Positions 1-64,000 of a DNA stretch of 64,000 bases are shown piece by piece. Below the pieces are notes generated by a model. The model saw nothing but the letters and a program-made list of their open reading frames with translations, was not told the origin of the DNA and searched no databases. Each line of letters opens with the position of its first letter. The stretch's first letter is position 1. The DNA is from Psychrobacter sp. UBA3480. Its GTDB lineage: Bacteria; Pseudomonadota; Gammaproteobacteria; Pseudomonadales; Moraxellaceae. A program made the position numbers and the translations under genes. Location of the stretch: the NCBI RefSeq assembly GCF_002377945.1, contig NZ_DFQV01000020.1:191278-255277 (forward strand). Reading direction: 5' to 3'.

Positions 1-908
1 GCTAATAACGCTTGTGAACCGCAGGCAAATATTTGCGTATCTGATAGAGGTAAGTTTAGCGACAGCAGGCTCTCTACACTTAAATATCGTGTGCCAGCCA
101 AATAGGTAGTCGGCTCTTCAGTATGGATTAGATGATAAGTGAAGTCTGGATGAGTATCGTTCAGCTGTTGCCACTGATGTTGTAGTTTGGATGAAACAGT
201 CCGACTATAATGCAATAGCGTCACCTGATGTCCATTACTCAGGGCTTGAGTGATAAGTCCGAGCATAGGCGTGATACCGCTACCACCAGCGATGAATAGC
301 AAAGGAGTGAACTGCTTATTATCTGAGCCTTCCTGCACTACTATGGATGTTTGTCCCAAAGTGAAATGACCAAGTGGCAGACTTGTATCAACGACGCTAG
401 CCAGTGGCATTTGCTTGGTTAAATAGTTAGATACCAACCCTTGCGGTTTAATCGCGATAGTTACCGTATGACGTCGGTCTGCCGTATGTCTCTCGGTAGC
501 ATCGTCGAGCCACCAGAGTTGTTGATGCGCCAAGCCCACTATCGAGTAGCTACGCTGGTGATAAACTCCATCGATACAAACGCGCAAATCGAGATATTGA
601 CCGCCTTGCCAACCACCCATCACCTTAGAAACCTGCTGTTTAAAGGCTCTATTGCTATCAAATCGAAGTGCTATCAAATCATCACTTAACGTATAGCGTG
701 CGATCAGGCGTAACTTAGGCGTCGTCAATGACCAAAACGGATGTAAGCGCGCTCCGATAAAATCGACAAACGCACGTTGGACTATTTCAGGGCGATAGCC
801 GTTGGCCATATTATCAGTACCTGTATGATTGCTATAAAGTAGATGTTGAGACGAACATAAAGTCAGATGATCAATAGATTTTGATAATCGAACACAAAAT
901 CGAGCCAT
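1..908 (-). CDS. Ferredoxin-reductase-like flavoprotein (partial, runs off window start)
   Basis: An open frame of more than 300 codons reads leftwards and is cut by the window edge, so its C-terminus is missing. It shows the ferredoxin-NADP reductase fold in order: an FAD-binding RSYSI motif, a nucleotide-binding FIAGGSGITPM motif and a late IFACGS motif. A hydrophobic/aromatic N-terminal region ending in FIGARLHPFWS resembles reductases that feed electrons to membrane acyl-CoA desaturases in Pseudomonas and Acinetobacter; that pairing is inference because the neighbouring gene is outside the window. The start at 908 has an AAGG ribosome site just upstream; an in-frame ATG at 809 (MANGYRPEI) is an alternative. 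A [2Fe-2S] domain would lie in the missing part. Confidence 0.75.
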   Translation of the reverse strand, partial: MARFCVRLSKSIDHLTLCSSQHLLYSNHTGTDNMANGYRPEIVQRAFVDFIGARLHPFWSLTTPKLRLIARYTLSDDLIALRFDSNRAFKQQVSKVMGGWQGGQYLDLRVCIDGVYHQRSYSIVGLAHQQLWWLDDATERHTADRRHTVTIAIKPQGLVSNYLTKQMPLASVVDTSLPLGHFTLGQTSIVVQEGSDNKQFTPLLFIAGGSGITPMLGLITQALSNGHQVTLLHYSRTVSSKLQHQWQQLNDTHPDFTYHLIHTEEPTTYLAGTRYLSVESLLSLNLPLSDTQIFACGSQALL

Positions 909-1259
909 TAGACCTTGTTAAGCCACACTAACATGCTAACGGCTATTGATTAAATTTGCGAAAGTTTTGATGCTATTTTTTGTGGTCTTTATAAAACGCT
1001 AATGAATCAAAATGTTAAGTTAGTTCATTAAGATAAGATCTCCTGAGTTACTTTTTAAAGCAAGTTTTATAGCCAAAGGGCATAGCCTGCTGTCAAAAAC
1101 AGTAAAACAACTGGTAAAACAACCTGTCAGCTTGCAGGGTATGCGCCACAATGCGATAATGACCTATAATTTGTAACCCTGATTTTGAGGTACGGCACGC
1201 TTGGCATCATCGCTGAGTTGCATTTGCTGTTCTCTTCTATGCAGTCTATCGGAGTGTTA
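909..1259. other. Intergenic region between the divergent reductase and ettA genes
   Basis: About 350 AT-rich bases separate two divergent genes. Apart from the candidate ettA promoter near its right end, I see no ORF, repeat or strong hairpin. Confidence 0.5.
1132..1160 (+). promoter_or_regulatory. Candidate sigma-70 promoter for ettA
   Basis: TTGCAG (1132-1137) and GATAAT (1155-1160) are separated by 17 bases, about 100 bases before the chosen ettA start. A second -10-like TATAAT lies at 1165-1170 but has no -35 partner at the right distance. Visual call only. Confidence 0.4.
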
Positions 1260-2921
1260 ATGGCTCAATATATTTACACGATGAACAACGTGTCAAAACT
1301 TGTTCCCCCTAAGCGTGAAATCCTAAAAAATATCAACCTATCGTTTTTCCCTGGTGCCAAAATTGGTGTTTTGGGTATTAATGGTTCAGGTAAATCAACC
1401 TTGCTCCGTATCATGGCAGGCGTGGATACTGAGTTTAGTGGTGAAGCACGCGCGCAGGCAGGTACCAAAGTTGGCTATCTGCCACAGGAACCACAGCTAG
1501 ATGATAGTAAAGACGTTCGTGGTAATGTCGAAGACGGCATGCGCGAAGCACTAGATGCGCTAGCACGTCTAGATGCTATCTATGCTGAATACGCAGAGCC
1601 TGATGCTGATTTTGATAAACTTGCTGAAGAGCAAGGCAAAATGGAAGATATCATCCAGTCTTGGGATGCGCACAACTTAAACAACCAGCTAGAAAAAGCA
1701 GCCGACGCGCTCCGTCTGCCACCATGGGATGCTGACGTTAGCAAACTGTCAGGTGGTGAGAAACGCCGTGTAGCACTATGCCGTCTGCTATTGTCGCGCC
1801 CTGACATGCTATTACTTGACGAACCGACCAACCATTTGGACGCCGAGTCTGTTGCATGGCTAGAGCAGTTCTTGCAGAACTACAGCGGTACTATCGTTGC
1901 CATTACCCATGATCGCTATTTCTTGGATAATGTAGCTCAGTGGATCTTGGAGCTTGACCGTGGCCATGGCTATCCGTATGAAGGCAACTATACTGAATGG
2001 CTAGAGCAAAAGAATACGCGTCTAGAGCAGCAGAACAAGCAAGAAGAATCATTTGCTAAAGCGCTGAAAAAAGAGCTTGAATGGATTCGCAAAAACCAAA
2101 AAGGCCAACAGGCCAAGTCTAAATCTCGTGTACAGCGTTTTGAAGAATTGAACTCAACTGAGTTCCAAAAACGTAATGAGACCTCTGAGATTTATATTCC
2201 ACCTGGTCCACGTTTGGGTAACAAGGTTATTGAGATCAATGACATCTCTAAATCATTTGGCGATCGTCTGTTATATGAAAACCTAAGCTTTAACGTACCA
2301 GCTGGTGGTATCGTTGGTATTATTGGTCCAAATGGTGCGGGTAAAACCACGCTATTTAACATGATTACTGAGCGCGATACACCAGATACTGGTTCAGTTG
2401 ATTTAGGTGAAAGTGTTAAAGTTGCCTATGTCGGTCAGGTACGTGATCATCTAGATGACAACAAAACCGTATGGGAAGAAGTTTCTGACGGCCTTGATAT
2501 CATTACCGTTGGTGACTACACTACGCCAAGCCGTGCCTATATCGGACGTTTTAACTTTAAAGGCTCAGATCAGCAAAAGCACGTCGGTCAATTATCAGGT
2601 GGTGAGCGTAACCGTCTGCAATTGGCGAAAACGCTAAAGCAAGGCGCAAACGTATTGCTCCTCGATGAACCATCAAACGATTTGGATATCGAAACCTTAC
2701 GTGCACTAGAGGATGCGATTCAAGTATTCCCAGGTACAGTAATGGTCGTATCGCATGATCGCTGGTTCCTTGATCGTATCGCGACTCATATCTTGGCATT
2801 CGAAGAAGAAGGCCCAGTTTGGTTCGATGGTAACTATACTGAGTTTGAAGCGTATCGTAAAAAGACAATGGGTGATGATGCCAGTCCTAAACGTGCCAAG
2901 TATAAGAAAATTACTAACTAA
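1260..2921 (+). CDS. ettA: Energy-dependent translational throttle protein EttA (ABC-F ATPase)
   Basis: A ribosome-associated ABC-F ATPase that in E. coli binds the E site and gates the first elongation step according to ATP/ADP ratio. The 553-aa product has two ATPase domains: Walker A GINGSGKS at residues 39-46 and GPNGAGKT near 356, each followed by an LSGGE signature and Walker B (LLLDEPTNHLD and LLLDEPSNDLD), with the charged linker helix between them. Length matches E. coli EttA (555 aa) and the N-terminus MAQYIYTMNNVSK aligns with it. The frame is open 25 codons further upstream, but the ATG at 1260 has a GGAG ribosome site 9 bases before it. A strong terminator follows directly, so it appears monocistronic. 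Confidence 0.95.
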   Translation: MAQYIYTMNNVSKLVPPKREILKNINLSFFPGAKIGVLGINGSGKSTLLRIMAGVDTEFSGEARAQAGTKVGYLPQEPQLDDSKDVRGNVEDGMREALDALARLDAIYAEYAEPDADFDKLAEEQGKMEDIIQSWDAHNLNNQLEKAADALRLPPWDADVSKLSGGEKRRVALCRLLLSRPDMLLLDEPTNHLDAESVAWLEQFLQNYSGTIVAITHDRYFLDNVAQWILELDRGHGYPYEGNYTEWLEQKNTRLEQQNKQEESFAKALKKELEWIRKNQKGQQAKSKSRVQRFEELNSTEFQKRNETSEIYIPPGPRLGNKVIEINDISKSFGDRLLYENLSFNVPAGGIVGIIGPNGAGKTTLFNMITERDTPDTGSVDLGESVKVAYVGQVRDHLDDNKTVWEEVSDGLDIITVGDYTTPSRAYIGRFNFKGSDQQKHVGQLSGGERNRLQLAKTLKQGANVLLLDEPSNDLDIETLRALEDAIQVFPGTVMVVSHDRWFLDRIATHILAFEEEGPVWFDGNYTEFEAYRKKTMGDDASPKRAKYKKITN

Positions 2922-2947
2922 TACGGCTGTTTAATATAATCCAATCC

Positions 2948-2982
2948 AAAAAAAGACCGCTAATCGTTAGCGGTCTTTTTTT
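2948..2982. terminator. Bidirectional rho-independent terminator between ettA and plsB
   Basis: A 12-bp perfect stem (AAAGACCGCTAA / TTAGCGGTCTTT) with a 3-base loop is flanked by A and T runs, so it can end both convergent genes. Confidence 0.9.
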
Positions 2983-3023
2983 GTTTAGCTTAAAATCTTA
3001 AAGGGTATGGGTAGTCGTTAAAA

Positions 3024-5846
3024 TTAACGCTTACGCCCAAACTTACGCTGTTTTTTATTACTAATCTCAGTAATGGCGTGAGTGATTTCTTCTTCATCCA
3101 AACTAGCGACTTGCTGCAAGATTTGCATCATATCAGGCGTTAGTACGTACTTAGCATGATGAGCAATGTCATTAATACGATGATCGAAAGTCAGTATGCC
3201 TGTTTCATCATCTTTTTGTAGATAGTCAAGACGAGTCAGCGCACTAATGAAACTGGTGAACAAGGCGCGGTCAAAGAAATCGGGAATATCATCTGCATAG
3301 AGCACAGACAAACGTTGCCCAAGTAGGTGACATAGGTCAACAACTTCGTTTTCAGTTAAATTACCAGAGCCTTGCTGAGCAAGTAGAGCAAGCGTCATAA
3401 AGTAACGCTCAAGGCTTTGTCCAACTGGAGTCGCAAGCACTTGCAGCTGCTGATAGTGCTTACTATTAGACTCAGGAACGCTGAGCGTATCATCACCCAA
3501 GTCAACGATAAGTCCATGAGACAGCAGGTTATCAACTTTCTTATTAAGCGTATCAGCCAAGCCATGTGCTGGATAATATAAGAATAGCTCACTTTGTAAG
3601 AACGGATATAGCTGCTCAGCGATACTATCGAGACGGCTGCGTTTAATACGCCCGTTGCGTGCGACTAGCGCAGATAGGAACGACAGCAGGATAAAGACAT
3701 GCAAAATGTTGTTGCGGAAGTAGCTTAGTAGTGCCGCCTGTTTACCTGCGACCTGAATAATATCGCCCAAGATATGCGGCGTACGCTCAATAAGTTTTAG
3801 CTTAATACCATAATCGATGATTTGCTGCGGCGTCATATCAGTGATAACCGTATCATCTGAGTAGACCAGCTGCTGAGCCAGACCTTGATACAAAGCGATT
3901 TGCTCACGGCAAATGTTTTCATCCAATGCCGCCTTCGGTGCCGATAGTAAAACTAATGACAATAGCGATACAGGAGTTACGACTGCAGCTTTATTGATAT
4001 GCTGCATGACTTTCACGCCGATGTTATCGACCATAGCGCTGGTCTTTTCATCAAGCGGTGAGTCAGTACGATCAGATGGCAAACTATTGGCTGGCACATC
4101 GAATTTCGTCATAAAGTCGCTAAGATGCAACGGCGTACCAAAGCTTAAGTGCACATTACCAAAGATACGTTCGATTTTACGACCAACTTTGAGCAGCCCG
4201 ATCAAAGACTCCGACTCTTTTGGTTTACCTTTTAGCTCACCGACATAAGTGCCGCCTTCCATAATACGCTCGTAACCAATATAAGTCGGTATAAATACCA
4301 CAGGCTTATTGGTTTGGCGTAGTTGGCTATGCACGGTCATCGCTAGCATACCCATTTTCGGCGGTAGCAAGCGACCTGAACGTGAGCGACCACCTTCAAT
4401 AAAGTACTCAATCGGAGTGTTACGCGTGATAAGGGTATGCATATATTCGCGCAGTACAGCAGTATATAGAGCATTACCACGGAAGCTACGACGAATATAA
4501 AAAGCGACTGCACCGCGTAATAGGGGGCCTAATACAGGCACATCTAAGTTGTCACCTGCTGCGACATAAGGGATACTCAGGCCGCGTTTGTAGATGACAT
4601 AAGACAGTAATAGATAGTCGACATGGCTGCGATGACAAGGCACATAAATCAGCTCATAATCGGTCGCAAGGTCACGTACCCGCTCGAAGTGATGGACTTC
4701 TACGCCGTCATATAACTGCGTCCACAGCCATGTCAGAAATTTATAAAAACCACGGATGATAGAATGAGAGTAGTCATTGACCATCTCATTAGCATAGCCT
4801 CTGGCCTGACTACGAGCTTCTCGAACGCTAGTTCCTTTTTCTGCCGCTTCCATCTCAATTGCATGTTTGATCGCTGGCGAGTACACCAGCTTGTCTACCA
4901 AGTTGCGTCTATCTGATAGATCTGGGCCGAGCATACTGGCGCGCTGCTTGTCTAAATAAATTGACAATTGCTGCTGCAACATACGAACCAGTTCACGATT
5001 ACTATCAGCCGATGCGACTAGCGCATAGCTTGGTGTCTGCTCAGCGTCAGCTGCGGCATCACTGTTAGTAGCCGTTGACTCTGTATCGACTGAATCCGCT
5101 GCTGCTAAATCTGCTTTAAGGGCATCTGTAGCAACTGAGTCAAAGGTAGCAGGTCCTTCCACGTCGCCTTTGAGATTATCATTGATAATGGTACGTAAGT
5201 CTTGCGGTGGGTGGAACTGTACGAAAGTATCGCGGCCCATCACCCCGATATTAAATAATTGCTTAGTAATGCTAGGATCTTGCCAGTTATCAGCAGTCAG
5301 TAGCTTAAATAACGAATCTTCTTTTTCAGGTGCACGTCCCCAAAGAATCGATACGGGCACTAGACGTACCTTTAGCTCGGGATATTGCAGTACAGCAGAT
5401 ACTAAGCGAGAAAGGCGAGGAGACAGTTGACTGTCTTTGGCACTTGGGTGATTCAAAAATATGATGGCCGCATTTTCTTTAATATTATGGGCGGCATCAT
5501 TTACTCCAACCAGTGCTGGCGGTAAGTTGTGCTCTTGCGTCTGCAAGTCAATCAGAATACTGTTGGAACGAGAATAGTCCTGTAGTACATAAAACCGTAG
5601 CGTTTGATCATCATTGTCGAACTCAGGTAGCTCGCCTAATAGCTTAGGTTTTACGGCGATATCGAGCATCTGACCTGACAGCTTACGATACAGCTGATTG
5701 ATCGGTGCATTAGAATAAGGCTTCGTAGCGATTGTATTGCCATCAGTTTTAGCAGTGCCATCAGTCGCGACACCATCAGTTTTAGCAGTGCTATCAGTCG
5801 CGACTGGCGCTTTAAAAATCCGTTTTTTTAGGAACTTCGGTATCAT
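3024..5846 (-). CDS. plsB: Glycerol-3-phosphate 1-O-acyltransferase PlsB
   Basis: An inner-membrane-associated enzyme that transfers an acyl chain to sn-1 of glycerol-3-phosphate, the first step of phospholipid synthesis. The acyltransferase HX4D block (HRSHVD) is near residue 405, followed by VAFYIRRSFRG and the glycerol-phosphate-binding FIEGGRSRSGR. At about 940 aa it is longer than E. coli PlsB (807 aa). The extra length is mostly low-complexity T/D/A/S sequence: an N-terminal tandem repeat around residues 14-36, and an Asp/Ala/Thr-rich insert before the catalytic domain. I chose the ATG at 5846 (MIPKFLKK); a TTG 12 bases upstream is also in frame, and neither has a clear ribosome site. 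It converges with ettA and diverges from ybaK. Confidence 0.93.
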   Translation of the reverse strand: MIPKFLKKRIFKAPVATDSTAKTDGVATDGTAKTDGNTIATKPYSNAPINQLYRKLSGQMLDIAVKPKLLGELPEFDNDDQTLRFYVLQDYSRSNSILIDLQTQEHNLPPALVGVNDAAHNIKENAAIIFLNHPSAKDSQLSPRLSRLVSAVLQYPELKVRLVPVSILWGRAPEKEDSLFKLLTADNWQDPSITKQLFNIGVMGRDTFVQFHPPQDLRTIINDNLKGDVEGPATFDSVATDALKADLAAADSVDTESTATNSDAAADAEQTPSYALVASADSNRELVRMLQQQLSIYLDKQRASMLGPDLSDRRNLVDKLVYSPAIKHAIEMEAAEKGTSVREARSQARGYANEMVNDYSHSIIRGFYKFLTWLWTQLYDGVEVHHFERVRDLATDYELIYVPCHRSHVDYLLLSYVIYKRGLSIPYVAAGDNLDVPVLGPLLRGAVAFYIRRSFRGNALYTAVLREYMHTLITRNTPIEYFIEGGRSRSGRLLPPKMGMLAMTVHSQLRQTNKPVVFIPTYIGYERIMEGGTYVGELKGKPKESESLIGLLKVGRKIERIFGNVHLSFGTPLHLSDFMTKFDVPANSLPSDRTDSPLDEKTSAMVDNIGVKVMQHINKAAVVTPVSLLSLVLLSAPKAALDENICREQIALYQGLAQQLVYSDDTVITDMTPQQIIDYGIKLKLIERTPHILGDIIQVAGKQAALLSYFRNNILHVFILLSFLSALVARNGRIKRSRLDSIAEQLYPFLQSELFLYYPAHGLADTLNKKVDNLLSHGLIVDLGDDTLSVPESNSKHYQQLQVLATPVGQSLERYFMTLALLAQQGSGNLTENEVVDLCHLLGQRLSVLYADDIPDFFDRALFTSFISALTRLDYLQKDDETGILTFDHRINDIAHHAKYVLTPDMMQILQQVASLDEEEITHAITEISNKKQRKFGRKR
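5740..5805 (-). repeat. 33-bp in-frame tandem duplication inside plsB
   Basis: Two adjacent 33-base units (5740-5772 and 5773-5805) differ at only two positions and encode an 11-residue Thr/Asp/Lys/Ala repeat near the PlsB N-terminus. Being a multiple of three, copy-number change keeps the frame. Confidence 0.85.
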
Positions 5847-6093
5847 AATCAGTATCAAAAATAGTCAAATATGTTGCGCTTATGATGCCATAAAAGCCAC
5901 CAAAGCGATATATAGTGTCTGTATATACTACCAATATTAATACGGTTTGGTTACGCTATAGAGAGTGACAGATTATACAAAATGCTCAAACATTTGAAAG
6001 TTCATATATTTAGCGTAATAATATATTTTTATCACCGATGACTGATACATATAGCGTCTATTTTTCAATTTCATTTTATTAAGCCTAAAACCT

Positions 6094-6582
6094 ATGACTC
6101 CAGCTATCGATCTTGCCAAAAAACGTAACCTTGATTACCAGGTACACGAATATACTCACGACAGCAATGCCGCTTCGTTTGGTTTAGAAGCCGCAGAAAA
6201 GCTAGGCGTAGCGGTGACACAAGTGTTTAAAACTTTAGTGGTGATCACCGATACTGGCGTGCTCGCTGTGGCGATATTACCAGTTGATAAAACACTTAAT
6301 TTTAAAAAAATGGCTAAGGCGTTATCTTCTAACAAATTGCTGTCCTGCAAAAAAGTGCAGATGGCCGACCCCAAACAAGTAGAACGAAGCACAGGCTATG
6401 TGTTGGGCGGTGTCAGTCCACTGGGTCAAAAGAAGCGACTAAAAACCGTGATAGATAGTACAGCTCAAGATCAGCCCACTGTCTATGTAAGTGGGGGTCG
6501 CCGCGGTCTAGAGATTGAATTGCCGCCTGCACAGTTGGCCGCGACGCTTGATGCTTGTTTTGACGCTATTACGGATGAATAA
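6094..6582 (+). CDS. ybaK: Cys-tRNA(Pro)/Cys-tRNA(Cys) deacylase YbaK
   Basis: A trans-editing hydrolase that clears cysteine mischarged on tRNA-Pro. At 162 aa it matches the family length. It carries the N-terminal hallmark (MTPAIDLAKKRNLDYQVHEY), the catalytic Lys46 in VFKTLVV, and the GGVSPLGQKK loop. It stands alone, divergent from plsB. The ATG at 6094 aligns with the E. coli start. Confidence 0.93.
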   Translation: MTPAIDLAKKRNLDYQVHEYTHDSNAASFGLEAAEKLGVAVTQVFKTLVVITDTGVLAVAILPVDKTLNFKKMAKALSSNKLLSCKKVQMADPKQVERSTGYVLGGVSPLGQKKRLKTVIDSTAQDQPTVYVSGGRRGLEIELPPAQLAATLDACFDAITDE

Positions 6583-6786
6583 AAGATTATACGGAGGTTG
6601 TAATCTGTCTATTACAAAATGGCCGTGTCGACAATTTCGCTCAGCATATTTATGAGTAATCTATACTGGGTTCGCTTGTATTGAAGATATTTTGGCGCAA
6701 GATTGTTGTAGATTGACCATAGCGATAAGGCGTAGACTTATACGCCAGCTTATCTATTATTTTTATCTACATTTAAGGACAGGCTC

Positions 6787-7161
6787 ATGCCACATTTAAC
6801 CATTCAAGTGACACCCAACGTCAGTATCGCTCACGAAGAATCACTACTCAAATCGCTAAACAAAGCATTATGGGATAGTGGCCAGTTTAAGCTGCCTACT
6901 GATATCAAAGCACGTATTGTACCTATTAAGTCATTTCTAGTAGGTGTTGAAGACGATGAACAAGCCAATGGATTTATTTATGCCCACCTAAAGCTGATGA
7001 GCGGACGTGATATAGCCACTCGTGACCAGTTGGCTGAGCTGTTGGTTGCTACTATCGAAGAAAAAATAGGCGCAGAGCAGTCAGGGCGTGCGGCATTGCA
7101 GATATGTGTAGAAGTTGAAGAGATAAGTGCGGTGTATCATAAGAAAATGCTTGGTAGTTAA
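6787..7161 (+). CDS. 5-carboxymethyl-2-hydroxymuconate isomerase family tautomerase
   Basis: A 124-aa protein of the CHMI branch of the tautomerase superfamily, in which the N-terminal proline (Pro2, exposed when Met is removed) is the catalytic base. MPHLTIQVTPNV, RIVPIKSFLVG and FIYAHLKLMSGRD are typical of the family. No homoprotocatechuate pathway genes are nearby, so the physiological substrate cannot be named. The ribosome site is a good AAGGACAGG just before 6787. Confidence 0.85.
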   Translation: MPHLTIQVTPNVSIAHEESLLKSLNKALWDSGQFKLPTDIKARIVPIKSFLVGVEDDEQANGFIYAHLKLMSGRDIATRDQLAELLVATIEEKIGAEQSGRAALQICVEVEEISAVYHKKMLGS

Positions 7162-7258
7162 TAGTACCTACCTTTTTGAAAACTGTTTGGTTGAAAAAGC
7201 GACTGCTTAAAAAGGTGACTGCTTATAGGCTAAAGCTACCAACCTTAAATGACTAAAA

Positions 7259-7729
7259 TCATTTGCATAAAGGCTGACTGGCATACGTTGGTAGTATCAT
7301 TAGTTCAACATTGTAGCCCGCAATTTTGCCTTCGGTAGCCATAAGATTGCGGGCGATACGCAATCGATATGTGCCCGTCGCAGGTAAGCAGCCTTGATAG
7401 ACGATACCACCTTTACCGCCATCTTGTATACCGTTCGGCATATGTAATACGCCGACATTGGCAGTCTCAGATGTTCCCGCAAGTGGGGTAATATTTATCA
7501 CGGCATACTGTCCGCGTGTAGCGTCAAAACGATACCAGCGTTCATTGTCATTGGGATTTAATTTACCAGTGATGACGCTACTAATAGCACCTTTTGTAAA
7601 ACGAATAAGGGTATCGTTATTTTTAGCAATCGCACTATTTGCAGACATACTTACTAGTACCGTGCTAATTACCAATGTTCGCATACAGTGTGCAGCTAAA
7701 GAAGTGGATTTGTAATCAATCAGTCGCAT
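7259..7729 (-). CDS. Secreted hypothetical protein
   Basis: A 156-aa protein of unknown function. An export signal is visible: a basic start, hydrophobic core LVISTVLVSMSANS and likely cleavage after SAIA near residue 35. The mature part has beta-rich sequence (SSVITGKLNPNDNERWYRF, GTYRLRIARNLMA) like the bacterial PPC-type beta-sandwich domains attached to secreted proteins, but I cannot assign the family with confidence. Two late cysteines could form a disulfide. The start at 7729 is favoured by an AGGAG ribosome site; MRTLVISTV at about 7684 would give a more standard signal peptide. Confidence 0.6.
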   Translation of the reverse strand: MRLIDYKSTSLAAHCMRTLVISTVLVSMSANSAIAKNNDTLIRFTKGAISSVITGKLNPNDNERWYRFDATRGQYAVINITPLAGTSETANVGVLHMPNGIQDGGKGGIVYQGCLPATGTYRLRIARNLMATEGKIAGYNVELMILPTYASQPLCK

Positions 7730-7791
7730 AGCTTACTCCTAAAACTGCTCGTTGCTGTGGATTCTATATAAATAGATTTTTAGTTAAGCAC

Positions 7792-7822
7792 AAAAAAGCG
7801 CCTAAATGATAGGCGCTTTTTT
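7792..7822. terminator. Bidirectional terminator downstream of the acyl-CoA dehydrogenase gene
   Basis: The stem AAAAAAGCGCCTA / AGGCGCTTTTTT with a short loop lies 30 bases past the dehydrogenase stop codon and ends in a T run on both strands. Confidence 0.85.
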
Positions 7823-7851
7823 ACTAATTATCGATGCAGTTTTAGTCAATT

Positions 7852-9672
7852 TTAATCTAAGAAAGCAAAGTGATCGATTTCCATTGATGTCATGCTTTCG
7901 CTTGGGGCAACCATCGCTTCTGCGTGACCAGACGTGCGTGGTAGCAACTTATCAAAGTAGAATTCAGCAGTCTGAATTTTTGCTTTGTAGAATTCTGGTG
8001 CTTCTGTACCACCATTTTCTAACTTTTCATAAGCTACTGCTGCCATACGCGCCCAATGATAACCCATCATCACATAGCCTGAGTACATTAGGAAGTCCTC
8101 TGACGCTGCTGAGATAATTTCACGGTCTTTACGTGCCATCAACATCAAGCGTACCGTCAAGGTATTCCACTCAGCACACAGTTTGGTTAGTGCCCAAACG
8201 AATTTACGCATTTCTTTATCAAGAGCATACTCGCCACACCATTTCATGATGCTTGACGTGTAGTCACGGATAATCTTACCTTTAGACTGCAAGATAACCT
8301 TACGGCCTAGTAGATCAAGCGCCTGTACGCCAGTGGTGCCTTCGTACATCGTTGCGATACGAGCATCACGAGCGATTTGCTCCATGCCCCATTCTTTGAT
8401 GTAGCCGTGACCACCATAGACTTGCTGACCATGCTTGGCAGCTTCGATACCTAGCTCAGTTAAGAAGCCTTTTAGAATTGGCGTATAGAAGCCCAATTTG
8501 TCGTCCCACTTTTCGAACTCTTCATCATCGCCATTGACAATACCTTGTGCCATTTTGTCGGCATAACGTGCTGAATGATAAATCATTGAGCGACCGCCTT
8601 CAGCAAAGGCTTTTTGCGTCAGTAGCATACGGCGTACGTCAGCATGATGGATGATAGCATCAGCTACTTTTTCAGGATCTTTAGTACCAGATAGCGTACG
8701 CATAGAACGACGTTCTTTGGCATATGGCAAGGCGTTTTGGAAAGACAATTCAGTATGCGCCAGACCTTGGATACCAGTACCGATACGAGCCGTGTTCATA
8801 AAAGTGAACATAGCTTTTAGGCCTTTATGCGGTTCACCGATTAGATAGCCGACTGCGCCATCAAAGTTCAATACACACGTCGAAGATGCGCTGATGCCCA
8901 TTTTGTGCTCGATTGAACCACAAACTACGGCATTGCGCTCGCCAGCTTCACCTTCAGCGTTCGGCGTGAATTTTGGTACGATAAATAGTGAAATACCGCG
9001 TGTGCCTTCAGGTGCATTTGGTAGGCGTGCTAGAACGATATGAACGATATTATCTGTTAAGTCATGCTCACCGCTTGAAATAAAGATTTTGGTACCGCTG
9101 ATTTTATAGGTGCCGTCATCTTGTGGAATGGCTTTTGATTTAACTTGACCCAAATCCGTACCACATTGTGGTTCAGTCAGACACATGGTACCTGCCCATG
9201 AGCCTTCGACCAACTTAGGTAAATACAGTGCTTTTTGCTCGTCAGTACCGTACTGAAGCAATGTGTTGATACAACCTGTTGATAGACCAGGATACATCGA
9301 CCATGACCAGTTAGCAGTACCGATCATTTCAGCTTTGATAAGGTTGATTGACGTTGGCAGATTCATACCACCGAATTCTTCAGGATATGAGATACCTTGC
9401 CAGCCGCCTTCTACGAACTGGTCATAAGCCTCTTTGAAGCCCTTTGGCGTGGTCACGACGCCATCTTCAAAATGACAGCCTTCTTCACCACCTGATTGAT
9501 AGAGCGGGGCAATGACGTTTTCAGCAAAATCAGCCATACCTTGTAGAATCATGTCTACAGTTTCAGGATCAGCGTTTTCGCCGTTGTCTAAGCTTTTATA
9601 ATGCGTCTGATAGTCAAATACATCATTAATCAAAAATTTGATATCACGTAAGGGGGCTTTGTAAGTTAACAT
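7852..9672 (-). CDS. Acyl-CoA dehydrogenase with C-terminal ACAD extension (FadE/DmdC-like)
   Basis: An FAD-dependent enzyme that introduces the alpha-beta double bond into acyl-CoAs. The 606-aa length and the C-terminal region after the YEGTTGVQALDLLGRK block place it in the long acyl-CoA dehydrogenase group that includes 3-methylmercaptopropionyl-CoA dehydrogenase (DmdC) and several fatty-acid enzymes. Visible landmarks are the N-terminal helix domain with GGWQGISYPEEFGG, the beta-domain LTEPQCGTDLG, and the FAD-contacting YGGHGYIKEWGMEQ. Substrate chain length cannot be read from sequence; beta-oxidation is the likely role. It appears monocistronic, with a terminator behind it. Confidence 0.88.
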   Translation of the reverse strand: MLTYKAPLRDIKFLINDVFDYQTHYKSLDNGENADPETVDMILQGMADFAENVIAPLYQSGGEEGCHFEDGVVTTPKGFKEAYDQFVEGGWQGISYPEEFGGMNLPTSINLIKAEMIGTANWSWSMYPGLSTGCINTLLQYGTDEQKALYLPKLVEGSWAGTMCLTEPQCGTDLGQVKSKAIPQDDGTYKISGTKIFISSGEHDLTDNIVHIVLARLPNAPEGTRGISLFIVPKFTPNAEGEAGERNAVVCGSIEHKMGISASSTCVLNFDGAVGYLIGEPHKGLKAMFTFMNTARIGTGIQGLAHTELSFQNALPYAKERRSMRTLSGTKDPEKVADAIIHHADVRRMLLTQKAFAEGGRSMIYHSARYADKMAQGIVNGDDEEFEKWDDKLGFYTPILKGFLTELGIEAAKHGQQVYGGHGYIKEWGMEQIARDARIATMYEGTTGVQALDLLGRKVILQSKGKIIRDYTSSIMKWCGEYALDKEMRKFVWALTKLCAEWNTLTVRLMLMARKDREIISAASEDFLMYSGYVMMGYHWARMAAVAYEKLENGGTEAPEFYKAKIQTAEFYFDKLLPRTSGHAEAMVAPSESMTSMEIDHFAFLD

Positions 9673-10054
9673 AATCGCTCTCTTTGGTTAGTTCGCTATC
9701 ATAGACTTATGGCGCAATATTTGAGTCATAACTTATGTAAGCGATATTTACTTATTTTAGATGAGCTAGACGTTATATTAGTCATCAAGTGAATTATTAG
9801 TGGACAGCTTTCTAGTGTATTAGTTATTAGAACGTCTTTAGTAGCAGACAGCTGTTATAGCGTTGATATGATTATAAATCTTCTACAGCGACAAATATAC
9901 AACTAATAACTATTATTCATGATTAATTATGTTATTAATTCATTTTAGTTTGTATAGGTAAATTGTATCTTCGCTTGAAATTATTCTATAAAGGGCTATG
10001 TAGACTCATCTAAATTCAAAGACAAATGGACTTATCAAATAGGAAAAGCCATTT
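9673..10054. other. Intergenic region between divergent genes
   Basis: About 380 bases, strongly AT-rich, between the dehydrogenase and the FUSC-like gene. It must hold promoters for both, but I could not pick a convincing -35/-10 pair. No ORF or repeat was seen. Confidence 0.45.
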
Positions 10055-11176
10055 ATGAGCACCTCAAAAAAGCAACAGCGAGCCTCTTGGTTGAGCACAT
10101 TGTTAACTCGTATTAAGGGGTTAATCGATGGTGAGCTGAATCATTTACTCACAGTCAATCGTAGCCATCGACCATGGCATATGCCAGTCATCGCGGCGAT
10201 TGCGATTAGCTTTCCAGTGTTTGTAGGGGCTTATTTTGGTGACTTGTCTTCAGGTATCAAAGCATCGCTAGGCTCAATGATTATTTTAAACCTACCATTT
10301 GCAGGCGGGCTACCACATCGGCTAGTGACAGTTATGGCTTGGGGGTTTGCGATGATACTGAGCTTTGCACTGGGTCTGATCGCGCAGCTATTACCAGTAC
10401 TTCGGCTGCCTGTGTTTATGCTGATTGGTATTAGCGTAGTGATGCTAGGTCGTTACTATCGGCAACCACCACCCGCAGGATTGTTTGTGTTGATGGCGGG
10501 TGCGATTGCATTGTTTATCCCTGTACCGATTGATCAAGTGCTCTCAGCGATAGGGCTTGTGATATTGGGTAGTGGCTCCTCGATGTTGCTGGCGCTACTC
10601 TATAGTTTGTTCTTATTGGCGACGCGTCCTGTTGCTTCTGTACCTGTCTATGACTATCAGCCTGATATGATTAGCGATAGTCTTATCGTGGTAAGTTTCG
10701 TCAGTTTGGCGTTGGTCGTTGCCGTTCTGTTAGAGCTGCCTTATCCATACTGGGCAGCGATGAGCTGCTTTATTATCATCCAAGGTATGCAGCTACGAAC
10801 CATGTGGATCAAACAGTTGCATCGATTATTAGGTACATTGGCTGGCATGGGCGTGGCAGGTTGGATGCTGTCTTGGGGACTATCAGGATGGGGCATCGCT
10901 ATCGCGATATTATGTATGATGTTTTTGATTGAGTCATTTGTGGATCGGCATTATGGACTGGCGGTGATATTTATCACGCCGCTGACGATATTTATCGCTG
11001 AGTATGGTAGTACGATGTCAGTGCCACCAGTCGCTGGAGACGTTATCCAAGCGCGTATGATTGATACGGCGCTCGGCTGCGTGATTGGATTGAGTGGTGG
11101 TCTAGCGATACATTCTACGCGATTGCGTGTACCGCTACGCCGTTTTGAAAATTGGCTGTTACTACGTTTTAGTTAA
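10055..11176 (+). CDS. FUSC-like integral membrane protein
   Basis: A 373-aa protein with two blocks of about four to five hydrophobic helices each (roughly residues 45-185 and 205-350), the two-repeat layout of the FUSC/aromatic-acid exporter superfamily (YccS, AaeB relatives). The second block contains LELPYPYWAAMSCFIIIQ, matching the conserved PYWA(x)T/S segment of this family. It lacks the long cytoplasmic domain of YccS. An exporter role is inference. The gene lies alone between a divergent dehydrogenase and a convergent aroE. Confidence 0.65.
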   Translation: MSTSKKQQRASWLSTLLTRIKGLIDGELNHLLTVNRSHRPWHMPVIAAIAISFPVFVGAYFGDLSSGIKASLGSMIILNLPFAGGLPHRLVTVMAWGFAMILSFALGLIAQLLPVLRLPVFMLIGISVVMLGRYYRQPPPAGLFVLMAGAIALFIPVPIDQVLSAIGLVILGSGSSMLLALLYSLFLLATRPVASVPVYDYQPDMISDSLIVVSFVSLALVVAVLLELPYPYWAAMSCFIIIQGMQLRTMWIKQLHRLLGTLAGMGVAGWMLSWGLSGWGIAIAILCMMFLIESFVDRHYGLAVIFITPLTIFIAEYGSTMSVPPVAGDVIQARMIDTALGCVIGLSGGLAIHSTRLRVPLRRFENWLLLRFS

Positions 11177-11208
11177 TAGGGTAGAGCTTTACAAAGATTT
11201 CTCTTTGA

Positions 11209-12072
11209 TTAACGGTCTTTATTTAGCGCTGTTGTTGCTTGTGCGACATCGATAGTATGCCCAGTCCAACGCTCAAAACTTAAAGCGGCCTGACCGATAA
11301 GCATACCGTAGCCTTCAGAGGTCTGTGCGCCACGAGCAGCAAAATGATGCAAGAACGGTAGCGGACGACCATACATCATGTCGTAAGCGTACTGACAGTT
11401 TAGAGCATCATCTAGCGGTAACGTATCACCTGATAAACCAATAGAGGTGGCATTAATAATAATGTCAAAAGAGCCACTGAGTTCATTGGTCGCGCAAACC
11501 TCGATGTTTTGGTTATCGATTATTGAGCTGGCCGCGCTTAGCTCATTTACCAAATCGGCTGCCTTAGACACGGTGCGATTGGCAATCGTGAGAGAGCCAA
11601 TACCCGCTTCAAATAATGGCAATATTACGCCACGAGCGGCACCGCCTGCACCTATTAGCGCCACACGAGCATCGGTCAGTGGCCAGTCCATACTCATAAT
11701 GTGATTGATAAGTCCTTGTCCATCCGTGTTATCACCATAGAGTGCTTCGGTGATTGGTACGCCGCTTTCTAATAGTGCTTTGTTCAACAGTAATGTATTG
11801 ACCGCGCCTGCCGTCTTGGCATGTTCTGATAAGCCACCACGCGCCGCACAGCAATCATAAGCAACTTGTTTAAAAGGAACTGTCACGTTAGCGCCCACAC
11901 CGCCACCACAAAAAAATGCCTCAACGACAGCTGTAAAACTGGCGGCATCATCAGGGCAGTACTGCCGCTGATAGCTAATATCAATCCCTGCTTGTACAGC
12001 AAACTGCTCATGAATCTCAGGAGATTTACTATGGGCAATTGGATTGCCAATAACGATAAAGTGTTGGGTCAT
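11209..12072 (-). CDS. aroE: Shikimate dehydrogenase AroE
   Basis: An NADP-dependent enzyme reducing 3-dehydroshikimate to shikimate in aromatic amino acid synthesis. The 287-aa product has the substrate motif GNPIAHSKSPEIH, catalytic Lys68 (NVTVPFK) and Asp117 (GDNTDGQG), the nucleotide loop GAGGAARG at 141-148 followed by NRT (the NADP-selecting arginine), and a final GYGMLIGQAALSFERWTG. Length is slightly above E. coli AroE (272 aa). It converges with the FUSC-like gene and diverges from the lipoprotein/pabC operon. Confidence 0.95.
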   Translation of the reverse strand: MTQHFIVIGNPIAHSKSPEIHEQFAVQAGIDISYQRQYCPDDAASFTAVVEAFFCGGGVGANVTVPFKQVAYDCCAARGGLSEHAKTAGAVNTLLLNKALLESGVPITEALYGDNTDGQGLINHIMSMDWPLTDARVALIGAGGAARGVILPLFEAGIGSLTIANRTVSKAADLVNELSAASSIIDNQNIEVCATNELSGSFDIIINATSIGLSGDTLPLDDALNCQYAYDMMYGRPLPFLHHFAARGAQTSEGYGMLIGQAALSFERWTGHTIDVAQATTALNKDR

Positions 12073-12547
12073 AAATAATCCGCTGGCTAGAAAATAAAAA
12101 TACTATCAAAGAAGCACTAAGTGGCGCTCAATCATCATAAGTGATAACGCTATGATTGACAAACCAAGAGGCTATCGCCAATCAATGATTAGGAAGTGAC
12201 AGAGTTAGTCATAGACTGTCTTATCGCTTTTGAAAATAAATTGTGACATTGAAGCAAACATACGCTAAACACGCGCAAGCAGTTTTCTCCTTTCTACTGA
12301 AGAGAAGGTCGTTTTGGTACGTTATATATTTAACAAATCTGTACTCTCGGGGAGTGCTCCGCGTAACGTAAAAGGTAGTCAAGTGATGAGCAGTTGGGTA
12401 AACTATAAAATATGGAAACCTATATCAATATGCTGTAATGACTGCTAGATTATAATGTTTGTGAAATATGCTCTTTATTGAAAACTATTCGTTATCAGCG
12501 GCGTTCCTGCCAGCTCGTTAATCCTATTTCGAGATCAATCTAAAAGT
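12073..12547. other. Intergenic region between divergent aroE and the lipoprotein gene
   Basis: About 475 bases with no plausible ORF and no strong hairpin. A short CTCTCGGGGAGTGCTCC stretch near 12346 is G-rich against its surroundings but is not a perfect palindrome. Promoters for both sides are expected here but were not identified. Confidence 0.4.
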
Positions 12548-13225
12548 GTGAGTAAATTATCCATGTGGAATCCTAACCTACAGACCCTTCTAGTCGGTAC
12601 GATAATGGCAGTTGGTGTGACGCTCAGTGGCTGTGACAGCACCAAAGAAGATGCTCCAAATCCAGATGCTGAGACCACTGAGCAGGCAACAACGAATGAG
12701 CCAGTACAGGACAGCGCAAACAATCCTGACCTAGATGGCGCCACTGCTCAGCAAGGCACGCCAGTGAGATATGATGTCGCAGCATGGGGTACGGATAAGG
12801 TTGAGTCGCTCGCGGTGGACGAGTTAGATAGTATAAAATCGGTGTTTGGCGAAGTGATGAGCACGGACGAAAACAGCCTAGACTATGCCAGTAATCCAGC
12901 GGCAAAATATCGCTTTATGAAAACGGACGCGCCTTATCTAGATATTATCGACTCTGAAAAATATCTAGAGCTGGGTTGGTACTATGCCAATCCTACTGAT
13001 ACAGACAAAGAAAAAGAGCTGAGCCAAAACCACGCCAAAAAAGCCTATCAACTATCGCGTCAATTGATGGGTGATGATGGCGGAAAAATGGTTGCTGATA
13101 TGCTCAATAGTCAAATCATCAAAAATAGAATCGTCGGTGGACAAAAGATAGAGCTAGCAAAATGTGAGTTCTACAGTTGCATGCTAGTTATCAATAAAGC
13201 CGCCGCTCAAACAGACAATAGCTAA
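12548..13225 (+). CDS. Hypothetical lipoprotein upstream of pabC
   Basis: A 225-aa protein of unknown function. A lipoprotein signal is clear: hydrophobic stretch LLVGTIMAVGVTLSGC with the lipidated Cys29, followed by an acidic/Thr-rich linker. The mature part contains a conserved-looking region (SLDYASNPAAKYRFMKTDAPYLD) but I do not recognise a family. The frame begins with GTG at 12548; the ATG at 12563 (MWNPNLQ) is equally possible. Its stop codon is 3 bases from the pabC start, so the two are probably cotranscribed. Confidence 0.7.
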   Translation: MSKLSMWNPNLQTLLVGTIMAVGVTLSGCDSTKEDAPNPDAETTEQATTNEPVQDSANNPDLDGATAQQGTPVRYDVAAWGTDKVESLAVDELDSIKSVFGEVMSTDENSLDYASNPAAKYRFMKTDAPYLDIIDSEKYLELGWYYANPTDTDKEKELSQNHAKKAYQLSRQLMGDDGGKMVADMLNSQIIKNRIVGGQKIELAKCEFYSCMLVINKAAAQTDNS

Positions 13226-13228
13226 ATC

Positions 13229-14239
13229 ATGACCGATACGACATCAGTGCCAAACGGTTGGGTGTGTCTGTACCCTCAAGACAGTAGTTTGACTGAATAT
13301 AATAGGGTAACCGAAGATAACAGGACAACCAGCCAAACGGTAACGATGTCTTTAGATAATCGCGGGCTGGCATACGCTGACGGCTTCTTTACCACTATGG
13401 GTGTCATTGATGGGTTGATACTGTGGTCAGATTATCATTATCAGCGACTTGTCTCTCATGCTGATACCTTGCAGCTAAATATAAATAGCGAAGAGCTATT
13501 AGCAGTACTGCAACTGTACGCTCAGCAATTAGAGCAGGGTATGCTTAAGCTAGTAGTCACCCGCGCTGCGCAGGATGTGCGCGGTTATGGCTATGCACCT
13601 AGTACAAATGGTAGCGACTGTGAGATATGGCTAAAGGCTACCGCAATGAGAGTTTCTACTGCGCTACAACTGTCCTTGACTGATGGAAACTTAGTACCTA
13701 TCCAGCCTAATGCTTCTGCAATATGCTTGTCTTCTCAGATTGCTTGCCTGCCGCCACCGTTGGCAGGTCTCAAGAGCCTTAATCGTTTAGACAATGTCCT
13801 CGCTAGTGGTGAGCTACAACAGATAAAATCTGAGCCATTGGCATCAAAGCTTGCTTCAACACTTGGTGAAGGACTGCTACGCGATATGAGCGGGCAGTGG
13901 GTTGAGGGTACGATGAGTAATGTTTTCTACCAATTGGCAGAAGAGTCGCTATCGAAATCCAAAACTACCTCTAGTATTCGTAAAGATGACGAAAACTACC
14001 TAACCACTGGCCAGTGGTACACCCCTTCTATGGCTCGATCAGGCGTTACTGGCGTCATGCGTCAGGTAATTATAGATGCACTATCCACGACGCAATATCC
14101 AGTCATAATCAGGTCGCTACAAGATGAGGATTTGCCTAAACTAACGCACCTCTTCTTTTGCAATGCACTGCGCGGTATCATGCCAATGAGCAGTCTGACG
14201 TTGTTGTCAGGTGATGTTGTGGATTTTGAATCCGTTTAG
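13229..14239 (+). CDS. pabC: Aminodeoxychorismate lyase PabC
   Basis: A PLP enzyme converting aminodeoxychorismate to p-aminobenzoate for folate. The fold-IV lyase pattern is visible: SLDNRGLAYADGFFTTM at 41-57, the PLP-binding Lys182 in AGLKSLNRLDN, EGTMSNVFY, and a C-terminal FFCNALRGIMP. At 336 aa it is longer than E. coli PabC (269 aa) through an N-terminal extension and a loop before the TGQWYTP segment. In many gammaproteobacteria pabC is directly followed by mltG and tmk; here a 2.6-kb restriction locus intervenes, and the pabC stop codon overlaps the end of the inserted methyltransferase fragment on the other strand. Confidence 0.9.
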   Translation: MTDTTSVPNGWVCLYPQDSSLTEYNRVTEDNRTTSQTVTMSLDNRGLAYADGFFTTMGVIDGLILWSDYHYQRLVSHADTLQLNINSEELLAVLQLYAQQLEQGMLKLVVTRAAQDVRGYGYAPSTNGSDCEIWLKATAMRVSTALQLSLTDGNLVPIQPNASAICLSSQIACLPPPLAGLKSLNRLDNVLASGELQQIKSEPLASKLASTLGEGLLRDMSGQWVEGTMSNVFYQLAEESLSKSKTTSSIRKDDENYLTTGQWYTPSMARSGVTGVMRQVIIDALSTTQYPVIIRSLQDEDLPKLTHLFFCNALRGIMPMSSLTLLSGDVVDFESV

Positions 14240-14937
14240 TTATTACTCTCTTTATTTAATAAACGATAGAAATGCTGTTTGAAAAACTCTTTTCTTCCTT
14301 CTTGTTGTAGGTCTTCGTAACGCGCTTGGCTAAGTTGTAGGTATTCAGCTTCCTGTTCAATACCGATAAATTGCCTTCCTAAGACATTACTTGCAATACC
14401 TGTCGTCGCAGAGCCAGCAAAAGGGTCAAGAACCACTGCATTTTTCTTAGTAGAAGCTAAAATAATTTGAGCTAGTAATGCCAAAGGTTTCTGCGTAGTG
14501 TGCTTACCACAAGATTTTTCCCACTTAGCAATTGCTGGCAAGCGCCACACATCTTTCATTTGCTTATCGTTATTGAGTCGTTTCATCAAATCGTAATCGA
14601 AGTAGTGCGGTACTTTAGGGTGTTTTCTTGCCCAAATAATGAATTCTGTAGAATGAGTAAAAAACCGACAAGAAAAGTTGGGTGGTGGATTGGTTTTTTC
14701 CCAAGTTATAACATTAAGTACCTTAAAACCAAGCTGCGGCAAAATACGTCCTAAGGTAAAAATATTATGGTGTGTACCACTGACCCATAAGGTCGCATTA
14801 TCTGCCATTTTTTCTCGTACAGCAGATAGCCATTCGTAGGTGAATACGTAAGCATCATTGTCACTGATGAGCTTGTCCCACTGACCTTTATTGACTGACT
14901 GGACTTTACCGTTTTTCACTGTTAGACCATTATTGAA
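14236..14937 (-). pseudogene. DpnA-like adenine DNA methyltransferase, 5'-truncated (lacks DPPY motif)
   Basis: The C-terminal 230 or so residues of a beta-class N6-adenine methyltransferase related to DpnA (DpnII system) and M.HinfI. Recognisable blocks are QSVNKGQWDK, LWVSGTHHNIFTLG, TWEKTNPPPNFSCRFFTHST, the KHTTQKP segment and the SAM-binding DPFAGSATTG (residues 165-174 from the GTG at 14919). In this family the catalytic DPPY motif and the preceding 40-50 residues lie just N-terminal of the first block. Upstream of 14937 the frame loses similarity and meets a TAG at 14971-14973; I find no DPPY there. Without motif IV it should be catalytically dead. Its stop codon overlaps the end of pabC. 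Confidence 0.8.
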
Positions 14938-15037
14938 TGTACTGGTTAAGAGCCAGCGCTCTACTATTATCTATACGCTTATCCATTAAGGTTCACAAGT
15001 ACTGAGAGCTACTTTAGGTTTGAGCTAGCTACTCATT

Positions 15038-15211
15038 CTATTCTACGCCAAAGATAATAAATTCAGTATCAAGCATATCATCAGGTTCTAAAGTAATATT
15101 CTCGCTTCTATATTCTTCTCGCGCTTTTAGCAGAGCAGTTTCACCATCTTCTGCAACCACTTCTATAAGTGCACTCATCGTTTCGATTACTTCTATTTGA
15201 TAAATATTCAA
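15038..15211 (-). CDS. dpnD: DpnD-like small protein of the DpnI cassette
   Basis: A 57-aa acidic protein resembling the DpnD/PcfM family: a beta-hairpin-like YQIEVIETMSALIEVVAEDG, then a helix (TALLKAREEYRS) and the ending ITLEPDDMLDTEFIIF. In Streptococcus pneumoniae dpnD accompanies dpnC, the DpnI gene, and its function is unknown. I chose the TTG at 15211 because an AAGGA ribosome site lies 8 bases upstream; the ATG at 15229 would overlap that site. It is on the same strand as the DpnI gene here but separated from it by an ORF on the opposite strand. Confidence 0.7.
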   Translation of the reverse strand: MNIYQIEVIETMSALIEVVAEDGETALLKAREEYRSENITLEPDDMLDTEFIIFGVE

Positions 15212-15406
15212 ACCGTCTGTCCTTATCATAACTATTCTCAACAATTACAAGTTGTCATATTCAAAATCTATTTTTGTTATCTATACCAACTAGATTAGCA
15301 AAAGCGCTCAAAAGAAGTGATCGTCTTTTGTTACCTAGACTTGTGTCTTAGAGCAAATCGATCAATGATCCTTTTTCAGTAGAAACCGTTAAAAGGACAG
15401 TATCGT

Positions 15407-15973
15407 ATGCGTTCAATACATGAAGATCAACGAATTCCACTACAAATCAGACGCTTGATGGTGTTTGATGAAATTTGTAGATTGGCCAAAGCTAAGCCTA
15501 ATGAAATCGTGCATTTGTCACCTTATACTCAATTGGCTTTTGGTGTCATATATTTAAAAACCCTTAAAAGGTTTGTGGCTTTTGGAGGTATGTTTGAGTA
15601 TGCGCATACGCGAGAAGAAGTCATTGAGCAAGGTATCGACGTTATTGCTAATGATGAATTGGTAATGTGTGCCTTGACAGTTAATCTAATTCCTTTTACC
15701 AAACCTGCACGCAACTCGGTACAGCTGTTATGGCAGTGGAATCGCTATGTACGTAATCGATTGCATGCTTATATTGACTATCGTGAAGAGCATTTTTTCA
15801 AAATCAATGATGAAATTGATTGGGAGTATCCAGCGCATAAGTTTCATCAGCGTCTTGTGGCTACTGCGCGATTACCATTATGGGATGATAGAGATGAGCT
15901 GATTGCCGATGTGTACCGTGACAGAAAAGGACAGCCAAGACCTAAGCACTACAACGAGAAGCGACTAGTATAA
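15407..15973 (+). CDS. Unrecognised 188-aa protein in the DpnI locus
   Basis: I do not recognise a family. The protein is basic and aromatic-rich with no signal peptide or membrane segment, so probably cytoplasmic. Notable segments are LQIRRLMVFDEICRLAKAKPNEIVHLSPY near the N-terminus, a middle stretch around NLIPFTKPARNSVQLLWQWN, and a polar C-terminus RDRKGQPRPKHYNEKR. An AGGA ribosome site precedes the ATG. It converges on the DpnI gene with a 9-base overlap of the 3' ends and diverges from the DpnD-like gene, which places it physically within the restriction cassette. A regulatory or accessory role is speculation. Confidence 0.65.
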   Translation: MRSIHEDQRIPLQIRRLMVFDEICRLAKAKPNEIVHLSPYTQLAFGVIYLKTLKRFVAFGGMFEYAHTREEVIEQGIDVIANDELVMCALTVNLIPFTKPARNSVQLLWQWNRYVRNRLHAYIDYREEHFFKINDEIDWEYPAHKFHQRLVATARLPLWDDRDELIADVYRDRKGQPRPKHYNEKRLV

Positions 15974-16729
15974 CTTTCGATAATGACCACGGCTCACAAA
16001 TTCAATGATGCCTTTATCTCGTAATACTTGTAATTGTTGGCGAATTTTATCTTTTACGTGGTTGTTTTCAGGATGTTTGAGCTGCAACTCATCAGCAAAA
16101 GCATAGACTTGATTTAGAGAAAAACTGTCATCGAGTCGGTCGATACATTGCCAGATATCGAGTGTCCAACCGCGTGAAGCCATAGATTGCTTGCGTAAAA
16201 ATAAAGTCTTTTGGAAATGTTGGGTGACATTTTCACGCGGTATAACTTGTTGGTCTTTGACCAAAAATACTTTGCCCGATTCGGGTACTTGGCGTAAGTC
16301 AATATTGCAACCAACCCAACCTGCTCGTTTGGCATTCACTGATAAGGGTTTACGCTTAACAATGATATCGGGCGTAAAGAAATGCTTGGGAATAATTAGA
16401 AAATTATTAACGGTGTATTCTTTTGAGTAGGTTAAAAAGAAAAAGCTGGGATTGTCCTTACTATTGATACGCTCAATCATCGTCTTGTAAGCGCCATCAT
16501 TGACAACACTGCTCAACTTGGCTTTTTTACTTTTTAGCTCATATTGCTCATTACAATTTTCGCAATAAAAATCAGCAACAGGTTTGTTATTAGCAAACTC
16601 AGCTAGCGATTGAGCGCTACAATTGGTGCAGTAACTATTTTCTTTTACCCATGCTTCGCTGAGTACACGAACTTTTTGAGGTTCAGAGTGATAGTTTTTA
16701 GCAAGACTTTGGTTAAAATGTAGGTTCAT
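15965..16729 (-). CDS. dpnC: DpnI-like restriction endonuclease (cuts methylated GATC)
   Basis: A type IIM restriction enzyme of the DpnI family, which cleaves GATC only when adenine is methylated. The 254-aa length and alignment track pneumococcal DpnI across the whole protein. Metal-binding cysteines C34, C37, C56 and C59, and the PD-(D/E)XK residues D53, E64 and K66 (in VADFYC and YELKSK), sit at the same positions as in DpnI. The middle RAGWVGCNIDL and the C-terminal winged-helix region (IRQQLQVLRDKGIIEF) are also kept. Such an enzyme is tolerated only in cells without Dam-type methylation and restricts DNA from Dam-positive sources. It lies upstream of mltG in divergent orientation. Confidence 0.93.
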   Translation of the reverse strand: MNLHFNQSLAKNYHSEPQKVRVLSEAWVKENSYCTNCSAQSLAEFANNKPVADFYCENCNEQYELKSKKAKLSSVVNDGAYKTMIERINSKDNPSFFFLTYSKEYTVNNFLIIPKHFFTPDIIVKRKPLSVNAKRAGWVGCNIDLRQVPESGKVFLVKDQQVIPRENVTQHFQKTLFLRKQSMASRGWTLDIWQCIDRLDDSFSLNQVYAFADELQLKHPENNHVKDKIRQQLQVLRDKGIIEFVSRGHYRKLY

Positions 16730-16899
16730 AAGATATTTTCATTATTAATAGATAAGCTGAGCATACTGAAAAAAACACCTAAGTATTAAGCCATATAAAC
16801 TGCTATCAATAGCAAGATAATTCATAAGCTAAGCAAATACCATTGAAAATCGCACGGTTCAGTGCTAAATTCTAGCAAACATCTGCCTCGCGAGTTGCC

Positions 16900-18189
16900 A
16901 TGAGCAAGCCTACACCCAATATACCACCTGAACGTCCCAATGAGTCGCCGTCAAACAAACAAGATGGCACAGTCGAGGAGCGTGTCGATACCACGCTGCC
17001 GGACGCGCAACCAGTGGTAGATGAGGTGGAAGACACATCAGCAACGCCAGCAACCAACGTCTCGCTCATCAGCGGCAACAGTAAACCGCGTCAATATAAA
17101 GTCAATAACCCATCGTTTTTTATGCAACGCGGCTATCAAGTGCTGCTAGTATTGGGGCTTATTGCAGCATTTTTCTTGGTCATGGTTTATCAGACGTTGT
17201 TTGGTCGTATCGAGCAGCCGCAGCAAATGGTCACGATTGAGCCAGGTCAGACGTATTACGGTCTACTACCGCAGTGGCAGCAGCAGATTCCGCTGTTTTC
17301 GGCAGGCGTGGCTAAGCTATATATCAAGTCACAAGTCGATGCGCCGTTGCATGCTGGTACGTATCAACTACCCGAAAACCCGACTATCGCTGAGGCGCTA
17401 CAAATACTAGGTCAAGGCGCAAAAGCGGCTATGGTCAAGGTACAGATTATCGAAGGTAAGACATCTAAAGACCTTTACCAAGTGCTGCGTGATAATGATA
17501 AAATTGAAAAAGAAGTACTGACTGTAGATAGTGATAATGCGAGTATTGCCCAAGCATTGGATTTGACAGGTGTATTGCCAGACAGTGTGGCTAATAGCAG
17601 TGACCCGATTGTTAACTACAATCTTGAAGGTTGGTTCGCGCCTGATACCTATTATTATGGTGAAGGAACCAGCGATAAAAAAGTACTGACTGACTTGTAT
17701 AAACGTCAGCAGCAGGTACTGACTGATGCGTGGGAAAATCGTGCACCGAACCTGCCTTATAAGAGTCCATATGAAGCGTTAGTGATGGCGTCTATTATCG
17801 AAAAAGAGACCAGCGTTGCTGATGAACGTCCTTTAGTCTCTGCCGTATTTAGAAATCGCTTGAATAAAAACATGCGTATGCAGACGGACCCGACTATTAT
17901 CTATGGTATGGGCAGTCGCTATGATGGCAATATCCGCCGCAAAGACATCAATGAAAAAACGTCTTACAATACCTACCAAATTGATGGTTTACCGCCAACG
18001 CCAATTGCGCTACCATCAGCGGCCTCTATCGAAGCGACCTTACATCCTGCTGATAGTGAAGCGTTGTATTTTGTGGCAACGGGCAATGGTGGGCACAAAT
18101 TTACCAATAGCTTGGCTGAACACAATCAAGCGGTAAAAGACTATCTCAGTGTCATGCGTGAGAAAAAATCTCAAACGCCGCCGCAGTAA
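16900..18189 (+). CDS. mltG: Endolytic transglycosylase MltG
   Basis: An inner-membrane murein lytic transglycosylase that trims nascent glycan strands. The 429-aa product has a polar Pro/Ser/Thr N-terminal tail of about 75 residues, one transmembrane segment (VLLVLGLIAAFFLVMVYQTL), a LysM-like region and the YceG domain with the catalytic Glu301 in ASIIEKET, then TDPTIIYGMG and TSYNTYQIDGLPPTPI. It is longer than E. coli MltG (340 aa) mainly through the N-terminal tail. tmk follows 88 bases downstream; the usual upstream neighbour pabC is displaced by the restriction insert. Confidence 0.93.
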   Translation: MSKPTPNIPPERPNESPSNKQDGTVEERVDTTLPDAQPVVDEVEDTSATPATNVSLISGNSKPRQYKVNNPSFFMQRGYQVLLVLGLIAAFFLVMVYQTLFGRIEQPQQMVTIEPGQTYYGLLPQWQQQIPLFSAGVAKLYIKSQVDAPLHAGTYQLPENPTIAEALQILGQGAKAAMVKVQIIEGKTSKDLYQVLRDNDKIEKEVLTVDSDNASIAQALDLTGVLPDSVANSSDPIVNYNLEGWFAPDTYYYGEGTSDKKVLTDLYKRQQQVLTDAWENRAPNLPYKSPYEALVMASIIEKETSVADERPLVSAVFRNRLNKNMRMQTDPTIIYGMGSRYDGNIRRKDINEKTSYNTYQIDGLPPTPIALPSAASIEATLHPADSEALYFVATGNGGHKFTNSLAEHNQAVKDYLSVMREKKSQTPPQ

Positions 18190-18277
18190 TACTCCTTCTT
18201 AATCCTCTTAAAAAACTTATCGTTTATTGAGTGCTACAAAGTAGAGGTAGCGCTCATCAATGACATAAGGTCATATC

Positions 18278-19009
18278 ATGTCAGTATCTATGCACACCAG
18301 CGCAACACCTTCACATAGCAGCATACCATCATCGAATCTACCTGAATCAAGTGCTTCAAATACGGAAACGGCACCTACTTTAAGCCGCTTTATTAGTTTT
18401 GAAGGGACCGAAGGCGTAGGCAAAACCACCGCGATTGAACAGTTGTGCTTGCGCTTAGAAGCTAATGGCATCTCGTATCTACGTACTCGTGAGCCGGGTG
18501 GTAGCCCATTTGCTGAGCAATTGCGTGACATATTATTGGATCCAGCGACTGATATCGAAGACGATACTGAGCTGCTACTATTGTTTGCGGCGCGCTGTGA
18601 TCACATGCAGCAAGTCATTTTACCAGCGCTCCAAAATGGTACTTGGGTAATATGTGATAGATTTACCGACTCCACTATTGCGTATCAGGGCTTTGGGCGT
18701 GCGTATGGCGACGAGTTGGTACGCGGCAAAATCGATATGCTCATCAAACAATTTGTGACGCAGCTTCCTGAGCTGACGTTGTGGTTGGATTTGCCAGTAG
18801 CAGAGGGTATGAAACGTGCAAACAAGCGCAGTGCGGCAGATCGTTTTGAGCAGCAGGCTACCGAGTTTTTTACTTGGGTGCATACTGGTTTTAGCCAGCT
18901 TGCGAGCGAGTATCCTGAGCGTATACAGCGTATTGATGCATCGGGTAGTACGGATGATGTGAGTGCGCGTATATGGCAGACAGTTATGGACAGATTCGAT
19001 ATTAAATAA
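18278..19009 (+). CDS. tmk: Thymidylate kinase
   Basis: Phosphorylates dTMP to dTDP. The P-loop GTEGVGKT is at residues 43-50, followed by the DR(Y/F) region DRFTDSTIAYQGFGR, the TREPGGSP substrate motif, and the LWLDLPVAEGMKRA segment. The 243-aa protein carries a Ser/Thr-rich N-terminal extension of about 37 residues before the normal start of the fold; no in-frame ATG sits closer to the fold, and an AAGG ribosome site precedes 18278. In E. coli the order mltG-tmk-holB is conserved; holB does not follow here. Confidence 0.94.
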   Translation: MSVSMHTSATPSHSSIPSSNLPESSASNTETAPTLSRFISFEGTEGVGKTTAIEQLCLRLEANGISYLRTREPGGSPFAEQLRDILLDPATDIEDDTELLLLFAARCDHMQQVILPALQNGTWVICDRFTDSTIAYQGFGRAYGDELVRGKIDMLIKQFVTQLPELTLWLDLPVAEGMKRANKRSAADRFEQQATEFFTWVHTGFSQLASEYPERIQRIDASGSTDDVSARIWQTVMDRFDIK

Positions 19010-19054
19010 TTAAATTTTACCAAGTAGATTTATAAGGCAGTTAGATGTATCGAT

Positions 19055-19150
19055 AGCCAGTTAGCCAGTTAGCCAGTTAGCCAGTTAGCCAGTTAGCCAG
19101 TTAGCCAGTTAGCCAGTTAGCCAGACAGCTAGTTAGACAGGCAGTTAGCA
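19055..19150. repeat. Octanucleotide tandem repeat (AGCCAGTT) downstream of tmk
   Basis: Eight perfect copies of AGCCAGTT occupy 19055-19118, then decay through AGCCAGAC, AGCTAGTT and AGACAGGC to about 19150. The array lies between the tmk stop codon and a terminator hairpin, so it would be transcribed as 3' untranslated sequence. It has no spacers and is not a CRISPR. Confidence 0.95.
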
Positions 19151-19155
19151 CCAAT

Positions 19156-19186
19156 AAAAAGCCTCAGCATATTGCTGGGGCTTTTT
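19156..19186. terminator. Bidirectional terminator between tmk and the antiporter gene
   Basis: The stem AAAAAGCCTCAGCA / TGCTGGGGCTTTTT (one G-T pair) closes a 3-base loop with A and T flanks. Confidence 0.88.
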
Positions 19187-19237
19187 GTTAAGGTAAATAT
19201 TTTATCTCTAAGTCAATAAAGCAGATAACTATGCACA

Positions 19238-21511
19238 TTATTTGTCATCTATTTTATCTACTTTTACACCCTCAGTAGTAGCGATAGAGGCGTCGCTATC
19301 TTGAGCAGAGTCAGGTAGACGATTTGGGTCAAGCGCACCTTTTTTGTTTTTAGGCGCACTACCATTGCCATTACTGTTCGTAGAGGTTTTGGTCTTCGAA
19401 GTCGCTGTCGAATTTGCAGACATGACGCCTTTATTATCCACATTAGTAGCAGACGTTTTTGGCTCTTCTACTGGTTCACTTTTCTCTACGGTAGTACTAG
19501 AAGGTGACTTAGTCTCGGTGCTACTGCTTTGTGTAGTTGATGACTGATTAGCAATGTTTTGCTCATCATTTTTGTCACTATCTACCGAAGGCTCTGGCGC
19601 TGTTGTCTGACTGTCATCAGGGCTAGGCTCCTGCTCTTTGCGCTTTTCAGGGGCTTTCGAATTGGATTCAAAGTTAGCATCAGCCGCCATACGAGCCTGC
19701 TCTTGCTTAGGCGTTACATCGACTGGCTTCGGCTGTACTTCATCGTCTACCACTAGCGATATAAGCTTACGGTCACGAGGGACAGTACCGTCAAACTTAT
19801 CGGTGATGACGTGCAGTTTGCCTTCTTTGTCGACGGTATATAGCGGTACGAATTGCTTATTATCCGCTTTATATTGCTCAAAGTTATAGCTATCCGTAAT
19901 GTTGGTAATCTTAATTCGAGCTTTTTTGGACAGCATACTGGCAAGCTTGGTATAGGTCACATCTTTGCCAAACAACCACTGTGAATGGAAGTTCGATTGC
20001 TTGTCATCACGCTCGCTTTTGACTTTTTCGTCACTGAATTTAAGACGGTATAGCTTACGCTCACCAAATTCATGACGATAGTGAATCTCGGACAACGTAT
20101 TCATTTCTTTGTCCATACTCATCGCAAACAGACGACCAATACCGATTAGATCCAGATGATGATCTGCATGATCAGAGATAGGATTACCAAAGTAAGTACG
20201 CAGACCGCTCATGCGTGCGCGTGCAATGTTGGTGTAGTTATTATGCGCAACGATGACGTCGAAGCCTTGGTCTTTGAGAGAGGTAGCAATCAATAGCGCA
20301 ATTGGGTTTGAGCCGACGATGAGAATACCATTGGTCTCAGGCTCACGTACGCCAAGTAAATTGCCGACGACTTTTGCACCTAGACCCTGAATCATGACCG
20401 TACCAATGATGACCATAAATACCAGAGGTACAAGTAGCTCTACGCCCTGAATATCATACTCTTGCAAACGAATCGCAAACAGAGATGAGATGGCAGCAGC
20501 AACGATACCACGTGGGCCAATCCAGCTAATCATCAGCTTTTCATTGGTCTTAAGGTTCGAGCCGATAGCTGATGCCCAGACTGATAGTGGGCGTGCGACA
20601 AACATCACGATAGCAAGCAGCACTAGCCCTGCAAAACCAACGCTGAGCAAGCTTGCCAACTCTACACGCGCCGCCAAAATAATGAACAGCACTGAAATCA
20701 GCAAAATGGTCAACGATTCATTAAACTCTAAAATCGTCTCACGTGGGAATTTTGGCCAGTTCGCCAATGCCACGCCCAATACTGTGACAGTTAATAAACC
20801 AGATTCATGCTCTAAATGATTTGATATCGAAAATAACACCAGTACAAAAGCTAGGGTAAAAACATTACGCAAGAACTCAGGAATCATATGACGACGCATG
20901 AGGAATGCAAGTAACCAAGCGCCCGCCATACCCATTGCAGTTGCCAATACAACAATCTTAGCAAATAGTAGAATACTACTGGCTTCACCGCCTGAGATAA
21001 TGTACTCATAGACCAATACCACAGCGATAGCGCCGATTGGGTCAATGATAATACCTTCCCATTTTAGGATGTTGGAAATGGTTTTGTTGGGGCGTACACT
21101 ACGCAGCAGCGGCATAATGACTGTTGGACCAGTCACACAGACTAGCGCACCGAAGAGTAGAGCAATCAATGGATCGACATCGAATAGTAAATAAGTCGAT
21201 AGGGCCACGATAGCAATGGTAATCAGTACACCGACCGATACCAGCATCTGTACCACGGTACCATGTTGCTTAATCTCATCGAACTCTAGCGTTAGCGATC
21301 CTTCAAATAGGATAATCGCTACGCCCAAAGAGATGAAAGGGAACATCAGCTCGCCCAACACCAAGTCTGGGTCAAATACACCCAGCACTGGGCCGACGAT
21401 AATACCAATCAGTAATAAAAATAAAATGGATGGTTGCTTTAAATACCAAGCCAACCATTGGGCGGCAATGCCAATCCCAACCACGCCGGATAGCAAAAGG
21501 GCGGTATCCAT
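19238..21511 (-). CDS. CPA1-type cation/proton antiporter with TrkA-like domain and disordered tail
   Basis: A membrane Na+/H+ (or K+/H+) exchanger. About 12 hydrophobic segments fill residues 1-390, with the ion-binding region ALVCVTGPTVIMPLL followed by IIIDPIGAIAVVLVYEY. A cytoplasmic Rossmann-like TrkA-N domain starts near residue 395 (NGILIVGSNPIALLIATSL). The last 150 residues or so (from about 600) are almost entirely Ser/Thr/Glu/Lys/Asp/Asn, which looks intrinsically disordered and is not part of the standard family architecture. Ion specificity cannot be read from sequence. The gene stands alone, with a terminator behind it. Confidence 0.88.
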   Translation of the reverse strand: MDTALLLSGVVGIGIAAQWLAWYLKQPSILFLLLIGIIVGPVLGVFDPDLVLGELMFPFISLGVAIILFEGSLTLEFDEIKQHGTVVQMLVSVGVLITIAIVALSTYLLFDVDPLIALLFGALVCVTGPTVIMPLLRSVRPNKTISNILKWEGIIIDPIGAIAVVLVYEYIISGGEASSILLFAKIVVLATAMGMAGAWLLAFLMRRHMIPEFLRNVFTLAFVLVLFSISNHLEHESGLLTVTVLGVALANWPKFPRETILEFNESLTILLISVLFIILAARVELASLLSVGFAGLVLLAIVMFVARPLSVWASAIGSNLKTNEKLMISWIGPRGIVAAAISSLFAIRLQEYDIQGVELLVPLVFMVIIGTVMIQGLGAKVVGNLLGVREPETNGILIVGSNPIALLIATSLKDQGFDVIVAHNNYTNIARARMSGLRTYFGNPISDHADHHLDLIGIGRLFAMSMDKEMNTLSEIHYRHEFGERKLYRLKFSDEKVKSERDDKQSNFHSQWLFGKDVTYTKLASMLSKKARIKITNITDSYNFEQYKADNKQFVPLYTVDKEGKLHVITDKFDGTVPRDRKLISLVVDDEVQPKPVDVTPKQEQARMAADANFESNSKAPEKRKEQEPSPDDSQTTAPEPSVDSDKNDEQNIANQSSTTQSSSTETKSPSSTTVEKSEPVEEPKTSATNVDNKGVMSANSTATSKTKTSTNSNGNGSAPKNKKGALDPNRLPDSAQDSDASIATTEGVKVDKIDDK

Positions 21512-22388
21512 AAATTAATCCTTTTATAATCTTGTCATATTTTATATCTATCGATAGCTGTTATAAGATAGTCGCTACCGTTTATTTAACATTAAGTTGT
21601 TATCCGTTTCTGTTGTAGCTAGGCCATCGCACTGATAGCCATCATGAATCACAACATAAGCTAGATATGATATAACTACTATAAAGTAGCAAAGACAAAA
21701 GCGCTTCTAGATAAATCACAATACGCTAGAAATGCAAAAGATGGAAAACAAGAGTGATGATAGCCAGTTCATAAGCCTGCAATAAACAGCCTCATATACA
21801 AGCTAACTTTTGTTTGTTTAGTAAAATATTTGGTTTGACATCATACCATGATTTTATTTCAAGCTGATGTAAGCCGTACCTGCTAAAAAGCTATCTCACG
21901 GCCACAAAAGTGTATAAAGCCCATATGAAATAACGCTGCCTTGGGTTATCCTGCACTATGAAAAAGGCATCAGCACAATACTTCAAGTTTTTATTTATCA
22001 TACAGTAGCTACGTGGGGCATGCACGTCGCGCACAGGATAATAGTGTTAGCGCCATGAAATGTCATATACTGATTGCTGACATGGTTTATTTTTATAAGA
22101 CACTATTAATCATGTTCTACACTATTAACCATCTTCTAAAGACAAGCGCTCTATAAATATTCAAGTAATGAGTAATGATAAAAATAAGCGTAAAGTAACG
22201 GCTAAAAAGCTATGACAATAAGTTCGAATAAGAGTGCTGCGCCGCATAAATAGACAAGATAAATAGATAAAAGAATATAATTTCACCAAATAGTAACGAA
22301 TAGGGGCATGCCGCTTGGTGTAGTCGCTATCGCTGACAATCATAACGTGGCTGTTAATAACAGCGATTACTCATATGGAGGACACAAA
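21512..22388. other. Long intergenic region upstream of the MucD-type protease gene
   Basis: About 880 AT-rich bases between the divergent antiporter and protease genes. I see no convincing ORF, tRNA, repeat or terminator hairpin. It is larger than needed for two promoters, so a small RNA or leader cannot be excluded. Confidence 0.4.
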
Positions 22389-23843
22389 ATGCCTATCAAT
22401 ATGTTCAAAGGACGGACCACTGCCAATATGCAGCGCTGGTTACAACGTAGTGCCCTAGCACTCGCTGTTAGTACCGCGATGTTCGCTAGTATTAATGTCA
22501 CGACGATAAACAGTGCGCAAGCTGCAGTCACTACGGCTGATTTCTCTGGTTTGGTGCAACAAGTTACGCCAGCAGTGGCACGCGTCAATGTCACCAAAAC
22601 GATTAGTGAAGCCGAGCTTGCTAAGGCTCAGACGGCTGAAGTATTGCGTCAGTTCTTTGGTGATCGTCTACGTATTCCTGATCGAGTCGCGACGCCAGCG
22701 ATTGAACATGCTTATGGCACGGCCTTTTTTATTACCTCCAATGGCTATATGCTGACCAATCATCATGTCATCGCAGGTGCGGACAAAATCACTGTGACGC
22801 TCAATGACAGAACCGAGCTTGATGCAACCTTGGTCGGTAGTGACGAGCGCTCAGATGTGGCCGTGCTAAAAGTTGAGGGCAACCAATTTCCAGCCCTGCC
22901 TATCGGCGACTCAAGTGGTCTAAAAGTAGGGGAACCAGTATTGGCAATTGGTTCGCCATTTGGTTTTGACTACTCAGCCTCTGCTGGTATTGTCAGTGCC
23001 AAGTCGCGTAGCTTCTCGCGTGAGACGAGCGTACCATTTATCCAAACAGATGTAGCACTAAACCCTGGTAACTCTGGCGGGCCACTATTTAACCAACGCG
23101 GCGAAGTGATTGGTATCAATTCGCGTATTTTTAGTGGTACGGGCGGTTATATGGGTCTGTCATTCTCTATTCCTATTGACGCTGCCATGGATATTTATGA
23201 GCAGCTAAAAAATGATGGTGAAGTGGCGCGTGCTTATTTAGGAATTTATCCACAAGATATCGATCGTAATCTGGCCGAGGCTTACAATTTAGAGCGCCCT
23301 CAAGGTGCCTTACTGACTCGTGTATCACCAGATTCACCGGCACAAAAATCAGGCCTAAAACCTGGCGACATCATTCTGCAATACAATGATGTACAAATCA
23401 TGGAGGCATCAGACTTGCTGAACTTGCTCAATCGAGCGCGTCCAAGCGATCCCTTCCGTGCACGGATTCAGCGTAACGGTAAGCAGATGGTGATTAACGG
23501 CAAGCTCGCTTATGCGCCCAATGATGTAAGAGCACAGAGCGGTGATGAGCAAAATGATGATGTACAGTTGGGCTTGCGTTTACGAGATTTGACGGCGGAT
23601 GAACAAGCAGAAATCGCCGTCGATAATAAAACGGGCATATTGGTTACCACGGTGGATCCTACTGGATTGGCCGCGCGCTCAGGTATTCTAGCAGGTGATG
23701 TTATTACTAACTTTCATCAAAAGCCGATTAAAACAGTGGCAGATTTTTCAGGTGCTATCTCATCTCTTCCTAAAAAAGGCGTGGTCACTATAGAAATTAT
23801 ACGCCAAGGTATTCCTGCTATTATTGGTCTGCGCATTGAGTAG
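22389..23843 (+). CDS. mucD: Periplasmic serine protease/chaperone, DegP/MucD family
   Basis: An HtrA-family protease that degrades misfolded envelope proteins. The 484-aa product has a signal peptide (core SALALAVSTAMFAS, likely cleavage after AQA45), the trypsin-like domain with His126 (LTNHHV), Asp156 (RSDVAVL) and Ser229 (GNSGGP), and two PDZ domains beginning near residues 278 and 385. I chose the ATG at 22389 because GGAGG lies 9 bases upstream; the frame is open 27 codons further but without a signal-peptide-like start. No rseA/rseB genes are adjacent. Confidence 0.92.
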   Translation: MPINMFKGRTTANMQRWLQRSALALAVSTAMFASINVTTINSAQAAVTTADFSGLVQQVTPAVARVNVTKTISEAELAKAQTAEVLRQFFGDRLRIPDRVATPAIEHAYGTAFFITSNGYMLTNHHVIAGADKITVTLNDRTELDATLVGSDERSDVAVLKVEGNQFPALPIGDSSGLKVGEPVLAIGSPFGFDYSASAGIVSAKSRSFSRETSVPFIQTDVALNPGNSGGPLFNQRGEVIGINSRIFSGTGGYMGLSFSIPIDAAMDIYEQLKNDGEVARAYLGIYPQDIDRNLAEAYNLERPQGALLTRVSPDSPAQKSGLKPGDIILQYNDVQIMEASDLLNLLNRARPSDPFRARIQRNGKQMVINGKLAYAPNDVRAQSGDEQNDDVQLGLRLRDLTADEQAEIAVDNKTGILVTTVDPTGLAARSGILAGDVITNFHQKPIKTVADFSGAISSLPKKGVVTIEIIRQGIPAIIGLRIE

Positions 23844-24119
23844 GTGTCATGATTAAAGCGTGACTGTGAATGTCACTGTTAATGTGACTAATAACGTAAC
23901 TCAGGTTCGATGCAGAGTATAAAGGCAGCGCGCACGTCAATAATTGTGCTTGTCTATCATGGAGGTCGACCTCTATAATGTTTGGTTTTTTATCAAACAG
24001 CTAAGAGTAAGACCTCAACAGTAATTCATTCGTTAAATGAGTTATTGATCGATCAATAGGCTCTAAGGTGGGCCGAGTCGCTTAGTAGGCTCGTACCATT
24101 ATGCAACCGCTAGGTAATT

Positions 24120-25328
24120 ATGACTGACCCCGCTCTACATACGCTTATTACAACGACGTCAGCAGCATTGCTAGCGTACATTGCACTGTGGTCAGGGCTA
24201 CAAACGTTTAATGCTAATCCTACCAAGCGCTTTATGCGTATTTGGGTGAAGCTCGCATTATATTATGCCGCTTACACGATGCCTGTTTGGGTGATATTGC
24301 TTATCATGGTTTGGTCACAGGACCTGATACCGATGTTAGCGCAGCTATCATTACCTGCCGTACTGATGGCAATATTGATGATGGGTTTATACTTTTTTAC
24401 TGTTATTGTACAACCCAACCGCTTACGACTAGAGCATCATTCTATTGACTTAGACTTGTCTACACCGCTTAAAGTCGCTGTATTAGCAGATTTACGTATA
24501 GGAATATACGGTGGTAAGCCGCGTCATATCCGCAAGCTGGTCTCTACTATTAATGCCTTGTCAGCAGATGCCGTACTGATTACTGGGGACTGGCTATATT
24601 ATCCTAGTGCAGATTTAGTGGGTCAGTTAATGCTATTTAAAGGGGTGAATAAACCTGTTTATACAGTCATGAGTACCTCGGACTTGCGTTATCAATCTAT
24701 GAATACGACCAAGCAAGGTCAGCCACTACTAGAAGATACATTGGCCAGTACTTTTGATGTACTCGATATTAACTATATCGGTCAGCAATGTACGTCACTA
24801 CCACTCAAATGTGCAAGAGCAACAAATAAGCAGTCAGTCGTCAACCAGTCGACTTATCGAACTAACAATCAAGACAGTGTTGAGCAAGAAAACTCGAATA
24901 CAAATCCATTAGTAGCGGTGCTTTGTGGCTGGCAAGATGTGCCCAAGCAGTCTACAGATATTGAAACGTCAGAGGCGACTGATAAAGCAATGCTTGGAAC
25001 AGAGATTGCCAATGCCACCAGTCCAGTGATTATCTTAGCATCACGATTTGATAGTATCAGTGATCTGCCAAAATCTTTACAACCACGCCCTTTGTTGATA
25101 ACAGGCGCTGCTAAGGCTATTCAAAAGAATATCCTGCTTGCTCAAAAACAAAACGACATTCGACGCAGTAGTGAGCAGTCAGCATTGCTATATAACAGTC
25201 GCATGGGTAAGCAGCGCGGCCTATATCAACATGCAAGTGCACAGATATTTGTCAGTAGTGGCATCGGTACGAGAGGGTTGCCTTTTCGATTCTATCGACC
25301 TACTATCGATGTGTTGACGATTCGTTAA
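24120..25328 (+). CDS. Membrane-anchored metallophosphoesterase-like protein, metal ligands lost
   Basis: A 402-aa protein with three N-terminal membrane segments (roughly residues 10-30, 45-70 and 75-100), then a cytoplasmic or periplasmic domain with the outline of calcineurin-like phosphoesterases such as YaeI: VAVLADLRIGIYGG, NALSADAVLITGDWLYYP and a final FVSSGIGTRGLPFRFYRP. The usual metal-binding motifs are degenerate: DxH is now DLR, GNHD is replaced by MSTSDLR, and no GHTHGGQ block exists. It is therefore probably not an active phosphoesterase. The central region holds a polar Gln/Asn/Ser stretch. Function unknown; it is not a frame-broken gene. Confidence 0.6.
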   Translation: MTDPALHTLITTTSAALLAYIALWSGLQTFNANPTKRFMRIWVKLALYYAAYTMPVWVILLIMVWSQDLIPMLAQLSLPAVLMAILMMGLYFFTVIVQPNRLRLEHHSIDLDLSTPLKVAVLADLRIGIYGGKPRHIRKLVSTINALSADAVLITGDWLYYPSADLVGQLMLFKGVNKPVYTVMSTSDLRYQSMNTTKQGQPLLEDTLASTFDVLDINYIGQQCTSLPLKCARATNKQSVVNQSTYRTNNQDSVEQENSNTNPLVAVLCGWQDVPKQSTDIETSEATDKAMLGTEIANATSPVIILASRFDSISDLPKSLQPRPLLITGAAKAIQKNILLAQKQNDIRRSSEQSALLYNSRMGKQRGLYQHASAQIFVSSGIGTRGLPFRFYRPTIDVLTIR

Positions 25329-25778
25329 TATTACATAAGAGACTTATCAGCGCACGTTGATTACGCTAAACTGCTCCTGTAGTAGTGCGATTATTTATTT
25401 GGAAGGTTTTAGGCCAAGCTTTATATATTTAAGCAAAAAATAATTCCCGTTTTTTGGTACTAAAATTATGTGCTGACTGCCAATTGATTGATAGCGGTCA
25501 AATCAAAATATGCTACACTAACGGGCACTCTTATTATTATATTTCTGTCGGTTAGTAAGCAGGCCTATTACTCTTGGTAGATGGCCATCACGATACTGAT
25601 ATCGTAGATACAATCATCTATGATAAAAACGCTATTATAGTAAGTAGAGACGCAGCATTAACATCAAGTAAGTTACGCCATCAGCGTTTATCAACGCACA
25701 CAAAGCAATGGCCACTTGCAAACGACCTATCATGTGACAGCTTTAATAAAAGCTAGGATAATACAGTAAGGCACGGTT
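25329..25778. other. Intergenic region upstream of dapA
   Basis: About 450 bases before dapA. A 60-codon open frame at 25574-25756 lacks a ribosome site and protein-like composition, so I do not call it. TTGATA at about 25487 and TACACT near 25512 could belong to the dapA promoter, but the spacing (20) is not ideal. Confidence 0.4.
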
Positions 25779-26684
25779 ATGAGCACAGCATACGACGAGA
25801 TCAAAACCCGACTACAAGGCTCAATGGTAGCCTTGGTAACGCCCATGCACCCTGACGGTAAGGTCGATTATAAACGTCTCGCAGATCTCATAGATTGGCA
25901 GATCGAGCAGGGCACACACTGCCTTGTGGCTGTTGGTACTACTGGCGAATCAGCGACTCTATCTATGCAAGAGCATAGCGATGTCATTCGCTATTTTGTC
26001 CAGCATGTCAAAGGTCGTGTACCGGTCATCGCGGGTACTGGTGCCAACAACACGATGGAAGCCATCAAGCTGACTCAGGATGCTGCCGATGCAGGTGCGG
26101 ACTGTGCGTTGCTAGTCGCTCCTTACTACAATAAGCCACCACAAGAAGGCTTATTTCAGCATTATCAAGCCATTGCCAAAGCCGTAAATATACCGCAAAT
26201 GCTGTATAACGTGCCTGGACGTACAGTGGTTGATATCGCTCAAGAAACGGTCGAGCGTTTGTGTGATATCGATAATATCGTTGCTATCAAAGATGCGACA
26301 GGATCTGTCGGTCGCGGTGAGCAATTGATAAAAGCCGTTGGTGACAGAATGGTTGTGTTATCTGGTGATGATGGCACTGCGCTTGATCTAATGAAAGTAG
26401 GTGGCAAAGGCAATATCTCAGTAACGGCCAACGTGGCGCCAAAAGCCATGAGCGAGACTTTTTCTGCGGGTTTACGTGGTGATTTTGAAGCAGCTGGTAA
26501 AATCCATGACGTGGTCAAGCATTTGCACCGCGACCTATTTATCGAATCAAGCCCTATCCCAGCGAAGTACGCCTTGCATAAAATGGGCATTATCGATAAA
26601 GGTATCCGTCTGCCATTGGTTTGGCTCGCGGAGCAGCATCATGCGACTATCGATGAAGCATTGGTTCGAGCAAACATACGATAA
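25779..26684 (+). CDS. dapA: 4-hydroxy-tetrahydrodipicolinate synthase DapA
   Basis: Condenses pyruvate with aspartate semialdehyde, the first committed step to lysine and diaminopimelate. The 301-aa product has the Schiff-base Lys171 in VAIKDATG, Tyr143 in MLYNVPGRT and the TTGES loop (Thr55-Thr56). Its position before a BamC-like lipoprotein and purC is the classical gammaproteobacterial order. Confidence 0.96.
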   Translation: MSTAYDEIKTRLQGSMVALVTPMHPDGKVDYKRLADLIDWQIEQGTHCLVAVGTTGESATLSMQEHSDVIRYFVQHVKGRVPVIAGTGANNTMEAIKLTQDAADAGADCALLVAPYYNKPPQEGLFQHYQAIAKAVNIPQMLYNVPGRTVVDIAQETVERLCDIDNIVAIKDATGSVGRGEQLIKAVGDRMVVLSGDDGTALDLMKVGGKGNISVTANVAPKAMSETFSAGLRGDFEAAGKIHDVVKHLHRDLFIESSPIPAKYALHKMGIIDKGIRLPLVWLAEQHHATIDEALVRANIR

Positions 26685-26825
26685 ATTGATATTTAGCCAA
26701 TTGATATTCGGCGATTTAAGACTTGCTGCACATTAGATGAGTGCCATTCGAGCTAGCAGCAAGTCAACTTATCACGATAAGTCAATCGCCTACATGAGCA
26801 ATAACTGCTAACTCAGAGAGACAAC

Positions 26826-27155
26826 ATGATGACAGTAACATCAAAGACAGCATCATCAAAGACGACAAAATTATTTCCAGCAATGCTGACCTTGGTTTTA
26901 GGTAGCACTTTGGTATTAAGCGGCTGTCAAGCAACTAAAAACTTGCTTGGTAAACGTGACAACGGTAGCTTAGATTATCAGCAGAGCAAAAAGCTAGCAC
27001 CAATAGAGCTACCTGCTGTCCAAGAAACGGCACCTTTTGTACCTTTATATTCAACACCTAATGCTGGGGCAAACACGCTCAAACTACAAAATGAGTCAGG
27101 CAATCAGTATCAGCTGCCAAAACCTCAGCGTGCTGTTAGCAGCACTTCGAACTAA
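26826..27155 (+). CDS. bamC: Very short BamC-like lipoprotein
   Basis: A 109-aa lipoprotein precursor with lipobox VLSGC (Cys34). The mature 76 residues (GSLDYQQSKKLAPIELPA, then APFVPLYSTP) resemble the extended N-terminal 'lasso' of E. coli BamC that binds BamD. The two helix-grip domains that make up most of the 344-aa E. coli protein are absent. The location between dapA and purC, exactly where bamC lies in other gammaproteobacteria, supports the identity. Family assignment is from position plus weak motif similarity. Confidence 0.6.
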   Translation: MMTVTSKTASSKTTKLFPAMLTLVLGSTLVLSGCQATKNLLGKRDNGSLDYQQSKKLAPIELPAVQETAPFVPLYSTPNAGANTLKLQNESGNQYQLPKPQRAVSSTSN

Positions 27156-27283
27156 ACTTATTCCCTTATCTATATCGCTGACTGTTGCGTTTTTTATCAT
27201 AGCCGCAAACCATGTATCTTACATCAGTCAGCGGTAGCTGCGCGTTTTTACCACATAAGCTTGAACGAACAGGAACCCCCATA

Positions 27284-27997
27284 ATGCAAAAGCAACAACT
27301 GCTGTATAAAGGTAAAGCCAAATCTGTCTATGAAACAGAGAACAATGACCTTCTGATTTTGCACTTCCGTGATGATACCTCAGCGCTTGATGGTAAGCGT
27401 ATCGAACAATTAGCACGTAAAGGTGTGGTTAATAACCGCTTTAATGCTTTTATCATGCAAAAATTGTCTGATGCTGGTATCGAAACACATTTCGAGAAGC
27501 AGTTGTCTGATGATGAAGTGTTGGTTAAACGCTTGGACATGATTCCTGTAGAGTGCGTGGTTCGTAACTTTGCAGCTGGTAGTTTGGTACGTCGTTTAGG
27601 CTTAGAAGAAGGTCAGGCATTGACGCCGCCGACTTATGAGCTTTTTTATAAAGATGATGCGCTAGGTGATCCGATGGTTAACGAATCACTTTCTGTATCT
27701 CTTGGCTGGGCGACCAAAGAGCAACTGGCTAAAATGGAAGAGCTAACCTATCAAGTCAACGATGTACTAAAGGCATTGTTTGACGCTGGTGACTTGATTC
27801 TAGTTGATTTTAAACTAGAGTTTGGTGTATTCCATGACCGTATCGTATTAGGTGACGAGTTCTCACCAGATGGCTGCCGTATCTGGGACAAGAACACTAA
27901 AAAGAAACTTGATAAAGACCGTTTCCGTCAATCATTAGGCGATGTGATTGAAGCTTATGAAGAAGTGGCTGACCGTATCGGTGTACCATTAAAATAA
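27284..27997 (+). CDS. purC: SAICAR synthetase PurC
   Basis: Phosphoribosylaminoimidazole-succinocarboxamide synthase of purine synthesis. The 237-aa length equals E. coli PurC. Landmarks are [48 protein letters not shown] and [12 protein letters not shown]. The ATG at 27284 has an AGGA ribosome site; the longer open frame from 27212 has none. A terminator follows. Confidence 0.96.
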
Positions 27998-28020
27998 GTA
28001 TCAGATACTTAGCATAAAAT

Positions 28021-28050
28021 AAAAAACTGAGCCATGTGCTCAGTTTTTTT
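28021..28050. terminator. Terminator after purC
   Basis: A 12-bp stem AAAAAACTGAGC / GCTCAGTTTTTT with a 5-base loop and T run. Confidence 0.9.
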
Positions 28051-28198
28051 ATGGCATTATATTTATGATGGTACCCTAGTGAGGACTTGAATGATAGACT
28101 GTAGGCTAATAGCATCAATGGTTTGAGCGTATAAAGTACTGTGAGTGTACTTAGTAATGTACATGAAATAGAATTCCCAATAATATCTATCCTAATAC

Positions 28199-28636
28199 TT
28201 AATCTCTCCAGCCTAAAGTGATCAAATTTAGTATTTCGCTGCTATTAAACTCGAAGTGTATGTATTTGTTCTTATCTAAGTAATATTTAATAAACTTCTC
28301 TTTTTCAACGTTAGGCATTCCTAGGCTTTCAACTACTTCTGCTCTAGTTGAAAAACGCTCAATATTATCGAAAAGCCTATCTCCTAATACGTATTTATCA
28401 TAATCTTCATTAGCTACCATAAATATAAAGATAGCTTCCAGCACTTTATCTGTAAAACTAAATTCAACACCATGTTCTGAAAACTGATAAGAACTATACT
28501 CAATCCCTTCAATTTCCATAGTTTCCATAGAGAACCTTGGCCCTGGCAACACCATAGCATCTAGAATTTTTTCATTGCCTTCTATTGTACCTAGACTATT
28601 TAAATAGATATTAACTTCACCTGACAACATTAGCAT
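28199..28636 (-). CDS. Putative immunity-type protein
   Basis: A 145-aa, AT-rich gene without a recognised family. The pattern resembles small bacteriocin/toxin immunity proteins (for example the pyocin-immunity-like families): EYSSYQFSEHGVEFSFTDKV, then FSTRAEVVESLGMPN and a C-terminal FEFNSSEILNLITLGW. No signal peptide or membrane segment. A GGAG ribosome site precedes the ATG at 28636. No toxin gene lies beside it, so it may be an orphan immunity gene. The neighbour across the gap is another immunity-type gene. Confidence 0.5.
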   Translation of the reverse strand: MLMLSGEVNIYLNSLGTIEGNEKILDAMVLPGPRFSMETMEIEGIEYSSYQFSEHGVEFSFTDKVLEAIFIFMVANEDYDKYVLGDRLFDNIERFSTRAEVVESLGMPNVEKEKFIKYYLDKNKYIHFEFNSSEILNLITLGWRD

Positions 28637-28833
28637 TTTATTCTAAGCTCCTTACCTAGGAACAAAATACACCCGTAACTATTTACCAATACGTGATCGA
28701 TGCGCTATACAGGCATCGAGCTTCTAGTGTTAGATGCAACTTTAGTAATTATGAAATAATCAGCGTTAGTCTTAATAATAAATCATTTATCAATTGCTAA
28801 GGCATTAAAAAAATACTGATATAGGAAAATGGC

Positions 28834-29259
28834 ATGAAAGCAAATGATCAAATTATTTATCAAAAAATAGGTGAGTTGCTATGGTCAGTAATGTCTCCGA
28901 AAGATAATAATATTGTTTTTAGAGGACGTATTTATTCTGAACATCAAGACTTTCAGTTACTATGTGAAACAAATGAAGGGCCTAAATATATAGAAATGAC
29001 AAATGATCTTTTCTTTGATTTACGAAAGCTGATGAAAGACTTGAAGCAATGCTTAATTTTCAATAAAGAACCTTGGACACAGTTTAAAATTGTCTTAAAT
29101 AAAGATGGTAGTTTTAAAATTGATTTCGCTTATATTTCTGAAGAAGATAGTTGGCCTGGTTTATATATGAGGTCAGTTAGCGACTTAGATCAGACTGAGC
29201 TTGATGAATACTATATCCCTATGAAGGAATGGGAAAGATGTGTGAGTTCTAAAAAGTAA
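28834..29259 (+). CDS. YezG-like immunity protein
   Basis: A 141-aa protein resembling the YezG/DUF600 immunity family: IYQKIGELLWSVM at the N-terminus, the central DLFFDLRKLMKDLKQCL helix, and the hallmark WTQFKIVLNKDGSFKIDF followed by an acidic EEDSWPG. In Bacillus, YezG neutralises the LXG toxin YeeF; toxin partners elsewhere vary. Here no toxin gene is adjacent. Strongly AT-rich compared with flanking purC and the glycosylase gene, suggesting horizontal origin. Confidence 0.65.
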   Translation: MKANDQIIYQKIGELLWSVMSPKDNNIVFRGRIYSEHQDFQLLCETNEGPKYIEMTNDLFFDLRKLMKDLKQCLIFNKEPWTQFKIVLNKDGSFKIDFAYISEEDSWPGLYMRSVSDLDQTELDEYYIPMKEWERCVSSKK

Positions 29260-29573
29260 AAAGGCAGCTCAAATTCTCTATAACTAAAGCATAGTTTCGT
29301 AGAGTATACCCCAACGGAACTAGCTAATTCACTCTCCAAACGTATTAATAGACCACTTAAAACAGACTGCCATAATGGAACCACTTGTAACAGACTATAA
29401 TTCCTATCTATTTATCAACAGTATCACTCTTTAGGCACAGGCTTGTAGTTTAGCTCGTATAAAAAATCAAACATAGCGCCAACACTGTCCCCGATACCTT
29501 GTCTTGCTTTTATGCTAATTTGTTAGTACTTACTCATATTAATTAAACCATAAAATAAGGAAAGGTTTCGCTG
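29260..29573. other. Gap between the immunity patch and the glycosylase gene
   Basis: About 310 bases with no intact gene. It contains the 32-codon relic described above; the rest is non-coding in appearance. Confidence 0.4.
29424..29522 (-). pseudogene. Possible 3' remnant of a lost gene
   Basis: A 32-codon open stretch ends in a TGA at 29424-29426 and is cut upstream by a TAA at 29523-29525. It encodes a protein-like C-terminus (QGIGDSVGAMFDFLYELN then YKPVPKE) but has no start codon with ribosome site. It sits next to two immunity genes and may be a decayed member of that patch. Identity unknown. Confidence 0.3.
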
Positions 29574-30206
29574 ATGTCTACTGCCTCATCAACCGTTTTG
29601 GAGCCTGACTGGTTCACTCGTCCGACCTGTGTGGTTGCTGCTGATCTGATTGGTAAGGTTTTATGTCGACAGCTAACCGATAGCGATGGACAGCAAAAAA
29701 CGCTACGTATGCGTATCTCTGAGACCGAAGCTTATATTGGTCAAGATGACCCCGCTTGCCATTCACATGCAGGCACTCGAACGGCGCGCACAGAGATTAT
29801 GTATGAGCAAGGCGGCGTGTTCTACGTCTATTTGACCTATGGCGTGCATCATATGCTAAATTTGATTAGCGGCTCTGTAGAGTCGCCTGAATCGGTATTG
29901 ATCCGCGCTGGGTTTTTGACTGATGATAGTGACCGTCTGATCGAAGAGCAACAACTCAGTTCAGATAAACAGTTTACACATCCTAAGCAGTTCGCAGGTC
30001 CTGGGAAATTGACCAAACGCTTGCAAATTGATCGTCATTTATATGGCAAATCTATTTCGCCATCATCAGACGTTTGGATAGAAGATGATGGCTGCCAGCC
30101 ACCTGTATCACTACGCCCACGTATTGGTATTGATTATGCAGGTGACGCAAAAGACTGGCTGCTACGTTATATATGGACTGATCACCCTTCTTTATCTAAG
30201 AACTAG
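29574..30206 (+). CDS. 3-methyladenine DNA glycosylase (AAG/MPG family)
   Basis: A base-excision repair glycosylase for alkylated purines, of the alkyladenine (AAG) fold rather than AlkA. The 210-aa product has PTCVVAADLIGKVL, the catalytic Glu in RISETEAYIGQDDPACHS, YEQGGVFYVYLTYGVHHMLN, and the GPGKLTKRLQID motif. It is followed by a NIF3/YqfO-like gene 37 bases on, likely in one transcript. Confidence 0.92.
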   Translation: MSTASSTVLEPDWFTRPTCVVAADLIGKVLCRQLTDSDGQQKTLRMRISETEAYIGQDDPACHSHAGTRTARTEIMYEQGGVFYVYLTYGVHHMLNLISGSVESPESVLIRAGFLTDDSDRLIEEQQLSSDKQFTHPKQFAGPGKLTKRLQIDRHLYGKSISPSSDVWIEDDGCQPPVSLRPRIGIDYAGDAKDWLLRYIWTDHPSLSKN

Positions 30207-30243
30207 CAGATTGAGATTCAAAACTACTCTATGAGGTAAACCT

Positions 30244-30555
30244 ATGTATAAGTTGACCGTTTTCATTCCTGATACAGCGTTAGACAAAGTAAAGTCTGCT
30301 CTGTTTACTGCTGGTGCTGGGAAGATTGGAAACTATGAGCAATGCTGTTGGCAGGTACGAGGGGCCGGTCAGTTTATGCCATTATCAGGCAGTAACCCGC
30401 ATATCGGTACACAGGATAGTTTAGAAACGGTCGATGAGTGGCGAGTGGAAATGGTAGTGGATGAAGCATTTATTGATGCTACCATTACCGCGTTAAAAGA
30501 AGTGCACCCCTATGAAACACCAGCTTATGATGTGATAAAAGTCTTGGATTTTTAG
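30244..30555 (+). CDS. YqfO/NIF3-family small protein
   Basis: A 103-aa stand-alone version of the CutA-like domain inserted in YqfO/NIF3 proteins: LTVFIPDTALDKVKSALFTAGAGKIGNY at the N-terminus, the central CCWQVRGAGQFMP loop and the final EVHPYETPAYDVIK. Biochemical function is not established for this family. It is the last gene before a hairpin terminator. Confidence 0.85.
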   Translation: MYKLTVFIPDTALDKVKSALFTAGAGKIGNYEQCCWQVRGAGQFMPLSGSNPHIGTQDSLETVDEWRVEMVVDEAFIDATITALKEVHPYETPAYDVIKVLDF

Positions 30556-30605
30556 TTTTATATAGAAAAATATCAGCTTATGGAATGTAAAGCGTTCTAT
30601 AAAAA

Positions 30606-30638
30606 AACCAAATAAGCCACTTGATGACTTATTTGGTT
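30606..30638. terminator. Terminator after the YqfO-like gene
   Basis: An 11-bp stem AACCAAATAAG / CTTATTTGGTT with an 11-base loop, A-rich upstream and T-rich downstream. Confidence 0.7.
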
Positions 30639-30697
30639 GTAAAGTTTTTCATTTTTCAACTGAGTATAAATAGTGAATATCAGACCTTAATGATCGA

Positions 30698-31072
30698 TTA
30701 ATCTTTTTTGAGTTTAATCACGTTGTAGCTTGGATAGCCTAGCTCGATTTTGTAATCGTCGCGTCCGCGTTCAGCCTTTATTTTAATCTTACGATCACCG
30801 TTTTTATATTTGACGTCTTTGACGCGGTATCCCATGCTACGGACTTTACTAGCAGCTCGTTGCTCGACAACGGAGACATAGCTGTTTTTATCGTTCTTTT
30901 TGTCTTTGTGTTTTTTATGACCTTTATTGTCCTTATGATTATGCTCGTAAAGGTCGTCATAGCCATTGTAGCCACTCGGCGCAGTCACACAGCCTGTGGT
31001 CACTGCCAATAAAGCTGCGACTATGCTGCCAGTCACTACCGTTTTTAATGTTGAAAATGATAGAGTTTTCAT
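30698..31072 (-). CDS. Small lipoprotein, one-domain member of a paralogous pair
   Basis: A 124-aa lipoprotein precursor: signal sequence to VTTGC (Cys28), a His/Lys/Asp-rich linker (HNHKDNKGHKKHKDKK) and a C-terminal domain of about 55 residues (ASKVRSMGYRVKDVKYKNGD then KIELGYPSYNVIKLKKD). The domain recurs twice in the neighbouring upstream gene. Its small alpha/beta pattern resembles PepSY-type modules, but this is only an impression. Function unknown; the linker might bind metal. Confidence 0.7.
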   Translation of the reverse strand: MKTLSFSTLKTVVTGSIVAALLAVTTGCVTAPSGYNGYDDLYEHNHKDNKGHKKHKDKKNDKNSYVSVVEQRAASKVRSMGYRVKDVKYKNGDRKIKIKAERGRDDYKIELGYPSYNVIKLKKD

Positions 31073-31155
31073 AATGATCTCCTAAGGATATATCGTTGCT
31101 CAATATGGGTAAAAGTTAAATGTACCGAGGTAGTTAGCTAAAATGCTGAAAGTAA

Positions 31156-31818
31156 TCAATCTTTTCTGACTTTGATCACATCTAAATTTGGATAACTTAA
31201 TAATATCTCATACTTCTGTGAACCGCGTTTAGCCTCAATCTCAAAGACACCGCGCTTGTTTTTTTCTTCAAGATCGATATCTTCAACACGGTAGCCCATA
31301 GCCCTTACTTTGTTGATAGCACGGCGTTTGATAGCTGGGTAACGTGATTCTCCTTTAATAGTATCTTCGACATCGCCTTTTTTATAGCGCTGACCATTTT
31401 GATAATTACCTTGATGCTTGTTTTCTTTATAGCGGTCATTATTCTTTTGCGACTTATTATTATCCCAGTTATTTGGCCATGCTTTTTTGCTTGAGCTGAT
31501 GAGTCTTAGGGCAGGGTAAGTATACTTTAGCTCGTAGGCTTGGTTGTTCTTTTTAGCATAAGCCGTAAGAGCTCGATCACCACGGTAGCTATCAGCTCTG
31601 ATATCTATAACTTGATAGCCTCTGCGGCGCAAGTCTTGTCGAAGCTGCTGACTTACACGATTAAAATTATTGTTTTGGCTATTATTATCACCACGATAGA
31701 CAGGCTGATTGTCATATCCTGAGCCTACAACTGCACAACCCACTGTCGTACCCAATAATGCAATGACAAGACTAGTAGACATAATTGCCTTAATAGAGAA
31801 GGAGTTTATCGTTTTCAT
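31156..31818 (-). CDS. Lipoprotein with two copies of the paralogous domain
   Basis: A 220-aa lipoprotein precursor (Cys28 in TTVGC). It contains two copies of the domain in the downstream neighbour: RRGYQVIDIRADSYRGDR ... YELKYTYPALRLI (about residues 65-110) and VRAMGYRVEDIDLEEKNKRG ... YEILLSYPNLDVIKVRKD (about 170-220), joined by an Asn/Lys-rich linker. The two genes are 83 bases apart on the same strand and look like a tandem duplication. A hexanucleotide repeat starts 46 bases upstream of its start codon. Confidence 0.7.
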   Translation of the reverse strand: MKTINSFSIKAIMSTSLVIALLGTTVGCAVVGSGYDNQPVYRGDNNSQNNNFNRVSQQLRQDLRRRGYQVIDIRADSYRGDRALTAYAKKNNQAYELKYTYPALRLISSSKKAWPNNWDNNKSQKNNDRYKENKHQGNYQNGQRYKKGDVEDTIKGESRYPAIKRRAINKVRAMGYRVEDIDLEEKNKRGVFEIEAKRGSQKYEILLSYPNLDVIKVRKD

Positions 31819-31864
31819 GGGGCAGTATCCTATGATGGAATTAAGTAGGCAGTGTAAATTAGAA

Positions 31865-31930
31865 ATAACTATAACTATAACTATAACTATAACTATAACT
31901 ATAACTATAACTATAACTATAACTATAACT
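31865..31930. repeat. Eleven-copy hexanucleotide repeat (ATAACT) upstream of a lipoprotein gene
   Basis: Eleven perfect copies of ATAACT. On the minus strand, the direction of the lipoprotein gene, each unit reads AGTTAT and every junction forms TATAGT, close to a -10 element. The array ends 46 bases before the ATG, so it overlaps or abuts the probable promoter. A perfect array of this length is prone to slippage. Confidence 0.95.
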
Positions 31931-32104
31931 ATAAGATTTTGAAGGTATTCTGGTGCATTAAATTAGGTCGTAATCAATAATTATTTTTAGTAGTTTATTT
32001 TCCGAAATATTTCCTTACATTATCTATAATAGAGTACAAAACTTTGCGCTAGGTGTCATTTGCGTTAATAAGTTGTAATAATTGTGGTAAGTAAAATAGA
32101 TTGT

Positions 32105-32122
32105 TGTAAGCATATGCTTACA
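32105..32122. promoter_or_regulatory. Perfect 18-bp palindrome, possible operator
   Basis: TGTAAGCATATGCTTACA is a perfect inverted repeat with no loop and no T run, so it is not a terminator. Its form fits a dimeric regulator site. No adjacent gene starts within 300 bases. Confidence 0.45.
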
Positions 32123-32420
32123 CGCAATGACGTTTACGCGACTTAACATACGAGTGAGAGTTAGGCATTATAGTCACACGGCATTAGGGAATGTGACTCA
32201 AGGATTGAGTTAACCGCATTAAGGATAATGATTCGATGACTAACGTCAGGATGACAATAGTGATTGAAGTAAGGACACATACCCTTTGCTGATAGCAGCA
32301 AGTAATACTGAAGCTGTAGTGTAGTAAAAAGGGCAGGATGCCCAGTATCACAATATACTGAATATTTGTGCAAGGATGCATGAAAAACAGTCGTGATAGG
32401 TAACATGGATAGTTAACAAT

Positions 32421-32456
32421 AAAACCGCATAACAATTGATTGCTATGCGGTTTTAT
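32421..32456. terminator. Terminator-like hairpin
   Basis: An 11-bp stem AAAACCGCATA / TATGCGGTTTT with a 12-base loop. T-rich sequence follows on both strands. Confidence 0.65.
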
Positions 32457-32518
32457 CGTGTCTGGAGAATGGTAATTTATTTTTCCGACAGCTTATCTAT
32501 ACAGTATAAATATGCCAC

Positions 32519-32551
32519 AAAAAAACCGCATATATTTCTATGCGGTTTTTC
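32519..32551. terminator. Terminator downstream of csbD
   Basis: A 12-bp stem AAAAACCGCATA / TATGCGGTTTTT with a 6-base loop, 36 bases past the csbD stop codon. The stem is nearly the same as the hairpin 100 bases away. Confidence 0.85.
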
Positions 32552-32586
32552 AGTTTATTCAGTACAGTAGTTATGAACTAAATATA

Positions 32587-32790
32587 TTAATATTTATTTT
32601 CTACACGCCAGTCATCTACCTCACGCTCTGCGTCTTCTTTGGCATGACCATAGCGTTCTTGTACGCGGCCTACTAGCTTGTCACGGCTACCTTCGATATG
32701 GGTAAGGTCATCATCTGTTAGCTCGGCCCATTTTTGTTTAACTGAACCTTTCATTTGGTTCCATTCGCCTTTTAGAGTATGTTCGTTCAT
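32587..32790 (-). CDS. CsbD-family stress protein
   Basis: A 67-aa CsbD/YjbJ-type protein: LKGEWNQMKGSVKQKWAELTDDDL, then IEGSRDKLVGRVQERYGHAKEDAEREVDDW. These small hydrophilic proteins are abundant under general stress or stationary phase; their molecular role is unknown. It forms its own unit with a terminator downstream. An AGGAAG ribosome site lies before the ATG. Confidence 0.93.
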   Translation of the reverse strand: MNEHTLKGEWNQMKGSVKQKWAELTDDDLTHIEGSRDKLVGRVQERYGHAKEDAEREVDDWRVENKY

Positions 32791-33225
32791 TGTATTCTTC
32801 CTTTTATTGAACTTATTGTGTTTGATTTATTTCTTAATCACTATTTTGATTCTTATTTCACGATATCGATTACTGATACTACTATTTAATTTTTATTTTA
32901 ATTGTATTGCACAAGGATAAATGATTGGTTCCAAATATCTTGTGAGATTAAATATAGGACTTTTCAATTCAGCTGTCTGTATATGCTATGTTTATAGTGT
33001 TACTTAATTATAGTGAGCGTTTACTAAGTGTTATATACAGGGCTGCTGTAGTAGTGCCACGTAAATTGCGTCTATTGTGCGTGATAATAACTCCTTCTAT
33101 GAACTTGTTGTTTATATAAATATTAAGAAAATATATTATTATTCAAAAATACTTATGTAGATAAAAAAGCAGCTACTCAAAAATAGAGTAGCTGCTTTTT
33201 TATTGTCTTTGAAATTGATTGAAAG
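32791..33225. other. Gene-free AT-rich region
   Basis: About 430 AT-rich bases upstream of csbD, ending in the terminator of the Old Yellow Enzyme gene. No ORF or repeat was seen. Confidence 0.4.
33163..33201. terminator. Terminator downstream of the Old Yellow Enzyme gene
   Basis: A 16-bp perfect stem AAAAAAGCAGCTACTC / GAGTAGCTGCTTTTTT with a 7-base loop. Confidence 0.92.
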
Positions 33226-34467
33226 TTATTTCGTGGAATGTTTATTCAAATACTGATGATAGCGTTTGGTGAGTTTTTTTATTCGTATACGATCAGAAAT
33301 CAAGGAGAAAATTGGTGAGGCATTTGGTTTGGGGGATTTCCCATGCCCCATGCGCTGTAATTGTCGCTTGATGACCGCCATTGTAGCAACTGCACTTAAG
33401 GTTTTATCTTTCCAACGTACCACAGGATTGTGAGCACTAAGCGTACTATCATTTTTCCATTCATTCGGTAGAGCAGGGTTCATGGCTAATGCGGTTCCCA
33501 TACCAACCACTTCAATCCCTTGCGCCAGTACCTCTTCTGCGACAGCCAATCGCCTAACGCCACCTGTCGTCATGATAGGCATGGTAGCAACTTGAGCAAT
33601 CTCTTTTGCGAAGTCTAAAAAGTACGCTTCTCGTTGCAACGTACGACCATCTGCTGAGCTGCCTTGCATGGCTGGGCTTTCGTAGCTACCACCTGATAGT
33701 TCAACTAAATCTACGGCCAATTCATTCATCGCTGAAATAACTACTTTGGCATCATCTGCATCAAATCCTCCGCGTTGGAAATCGGCCGAGTTTATCTTAA
33801 CAGCAACTGCAAAGGTAGGCGCAACTTGAGCACGAACGGCTTTGATTACTTCGATCAATAGTCGCATACGATTCTCAATCGAACCACTATATTTATCTTT
33901 ACGTTTATTAGTAAGCGGTGATAAAAATTGAGAAATTAGATAGCCGTGGGCGGCATGAATTTGTACACCATCGAAGCCAGCTTGCTCTGCTTTTAGTGCA
34001 CTATCGGCGAACCGCTGTATCAGTTGCTCGATATCTTGCTGCGTCATCGCACGCGGTTTACCAAATAGATGGGAGTGCTTGCCTAAATCGATCGCCACGT
34101 CAGAAGGTGATAGCACATCGCCACCCATAGCAGCATATACTTGACGACCAGGATGATTGAGCTGCATCCAAACCTGTGTATTGTTGTGCTTGGCAGCATT
34201 TGCCCACGCTCTAAAAGGCGCTATCTCACTGTGTTTGTCCAATACGACACCACCAGGCCCTGTCATAGCGCGGCCATCGACCATCACGTTTCCCGTGATT
34301 AACAGGCCTGTCCCGCCTTCTGCCCAGTTCTTATATAGACGGAGCAGAGTAGGGCCAGAGACTTGACCGACATCAGCCATGTTTTCTTCCATGGCAGCTT
34401 TCGCTAAGCGGTTGGGTAACGTAGCGCCACAAGGCAGCACTAAAGGGGTGAATACAGGTGATGTCAT
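33226..34467 (-). CDS. Old Yellow Enzyme family NADH:flavin oxidoreductase
   Basis: An FMN-dependent ene-reductase-type protein of 413 aa. Family landmarks are the N-terminal LPNRLAKAAMEENMAD, the paired His residues in VQIHAAHGYLISQFLSP, TNKRKDKYSGSIENRMRLL and a late TTGGVRR near the FMN phosphate site. The iron-sulfur and second flavin domains of 2,4-dienoyl-CoA reductase (FadH) are absent, so it is the single-domain type. Substrate is unknown. It is divergent from a TetR-family regulator 168-210 bases away, a common arrangement for regulated reductases. Confidence 0.87.
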   Translation of the reverse strand: MTSPVFTPLVLPCGATLPNRLAKAAMEENMADVGQVSGPTLLRLYKNWAEGGTGLLITGNVMVDGRAMTGPGGVVLDKHSEIAPFRAWANAAKHNNTQVWMQLNHPGRQVYAAMGGDVLSPSDVAIDLGKHSHLFGKPRAMTQQDIEQLIQRFADSALKAEQAGFDGVQIHAAHGYLISQFLSPLTNKRKDKYSGSIENRMRLLIEVIKAVRAQVAPTFAVAVKINSADFQRGGFDADDAKVVISAMNELAVDLVELSGGSYESPAMQGSSADGRTLQREAYFLDFAKEIAQVATMPIMTTGGVRRLAVAEEVLAQGIEVVGMGTALAMNPALPNEWKNDSTLSAHNPVVRWKDKTLSAVATMAVIKRQLQRMGHGKSPKPNASPIFSLISDRIRIKKLTKRYHQYLNKHSTK

Positions 34468-34635
34468 GATAGTGGCCTAGAAATGGTTGTTTTGTGAAGC
34501 ATGAGTTCTACTATGGGTTTGGCTATAGACATATGGTTTAAATGACTATAACCTTATAGCTAAGATATTCGCTATCGGCAATTGACCATTATCATCACAT
34601 TTTTTTGGCACAATAGCACCTAAGGTAAATTACTG

Positions 34636-35376
34636 GTGTGTCGATATAATTATCTATTGAATAGGAAGACCTCTGCATTGAATGTACTAACGCAAGATTT
34701 GACAGTCCCAGTAGAGTCCAAACGTGAGCTGGCGAAAGCCAAGACTCGGCGTGCGTTATTAAAAAGTGCTTTGCGGTTGTATAGCGTGGAAGGTGCTCAG
34801 GGCATGAGTATGAATAAAATTGCCAAAGGTGCAGGTATCGCCCAGCCAAGTTTTTACAATCATTTTGAGAGCCTAGAGGCGCTGCAAAACGAGCTGAGTG
34901 CCCAACTAAAAAACAATTATCTATCACCGATGCGACTGGCATGGGTCAATATGCTCAAAGATTATGACCTATTGAGTAAAGATCAATTTAATCGGCAATG
35001 TCGACAATGCCTGATGATGATTTTTGATTCTGCGTTTGAGAATATCGCATTGTTTCAGCATTTGTTAGAGGATCGCCCACGATTTAGTGACAATATAGAA
35101 AACCAGTCATCATTAAATAATGGACTGGGCAATCTGATTACCGAAATACAAGAAGAGTGGACAGAGATATTCATTCAAGGATTGCAGTTATCTAATCGTA
35201 CTTGCGAGCGCAGTGCTATCAATCTATGCGTCGATATGGCGGCGGCACAAGTACATGAGTTGATATTGGGCTGTCATCAGCAGCGTTACTCAAGGCAACA
35301 AGCGATTGCCACCTTGAGTATCAGCTTTGATGCACTGTTCACCAATTTTTTGCACGGAAGCAATACTAGTCAGTAG
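34636..35376 (+). CDS. TetR-family transcriptional regulator
   Basis: A 232-246-aa regulator with an N-terminal TetR helix-turn-helix: KTRRALLKSALRLYSVEG, MSMNKIAKGAGIAQPSFYNHFESLEAL. The recognition helix resembles FabR-type regulators of fatty-acid genes, but the ligand domain does not tell me the effector. The start is uncertain: GTG at 34636 or TTG at 34678, the latter with an AGGAAG ribosome site 9 bases upstream. It lies between a divergent Old Yellow Enzyme gene and a downstream molybdopterin oxidoreductase, either of which may be its target. Confidence 0.85.
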   Translation: MCRYNYLLNRKTSALNVLTQDLTVPVESKRELAKAKTRRALLKSALRLYSVEGAQGMSMNKIAKGAGIAQPSFYNHFESLEALQNELSAQLKNNYLSPMRLAWVNMLKDYDLLSKDQFNRQCRQCLMMIFDSAFENIALFQHLLEDRPRFSDNIENQSSLNNGLGNLITEIQEEWTEIFIQGLQLSNRTCERSAINLCVDMAAAQVHELILGCHQQRYSRQQAIATLSISFDALFTNFLHGSNTSQ

Positions 35377-35439
35377 TGATAATAAGCAAAAATTATTGTC
35401 ATGAAATCTAGAACAAAAAACACAACAGGGAGAGTGACT

Positions 35440-37638
35440 ATGGCCACAACCACGGCTGCACCAACGTTAGGCGAAGCGCAAACGCATTTTAGAACTTGTA
35501 CATTGTGCGAGGCAATGTGCGGCGTCGAAATAAAACATGATGGCGAAAAAGTCTTGTCGATTAAAGGGGACAAAAACGATCCCTTTTCACAAGGCTATAT
35601 TTGTCCGAAAGCCACCGCTTTGCAAGATTTGCATGAAGATCCTGACCGTTTGCGTCAGCCGGTAGAGAGAACGGCAGACGGTTGGAAATCTATTAGTTGG
35701 CCAGAAGCGTTGGATAAAGTCGCCGCAGGTATTCAATCCATACAGCAAAAGTATGGTCAAAATGCGTTGGGTGTTTATCTAGGTAATCCTAACGTACATA
35801 ACATGGGTGGTATGTTGACCATCAAACAACTACTTACCAGTTTAAAGACGCGCAGTCGTTTTTCTGCCACTTCTATCGACCAGCTGCCGCATCATATTAT
35901 TAGCATGCATCTGTTTGGTCATATGCTGCGTATTCCAGTTCCCGATGTCAATCACACCCAATACATGCTTATCATCGGTGGCAATCCGCTGGCTTCTAAC
36001 GGCAGTATCATGACTGCGCCCAATATGCGTCAAAAGCTAAAAGATATCAAAGCGCGCGATGGCAAGGTAGTAGTGGTTGATCCCAGACGTACCGAAACTG
36101 CAGACATCGCTAGCGAACACCACTTTATTCGTCCAGCGACGGACGTATTGCTGTTATTAGCTATGCTCAATGAAATCTATACGCAAGGCTATGCGAAGCT
36201 CGATACTAGAGTGGCGGCCTTGGCACCAGAGATCGATCGACTTGCTTTGTTCGCTGAACAATACACGCCTGAGTCAGTTGCAGACATCACGGGTATTACC
36301 GCAGCTGAGATCAAACGTATCGTCAAAGAGTTTTGTGAAGCAGAAAGCTCGGTTTGTTATGGTCGTATGGGTATCTCGGTGCAAGAGTTTGGTTTGCTAA
36401 GCCAATATCTATCTATGGTCATCAATATCGTCACAGGTCGTTTAGATGAAGTGGGCGGACTCATGTTCCCAAATCCTGCCGTTGACGTTGTGAACAGCTC
36501 AGGCCCAGGCTATTTAGGTAAACGCCATAGCCGTGTCAGCAATTTGCCAGATTTTAATGGCGAGTATCCAGTGGTTGCGATGGCAGATGAGATGTTAGTA
36601 GAAGGGGAAGGCCAGTTAAAGGGATTCGTTACGGTCGCTGGTAATCCTGTTTTGAGTACCCCAAATGGTGAAAAGTTAGACGAAGCATTATCACAATTAG
36701 AGTTTATGGTTTCGCTTGATTACTTTGTGACTGAGACCAGTCGCCATGCCAATATTATTCTGCCGCCTGTATCGCCATTAGAGCGCGACCATTATGACAT
36801 TACTTTTAATGGTTTTGCCGTGCACAATGTCGCCAAATACTCGCCTGCTTTGTTTGATAAAACTGACGATACCAAGCATGACTGGGAGATTTATTTAGGA
36901 TTGGCTGACCGCTTAGACAAAGATGCGCCAGAAGCAACGCAAAAAGAACGTGCCGCGACAAAAGCCTTTGGTCCTAAATTCTTGTTAGAGCAAGGTCTTA
37001 AGTATGGCCCTTATAAAGAGGTGACATTTGAAGCGCTAGTCGAAAATCCACATGGTATCGACTTAGGTCCGTTGCATCGTATGTTGCCAGAGGCTATTAA
37101 ACACGCCGATAAACAAATTCATCTTCATGTCGATTTTTATCAGTCAGATTTGGCACGTGTCAAAGAGATGGTACAGCAGTACAACAGTAATGAGATTTTG
37201 CTAATCGGTCGTCGTCATGTACGTAGCAACAATTCATGGTTGCACAATAGCCATCGATTGGTAAAAGGTAAATCTCGCTGTACATTGATGCTGCACCCGC
37301 AAACAGCAGCACAACATGGCATTGCAGATGGTCAAGATGTCAGAGTAACTTCTCGAGTGGGTAGCGTGGTCATTGCAGCAGAAGTGACGGATGAGCTGAT
37401 GCCAGGAGTGGTCAGTATCCCGCATGGCTTTGGTCACGGTCGTAAAGGGGTTAAGCAAAAGATTGCGCAAGCACATGCAGGGGTTAGCGTTAATGATTTG
37501 ACCGATGAGACGTTGATTGATCAGTTGAGTGGTAATGCTGCAGTCAACGGTGTGCCTGTGCAACTAGAAGCATTGGATATGGGTGCAGATGGTTTATCTA
37601 CTGCTACAGAGACTGTAGCGGAAGGCGCACTAGCATAA
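35440..37638 (+). CDS. Molybdopterin-dependent oxidoreductase
   Basis: A 732-aa protein of the DMSO-reductase superfamily. The N-terminal [4Fe-4S] site CTLCEAMCGVEI (third ligand after 3 residues) is followed by a fourth cysteine in QGYICPKA, then the GNPLASNG pterin-binding region, VVVDPRRTETA, and the C-terminal molydopterin-dinucleotide domain (LIGRRHVRSNNSWLHN). At the place of the Mo-ligating Cys/Sec in formate dehydrogenases the sequence is SATSIDQLPHH, so the ligand differs. No signal peptide, so cytoplasmic. Substrate unknown. The ATG at 35440 has a GGGAGAG ribosome site; a weaker ATG is at 35401. Confidence 0.88.
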   Translation: MATTTAAPTLGEAQTHFRTCTLCEAMCGVEIKHDGEKVLSIKGDKNDPFSQGYICPKATALQDLHEDPDRLRQPVERTADGWKSISWPEALDKVAAGIQSIQQKYGQNALGVYLGNPNVHNMGGMLTIKQLLTSLKTRSRFSATSIDQLPHHIISMHLFGHMLRIPVPDVNHTQYMLIIGGNPLASNGSIMTAPNMRQKLKDIKARDGKVVVVDPRRTETADIASEHHFIRPATDVLLLLAMLNEIYTQGYAKLDTRVAALAPEIDRLALFAEQYTPESVADITGITAAEIKRIVKEFCEAESSVCYGRMGISVQEFGLLSQYLSMVINIVTGRLDEVGGLMFPNPAVDVVNSSGPGYLGKRHSRVSNLPDFNGEYPVVAMADEMLVEGEGQLKGFVTVAGNPVLSTPNGEKLDEALSQLEFMVSLDYFVTETSRHANIILPPVSPLERDHYDITFNGFAVHNVAKYSPALFDKTDDTKHDWEIYLGLADRLDKDAPEATQKERAATKAFGPKFLLEQGLKYGPYKEVTFEALVENPHGIDLGPLHRMLPEAIKHADKQIHLHVDFYQSDLARVKEMVQQYNSNEILLIGRRHVRSNNSWLHNSHRLVKGKSRCTLMLHPQTAAQHGIADGQDVRVTSRVGSVVIAAEVTDELMPGVVSIPHGFGHGRKGVKQKIAQAHAGVSVNDLTDETLIDQLSGNAAVNGVPVQLEALDMGADGLSTATETVAEGALA

Positions 37639-37664
37639 AGTTAATCGCAAGTTCATAGACATGC

Positions 37665-37700
37665 AAAAAAGGCGTTTACGTAAAGTGAGCGCCTTTTTTT
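37665..37700. terminator. Terminator between the oxidoreductase and dadA
   Basis: Stem AAAAAAGGCG / CGCCTTTTTT with a 15-base loop; T run on the plus strand and A/T flank on the minus strand. Confidence 0.8.
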
Positions 37701-37731
37701 TGTTTGCAATTTAAATATATCGCTGATCCGA

Positions 37732-39057
37732 TTAAACGCTCATGCCGATAAAGTCAAAATCGACATTAGGGGTTTCGCCTTGGATTAACAAACTAAGGGC
37801 TTTTGCAGAGCCGCAAGAGTGGGTCCAACCAAGCGTACCATGACCAGTATTGAGCCATAAATTATCAAAAGTCGCTGAAGCGTTATGACTGCCATGTTTG
37901 ACTTGTCCGCAGTGTGCGCGACCAATAAGGGGCACGTTCGATGGGGTCATTGGGCGCAGTCCTGTCCAATATTGCACCGAGTTTGCGATAATACCTTTCG
38001 GAAATAATTGCTGCACGCGCCGAGTGATGGCTTCACAGCGCGTGGCATTTAAGTCTAGGTTATAGCCATTAAATTCAGCTGTACCAGCGACTCGCAATTT
38101 GTCACCCAGTCGTGAAGTGACCAGCTTAAATTCATCATCAATTAGACTAACAAAAGGCGCTAAATGCGGTGCACGTGGATTCACCGTATAGGTAGCCGAA
38201 TAACCTTTTGCTGGAAATATTGGCGCGTGTATCCCCAAAGGTTTTAGTAGAGGTACGCTATAGCTGCCAAGCGCGACCACATGACTATCAGCCGTGAAAG
38301 TCTGCGCGTTTTCGCCTTTTGGACGGATAGTCATACTATGTACATGCGGACGGGCAGAGTCAGCATCAGCATTGAGTGCCAAAATCTCGGTATCATATAA
38401 AAACTGTACGCCAGCATCGATACAGCGCTGCGCCAAGCGCTGGGTAAACAGGTGCGCATTGCCAGACTCATCACGGCTGGTATAGGTTGCTCCAGTGAGC
38501 TTATGCGCAATTGGGTAAAGCGCTGGTTCTAAGTTGACGGCATTATTGATATCAATCACATGGCGCTCACAACCAAGCGCTTGCATGCGTTCAGTGGGTT
38601 CGATAGCCGCATCAAACTCTGCCTGATTGGTATAAAAATGCATGATACCGCGTGTTTGCTGCTCGTAGTTGATACCAATATCCGCGCGCAGCTGTTGTAG
38701 GGTATCTCTTGAATATAGACCTAAGCGCACCATTTGCACTAGATTGGCATCGGCTCTATCAGCGCGGCACTCTTGCAAAAACTGCATGGCCCATTTGAGC
38801 TGCGCTTTATCCGCACGCAAGCGATACAGTAGCGGAGCATCCTCTTTAAACAGCCACTTGAGCGCTTTCATCGGGGTCGCAGGATTGGCCCAAGGCGTGG
38901 CATGTGAAACAGATATTTGACCGCCGTTGGCAAATGACGTCTGCATACCTGCCGCCGGTTCGCGCTCAATCACGGTCACATCATAGCCTGCCTGACGTAG
39001 ATACCATGCGGTGGTCACGCCCACCACGCCTGCTCCGAGTACCGCAATATGTGTCAT
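37732..39057 (-). CDS. dadA: D-amino acid dehydrogenase (small subunit type) DadA
   Basis: A membrane-linked FAD enzyme that oxidises D-alanine and other D-amino acids. The protein from the chosen ATG (MTHIAVLGAGVVG) is 441 aa, close to E. coli DadA (432 aa). The FAD motif GAGVVGVTTAWYL is at residues 7-19, followed by QTSFANGGQIS, and a C-terminal NTGHGTLGWTHSCGSAK. The open frame extends 37 codons upstream and would overlap ygfZ; the shorter start fits the family. No alr (dadX) racemase gene is adjacent. Confidence 0.88.
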   Translation of the reverse strand: MTHIAVLGAGVVGVTTAWYLRQAGYDVTVIEREPAAGMQTSFANGGQISVSHATPWANPATPMKALKWLFKEDAPLLYRLRADKAQLKWAMQFLQECRADRADANLVQMVRLGLYSRDTLQQLRADIGINYEQQTRGIMHFYTNQAEFDAAIEPTERMQALGCERHVIDINNAVNLEPALYPIAHKLTGATYTSRDESGNAHLFTQRLAQRCIDAGVQFLYDTEILALNADADSARPHVHSMTIRPKGENAQTFTADSHVVALGSYSVPLLKPLGIHAPIFPAKGYSATYTVNPRAPHLAPFVSLIDDEFKLVTSRLGDKLRVAGTAEFNGYNLDLNATRCEAITRRVQQLFPKGIIANSVQYWTGLRPMTPSNVPLIGRAHCGQVKHGSHNASATFDNLWLNTGHGTLGWTHSCGSAKALSLLIQGETPNVDFDFIGMSV

Positions 39058-39148
39058 AGGATTCTCTATGCTCATGTTAGTCATGACAGTCGCGCTGTAT
39101 TGAACGACCATCACCTTTACTGCGTCGCTTGCCTGATTCGATGTGCTT

Positions 39149-39901
39149 TTATTTCGGGCGCGCAACATCTACTTGTAGTGCAGCTGGCAAGTCCAATATG
39201 CTCAAATCGCTTTCTGCCAATTGTTCAGGACGCGCCACGACCAAAGCGGTAAAGCCCTCATAATTTTTCATTGCATTGACCACTTGGATTTTATCAATCT
39301 TGTCACCTGCGTTTGGTGTCTCACCAGTGCCTTTTACATAGTGCAAAAATGCTTTGGGTGCAGATTTAAAGTAGATGCGAGCGATGACTTCTTGGCCCAA
39401 GTAGCAGCCTTTATCATAGTCCATGCCGCCGCGCTGATGTAGACGCAGCTCTTGCGGTTGGAACTCTCCTTGAGTCGTAGCTACAATCCAATAATTACCA
39501 GTAGCTAAGCTGCATGCCATCCAAGCCTGCGTATCCTCAGCAGTATTATGGTCGTCTTTATGGCTAAAAGTTGGCTCATCTGCTAACACACAAGGATAAA
39601 TCGCTGCTGGTGCACTGGTCTCAAATTTAGAAAACGCCCCGTACTTATTAAGATGCGCCTGCAAAGACTCAGCACAGTCGCTACTGATGACCACATCATA
39701 ATGTTTCTCTGCTTGTTTTTTGATCCAGATACCGAACTCAATACGACCTTTTAAGTTACCGATGGCGGCGGCCTGATAGCTCAGCCCGAGCTTGGTAACG
39801 TCACAAGTCAATTGCCCTTGCAAGAATTTTTCGGCATCTTCGCCTTGGATAGTTAATTGCGAAAACTGCGGTACAGCTGATAAATTTGAAGACTGAGTCA
39901 T
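39149..39901 (-). CDS. ygfZ: YgfZ/GcvT-like folate-binding protein
   Basis: A 250-aa protein of the YgfZ family, which in E. coli supports maturation or repair of iron-sulfur enzymes such as MiaB. The signature KGCYLGQEVIAR (K-G-C-Y-x-G-Q-E) is present, with the N-terminal FLQGQLTCDV segment. It lies upstream of dadA on the same strand with a 91-base gap. Confidence 0.9.
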   Translation of the reverse strand: MTQSSNLSAVPQFSQLTIQGEDAEKFLQGQLTCDVTKLGLSYQAAAIGNLKGRIEFGIWIKKQAEKHYDVVISSDCAESLQAHLNKYGAFSKFETSAPAAIYPCVLADEPTFSHKDDHNTAEDTQAWMACSLATGNYWIVATTQGEFQPQELRLHQRGGMDYDKGCYLGQEVIARIYFKSAPKAFLHYVKGTGETPNAGDKIDKIQVVNAMKNYEGFTALVVARPEQLAESDLSILDLPAALQVDVARPK

Positions 39902-40197
39902 TGTTATTATCCTTCTGATGAGAGCTTACTTATTAATATATAGGGTAAATCGAAGTGATAAAAAATTATATGGGTGCTTTTATCATTGACAGCATCTGTG
40001 CACATAAATCTAAATGAGGCTAAGAAGAGTACCACAAAAAACCCTGCCATAAAAAACGTCATTACTAAGTGATGGGTTAAGCGTTAAATTGGGCATAGCG
40101 TTTGATTTTCAAGCTTACAAATTGGTTAAAGATGGTGAGTTACGGTACAATATCAGCTCTACAATTAACCTAATGTACGATGGCTGCCGAGGAAATA

Positions 40198-40551
40198 ATG
40201 AGCTTACCAAATTGCCCTAAATGTGATGCTGAATATACGTATGAAGATGGTGCGTTACTGGTATGTCCTATGTGTGCTCATGAATGGACGGCGGCTGAGA
40301 CTGATGCAGCGCAAGCTGAAGACCAAGACGCAGTTATTCGTGATGCTGTTGGCAATGAGCTACAGGACGGCGATGCGGTGACGGTTATTAAAGACCTAAA
40401 AGTCAAAGGCTCTTCAATCGTGATTAAAGTAGGAACGAAAGCGAAAAGCATACGTCTGTTGCCAGATGCTACTGACGGTCATGATATCGACTGTAAACTT
40501 GATGGCTACGGACCAATGAAGCTTAAGTCTTCTGTGGTCAAAAAAGCTTAA
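40198..40551 (+). CDS. yjdM: PhnA/YjdM-family zinc-ribbon protein
   Basis: A 117-aa protein with an N-terminal zinc ribbon (CPKCDAEY ... CPMCAHEW) and the conserved C-terminal domain beginning [20 protein letters not shown] and ending [18 protein letters not shown]. It was once thought to take part in phosphonate metabolism; its function is unsettled. I chose the ATG at 40198 because GAGGA lies just upstream and the protein then starts like E. coli YjdM. Confidence 0.9.
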
Positions 40552-40654
40552 ATTGTAAAAACTTCTTGAAAGATTCGATAATAAACAAATATAAAGCAGA
40601 CGTTTAATTACAAAACATTGTCGTTATAAATGTCGCTATAAGTAGAGAATAATT

Positions 40655-41956
40655 ATGAGTACTAAAAACGAACAGCTCTTTGCACAAGCACGTAAACATA
40701 TCCCAGGTGGTGTTAACTCACCGGTTCGCGCCTTTGCAGGAGTTGGTGGGACGCCAATCTTTATGCACCGTGCTAATGGTAGCAAAATTTATGACACCGA
40801 AGACAATGCTTATATTGACTATGTTGGCTCGTGGGGCCCAATGATTTTGGGTCATGCGCACCCAAAAGTCATCGATGCGGTAAAAAAAGCGGCTGATGAT
40901 GGTCTAAGCTTTGGTACGCCCACACCGTTCGAGACGACAGTTGCAGATAAAATTTGCGAAATCGTACCAAGCGTTGAGATGATTCGTATGACCAGTTCTG
41001 GTACAGAAGCGACCATGAGTGCGATTCGCTTGGCACGTGGTTATACTCAGCGTGACAAAATCGTTAAGTTCGAAGGTTGCTACCATGGGCATTCAGACAG
41101 CTTGTTGGTAAAAGCTGGCTCTGGCATGCTTGATATTGGTGAGCCAACGTCGAAAGGCGTGCCAGCAGACTTTGCTAAGCATACCATTACGATTCCTTAT
41201 AATGATCCGCAAGCGATTAAGGACTGCTTTGAGAAATGGGGTGAAGAAATTGCCTGCGTTATCTTAGAGCCTATCGCTGGCAACATGAACATGGTTATCC
41301 CAACACAAGAGTTTCATGATACGTTGCGCGCAGAATGTACAGCCAATGGCGCAGTATTGATTTTTGATGAAGTGATGACGGGCTTCCGTGTTGGTCTTGG
41401 CGGTGCGCAAGCCCATTTTGGTATTGACCCAGACTTGACCTGTTTCGGTAAAATCATCGGTGCTGGCTTACCCGTTGGTGCTTTCGGTGGTAAAAAAGAA
41501 GTCATGTCTTGCATCGCGCCACTTGGCGGTGTCTATCAAGCTGGCACGTTATCAGGCAATCCACTAGCGATGCGCGCTGGCATTGCCATGTTTGAAGACT
41601 TAACTGCAGAAGGTTTCTACGACGAGTTAGCAGCAAAAGTTGATCGTCTAGTAGACGGTTTCCAAGCAGCAGCTGACAAACATGGTATTCATCTACGTAC
41701 CAATAAGCTTGGCGGTATGTTTGGCATGTTCTTTGTCAAAGACGGTGCAACCGAAACGCCAAAGAACTTCGATGACGTGACAGAGTGCGATATGGACGTA
41801 TTCAATACTTTCTTCCACGGTATGCTAGATCGCGGTATTTACTTGGCACCATCAGCTTATGAAGCAGGCTTTATGTCTATCAAGCATAGCGACGAAGATA
41901 TTGATGCGTCAATCAATGCGGCTGATGAGATATTTGCAGAAATGGCAAAAGCATAG
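40655..41956 (+). CDS. hemL: Glutamate-1-semialdehyde 2,1-aminomutase HemL
   Basis: A PLP enzyme producing 5-aminolevulinate in the C5 pathway, downstream of HemA. The 433-aa protein has [18 protein letters not shown] at the start, the [18 protein letters not shown] block, DEVMTGFRV, the PLP-binding Lys in [16 protein letters not shown], and [13 protein letters not shown]. hemA, which makes its substrate, begins at the right edge of the window 21 kb away. A terminator follows. Confidence 0.96.
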
Positions 41957-42000
41957 TTTAGCCATGTAAGTTATTAGCTAACTAAAAAGTTAAAGCTTAA

Positions 42001-42041
42001 AAAACCAGCGAGATCATCCTGTGATCTTTGCTGGTTTTTTT
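42001..42041. terminator. Terminator after hemL
   Basis: A long stem AAAACCAGCGAGATCA / TGATCTTTGCTGGTTTT (one mismatch) with a 5-base loop and seven Ts. Confidence 0.9.
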
Positions 42042-42220
42042 GTTTATCGATATCTTATTTATAATCGTATTGGGAATAATATAAAGTATTTTCGAAGATT
42101 GTTTGTATAGACATTAGCGTGACTGATGCTTATACAGTTCTTGCCTGCGCGTCCGAAAAACAGACAACAAGTTATGATATTCTGAGGTAAACCCAGACAA
42201 TTAAGCAAGGATGCAAACGA

Positions 42221-43942
42221 ATGAGTATCATTACTTCTAGCAATACCGCGCCACTATGGCAAGCCACTTACGACCAATACGGCCTAGACAATCATTTGGA
42301 TGTATTGGAAGGTAAGCACAACCTAATTGACTTACTGCAACCAAAGATTGAACAGCATAGTGAATTGCCAGCTTTTAGTATGGGTGCGGCGTCGCTCACT
42401 TTTGGACAGTTAAACATTGCCAGTCGACGTTTCGCTGCTTTTTTACAAGCGCAAGGTATTGAGAAAGGCGACCGCATTGCGGTACAACTGCCAAATATCC
42501 TGCAGTATGCCGTGGTGCTATTAGGTTGCCTACGTGCAGGTGTGGTATTGGTCAATGTCAATCCCATGTATACCCAATATGAATTGGCACATCAGCTCAC
42601 TGACGCTCAAGCCTGTGGTCTAATTGTGCTAGATGGTATGAGCACTGCTTATGAGCAATTAGATGACACAGTCAAAGCGCAGTTGAAATGGGTGGTCAGA
42701 TGTTCCATTGATCCTAGCATTGCTGATAACGACATTGCCTTGCTCAGTCAAATTGGCACAGCACAATCTGCGAACACAGATGAGCAAACACATTCCTCGA
42801 CCGAATTATCAAATGAATCATCACAGCACAACATAATGTTTGCACATATTATGCAGGCCTATGGTGCAGAAGCGTTCAAAACAGTTACGATTGAACGTGA
42901 AGATTTGGCGCTACTGCAATATACAGGCGGTACGACTGGCAAGCCAAAAGGCGCCATGCTAACTCATTATAATGTCATGGCCAATGTCTGCCAGTGCTAT
43001 GCGATGTTTGGTAAAACGATTGAAGCCAATCGTAGCGAGCAGATTAAAATACTTAATCCCTTACCGCTTTATCATATTTTTTCGTTTACGGTCTGCAGCT
43101 TGCTAGGTCTTTATGGCGGCTGGGAAGATATATTGGTCACCAATCCACGTGATATCGATGGTTTAGTGAATACCATTGAACAGCACCGACCTCATGTTAT
43201 CCCTTCAGTGAATACATTATTCATTGGCATGCTGCATCATCCAAAATTCGCTAGTCTAGATTTTAGTCGTTTAGCCTTATCTATCGGTGGCGGCACAGCG
43301 ATTATTAAAGCGGTCTCTGATCAATGGCAGCAAGTGACAGGTATGATTATTAGCGAAGGCTATGGAATGTCTGAGACGGCGCCTGTTATTTCTTTCAATC
43401 CGTCTGGCATTACAGAGTTCAATGGCAGCGTTGGACTGCCATTGGCTTTGACAGATATCCATATCATTGATGAGAATGGGAATACGTGCCCAGTAGGTAC
43501 AAGGGGTGAGGTCTGTATCAAAGGGCCTCAGGTCATGCGCGGTTATTGGCAGCGAGACAATGCAGATACTTTTACCCCAAATGGCTACTTTAGATCAGGT
43601 GATATCGGCGTTATGAATGATGAGGGGTTTTTGACACTCGTCGACCGTAAAAAGGACATGATACTGGTATCAGGATTTAACGTATATCCCAATGAAGTAG
43701 AGGCTGCGCTGACTGAACATCCCAAAGTGCTCGAAGTCGCTGTAGTCGGGGTGGCAGATGACCATAGCGGGGAAGTGCCAAAAGCGTTTGTGGTCAAAAA
43801 AGACGCGGATCTCACCGTAGAGGAGCTAAAAGACTTTGCAAGCAAGCGTTTAACTGGTTATAAGCGTCCACAGTCCTATGAGTTTATCGATGAGCTACCT
43901 AAGACTGCTGTTGGCAAAATATTACGCAAATCCTTACGATAA
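42221..43942 (+). CDS. fadD: Long-chain fatty acid-CoA ligase
   Basis: An adenylate-forming enzyme activating fatty acids to acyl-CoA. The 573-aa length is close to E. coli FadD (561 aa). The AMP-binding P-loop is YTGGTTGKPKGAMLTH; later motifs are EGYGMSETAPV, RSGDIGVMNDEGFLTLVDRK and the catalytic Lys in PKTAVGKILR. A short Ser/Thr/Gln-rich insert sits before the P-loop. It probably supplies acyl-CoA to the acyl-CoA dehydrogenase and PlsB. Several FadD paralogues can coexist in this group, so the symbol is tentative. Confidence 0.88.
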   Translation: MSIITSSNTAPLWQATYDQYGLDNHLDVLEGKHNLIDLLQPKIEQHSELPAFSMGAASLTFGQLNIASRRFAAFLQAQGIEKGDRIAVQLPNILQYAVVLLGCLRAGVVLVNVNPMYTQYELAHQLTDAQACGLIVLDGMSTAYEQLDDTVKAQLKWVVRCSIDPSIADNDIALLSQIGTAQSANTDEQTHSSTELSNESSQHNIMFAHIMQAYGAEAFKTVTIEREDLALLQYTGGTTGKPKGAMLTHYNVMANVCQCYAMFGKTIEANRSEQIKILNPLPLYHIFSFTVCSLLGLYGGWEDILVTNPRDIDGLVNTIEQHRPHVIPSVNTLFIGMLHHPKFASLDFSRLALSIGGGTAIIKAVSDQWQQVTGMIISEGYGMSETAPVISFNPSGITEFNGSVGLPLALTDIHIIDENGNTCPVGTRGEVCIKGPQVMRGYWQRDNADTFTPNGYFRSGDIGVMNDEGFLTLVDRKKDMILVSGFNVYPNEVEAALTEHPKVLEVAVVGVADDHSGEVPKAFVVKKDADLTVEELKDFASKRLTGYKRPQSYEFIDELPKTAVGKILRKSLR

Positions 43943-44002
43943 GAAATGTGTCGTTTCGCTTATAGAAATTAGCTGACATCAATGAAGCTATCAATATAAT
44001 TG

Positions 44003-44038
44003 AAAACTGGGCCGCTAAAAATAGTAGCCCAGTTTTTT
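44003..44038. terminator. Terminator between fadD and the Mpo1-like gene
   Basis: Stem AAAACTGGGC / GCCCAGTTTTTT with a 14-base loop. Confidence 0.8.
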
Positions 44039-44067
44039 TGTCACTTAATTTATATGACGACTAAACG

Positions 44068-44472
44068 TTATCGTGCTTTATCAAACTTACGATCTCTCAA
44101 GCTCAGATTACCTCGTAGCACATCGCTATACATACGAAAATCGCTGACAAAGCTTTTCAATGGAAACTTAAAAGAAGCAGGCTTATTCTTTTCAAAGAAA
44201 AAATGTCCAACCCATGCGCAGGCATATCCAGCGGCAATGCCCTTTACCAAAGGCTTAGCTGAGCCAGTTTTGACAGACTTTGCCAGTCCTAATAAGCCAA
44301 AGCTACTGCCTGCGAAATGTAGGCGGCGACAGGCCATGTTTTGATGCTCATCTAAGTAAAAATCATAAAATGCCTGTTTGGGCAAATTTTCAGTTTTTAC
44401 CATGTCTTTTTTAGCGCTACTAATAGGGGTTTCAGTATTTTGGGTAGCGTCTTTTGTAGTGGTCTGATTCAT
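44068..44472 (-). CDS. Mpo1/DUF962-family membrane protein
   Basis: A 134-aa protein matching the DUF962 family (yeast Mpo1, an ER 2-hydroxy-fatty-acid dioxygenase). The characteristic histidine and aromatic pattern is present: FYDFYLDEHQNMACRRLHF, then GYACAWVGHFFFEKNKPA and FKFPLKSFVSDFRMY. One or two short hydrophobic segments lie between the His motifs. An Fe-dependent lipid oxygenase role is known only for eukaryotic members; here it is inference. It converges with fadD. Confidence 0.78.
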   Translation of the reverse strand: MNQTTTKDATQNTETPISSAKKDMVKTENLPKQAFYDFYLDEHQNMACRRLHFAGSSFGLLGLAKSVKTGSAKPLVKGIAAGYACAWVGHFFFEKNKPASFKFPLKSFVSDFRMYSDVLRGNLSLRDRKFDKAR

Positions 44473-44863
44473 TTGACTAGCTTCCTTGCTGGTGAGGTTG
44501 ATAACTATTAATTGCAGATGGTTTTTAACCGATTAGTTGGTGGCTTTTGAAGTAAATTGTACGGATAAAAATTCTGTAAATAACGGTTTTTTATCATGAT
44601 ATTGATAGCTTTCAATGTAGCAAACCGATATGCGTAACACAAGCGCTAGATGCTGAGCCGATACCTGTCAGTTTATAAGGTGGTCGTCGATATCCCTGCT
44701 ACAACTTTGCATTGCTTGCGAGTGTTTGGCATAAATGCTTTAATGACAAAATTGCCCTGATTTTTGTGGTTATGACTTTTTTCTATACATGTGATTTTAT
44801 AACTATATAGCACGTGATTTTGGTAAACTATCCACTCTCTCTAACACGGTGACGACTTGTCCT
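44473..44863. other. Intergenic region between divergent genes
   Basis: About 390 AT-rich bases between the Mpo1-like gene and ppx. No ORF, repeat or hairpin stands out; it must contain both promoters. Confidence 0.4.
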
Positions 44864-46429
44864 ATGCCTATTGACTACCTTACGAATCCGCCAATTGGCG
44901 ATGATGAAATGATGGCAGCCATCGATATTGGTTCCAACAGTTTCCATTTAGCTATTGCTCGTCTTGACCATGGGGAAGTGCGAAAAGTAGTCTCGATGTC
45001 TGAAAAGGTACAGCTCGCCGCCGGTCTGGACGAAAATAATATTCTAAGCGCAGCTGCCGAGCAGCGTGGTCTTGATTGTTTAAGCCGCTTTGTGGCGCGC
45101 TTGGATTCAGTACCGCCAGAGCGTATTCGTGTGGTGGCGACCAATGCATTGCGTCAAGCCAAAAACGCCAACGATTTTATTTCCCGTGCCAATAAAATCC
45201 TGCCAAAGCCTATTGAGATTATTGCGGGCCGCGAAGAGGCGCGATTGATTTATTTGGGCGTCTCGCATACCAACGAGAGTAGTGATAAACGCTTGGTTAT
45301 GGATATTGGCGGCGGTTCGACAGAGTTCATTATTGGTCAAAATTTCGATCCATTGTTGACTGAAAGTTTACAAATGGGCTGTGTTTCTTTTACCCAAAAA
45401 TTCTTCGCGGACGGCCTGATTACTAAAGAAGCTTTTAATAGTGCCATTTCAGGTGCACGTAAAGAAGTCTTAGCGATTAACGGTCGTTATCAAAAGACAG
45501 GCTGGAGTAGCGTAGTCGGCTCAAGCGGTACAATCAAAGCGGTGCGTAATGTTTTAGTATCAAAAGGTTGGGCCGATGAGCAAGAACGCATTACTTACAA
45601 AGGTGTCAAAAAATTAGAGAAATTGCTGATTAAGATTGGCAATATCGATGATATCGAGTTAGAAGGCGTCAAAGAACATCGTAAAGCTGTATTTCCTGCT
45701 GGCGTGGCAGTATTGCGCGCGGTGATGAAAGTGCTGGGTGTTGAGACCATTACCTACTCAGATGGTGCATTACGCGAAGGCGTTATGTACGATATGCTCG
45801 GACGCTTTGCTAGTGAAGATGTGCGTGACCGCAGTGTGCTTGCGTTAATCAAGCGTTACTCAGGGGACAAAAAGCAAGCCAAGCAAGTGGTAAAAACCAG
45901 TCGCCATTTATTCGAACAAGTAAAAGACAAGCTTGCGCTGTCCAATGATGATTGCGACTTGCTCAGACGTGCTGCTTTCTTGCATGAGATAGGGCTAGCA
46001 ATCAGTCACAGTAGTTATCACAAGCATAGCGCATATTTGCTGGAGTATTCTGATATTCCAGGGTTTTCGCAAGTCGATCAAAAACGCATGGCACAGTTGA
46101 TGCTTAACCATCGTCGCAAGCTCAAAGCCGATATGCTAGAGCAGACTTGTCAGATTGGTGGTGATCAGTTGGTTTATCTTTGTTTACTGTTGCGCCTCGC
46201 CGTACTGGCACATCATAGCCGCAGTGATTACGCGCTACCAGAGCTAGAACTAAAGGTAGTCGCTGAAAACAGTTGGCAAATCACCTTAGCGGATAGCAGT
46301 GAGCATTACGCATTCTTGCTGGCTGATTTGCGTACTGAAATTGACCAGTTTGCCAAATGGGGCGTACAGCTTAATGTGATTGAAGCTCAAGAGGCTGAGA
46401 CTCAAGAGATTGAGCAGTTACCATTGTAA
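44864..46429 (+). CDS. ppx: Exopolyphosphatase / guanosine pentaphosphatase (Ppx/GppA)
   Basis: Releases phosphate from polyphosphate chain ends, or hydrolyses pppGpp. The ASKHA fold is seen in AAIDIGSNSFHLAIARL near the N-terminus, GREEARLIYLGV, VMDIGGGSTEFIIG and VGSSGTIKAV, followed by the C-terminal HD-like domain (FLHEIGLAISHSSYHKH). The 521-aa size matches Ppx/GppA. Which activity dominates cannot be told by eye. The ATG at 44864 is preferred over a GTG 15 bases upstream. Confidence 0.92.
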   Translation: MPIDYLTNPPIGDDEMMAAIDIGSNSFHLAIARLDHGEVRKVVSMSEKVQLAAGLDENNILSAAAEQRGLDCLSRFVARLDSVPPERIRVVATNALRQAKNANDFISRANKILPKPIEIIAGREEARLIYLGVSHTNESSDKRLVMDIGGGSTEFIIGQNFDPLLTESLQMGCVSFTQKFFADGLITKEAFNSAISGARKEVLAINGRYQKTGWSSVVGSSGTIKAVRNVLVSKGWADEQERITYKGVKKLEKLLIKIGNIDDIELEGVKEHRKAVFPAGVAVLRAVMKVLGVETITYSDGALREGVMYDMLGRFASEDVRDRSVLALIKRYSGDKKQAKQVVKTSRHLFEQVKDKLALSNDDCDLLRRAAFLHEIGLAISHSSYHKHSAYLLEYSDIPGFSQVDQKRMAQLMLNHRRKLKADMLEQTCQIGGDQLVYLCLLLRLAVLAHHSRSDYALPELELKVVAENSWQITLADSSEHYAFLLADLRTEIDQFAKWGVQLNVIEAQEAETQEIEQLPL

Positions 46430-46606
46430 GTATTGAGTTAAAGACTAACGTAACAAAAGCGGCGTTGTCGATAATGTCATGCCATTTAAGATGTGCTACT
46501 ATAGCTTCTATTGAGTTTACAACTGTACTTTCATTATCTGAATACGGATAACGATATTATTCTTAAACATAAATACATTAAGTATAAATATTAAAGGGAA
46601 GCGTCT

Positions 46607-47410
46607 ATGAGCACTGTCTGGGATAGTGTGCAGCTTGCACGACACGCCAAGCGTCCATTATTTATGGACTATGTTAATCAGCTTTTTACCGAATTTGACG
46701 AGTTGCATGGCGACCGTGCTTTTGCCGATGACAAAGCCATTTTAGGTGGTCTTGCGCGTTTTGATGGTCAGCCTGTGATGGTGATTGGTCAGCATCGTGG
46801 TCGTAGCACCCGTGAGCGTATTGCTCATAATTTTGGTATGGCCAATCCTGAAGGCTATCGTAAAGTGATTCGTTTGGTCAAAATGGCCGAGCGCTTTAAC
46901 ATTCCGGTGATGACCTTTGTGGATACTCAAGGTGCTTATCCTGGTATTGGTGCAGAAGAGCGCGGACAAGCGCAAGCGATTGCAGAAAGCATCGCTGTAT
47001 TTTCTAGCCTTAAAGTGCCTGTGATTGTGACTATCATTGGTGAAGGCGGCTCAGGCGGCGCGTTGGCAATTGGTGTTGGTGATAAAGTAAATATGCTACA
47101 AAACAGCATTTACTCAGTGATTTCGCCAGAAGGCTGTGCTTCTATCCTATGGAAAACCGCTGAAAAAGCACAAGACGCTAGTGAAGCATTGAAATTAAAT
47201 GCAATCAACCTTTACCAAATGGGTTTGATTGACGCTGTCATCGAAGAGGGCGAAGGCGCACATGTGCAGCCACAACCTGTGATGAATGCGCTAAAAGCAC
47301 TGATTACTGAGCAGCTTGATGAGATTAAAGATTTAGATCCTCAAGAGCGTTGTGAGCTACGTTATGAAAAGCTAAAGTCTTTTAACTCAGAAGTGATGTT
47401 GCCTGCTTAA
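46607..47410 (+). CDS. accA: Acetyl-CoA carboxylase carboxyltransferase alpha subunit, short form
   Basis: Half of the carboxyltransferase that makes malonyl-CoA for fatty acid synthesis. The 267-aa protein aligns with E. coli AccA (319 aa) from about its residue 60: [44 protein letters not shown] and [13 protein letters not shown]. The N-terminal helical extension of about 50 residues is missing; short AccA forms are, as I recall, usual in Moraxellaceae, so this is not taken as a truncation. A GGGAAG ribosome site precedes the ATG. Confidence 0.94.
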
Positions 47411-47495
47411 TTAATTGTTATGGCGCCTTCATTGCGAAGTCGCTATTATTAATGATAGGTTTTTCATATTAGAGTTTGAGTCTTAATGCTAAAAT

Positions 47496-47528
47496 AAAAA
47501 CGTGTCATTTAATGGCGCGTTTTTTTTT
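47496..47528 (+). terminator. Terminator after accA
   Basis: Stem AAAACGTGTCAT / ATGGCGCGTTTT (G-T pairs) with a 3-base loop and a run of nine Ts. Confidence 0.8.
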
Positions 47529-47576
47529 GGCTGTTATTATATGAAGCATCTAAAATAACGAAAAATAAGGCTGACT

Positions 47577-49145
47577 ATGACCAGCAGCGCAATCATCTCA
47601 CATCCTATTAAATCAATTGCCAATTTGCCAGTTGATAAGACACTAGCAACCGCATTATTGAGCAGTATGTCTGAGTATAATGATCAGCTGCATGGTCGTC
47701 GCCTTTGGCTGGCATGTAGTGGTGGGCGTGATTCATTGGCACTTGCGGCGCTGTGTGTGCAGCTCTATCGACAAGGTAAGTTGCCATGTTTGCCGCAGCT
47801 TTTACATGTCGATCATGGCTTACAATCGGATAGTCAGTACTGGGCCAAGCATGTTGCCAATTGGGCGCAAGCGCAGCAGATACCTTGTAGCATTTTACAG
47901 ACACAAGTAAATGGACATGATGAGCAAGCTGCGCGACAAGCACGCTATAATGTTATGCGAGCACATATCAATAAAAGTGATGTTTTGCTACTGGGCCACC
48001 ATGCTGACGACCAAGCTGAAACGGTGTTAATACGGCTCATTCAAGGCGCTGGAGTCAATGGTCTTTCTGGTATGCAGCCATGGCGAGTGCAAACGCAGGG
48101 CGCACAGCGCAATATTTTGTGGCGACCTTGGCTCACGATACGACGAGCCACTATTAGCGCCTACGCCAAGCGCTTAGAGTTGCCTTATATAGATGATCCT
48201 ACTAATGACAGCGGCGACAATGTACGTAGTGGACTACGCCGTGACATCATGCCAATACTGGCTACGTACAATCCTAATGTCATCGATAATATTGCTCGCA
48301 GTGCACAGCTGTTAAGTGATGCACAGGAAACAATCAATGCTCAAGCTATGCAGGATATGCAGCAGACGGAAAGTACAGACCTGCAACTTTTACCCGCACA
48401 GCGCGTGCTGAATATCGATGCGTTGCAAAAGCTACCCATGTATCGTCAGCGGCAATTATTACATTATTGGCTCGGTCAAGATGAGCCACTACCACCTGCT
48501 AAGCAACTCGTCGATGATGTGCTAACTCTCAGCCTACGTGATGACCAAGACCATCAGACAGAACTGTTTTGGCAAGGTCGTAAGGCGTCTTATACCATTC
48601 GCCGCTATCGTCAGCAGCTCTATCGTATGAGCAGCGAGTGGCTGTCTTGGCTGAAGCTACCACTGACCGAGCAGGTGCTGCCACTATCTAGCCTGAGTTT
48701 GTCTAAGAATAATTCAGCTGATAATAGCTTCGAATTAGTCACCTTGTGCAGCAGTAATGACTACATTTGGCAGTTGCAAGTAAAGCCAGGTGCGCTGGTA
48801 CGATTGTTAGATAATAGTGTGGACGGTATAGCACAGCAGGCAGTGTTAAAAATTGCGCCGTTAGGCCGTAAACAGCGGTTGAAAACTGAGATGGCTGCGC
48901 GCCCACAAGCAGGCAAAAAACTGTATCAAACGCTTGGGATTCCATTATGGCTACGAGAAAGCCTGACGGTAGTCAGCATCACCCTTATAAAAAAATTTGA
49001 AAATGGAAGCGACATTCAAACTGATATTCCTCTACTACTAGCATCGCCATTTGAGAGTTGGCTCTTGAGTTCTGAGCAGACAGATAGCGATGCTAAAAGC
49101 AATCAATTAGCCGAGCACATCAAAAGTGAGCTTAGACTAGAATAG
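47577..49145 (+). CDS. tilS: tRNA(Ile)-lysidine synthase TilS
   Basis: Converts the wobble C of tRNA-Ile(CAU) to lysidine. The PP-loop SGGRDSLALAAL is at residues 46-57, HHADDQAETVLIRLIQGAG follows, and the C-terminal tRNA-binding region includes GRKQRLKTEMAARPQAGKKL and a GIPLWLRESL motif. At 522 aa it is longer than the E. coli enzyme (432 aa), mainly through Gln/Ser-rich inserts in the C-terminal half. AAGG precedes the ATG. Confidence 0.93.
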   Translation: MTSSAIISHPIKSIANLPVDKTLATALLSSMSEYNDQLHGRRLWLACSGGRDSLALAALCVQLYRQGKLPCLPQLLHVDHGLQSDSQYWAKHVANWAQAQQIPCSILQTQVNGHDEQAARQARYNVMRAHINKSDVLLLGHHADDQAETVLIRLIQGAGVNGLSGMQPWRVQTQGAQRNILWRPWLTIRRATISAYAKRLELPYIDDPTNDSGDNVRSGLRRDIMPILATYNPNVIDNIARSAQLLSDAQETINAQAMQDMQQTESTDLQLLPAQRVLNIDALQKLPMYRQRQLLHYWLGQDEPLPPAKQLVDDVLTLSLRDDQDHQTELFWQGRKASYTIRRYRQQLYRMSSEWLSWLKLPLTEQVLPLSSLSLSKNNSADNSFELVTLCSSNDYIWQLQVKPGALVRLLDNSVDGIAQQAVLKIAPLGRKQRLKTEMAARPQAGKKLYQTLGIPLWLRESLTVVSITLIKKFENGSDIQTDIPLLLASPFESWLLSSEQTDSDAKSNQLAEHIKSELRLE

Positions 49146-49322
49146 AAAGCGTCAAAAGTTTAATATCCGTTGGCTGACTCATTGATTTTTATCAGGTTGA
49201 TGTCAGGCGTGACATTTTGAATTTATCAAACGGTGATAGTGGCAGTATGATAAACTGAGTGTCGTTTTACATATCAGTATGTTAAGTTGAATACCTTTGA
49301 ATTTTGTGACTAGGAGACAAGT

Positions 49323-50156
49323 ATGTCGGTATTAGATAATAAAAAAATCAGTTTTATTGGTGGCGGAAACATGGCACAAGCGCTCATTAGCGGGCTTGTG
49401 GGTTGCGGCATCAAACCAAATCTAATCACGGTCGCCGATCCTAGCAGCGATGCACGTGAGCAATTAGCCGCCAAAGGTCTAAATACTGTTGATCCAATGG
49501 CTGATCCAAAATCTGCTGTGATCGGTGCAGATATCGTGGTGCTAGCAGTCAAACCACAAATGATGAAAGTAGTGGTAAGTGCTTTTGCAGATGTGCTAGA
49601 TAATCAGTTGGTCATTTCAGTGGCAGCAGGTTTATCGACTGATCTTTTATCAAACATGTTGGGCGGCTATAGCAATATCGTCCGTGCAATGCCAAACACG
49701 CCTTCTATGATTCAAATGGGTGCGACCGGCCTCTACGGTACAGACAATATCTCAGCGGAACAGAAGCAGCTAGCAACAGCCGTTATGGAAGCATCAGGTT
49801 TGGTCATGTGGGTCGATGATGAAGAGCATATGCATGCGGTCACAGCCGTATCAGGTTCAGCGCCAGCGTATATGTTTTACTTTATCGAATCGATGGTCGA
49901 TGGAGCAGTTGCATTAGGGTTAGATAAAGAACAAGCCTCAGCGCTTGCTATGCAGACCATGTTAGGTGCTGCAAAAATGGCGATGAATAGTGATGATGCA
50001 CCAGCTGAGTTACGCCGTAAAGTTACTTCACCGAACGGTACTACTCAGGCAGCGGTTGAGTCAATGCAAGCCAATGAGATTGGTCGTCAAATCAGCGAGG
50101 CCATGCAAGCTTGCTATGATCGTAGCCAAGCGTTAAGTGAAGAGATGAGTAAGTAA
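49323..50156 (+). CDS. proC: Pyrroline-5-carboxylate reductase ProC
   Basis: Final step of proline synthesis. The 277-aa product has the Rossmann motif FIGGGNMAQALISGL, VLAVKPQMM, VRAMPNTPSMIQMGATGLY and the C-terminal TSPNGTTQAAVESM. A yggT-family gene follows after about 120 bases, a frequent pairing in gammaproteobacteria. Confidence 0.96.
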   Translation: MSVLDNKKISFIGGGNMAQALISGLVGCGIKPNLITVADPSSDAREQLAAKGLNTVDPMADPKSAVIGADIVVLAVKPQMMKVVVSAFADVLDNQLVISVAAGLSTDLLSNMLGGYSNIVRAMPNTPSMIQMGATGLYGTDNISAEQKQLATAVMEASGLVMWVDDEEHMHAVTAVSGSAPAYMFYFIESMVDGAVALGLDKEQASALAMQTMLGAAKMAMNSDDAPAELRRKVTSPNGTTQAAVESMQANEIGRQISEAMQACYDRSQALSEEMSK

Positions 50157-50274
50157 ACACTGACAAGGTGTGCTGTGAGTCACCACTGACGACACATTTA
50201 TGTAATCATCAGCATCTGATAATGACATTTGTCATCCTAGAATCTGTTAATAATGTCACATTGAGTAGCACTTC

Positions 50275-50844
50275 ATGAACAACATGTTATTTCAAATTTT
50301 TGATTTGGTCACCACATTCGCTATGATGCTGGTGTTTATTCGTTTTATGTTGCAGTTTGCAGGAATGGATGCAAGCAATCCGATGATTGCACCTGCTTAT
50401 AAAGCAACGCATATCGTCGATGTATTCGGGCGTATTTTTCCGACTGTTGCACAGGGTCGTATTAGCATTGCTGCTATCGTGCTAATGTTTTTGATTCGTC
50501 TAATCGACATCTCTGGAAAGGCCGCATTGACGCATAAAGGTATTGCGCCTGTACCGCTATTCTTTACGGGTACCACTAGCTTATTGTTAGACTTTTTACG
50601 CATGTGTCGCTATCTAGTGATTGGTTCTATTATCGTTAGCTGGATTGTGGTGTTTACCAGATCTGAGCATCCGATTATTGGCATTATCATTAATTTGGCT
50701 GAGCCTATTTTAGCCCCTTTTCGTCGTATCACGCCGAATTTAGGTATGCTCGACTTATCGCCAATGGTGGCTTTCTTAGCGTTCTATTTGCTGGAGATAT
50801 TCATCGGTGGTTTGGCCGCGAGTGTGTTGCCAACCTTGGGTTAA
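50275..50844 (+). CDS. YggT-family membrane protein
   Basis: A 189-aa protein with two YGGT repeats, each of two membrane segments: residues 1-35 (LVTTFAMMLVFIRFMLQFAG) with a following helix near 65-80, and 105-185 (YLVIGSIIVSWIVVFT, then AEPILAPFRRITP, the repeat hallmark). Family function is unclear, possibly in osmotic tolerance or division-site biology. Follows proC. Confidence 0.9.
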   Translation: MNNMLFQIFDLVTTFAMMLVFIRFMLQFAGMDASNPMIAPAYKATHIVDVFGRIFPTVAQGRISIAAIVLMFLIRLIDISGKAALTHKGIAPVPLFFTGTTSLLLDFLRMCRYLVIGSIIVSWIVVFTRSEHPIIGIIINLAEPILAPFRRITPNLGMLDLSPMVAFLAFYLLEIFIGGLAASVLPTLG

Positions 50845-50870
50845 ACCTAATTAAATGTAAAAACTGTCAT

Positions 50871-50908
50871 AAAAAAGGCGTTCTATAAAAATATAGAGCG
50901 CCTTTTTT
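50871..50908. terminator. Terminator between yggT and thiD
   Basis: Stem AAAAAAGGCGTTCTATA / TATAGAGCGCCTTTTTT with a 4-base loop and one internal mismatch zone, bidirectional. Confidence 0.9.
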
Positions 50909-50947
50909 GCGTCTGCTATTTAGGTAAGCTATGGCTTGTTAGATATG

Positions 50948-52093
<1,146 letters not shown>

Positions 52094-52183
52094 GGTGAAG
52101 TGGGTGAGTGGCTGAAACCAGTTCCCTGCTAAGGAACCATACGTGTAAGCGTATCGAGGGTTCGAATCCCTCCTTCACCGCCA
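52094..52183 (+). tRNA. tRNA-Ser (GCT anticodon)
   Basis: Acceptor GGTGAAG pairs with CTTCACC, followed by discriminator G and encoded CCA. The anticodon loop CTGCTAA gives GCT, and the long variable arm (ACGTGTAAGCGT) is the class II feature of tRNA-Ser. The T-loop is GGTTCGAATCC. Confidence 0.97.
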
Positions 52184-52278
52184 TTTATTCAGTTATTATT
52201 AGAGTAATAACGCAATATACTGCGTTAAACATTTTAATAATTAATTCAAAAAATAATTTGTTTTAATTAAAAAAGATG

Positions 52279-52306
52279 TTGACACAAGCGATATTATCTA
52301 TATAAT
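52279..52306 (+). promoter_or_regulatory. Consensus promoter of tRNA-Arg
   Basis: TTGACA (52279-52284) and TATAAT (52301-52306), both perfect consensus, with a 16-base spacer, about 60 bases before the tRNA. Confidence 0.85.
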
Positions 52307-52364
52307 GACCAACCTAATTTACTGCAAAAGATATTATCTGCGCAGTGGATAAAGTGCAAAATAC

Positions 52365-52441
52365 GCGCCTGTAGCTCAGTTGGATAGAGCACTTGGCTAC
52401 GAACTAAGGGGTCGGGAGTTCGAATCTCTCCAGGCGCACCA
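52365..52441 (+). tRNA. tRNA-Arg (ACG anticodon)
   Basis: Acceptor GCGCCTG pairs with CAGGCGC, followed by A and encoded CCA. The anticodon loop CTACGAA gives ACG (read as ICG after deamination). D-loop and T-loop (GAGTTCGAATC) are standard. Confidence 0.97.
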
Positions 52442-52482
52442 TTTGCATAATAGCTTAATACAAGCTGATAAAACATTAAAAT

Positions 52483-52516
52483 AATCGCCTGTCTTATGAC
52501 AATTGGCGGTTTTTTT
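52483..52516 (+). terminator. Terminator after tRNA-Arg
   Basis: A hairpin with outer CGCC / GGCG and inner TGTC / GACA pairs, followed by eight Ts. Confidence 0.65.
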
Positions 52517-52580
52517 ATGTCTACAACTTTTACCTTTCTACTTATTTATTCTACGACCATCTTCTGTGTATAACATGATT

Positions 52581-52660
52581 GGATAGCCAGCTAATAATAT
52601 TAAAGAGCCATCTACGATATTGGAGAGCCATCTATGATAGTGGATAGTCATCTAGGATAA
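52581..52660. repeat. Degenerate 20-bp tandem repeat upstream of the RDD gene
   Basis: About four imperfect 20-base units with the core AGCCATCTAxGATA, clearest at 52601-52620, 52621-52640 and 52641-52660. Located just before the RDD-family gene. Confidence 0.75.
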
Positions 52661-52727
52661 TGTACGATAGGCTAACCATTTACGGTACAATAGCGTTACT
52701 ATTCACTGCTTGCTATGAGCTTGTACC

Positions 52728-53390
52728 ATGTCAAAAAGTCCATCTAAACGTCCGTCAAAAACGACTCGCAAATCAAACCTTCAACCGAGTGCGCCTGTAC
52801 AGCAAGATCCTAACGAAGAGCCAACCATCGCTAAGCCTATGACTCGTGTCGTGGCGATTCTCTATGACGGTATGCTGATTTTGGCGTTATTGTTTTTGGT
52901 AGGAACGATACTAACCGTCGTAGGTACGCTATTGACTATGGAGACGGGTACTGAATCCTCACAAGCTCAGTCACTGCCGCTCTGGTATCAGAATGCCATT
53001 ATGACGCCATCATTTGTACTGACACTAGTGGCATTCTACGGAATATTTTGGCGCCGTGGTGGTCAGACATTGGGTATGCAGACGTGGCGGTTAAAAACGA
53101 TCAATGATGCAGGTCAATGGTTAACGTGGGGACAGTCGTTTAAGCGTATTTTGGCCGCTTGTTTGATGCCGCTGATTTTCGGCATTATTGGCAGTCTTAT
53201 TGATGGGTCACGCGCCGCCTTATTGGCCAGCGCGTTTCTTGGTTTGGTATTCAACTATGTGTTCTGTCTGTTTAACCCTCGCGGTCTGGCAGTACAAGAT
53301 ATGCTGTCCAACACCATCACCCTAAAGATGCCAAAAGTGGCACATGAAGGGTTATGGCGAGGTTTTAAAAATCGTAAGAAAAAACCGTAG
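52728..53390 (+). CDS. RDD-family membrane protein
   Basis: A 220-aa protein with a basic, Ser/Pro-rich N-terminal tail and an RDD domain: the first helix starts TRVVAILYDGMLILALLFLV (Arg and Asp in the RDD positions), a second membrane segment near residue 95, then GGQTLGMQTWRLKTIND and a third helix pair. RDD proteins have varied or unknown roles, some in ion transport. No operon partner is evident. Confidence 0.85.
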   Translation: MSKSPSKRPSKTTRKSNLQPSAPVQQDPNEEPTIAKPMTRVVAILYDGMLILALLFLVGTILTVVGTLLTMETGTESSQAQSLPLWYQNAIMTPSFVLTLVAFYGIFWRRGGQTLGMQTWRLKTINDAGQWLTWGQSFKRILAACLMPLIFGIIGSLIDGSRAALLASAFLGLVFNYVFCLFNPRGLAVQDMLSNTITLKMPKVAHEGLWRGFKNRKKKP

Positions 53391-53399
53391 TCTAATTTT

Positions 53400-53453
53400 A
53401 TTGACGTAAAAACTTTCATTGACGTAGTAACTCTTATCGACGTAATAATTTAG
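53400..53453. repeat. 18-bp tandem repeat downstream of the RDD gene
   Basis: Three imperfect 18-base units beginning ATTGACGTA / ATTGACGTA / ATCGACGTA at 53400, 53418 and 53436. They lie just past the RDD gene stop codon, in the convergent gap with the antiporter gene. Confidence 0.8.
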
Positions 53454-53487
53454 TCGTGTCACTGCTCAATTGATTCAAGTTAAACAA

Positions 53488-54513
53488 TTACATACTAACG
53501 CTTTGAATCAGCCATGCGGTGTAGCCCATAAAGAACAGTACCAATGTGGCACCTGACGTACGACCGAATTGTCGCTTTGTTTTAAAGGCAAATACGCACA
53601 GTGTCACTAGCAATATCGTCAAGACTCCCATCGCCATCACATCACGCGACAGAATCACTGGATCAGCAGCGATAGGAGCAATGACCGTTGCCAAGCCGAC
53701 AACTGCCAAAGTATTAAAGATATTAGAGCCGATGATATTGCCGAGCGCCATATCATGTTCGCCTTTACGGGCTGCTGACAGGCTCGATACCAGTTCAGGG
53801 AGTGAGGTCCCAACTGCGACAATCGTTAGACCAATGATAAGCTCACTGAGCCCCCATAGTGTTGCTAACTCGACAGCACCCCAAACGATAGCGCGTGAGC
53901 TGGCTACGAGCATCAGCATACCGATAATTAAACTGACAAGACCACGCGTTACGCTTGGTTCTAGCTTTTCTAAGCTCTCTGAGTCATTTAAGTGCTCTAA
54001 GTTATTTGAGTGCGCTGAGTCAGCATTAGCCACGACTATATCGTCTTCGTGCTCATGATAGCCTTCGTGTATACTCATTATGATCTGTAGTCCTAAAACG
54101 GCGACCAACAAAATCAACAATACGATACCATCAGCTTGGCTTAACGTACCATCACGTAGCTGCCAAGCGGCGATGATAGTAATCAGTAGCAGCAAGGGTA
54201 AGTCGCGCTTTACGATGCCTCTACGGATGATAATAGGGCTAATCAATACAGTTGCACCAAGTACCAATGCGATGTTGATGATATTCGAGCCATAAGCGTT
54301 ACCTAGAGCCAGCTCAGGGCTGCCTTCTATCGCTGCTAGTACTGATACCACCATCTCAGGCGCTGACGTGCCTATACCCAATATTAAGACACCAATTAAG
54401 AAGCTAGGCACACTAAACTTCTTTGCTAGTGCTGTCGCCCCATCAATAAAGACATCGGCACTCCAAACTAAAATTGCTAACCCAATCAGTATTGCAAGCG
54501 CGGCCAACCACAT
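53488..54513 (-). CDS. Calcium/sodium antiporter (CaCA, YrbG-like)
   Basis: A 341-aa K+-independent CaCA exchanger. Two alpha-repeats carry the ion-binding signature: GIGTSAPEMVVSVLAA with GSNIINIALVLG in the N-terminal half, and VGTSLPELVSSLSAA with GSNIFNTLAVVG in the C-terminal half. About ten membrane helices are separated by a central acidic/His loop (HEGYHEHEDD). Ion specificity is by family inference. Confidence 0.92.
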   Translation of the reverse strand: MWLAALAILIGLAILVWSADVFIDGATALAKKFSVPSFLIGVLILGIGTSAPEMVVSVLAAIEGSPELALGNAYGSNIINIALVLGATVLISPIIIRRGIVKRDLPLLLLITIIAAWQLRDGTLSQADGIVLLILLVAVLGLQIIMSIHEGYHEHEDDIVVANADSAHSNNLEHLNDSESLEKLEPSVTRGLVSLIIGMLMLVASSRAIVWGAVELATLWGLSELIIGLTIVAVGTSLPELVSSLSAARKGEHDMALGNIIGSNIFNTLAVVGLATVIAPIAADPVILSRDVMAMGVLTILLVTLCVFAFKTKRQFGRTSGATLVLFFMGYTAWLIQSVSM

Positions 54514-54569
54514 CGGTATGTTTCCTTGTATATGATGAAAAATGTGAATTTGATAAATAAAAGTGGCAT

Positions 54570-54603
54570 AAAAAAAGCCGAATCTTGATTTAGATTCAGC
54601 TTT
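54570..54603 (-). terminator. Terminator downstream of panD
   Basis: On the minus strand, AAAGCTGAATCT / AGATTCGGCTTT forms a stem around a 6-base loop and is followed by seven Ts. Confidence 0.8.
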
Positions 54604-54701
54604 CCCTTTAGCATCGAGATTTTTAGTAATAATAGCAGCTAATTCAAAGATGTAACTTTGCGTTTATCTTAAATTTACCAAAACCTCACCATCCTGTCAT
54701 A

Positions 54702-55082
54702 TTAAGCAACTTGTACAGGAATAATATTTGCAGTGTCTTTTACGGTGTTGTCTTCGTTGCAATAGACCAGTTTTGGCTGATACGTTGACGCTTCAACTTC
54801 ATCAAAGTGTGCATACGCACAAATGATAACGATATCGCCCAAGTCTGCCATATGCGCAGCAGCACCATTCAATGAGATAATACCAGAGCCTGCTTCAGCA
54901 CGGATAGCATAGGTGCGAAAGCGCTTACCGTTGGTCACATTATAGATATCAATAGATTCATTTTCGCGTAGACCAGCAAGATCTAATAGATCACCGTCGA
55001 TACCGCAAGAGCCTTCATAGTGAAGTTCAGCGTGGGTAACACGGGCACGGTGTAATTTGCATTTAAGCATATTAAGTAGCAT
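54702..55082 (-). CDS. panD: Aspartate 1-decarboxylase PanD
   Basis: Makes beta-alanine for pantothenate and CoA. A 126-aa proenzyme that self-cleaves at Gly24-Ser25 ([10 protein letters not shown]) to create the pyruvoyl cofactor. Lys9, Tyr22 and the GKRFRTYAI and SLNGAAAH segments match E. coli PanD over full length. pth lies 100 bases upstream on the same strand. Confidence 0.96.
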
Positions 55083-55182
55083 AGGTTGGTTCCTTGGCGT
55101 AACTGATATTAATTAACTAAATCAAAAGGTTAATGGGGATAAAACTGTCAAAATAAAAGGTCATTATCATTGAATGACTATA

Positions 55183-55764
55183 TTATTCTGGTAATTTAAA
55201 GCCATTAATTTGTGAACGTGCTTTTTCGACATCACCATCTAACAATAATGGGAGCGCTTCAAAAGCAGCTGTCAGCGCGCTATCAATCGCAATCTGCTCA
55301 TCAGGAGATGCTTTAGAGAGAACGTGTCCACTAACTTTAGACTTGTGTCCAGGATGGCCGATACCCACACGCAGGCGATGAAAATCATTGCCAATATGCG
55401 GCGTGATATCACGTAGGCCATTGTGACCACCATGTCCACCGTCTGTTTTGAGTTTGATACTACCAGCTGGAATATCGAGCTCATCATGAGCAATCAACAA
55501 TTCATCATTTTTGATGCCATAGAAATTTACCATAGGCACCACTGACTGACCAGATTTATTCATAAACGTCAGCGGCATAAGTAAACGCACATCAGACCCA
55601 TGAATCTGTCCACGCCCTGTCACTCCATGAAATTTCTTATCAGGGGAGAGCGTGATATTAAACTGCTGAGCCAAATGATGGACAAACCAAAATCCTGCAT
55701 TATGACGCGTAAACATATACTGCTGACCAGGATTACCAAGACCGACAATAAGCTTTATGGCCAT
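55183..55764 (-). CDS. pth: Peptidyl-tRNA hydrolase
   Basis: Releases peptides from dropped-off peptidyl-tRNA. The 193-aa protein matches the family length (194 in E. coli): VGLGNPGQQY, catalytic His21 in TRHNAGFWF, MNKSGQSV, AHDELDIPAG and GGHGGHNGLRDI. The ATG at 55764 is preferred over the longer open frame to 55833, which adds non-homologous sequence. It follows rplY as in many gammaproteobacteria. Confidence 0.96.
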   Translation of the reverse strand: MAIKLIVGLGNPGQQYMFTRHNAGFWFVHHLAQQFNITLSPDKKFHGVTGRGQIHGSDVRLLMPLTFMNKSGQSVVPMVNFYGIKNDELLIAHDELDIPAGSIKLKTDGGHGGHNGLRDITPHIGNDFHRLRVGIGHPGHKSKVSGHVLSKASPDEQIAIDSALTAAFEALPLLLDGDVEKARSQINGFKLPE

Positions 55765-55848
55765 AAAAACACCCTGCTTGAGTTTGATAAATAGGGGTAA
55801 GGTTTGAAGTACTGATAGACAGTTTATTTTCAAACCTTACTTACAAAA

Positions 55849-55880
55849 ACAGCAGGAGATTTTAATCACCTGCTGTCTTA
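55849..55880 (-). terminator. Terminator or attenuator between rplY and pth
   Basis: Stem ACAGCAGG / CCTGCTGT around a 12-base loop, with TTTTT on the minus strand after the stem. Confidence 0.65.
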
Positions 55881-55940
55881 TTGACTAAACGAATGTATCA
55901 CTAACCAGCACAAAATAATGCACTAGTTAGAAATAGTATA

Positions 55941-56621
55941 TTACTCGCTGTCTTTGTTTTCTTCAGTACCGTCGTTTTGCTCAGTTGCTGGTACTTCATC
56001 AGCATCAACGTCAGCATCAGCATCAACTTCTTCTACTGTTGGTGGCTGCATGTTAACGATAGTACGGTCATGGCCGTCTTCTAGCTCAAGCTCATGAATT
56101 ACAACGCCTTCAGGAAGTTTGATGTCTGATAGACGGAACAAATCACCGATTTCCATGCCAGACACATCTACTTCTAGGTATTCAGGAAGTTGTGATGGTA
56201 AACAGATAACTTCGATATCAGATACTAGAGTAGATAGTACACCAGCAGCAGCAGTACCAGGCGCATCTTCACGACCAGTGAAATGAACAGGAACGTTCAT
56301 GTGGATTTTCTGACCTTTTACAATGCGCTGGAAATCAGCATGCATTGGGAAGCCTTTAGCTGGATGGCGCTGCAAGTCTTTGATAACTGCTTGATGCTCT
56401 TCACCGTCAACGTTGATAGTCAAGATGTGTGAGAAAAACGCTTCGAATTCTAGTGATTTTACTAATTCGTTAAGCTTGATAGAGATAGCTGTTGGCTCTT
56501 CGTTACCACCATAGATGATAGCAGGAACTAGGTTCTGCTTACGTAGGCGGCGGCTCGCACCTTTACCTTGTAGTTCAGCAGCACGATCAACGGCGTTTAG
56601 TTCAAAATGATTAATGCTCAT
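55941..56621 (-). CDS. rplY: 50S ribosomal protein L25 (CTC form)
   Basis: Binds 5S rRNA. The 226-aa protein is the long CTC type: an N-terminal L25 domain (ELQGKGASRRLRKQNLVPAI) and a C-terminal beta domain from about residue 100 (MNVPVHFTGREDAPGT), with an acidic tail DADADVDADEVPA. The ATG at 56621 (MSINHFELNAV) follows the family; the 21 extra upstream codons do not. Confidence 0.94.
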   Translation of the reverse strand: MSINHFELNAVDRAAELQGKGASRRLRKQNLVPAIIYGGNEEPTAISIKLNELVKSLEFEAFFSHILTINVDGEEHQAVIKDLQRHPAKGFPMHADFQRIVKGQKIHMNVPVHFTGREDAPGTAAAGVLSTLVSDIEVICLPSQLPEYLEVDVSGMEIGDLFRLSDIKLPEGVVIHELELEDGHDRTIVNMQPPTVEEVDADADVDADEVPATEQNDGTEENKDSE

Positions 56622-57042
56622 GGATATAATCCTATAAAAAAAATGATGAAGTGTCTGGTCATAAAAAAGTGGATTTGCGACCAATCCACTAATACGTGAT
56701 GATAGCTAATATTATCGTTACGAATAAAACTCGTAATGTCTAAGCTTAGCCATTTGCTTATAGCAGCGCTCGCTACGATAATTACCATAACGATGGTTGC
56801 TGTTAAGCATGATCAGCACTTTTGATAGTGCTGGCCTAATAAAAACAACGAAAAGGTCAGCACAGGCGCGCATTATACGTGATTCTGTAGCAATAATAAA
56901 GACCTACGCAAAACGCCTACACAAAACAAAGCGCCAAGTAATGTTACTTGACGCTCTGTTTTTTAAGTATTTAAGATGTCTTACTACAGTGATTGCTACT
57001 AAAAATTACGGCAAAGACTGTTAAAAAAGCAGCTGTATCAAA
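56622..57042. other. Intergenic region between prs and rplY
   Basis: About 420 bases. It contains a hairpin (AGCG-CAAGTA / TACTTG-CGCT at 56930-56955) that would end prs transcription and leaves room for an rplY promoter. No ORF is supported. Confidence 0.5.
56930..56955 (-). terminator. Probable terminator after prs
   Basis: An 11-position stem with one mismatch around an ATGT loop, followed on the minus strand by TTTGTTTTG. Confidence 0.6.
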
Positions 57043-57990
57043 TTAAGCGTCAAACATCGCGCTAATAGATTCTTCGTTATTAATACGGCGTAAGCTTTCA
57101 GCAAGCATCGGTGCAATACTTACCTGACGGATTTTGCTACAGGCTTTGGCTTCAGCAGATAGTGGAATCGTATCGGTCACAACCACTTCATCCAATGCAG
57201 ATTCGCTGATGTTTTTCAGTGCGTTGCCTGATAGGACAGGATGCGTGATGTAAGCCAAGACGCGACGGGCACCATTTTCTTTCAATGCTTCAGCTGCTTT
57301 ACACAATGTACCTGCAGTATCGACCATATCATCCACGATAACGCAATCACGGTCACGAACATCACCAATGATATGCATTACTTGTGACTCATTGGCACGA
57401 GCACGGCGCTTATCAATAATTGCCATGTCGGTATCACCTAACTGCTTAGCCATCGCACGTGCACGAACCACGCCGCCTACGTCAGGTGAAACAACCATGA
57501 TATTGTCATAGTCTTGTTTTTGTAAGTCGTTTAGCAATACAGGTGTGCCGTAGATGTTGTCTACAGGGATATCAAAGAAACCCTGAATCTGATCTGAGTG
57601 CAAATCAACAGTCATTACGCGATCGATACTGACAATGTTTAGCATGTCAGCGACCACTTTAGCCGAGATAGGTACACGAGCTGAGCGTGGACGACGATCC
57701 TGACGAGCATAACCAAAATACGGCATGACAGCTGTGATACGGCCAGCACTAGAGCGACGCAAGGCGTCAGCCATCATCATGATTTCCATCAAGTTGTCGT
57801 TGGTCGGTGCACAAGTAGGCTGCATGATAAACACATCTTTACCACGTACGTGTTCTTTGATTTCCACGGCAATTTCGCCATCAGAAAAACGCGTGATGTC
57901 AGCTTTACCAAGAGGTATGTGAAGATGATCGGCTACGGTTTTTGCTAATTCTGGGTGGGCATTACCCGTAAAAATCGCCAAATAAGGCAT
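57043..57990 (-). CDS. prs: Ribose-phosphate pyrophosphokinase
   Basis: Makes PRPP for nucleotide, histidine and tryptophan synthesis. The 315-aa protein has the family signatures: [64 protein letters not shown], and the PRPP loop [18 protein letters not shown]. Lies between tRNA-Gln and rplY in the order shared by many gammaproteobacteria. Confidence 0.97.
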
Positions 57991-58099
57991 GACAGAAGTC
58001 CTATTGATTGACTCAAGCAGCGACCGCTAAGCAGTGTCAAACTGCTCAAATTAAGAAAAGAGTGGTGAAGGTGTTGAAGTATACTATTACAGTAAAAAA

Positions 58100-58175
58100 T
58101 GGCAGGGGTAGCTGGACTCGAACCAACGGATGTCAGGATCAAAACCTGATGCCTTACCAACTTGGCTATACCCCT
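58100..58175 (-). tRNA. tRNA-Gln (TTG anticodon), copy 1
   Basis: On the minus strand, acceptor AGGGGTA pairs with TACCCCT, followed by G and encoded CCA. Anticodon loop TTTTGAT gives TTG. The A1-U72 pair replaces the U1-A72 of E. coli tRNA-Gln. Confidence 0.96.
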
Positions 58176-58415
58176 GTAATGTCTAGGCTATGAACAACCG
58201 ATATATAATAGCGACTAAGTAGTCGTTCTTAACATGGTGTCATGACCTGTCAGTTATCTAAAAAACGGATAAACCGTTTAAAACATAACTTTTCCCTAGC
58301 GGTGTCCATTGCGAACTATACCGAAACTGGGATAACGTTGTCAATGACAATAAGATAAGTGGCTGTCTATAAACCGCTTATACTCGATGTATCTCTAACG
58401 CTTCGTACTAAAAAA

Positions 58416-58491
58416 TGGCAGGGGTAGCTGGACTCGAACCAACGGATGTCAGGATCAAAACCTGATGCCTTACCAACTTGGCTATACCCCT
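58416..58491 (-). tRNA. tRNA-Gln (TTG anticodon), copy 2
   Basis: Identical in sequence to the copy 316 bases downstream. A strong promoter lies just upstream on the minus strand, so both copies may come from one transcript. Confidence 0.96.
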
Positions 58492-58504
58492 ATTTAGGCG
58501 ACCT

Positions 58505-58532
58505 ATTATAAGTAAATTTTCAGATTTTGCAA
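58505..58532 (-). promoter_or_regulatory. Promoter of the tRNA-Gln pair
   Basis: Read on the minus strand: TTGCAA (58527-58532), a 16-base spacer and TATAAT (58505-58510), then a GC-containing discriminator GGTCGCC. The same -35 hexamer and spacing occur before tRNA-Ser. Confidence 0.75.
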
Positions 58533-58658
58533 GTCATTTGCGGCTTTTTCTGGTATTTATTCATCATAGGTTACTGCTGGCGCTATTTTAGCAAATTAAA
58601 ATAGGCAATCCTACCGTTGTCATTATTTAGATGATAAGAAATCTAAAGGTTATATGTG

Positions 58659-59636
58659 CTATTTTAAGTTTCCAACGATATACCCTGCACAAGGCGCATC
58701 TGCAATCCACTTCGCCACAAGTTTTTTGTTAGTAGCCACACTTGTATCTAGAGGTAAAAACACGGCACTACCAGAGCCAGTCATTCGTGCTGTGCTCAAT
58801 GCTTGCGCTTCTAACCCCTGTAGATAACTTAAGGCATCTGCAACAGCAGGAGCGAGGCTCGTGACCACTGGGGTAAAGACATTATGATAGGGCGTAGTGA
58901 GCGTTTGTACATAGTCAGCGTATTGGTTTTGGATAGTTGCAACCGATAGGGGCGCGATATCTCGCTGTAGTTTGGAATGTGCAAACAGCTTGGCAGTATT
59001 TACATGAGCGTTAGGCGTCAGTACTAAATATTGCTGGTCAGGCAACTCAATCGTAGTCAGTTCTTCACCAATTCCCATGGCAATAGCGTCTTGGCCAAAG
59101 ATAAATATCGGTACATCCGCACCTACAGTCGCGCCAATCTTTATAAGCTCATCACAAGTAAAATTAAGCTGCCAAATCTCATTGAGCACTAGCATAGTCG
59201 TTGCTGCATTAGATGAGCCACCACCCAACCCTGCGCCCATTGGCAAGTGCTTATCTAAAGCGATATGCACTTTTGCTAATTGCTCAGGTAAAGTGTTTGA
59301 CTGTATGGCAAATGCTAGCAGTGCGCGCGCTGCTTTGAAGATTAAATTGTCTTCTATACTAATAGTGATAGCTTCTGCACCATCTAATATCAGTAGCTGA
59401 TGACAGAATTGATTAGCACTTAATTCACTAGCTATAGTAGAAATCACAGCATCGTCGCTGACTGAAAAATGCAAGTAATCGCCCCAGTCGAGCAGGCGAA
59501 ATACCGTTTGCAAATTATGATAGCCATCGGCACGTTTACCAGTGATGTGCAAAAACAGATTGAGTTTTGCAGGCGATAAACGAGTAATCATAGAAACAGA
59601 TGGTTCGGCTATATTTTCAGTCATATTTTTTATCAT
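58659..59636 (-). CDS. ispE: 4-diphosphocytidyl-2-C-methyl-D-erythritol kinase IspE
   Basis: A GHMP kinase of the MEP isoprenoid pathway. Landmarks are LSPAKLNLFLHITGKRADGYH, the ATP loop PMGAGLGGGSSNAATTM, and the C-terminal MTGSGSAVFLP. At 325 aa it is longer than E. coli IspE (283 aa), partly from the N-terminus; the true start could be 59636, 59624 or 59591, none with a clear ribosome site. It follows lolB after 77 bases. Confidence 0.93.
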   Translation of the reverse strand: MIKNMTENIAEPSVSMITRLSPAKLNLFLHITGKRADGYHNLQTVFRLLDWGDYLHFSVSDDAVISTIASELSANQFCHQLLILDGAEAITISIEDNLIFKAARALLAFAIQSNTLPEQLAKVHIALDKHLPMGAGLGGGSSNAATTMLVLNEIWQLNFTCDELIKIGATVGADVPIFIFGQDAIAMGIGEELTTIELPDQQYLVLTPNAHVNTAKLFAHSKLQRDIAPLSVATIQNQYADYVQTLTTPYHNVFTPVVTSLAPAVADALSYLQGLEAQALSTARMTGSGSAVFLPLDTSVATNKKLVAKWIADAPCAGYIVGNLK

Positions 59637-59713
59637 AAGGTGCAGTTACAAACAGCTATCTTAATGAGCAATGATGGTTTTTAGCAGGCTTTCTGTTGTT
59701 AATAAAAGATGGA

Positions 59714-60346
59714 TTAATGGTTAATCGTCATTACAACTTTGTTGCCTTGAGGCTGTACTGCACTAATTTTACTAGGTAACTTATCCGTACCTTTATAAGT
59801 AAAGCTGGCTGTCCACTCACCATTGACTGAGCTAACTAAGCGGCTCTGATCATCCAGTTGTGGTGCACTATCTGAAGGTGCTGGGCGACCAGAAATCCAA
59901 TAAGGCATTTGTGAAATTGGTGCTTGCCAACCAGTGGCTTTCTTTAGCAAGGTTTCGGGGTCATCAGCAGTCAATGTACCTGTCTTTTCGCTAACTAAAG
60001 TAGCGGTCTGACCATTGTATTCAATGTTGGTTTTACCAATACCAAGTGCGCCAATCAGCTCAATGGCAAATCGGTCATTTTGCTGACCCCATGCATAAAA
60101 TGCACTACCACCTTGAGTACCTGTCGAATCATTCGCAGGTGTCGTTACCCCAATCTTGCCCGTGATATTGAAGCTCTCTAGCTTTTTGGGTTGATCAGCG
60201 TTTTGACCTTGTACAGTGGTCGTTGGCTGGTTAGTTGCATTGGCTGTTTTTAATGACTGACAACCAGAGGTAATGACCATTGCTGCAGTTATAGCAGTAA
60301 ACAGAGCCAGTTTATTTGGTTTATAAGAAGTGATCGATGCTGACAT
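59714..60346 (-). CDS. lolB: Outer-membrane lipoprotein insertion factor LolB
   Basis: Accepts lipoproteins from LolA and inserts them in the outer membrane. A 210-aa lipoprotein precursor with ITSGC (Cys29), then ESFNITGKIGVTTP, GSAFYAWGQQNDRFAIEL and ATGWQAPISQMPYWISGRP, all typical of LolB. Located between a TPR gene and ispE, the conserved order. Confidence 0.93.
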   Translation of the reverse strand: MSASITSYKPNKLALFTAITAAMVITSGCQSLKTANATNQPTTTVQGQNADQPKKLESFNITGKIGVTTPANDSTGTQGGSAFYAWGQQNDRFAIELIGALGIGKTNIEYNGQTATLVSEKTGTLTADDPETLLKKATGWQAPISQMPYWISGRPAPSDSAPQLDDQSRLVSSVNGEWTASFTYKGTDKLPSKISAVQPQGNKVVMTINH

Positions 60347-60537
60347 AATAGTTTCTCAAAATGGAAAGATGAACAAAGATATTAGCTTAAGCGTTATTTG
60401 TTGCTCGGTTATGCACGGCTGTTAGCTTCTTATAACGACCTTGTAATTTATAAATGCTTCGCTATTTATAAAAACCTTATCAATTCTCATATCTCTGTGG
60501 TTGCAAAGTCCAAAAATAATATCCAAAATCAGCGCTA

Positions 60538-62493
60538 TTAATATAGCTGTATACGGTCATTGATATTGTGCTGTCCAAATGAGAAGCGCTGCTGCAAATC
60601 TGCGAGTAATACTTCAACTTTGTCATTGTTACCTAAGCCTTGATAGGCGCGCAATAACAGCGTGCCTGAGCGCAGAGTTGGCAGCACATCATAAGGTGTC
60701 TGTAGGTAGTCGATGACCTGCTGATAGTTCTCTTTGGCCAATGCATTGCCCGCCAAGACATTTAAGGCTTGCAGATGTAGGTCGTTATCATAACGTGGGT
60801 CATCATAGCGAATCTGAATAATTGCGGTAGCTAGCGCTAGACCTTGCTCTGAGCTGCGCTCATTTGCGAGTAGCAACTGTGCATAGCTTAACTGATAGGA
60901 TAAGTTGCTAGGATCTAAAGCCTGCAAATGGTTGAGCAGGGTGCGCTTAACGACATAGTCTTCTTTATCATCCAAAAGCTGAGCCCGTGCAAAGAGTAGC
61001 ATCTCATTATCAGGATATTTACGAGCGGCACGGGTCAGTAAGCGCAGAGCTTCATCAGATTCGTTTTGTTGCCACAAGATATCGGCCTGCATGACAAAAG
61101 TGTCAGGCGCGAATACTGTGAAGTCTTTGCGCAGCTTCTCTAACGTCGCAATTGCCCCATCGACGTCGTTATCGAGTAATTCAAACGCCACTACTTTTCT
61201 ACGCGCTTCTAATACCAAATCCTCTTGCATGACGCCATTGAGATAGTATTTGGCTTGATCGAACAACTGCTGACGCTCAGCACTGATACCTAGATAATAG
61301 TAGGCTTGATCAAGATAAGCTGGACTCTTAGCAAGCATATTGAGTAGCTCATCAGCACTAGCGTACTCTTCAATATCCAAGCTCACTAAGGCTGCGAGCA
61401 GAGTAATCTCAGAATCATCACTGAAACGGCTATGCGCCTCAAGCAGTAACTTCCACGCTTGTTCGCTTTGCTTTAAATCTAATAGATAGCGAATCTCATA
61501 TAGATATAAGCTTTTGCTATCAGGGTTACGTAGACGAGCTTGACTGACATAATTAATGACGGTTTCTGCGGTCACGATTTTACGCAATATATCCGCTTTT
61601 AACGTAATAAAGGGCACGTAGTCTGGCTGACGCTCTAGCGCTCGATTGATATGAACGATAGCGACTTCAGGTTCGTTAAACTGATAGAGTAAACCCGCTT
61701 TTAATACCGACAATGAGGCATTCTGCTCACTATCCAGTGGTTGTAATGCAGCAAGAAGCTCACGTTTGTCATCATCATTATTGGGGTAAATACCTATGAG
61801 AATTTCGCTTAAGTCTGCGCGTGGGTCGTAACGCAAGATGCGGTTTAAAGTTTCACCCGCTAATATATAGTCATGGGCGCGTAGGGCCAAATGCGCGACA
61901 TAAAACCAAGCAGGTACGTGGTCAGGGTTTTGGTCTTGCCATGTCTTGGCAAACTGTAATGAGTCTTCAACCCTTTCATTACGCAAAGACAGGCTAAGCG
62001 CTCTCTCGAACACGGCTGTCGCATCTTCTTTAAAAGACTGTTGTTTATAAATAGAGACCGCGCGGCGTTTGTCATCGCGATCAGCAGCAAACTCAGCATC
62101 CAGTAGAGCGTACAAGCTTGGTTCACTCAGCTCAGGTTGCCATAAGCTGGCTGGTGCTAAGCCATTAATATTTTTTACGTTTTCTATAGTAAGAGTATCT
62201 TCATTATAAGGTGTATCAATCGCATCACTATCATCATTTGGTTTATCGGCAGTTACCTTATTGGCAGCTGATTTAGTATCGGTAGCAACGGATACGTTAG
62301 GAATTTTTGTTTCTAGCAATATATCGGGATGGCTAGCATGGACAGGGGCTGCCAAACACAGGCATACAGCTAGAGACAACGCTAGCTTATATCGTTGACA
62401 CAGGCGCTCAATAGCGACATGCAATAAAGCACGGAAGCTAGAGTATTCGCTATAGGGATGTGGTGACCGAAGTAATGACCCAAAAAAAATCAT
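60538..62493 (-). CDS. Exported TPR-repeat protein upstream of lolB
   Basis: A 651-aa protein with an N-terminal signal (hydrophobic KLALSLAVCLCLAAPVHA, near residues 36-53) and TPR-like helical repeats through most of the mature part (for example PAWFYVAHLALRAHDYILAG, YLDQAYYYLGISAERQQLF). It occupies the slot of the TPR protein found between hemA and lolB in Pseudomonas and relatives, where it is thought to act in the envelope. The start is uncertain because about 35 residues precede the signal core; a GTG start nearer to it is possible. Confidence 0.82.
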   Translation of the reverse strand: MIFFGSLLRSPHPYSEYSSFRALLHVAIERLCQRYKLALSLAVCLCLAAPVHASHPDILLETKIPNVSVATDTKSAANKVTADKPNDDSDAIDTPYNEDTLTIENVKNINGLAPASLWQPELSEPSLYALLDAEFAADRDDKRRAVSIYKQQSFKEDATAVFERALSLSLRNERVEDSLQFAKTWQDQNPDHVPAWFYVAHLALRAHDYILAGETLNRILRYDPRADLSEILIGIYPNNDDDKRELLAALQPLDSEQNASLSVLKAGLLYQFNEPEVAIVHINRALERQPDYVPFITLKADILRKIVTAETVINYVSQARLRNPDSKSLYLYEIRYLLDLKQSEQAWKLLLEAHSRFSDDSEITLLAALVSLDIEEYASADELLNMLAKSPAYLDQAYYYLGISAERQQLFDQAKYYLNGVMQEDLVLEARRKVVAFELLDNDVDGAIATLEKLRKDFTVFAPDTFVMQADILWQQNESDEALRLLTRAARKYPDNEMLLFARAQLLDDKEDYVVKRTLLNHLQALDPSNLSYQLSYAQLLLANERSSEQGLALATAIIQIRYDDPRYDNDLHLQALNVLAGNALAKENYQQVIDYLQTPYDVLPTLRSGTLLLRAYQGLGNNDKVEVLLADLQQRFSFGQHNINDRIQLY

Positions 62494-63044
62494 AGATAGC
62501 CGTATTCGCCCATGGTTTACCTACACAGATAAGGCAAGTTTGTTTTAATCATTTTAAGTTAAATATTGGCAATATGTACCCATGACAAACATTATAAGAG
62601 TAGACCGATGAGATAAACAATAGCATCCGTGTTACTCAGATATTGGCAGGTCTGACTGTATGAATATGCTACTAGTAGCGAGTACGTTGCCAAATAACGA
62701 TACTGAAGATGATTAAATATAGATATGTCTGTCGAACTGAATATTATAGAAATATAACAAGTTAAGATAGAGTAAGCGAATGATTTAACATTATATTATT
62801 GACCATAAGTTAAAACCCAGCTATTGATTTTATAAATCGTATGAGTAGTTGATTTGTTACATTTGCGACCAGATACAGAGATATGGTTATCATAGATGGG
62901 TGAGTGTTAATTAAAGCTTGCAATAATGATATAATAGGCGGTTTTTAGGGTCTTCCTTTTTAGCGCTGTCGTCAAAAACTGTCTTTTAAAAATAATAAGA
63001 TAGCGTAAGGGGCAACTGAGCGTCATGTTTATGGTCTATCGATA
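62494..63044. other. Intergenic region between the TPR gene and hemA
   Basis: About 550 AT-rich bases between divergent genes. It contains the candidate hemA promoter; no ORF or repeat was seen. Confidence 0.5.
62907..62935 (+). promoter_or_regulatory. Candidate hemA promoter
   Basis: A perfect TATAAT (62930-62935) with a weak TTAATT 17 bases upstream, about 110 bases before the hemA start. Confidence 0.5.
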
Positions 63045-64000
63045 ATGAGATTAGTGGTCATTGGGGTCAATCACAAAACTGCACCAGTCGCTCTGCGAGA
63101 GCGCTTGGCGCTTGTGGGTGACGATGTAAATGTCGCACTCAAACAAATAGAAGCCTTTACTGATGGTAGCGTGATCGTCTCTACTTGTAACCGTACTGAA
63201 ATCTATGCGCTAGTACCGCACACTTCAACGTCGCAGCACGTTAACGGCCAACTATCTGACTCACAATCATCCAATGTGCAAGATGTCAAAGCCGTAGGAC
63301 AGTCATTCAATAATGCTTTTAGTAGTAGCATGAATATCTCGTCTGCTGCGATTAGTGCGCATATTACCAAAATCAAAACGTGGCTGGCTGACTTCAAGAA
63401 ATTGCCACTCGTTGATATTGATCCTTATCTCTATGTACATCGTGATACTCATGCATTGACTCACTGGTTAAGAGTAGCGGCTGGTCTCGACTCTATGATA
63501 CTGGGTGAGCCGCAGATTCTCGGTCAAATCAAAAACTCTGTGCATCTGGCTCAAGACCAAAAAGTACTCAGCAATCAGCTCGGTTGGATCATCGATCAAG
63601 TGTTCGCTGCCGCCAAACGAGTGCGTAATGAGACGCAGGTTGGCGCTCAGGCCGTATCACTTAGCTTTGCCGCAGCTAAACTGGTCACACAAATATTTGA
63701 TGATTTACCCAGTCGTACGCTTTTGGTCGTTGCGGCAGGTGAGATGAATCGCTTGGTGGCCACCCATATCGCAGGGCTAGGGGTCGGACGAGTCATTATC
63801 TGTAACCGTAATCCCGAACGTGCCGAAGCATTAGCGGCTGAGCTACGTGGCCCTAATCGCCGCGTAGACGTTAGACCCTTACAGGAATTACCGCAAGTAT
63901 TGGCAGAAGCCGATATCGTTAGTAGTTGTAGTGGCAGTATGGATTTGTTGATTGATAAGACAATGACCATACAAGCGCTAAAGCGTCGCCGTTATCAGCC
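63045..64000 (+). CDS. hemA: Glutamyl-tRNA reductase HemA (partial, runs off window end)
   Basis: Reduces glutamyl-tRNA to glutamate-1-semialdehyde, the entry to tetrapyrroles; HemL, encoded at 40.7 kb, uses its product. The first 318 codons are present: VIGVNHKTAPVALRERL, the nucleophile Cys48 in VSTCNRTEIYA, GLDSMILGEPQILGQIK and the NADPH-domain GEMNRLVATHIAGLG. Between the active-site region and VHRDTHALTHWLRVA there is an extra Ser/Asn/Gln-rich segment of about 45 residues compared with E. coli HemA. Confidence 0.95.
   Translation, partial: MRLVVIGVNHKTAPVALRERLALVGDDVNVALKQIEAFTDGSVIVSTCNRTEIYALVPHTSTSQHVNGQLSDSQSSNVQDVKAVGQSFNNAFSSSMNISSAAISAHITKIKTWLADFKKLPLVDIDPYLYVHRDTHALTHWLRVAAGLDSMILGEPQILGQIKNSVHLAQDQKVLSNQLGWIIDQVFAAAKRVRNETQVGAQAVSLSFAAAKLVTQIFDDLPSRTLLVVAAGEMNRLVATHIAGLGVGRVIICNRNPERAEALAAELRGPNRRVDVRPLQELPQVLAEADIVSSCSGSMDLLIDKTMTIQALKRRRYQ

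Follow-up and report, generated by a model that had tools for sequence, protein, structure and literature searches.

How did a nuclease expected to cut methylated GATC sites come to lie between pabC and mltG in Psychrobacter sp. UBA3480, and does it mark an event in one strain or a habit of the genus? The window (the whole stretch of DNA that was analysed, 64,000 nucleotides) had been taken in a sequence-only reading to carry a full DpnI-type cassette, cleanly inserted between these two genes. Profile searches bear out pabC and mltG as the flanks, and the features of the interval are as follows.

13229-14239, plus strand: pabC, the conserved gene to the left of the proposed exchange site (PF01063, 106 bits; TIGR03461 below cut-off)
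14236-14934, minus strand: what remains of an adenine methylase of the DpnA/MboC-like type, with residues 45-276 present and residues 1-44 lost
14935-15037, no strand: junction and spacer, found only in the five hybrid loci
15038-15244, minus strand: DpnD/PcfM-like small protein (PF14207, 33.7 bits, cut-off 25)
15407-15973, plus strand: orf188, a gene of the DpnI cassette, convergent with dpnI and overlapping it by 9 bases
15965-16729, minus strand: dpnI, predicted methyl-directed GATC endonuclease (PF06044 and PF17726, 4esj, catalytic and zinc residues kept)
16900-18189, plus strand: mltG, right conserved flank (TIGR00247, 282.8 bits)

The DpnI call proved sound, together with the numbering given for its zinc cysteines and its catalytic D53, E64 and K66. 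The 254-residue product scores 274 bits with PF06044, 116 bits with PF17726 (the C-terminal winged-helix domain) and 393 bits with the PADLOC profile mREase_II; the solved DpnI structure 4esj aligns with residues 1-253 at 333 bits, and C34, C37, D53, C56, C59, E64 and K66 are all kept. That this is a DpnI-type nuclease, which should restrict GmATC DNA, is supported, and the enzyme is predicted to cut methylated GATC sites only. DpnD accompanies DpnI in the pneumococcal cassette, as its family name also indicates, and the DpnD-like protein reported for the window is likewise present; it is not directly beside dpnI, as in the pneumococcal dpnC-dpnD cassette, but separated from it by the opposite-strand orf188. 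The 188-residue product of orf188 has no Pfam, NCBIfam or PADLOC family and only a chance-level PHROG match (E 0.3), and the gene was found in 65 of 105 genomes, 64 of which also have DpnI.

A profile search of the genome's contigs (not a closed genome) for a dam gene agreed with the earlier expectation, finding no intact GATC-type methylase. The sole PF01555 match was the truncated gene at 14236-14919 itself, and the sole PF02086 match was a phage-type enzyme (PHROG_56) with 31% identity to the GATC-type methylase, from which the NGL-R-N-FN-P-G-Y stretch seen in GATC-type MTa, presumably a motif of that type, is absent.

Across the genus, DpnI is found in 84 of 105 genomes, and in each of the 78 fetched loci with matches to pabC, mltG and DpnI it stands between the other two, which contradicts a clean insertion in this strain; pabC is the left flank in fetched relatives wherever readable, and an mltG match is present in 104 of the 105 genomes. 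The survey of the interval covers the window and 99 fetched genomes, 100 in all; G080, with no mltG match, was left out, and G086, G095, G021 and G067, fetched later, stand outside this count. DpnI without the methylase MTb occupies 74 intervals, 12 carry MTb in an intact, putatively GATC-specific restriction-modification (R-M) cassette and lack DpnI, and five, the window included, are hybrids; seven hold neither system, one holds scraps (G043) and one is cut by a contig end (G087). The intact cassette consists of a DpnA-like MTb, a DpnM/Dam-like MTa, a protein of 82-84 residues, an XRE controller and one nuclease, and four kinds of nuclease occur at this one site: MutH-like (6 genomes), PDDEXK_11-like (2), DUF6997 (3) and DpnII (1). 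The MutH-like and PDDEXK_11-like proteins score under the Pfam cut-offs and have no PADLOC match. In relatives, then, the same flanks enclose alternative GATC systems of opposite predicted activity and specificity. A minimal mobile element would have different cassettes between conserved genes and no recombinase of its own; the cassettes do differ here, and no recombinase is among the identified interval genes. On one tree of the flanks (97 rows, quick method) the intact-cassette state, set against all others, requires at least 10 changes, and near-identical sisters (G027/G028, G020/G009) are in different states; G021, G047, G073 and G039 (too few columns) and G074, G022, G087 and the second G037 piece (no flank gene in the piece) were left off this tree.

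We consider it likely that pabC-mltG is a site where mutually hostile GATC systems replace one another, with conflict driving the swapping of cassettes. One alternative, DpnI with DpnD and usually orf188, would cut GmATC and require an unmethylated host; the other, the two-methylase R-M cassette, would methylate host GATC and cut unmethylated DNA. Swapping would proceed by homologous recombination, within either the flanking genes or common internal pieces, with natural transformation as its putative route, selection as its presumed drive and the direction of each swap a matter of interpretation. Because DpnI could establish only once GATC methylation stops, recombinants with broken methylases would survive, and the window would retain one such methylase.

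The broken gene, called from a GTG at 14919, comprises the last 227 codons of an N6-adenine methylase of the DpnA-like type; 14236-14919 scores 175 bits with PF01555 (N6_N4_Mtase domain) and also matches the CcrM (6pbd) and DpnA (5hek) chains. By blastn, 14000-14935 is 95.8-96.4% identical in DNA to the intact-cassette genomes G065, G093 and G094, and matches of the interval to the intact cassettes of G065, G093, G094, G079 and G020 end at 14930-14935. The gene thus has the domain and close identity of a DpnA/MboC-like methylase and lacks the DPPY motif, which intact copies keep at residues 38-41, within the lost residues 1-44. It is a remnant, not a functional DpnA/MboC-like GATC methylase. 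What had been called a full cassette includes this remnant, which went unnamed; the locus is recombinant and carries, besides DpnI, what is left of the opposite system. A viral origin of the methylase was rejected, as none of six pattern-matching stretches in viral contigs is a relative.

Among bacteria and archaea at large, a genome scan confirmed DpnI relatives at no fewer than 523 places, the best 80 of which belong, by their record titles, to many phyla. With most of Psychrobacter and the active Neisseria drg (below), this breadth does not sustain the view of DpnI as essentially streptococcal. Methylase DNA is found close to DpnI in 29 of the 60 non-Psychrobacter loci among the best 80 of at least 523; these 80 are the ones nearest to a DpnI of Moraxella, and the loci with methylase pieces are mostly Bacteroidota. 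Among these non-Psychrobacter loci, 25 of the 27 one-ended methylase pieces have their missing end towards DpnI, 30 of 39 methylase matches are within 500 bp of DpnI, 38 of 39 are on its strand, and all 14 MTa matches are upstream of it. For these counts, matches below 38% identity were dropped, close homologues are counted apart, so that independence is imperfect, and two of the four methylase queries came from loci L203 and L208 of the same set, whose two full-length rows are self-matches. Methylase pieces were found in only 5 of 79 DpnI-side Psychrobacter loci (MTa pieces in none of the Psychrobacter DpnI loci at E 1e-3), in only 3 of 11 other Moraxellaceae DpnI loci, and in none of the seven non-Psychrobacter genomes of a small sample spread evenly over the phylum, with short flanks. 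In Moraxella (3 genomes), DpnI is flanked by an MTa N-terminal piece and an MTb C-terminal piece.

A wider reading, which we regard as evenly poised, is that DpnI-type genes often establish by seizing the site of an incompatible GATC R-M operon and breaking its methylases in the same event, hence a DpnI between facing broken ends; in Psychrobacter this would have matured into one address where five GATC nucleases, cutters of methylated or of unmethylated sites, trade places genus-wide. Restriction genes cluster in defence islands, and methylase pieces near DpnI might reflect such ordinary clustering rather than replacement, as would suit five non-Psychrobacter loci in which an MTb frame keeps DPPY (L190, up to the contig end, L208, L226, L252 and L262). 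The facing of the missing ends towards DpnI, the short distances, the shared strand and the constant upstream position of MTa in the best 80 loci all speak against clustering, which we consider unlikely.

The truncated methylase might itself still work as a protein, perhaps one that partners the DpnI cassette in DNA binding or regulation. Its reading frame is uninterrupted in the window and in G069 and G037, the break point is identical in all five hybrids (G000, G069, G042, G037 and G063), and dN/dS among remnants and intact copies is very low (0.02-0.13 in pairs with a value). However, such values equally fit recent truncation or recombination with intact local alleles, the G042 remnant has an in-frame TGA, that of G063 has a 4-base deletion and a stop near its start, and that of the window has a P to T change in its HPTQKP stretch as well as the GTG start, leaving a retained function distinctly unlikely.

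In favour of exchange at this site, the window interval is a mosaic. Its methylase remnant is 96-98% identical to local intact R-M alleles; 15100-15359, the DpnD region, is 99-100% identical to G069, another species whose mltG is only 89% identical; 15600-15959 matches G053 at 99%; and dpnI is the local allele, its protein sharing 96-98% identity with the DpnI of ten close relatives (G023, G035, G048, G053, G057, G058, G063, G084, G095 and G099). Against the exchange reading, the G063 remnant has no match to local intact alleles. That this strain simply acquired a DpnI cassette by a recent horizontal insertion is highly improbable: although the interval, at 0.35-0.41 GC in 500-base windows, is poorer in GC than most of the neighbouring sequence (mostly 0.42-0.49; the windows at 12000 and 19000 are lower) and a few relatives have short pabC-mltG gaps (G034, G076, G101, G026 and G040), this is contradicted by the spread of DpnI through the genus, by the ten close relatives and by at least one near-empty site, that of G026, which is read as a deletion because the first dpnI codons remain.

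How strict is the conflict? Counting GATC-type MTa at 68% identity or more, or of the 41-43% kind, near full length, such a gene occurs anywhere in the genome in 4 of 84 DpnI genomes versus 12 of 21 without DpnI (Fisher p = 1.9e-7, phylogeny not corrected). In G063, G007 and G039 the DpnI is unbroken and keeps all seven key residues, and an open MTa and DpnII pair lies elsewhere, on a small contig (8.7, 5.8 and 7.8 kb, respectively), with a Rep-like gene seen by eye on those of G063 and G007; G073 combines DpnI with a different MTa-like gene and a nuclease of the DUF6997 type. A strict conflict between DpnI and methylase is violated in these four genomes unless one partner is silent.

Opposite GATC systems as alternatives are already known; the variant here is a genus-wide site with four R-M nucleases, orf188 and hybrids. 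The pneumococcal DpnI and DpnII cassettes (dpnC-dpnD and dpnM-dpnA-dpnB) are such alternatives (PMC3573125; 1986 cassette paper cited in PMC4687349), and the R-M form likewise has two methylases, DpnM-like and DpnA-like (PMC3573125). The Psychrobacter site differs in alternating between species of a whole genus, in its four R-M nucleases, in the extra orf188 and in having hybrids whose DpnA-like gene is truncated. In Neisseria, drg (dam replacing gene) encodes an experimentally active DpnI-type enzyme (PMC4269198) that replaces the GATC methylase gene dam at leuS, truncates dam in some strains and was called reminiscent of minimal mobile elements (PMC4269198, PMC516771). This resembles Psychrobacter in placing a DpnI-type enzyme where a GATC methylase would be at one site, but involves a dam gene at leuS rather than a two-methylase cassette with changing nucleases at pabC-mltG. 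The Moraxella catarrhalis MboI operon and mboIA-dpnI-mboIB are at another site (by eye, beside a valyl-tRNA-synthetase-like gene) with other break points, and no description of those pieces as truncated was found in the accessible literature. For 6mA-dependent endonucleases with wH fusions, PMC11037411 describes neighbouring methylases, some of which have lost activity through a frame shift, and counts under 100 potential conflicts within genomes for more than 1,000 proteins; it differs in that its accessible part makes no statement on broken ends facing the nuclease or on an exchange locus. No description of a pabC-mltG exchange site was found in the literature on DpnI, R-M or GATC in Psychrobacter, subscription journals being sparsely covered.

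Active DpnI and an active GATC R-M system cannot share one cell, yet lineages switch between both, and the hybrid loci and facing broken ends suggest a way to switch without killing the cell. The near-identical pairs G027/G028 and G020/G009 are material for direct tests of switching, phage resistance and gene exchange. Because exchange mixes species, the site may shape which donors pass DNA to which recipients. Two further observations count in favour of the exchange reading: GATC occurs 140 times in the window where 292 are expected, and a ComEC-family gene is present (weak).

The window's genome (3.49 Mb, 33 contigs) holds, in order from pabC, a methylase fragment (−), a DpnD/PcfM gene (−), orf188 (+, 188 aa) and dpnI (−), within the following boundaries:

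pabC, 13229-14239, left flank of the interval
mltG, 16900-18189, right flank of the interval

Matches to PF06044, to PF17726 and to the sequence of the solved DpnI span the whole length of the protein, which is a complete member of the DpnI family. Its zinc and catalytic residues stand at the positions reported by the sequence-only reading. GATC occurs 140 times in the window versus 292 expected, second to CCGG in avoidance among self-complementary 4-mers; PMC4687349 reports GATC avoidance in 38 of the 42 genomes that encode enzymes of this type. CCGG itself is the most avoided (12 observed, 66.5 expected), which hints at long past exposure to a CCGG restriction system.

The sequence-only reading, which described a clean insertion, overlooked the first gene of the interval. 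The ORF at 14236-14919 encodes the C-terminal portion of an adenine methylase resembling DpnA (MTb). Intact copies in close relatives are 276 codons long and carry FADPPYF at residues 36-42. Homology of the remnant starts at residue 45, so that it is without the active-site motif, and ends at base 14935, beyond which lies DNA absent from the intact cassettes compared. Relative to the allele of G094, a genome with an intact cassette, the remnant carries 17 synonymous and 3 non-synonymous differences, one of the latter being P to T in HPTQKP. With so few non-synonymous differences, the truncation is either recent or was followed by exchange of the piece with an intact allele.

DpnI is present in 84 of 105 Psychrobacter genomes; in a sample drawn evenly across the phylum it scored above cut-off in 9 of 398 genomes, two of them Psychrobacter. 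Using mltG coordinates, 100 regions were fetched from 99 genomes, which together with the window allowed the site to be mapped in 100 genomes. DpnI without methylase occupies it in 74, and an intact methylase cassette without DpnI in 12 (G020, G027, G044, G045, G056, G065, G071, G074, G079, G093, G094 and G096). Five are hybrids with DpnI and an MTb remnant (the window, G069, G042, G063 and G037, the last split over two contigs with a broken piece as its dpnI match). Neither system is found in seven (G026, G034, G040, G047, G076, G101 and G104), G043 retains scraps only, and in G087 a contig end interrupts the site. Wherever all three genes matched, DpnI lay between pabC and mltG (78/78 loci). 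The key residues CCDCCEK were found in 76 of 80 DpnI loci checked, the longest open piece of the other four being without some or all positions; ten of the 80 were flagged as short or without residues, and DpnI of G013 is also split. In the near-empty gap of G026 the first dpnI codons remain (L051, ~7640-7700 in mltG+ orientation), indicating that some empty sites are deletions. The interval holds about 2.1 kb of other DNA in G104 (L069) and about 6 kb, with orf188 and without DpnI, in G047 (L057). Found in 65 genomes, 64 of them also with DpnI, orf188 is a DpnI-cassette gene; in L050-L149 it is frequently tandem-duplicated beside DpnI (188-aa and ~164-aa forms), with stops in some copies.

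All 12 restriction-modification (R-M) cassettes contain MTb and the D12 methylase MTa, the latter in G044, G079 and G093 as a distant form (37-38% identity) on the opposite strand. The seven cassettes with frames listed (G044, G056, G065, G079, G093, G094 and G096) all carry an XRE-type controller, matching HTH_3 (Pfam) in G094, and a gene for a small protein of 82-84 aa immediately upstream of MTb (L066:5708-5959 and relatives). For the G094 small protein no Pfam match was found; it has 115 homologues, and all those with a named organism are Psychrobacter. The nuclease is MutH-like in six R-M genomes (Pfam below cut-off, E 0.0067), PDDEXK_11-like in two (below cut-off), a DUF6997 protein in three (PADLOC REase_II) and DpnII in one, with profiles run on one representative of each kind and the remainder assigned by tblastn or by eye. 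Because the methylases are common to the cassettes, we infer that all four kinds would cut GATC.

The two types of system seldom share a genome: a GATC-type MTa occurs in 4/84 genomes with DpnI versus 12/21 without, a strong association (p = 1.9e-7, kinship uncorrected). In the exceptions, a GATC-type methylase is paired with a nuclease although the genome has an unbroken DpnI:

L270 (G063), open MTa+DpnII pair on another contig, full DpnI
L271 (G007), likewise
L272 (G039), likewise
L273 (G073), MTa-like gene adjoining a DUF6997-type nuclease (by eye)

These require one partner to be silent, mixed assemblies or a misreading of the sequences. The contig of L270 is 8.7 kb long and, judged by eye, also bears Rep-like and relaxase-like genes.

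On a single quick tree of flanking genes (aroE, one gene for a lipoprotein and one for a FUSC protein; 97 rows, 24/93 inner branches open), the intact-cassette state requires at least 10 changes, and four states require 20. The near-identical sisters G027 and G028 carry opposite systems, as do G020 and G009; G084, which sits closest to the window on this tree, has DpnI but no remnant. The window is itself a mosaic: 14236-14935 resembles G065/G093/G094, 15100-15359 is 99-100% identical to G069, although mltG of that genome is only 89% identical, 15600-15959 is 99% identical to G053, and dpnI is the local allele. The remnants of G042 and G037 are near the local intact allele G079 (dS 0.18 and 0.12), and that of G063 matched none of its local alleles. 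One junction is common to 5/5 hybrids; it therefore probably arose once and then moved.

Given the putative activities, DpnI would cut incoming DNA of GATC-methylating donors and phages, and R-M strains would do the opposite. Recombination through pabC, mltG or the common methylase piece would swap the cell's type. Gain of DpnI under methylated GATC should kill, leaving as survivors cells with methylases lost or broken. Natural transformation is a plausible route, for which a ComEC-family gene in the window's genome is weak support, the family being matched also in 10/14 control genomes.

Excerpts of PMC3573125 and PMC4269198 describe the same theme, alternation of opposite GATC systems, in pneumococcus and Neisseria. 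PMC4687349 notes that DpnI-type and orthodox GATC systems can be found in separate strains belonging to a single species (S. pneumoniae, N. meningitidis and others) or to a single genus (M. catarrhalis and another). As far as the literature was searched, the Psychrobacter address, the four R-M nucleases, the hybrids with a common junction, orf188 as a DpnI-cassette gene and the count of facing broken ends are new.

That count came from a scan in which each species was represented by one genome and which confirmed at least 523 DpnI places, the best 80 being taken (20 Psychrobacter and 60 others). MTa- or MTb-like DNA (≥38% identity) was found in 29 of the 60; because these were ordered by their similarity to a Moraxella DpnI, and many come from metagenome bins of Bacteroidota, the rate and independence of the pattern are unsettled. 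In these 60 loci, 30 of 39 methylase hits lay within 500 bp of DpnI, versus 15% expected (p = 1e-17), eight at 501-1500 bp and one farther. Among 37 locus-family cases in this set, the DpnI-facing end alone was missing in 25 versus the far end alone in 2 (sign test 5.6e-6); both were missing in 2, six were full length, one met a contig end and one lay on the other strand. Among the full-length cases, four of six are copies of MTa with the C-terminal end exchanged for another tail, and two of the six are self-matches of queries. DpnII pieces were retained in two loci. As counter-evidence, methylase pieces were found in 0/7 non-Psychrobacter genomes of a fresh draw with short flanks and in 3/11 other Moraxellaceae loci, one being the same M. 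catarrhalis record. Five non-Psychrobacter loci (L190, L208, L226, L252 and L262) have a DpnA-like frame retaining DPPY beside DpnI, which a strict conflict rule leaves unexplained. In 5/7 Bacteroidota/Spirochaete loci tested, a Flavo-1 RNA motif (RF01705) on the opposite strand precedes dpnI by ~100 bp (present in L192, L193, L194, L200 and L203; absent from L191 and L255). MTa copies of varied length terminate at it, and from the sequences it appears as if Flavo-1 and dpnI had moved jointly.
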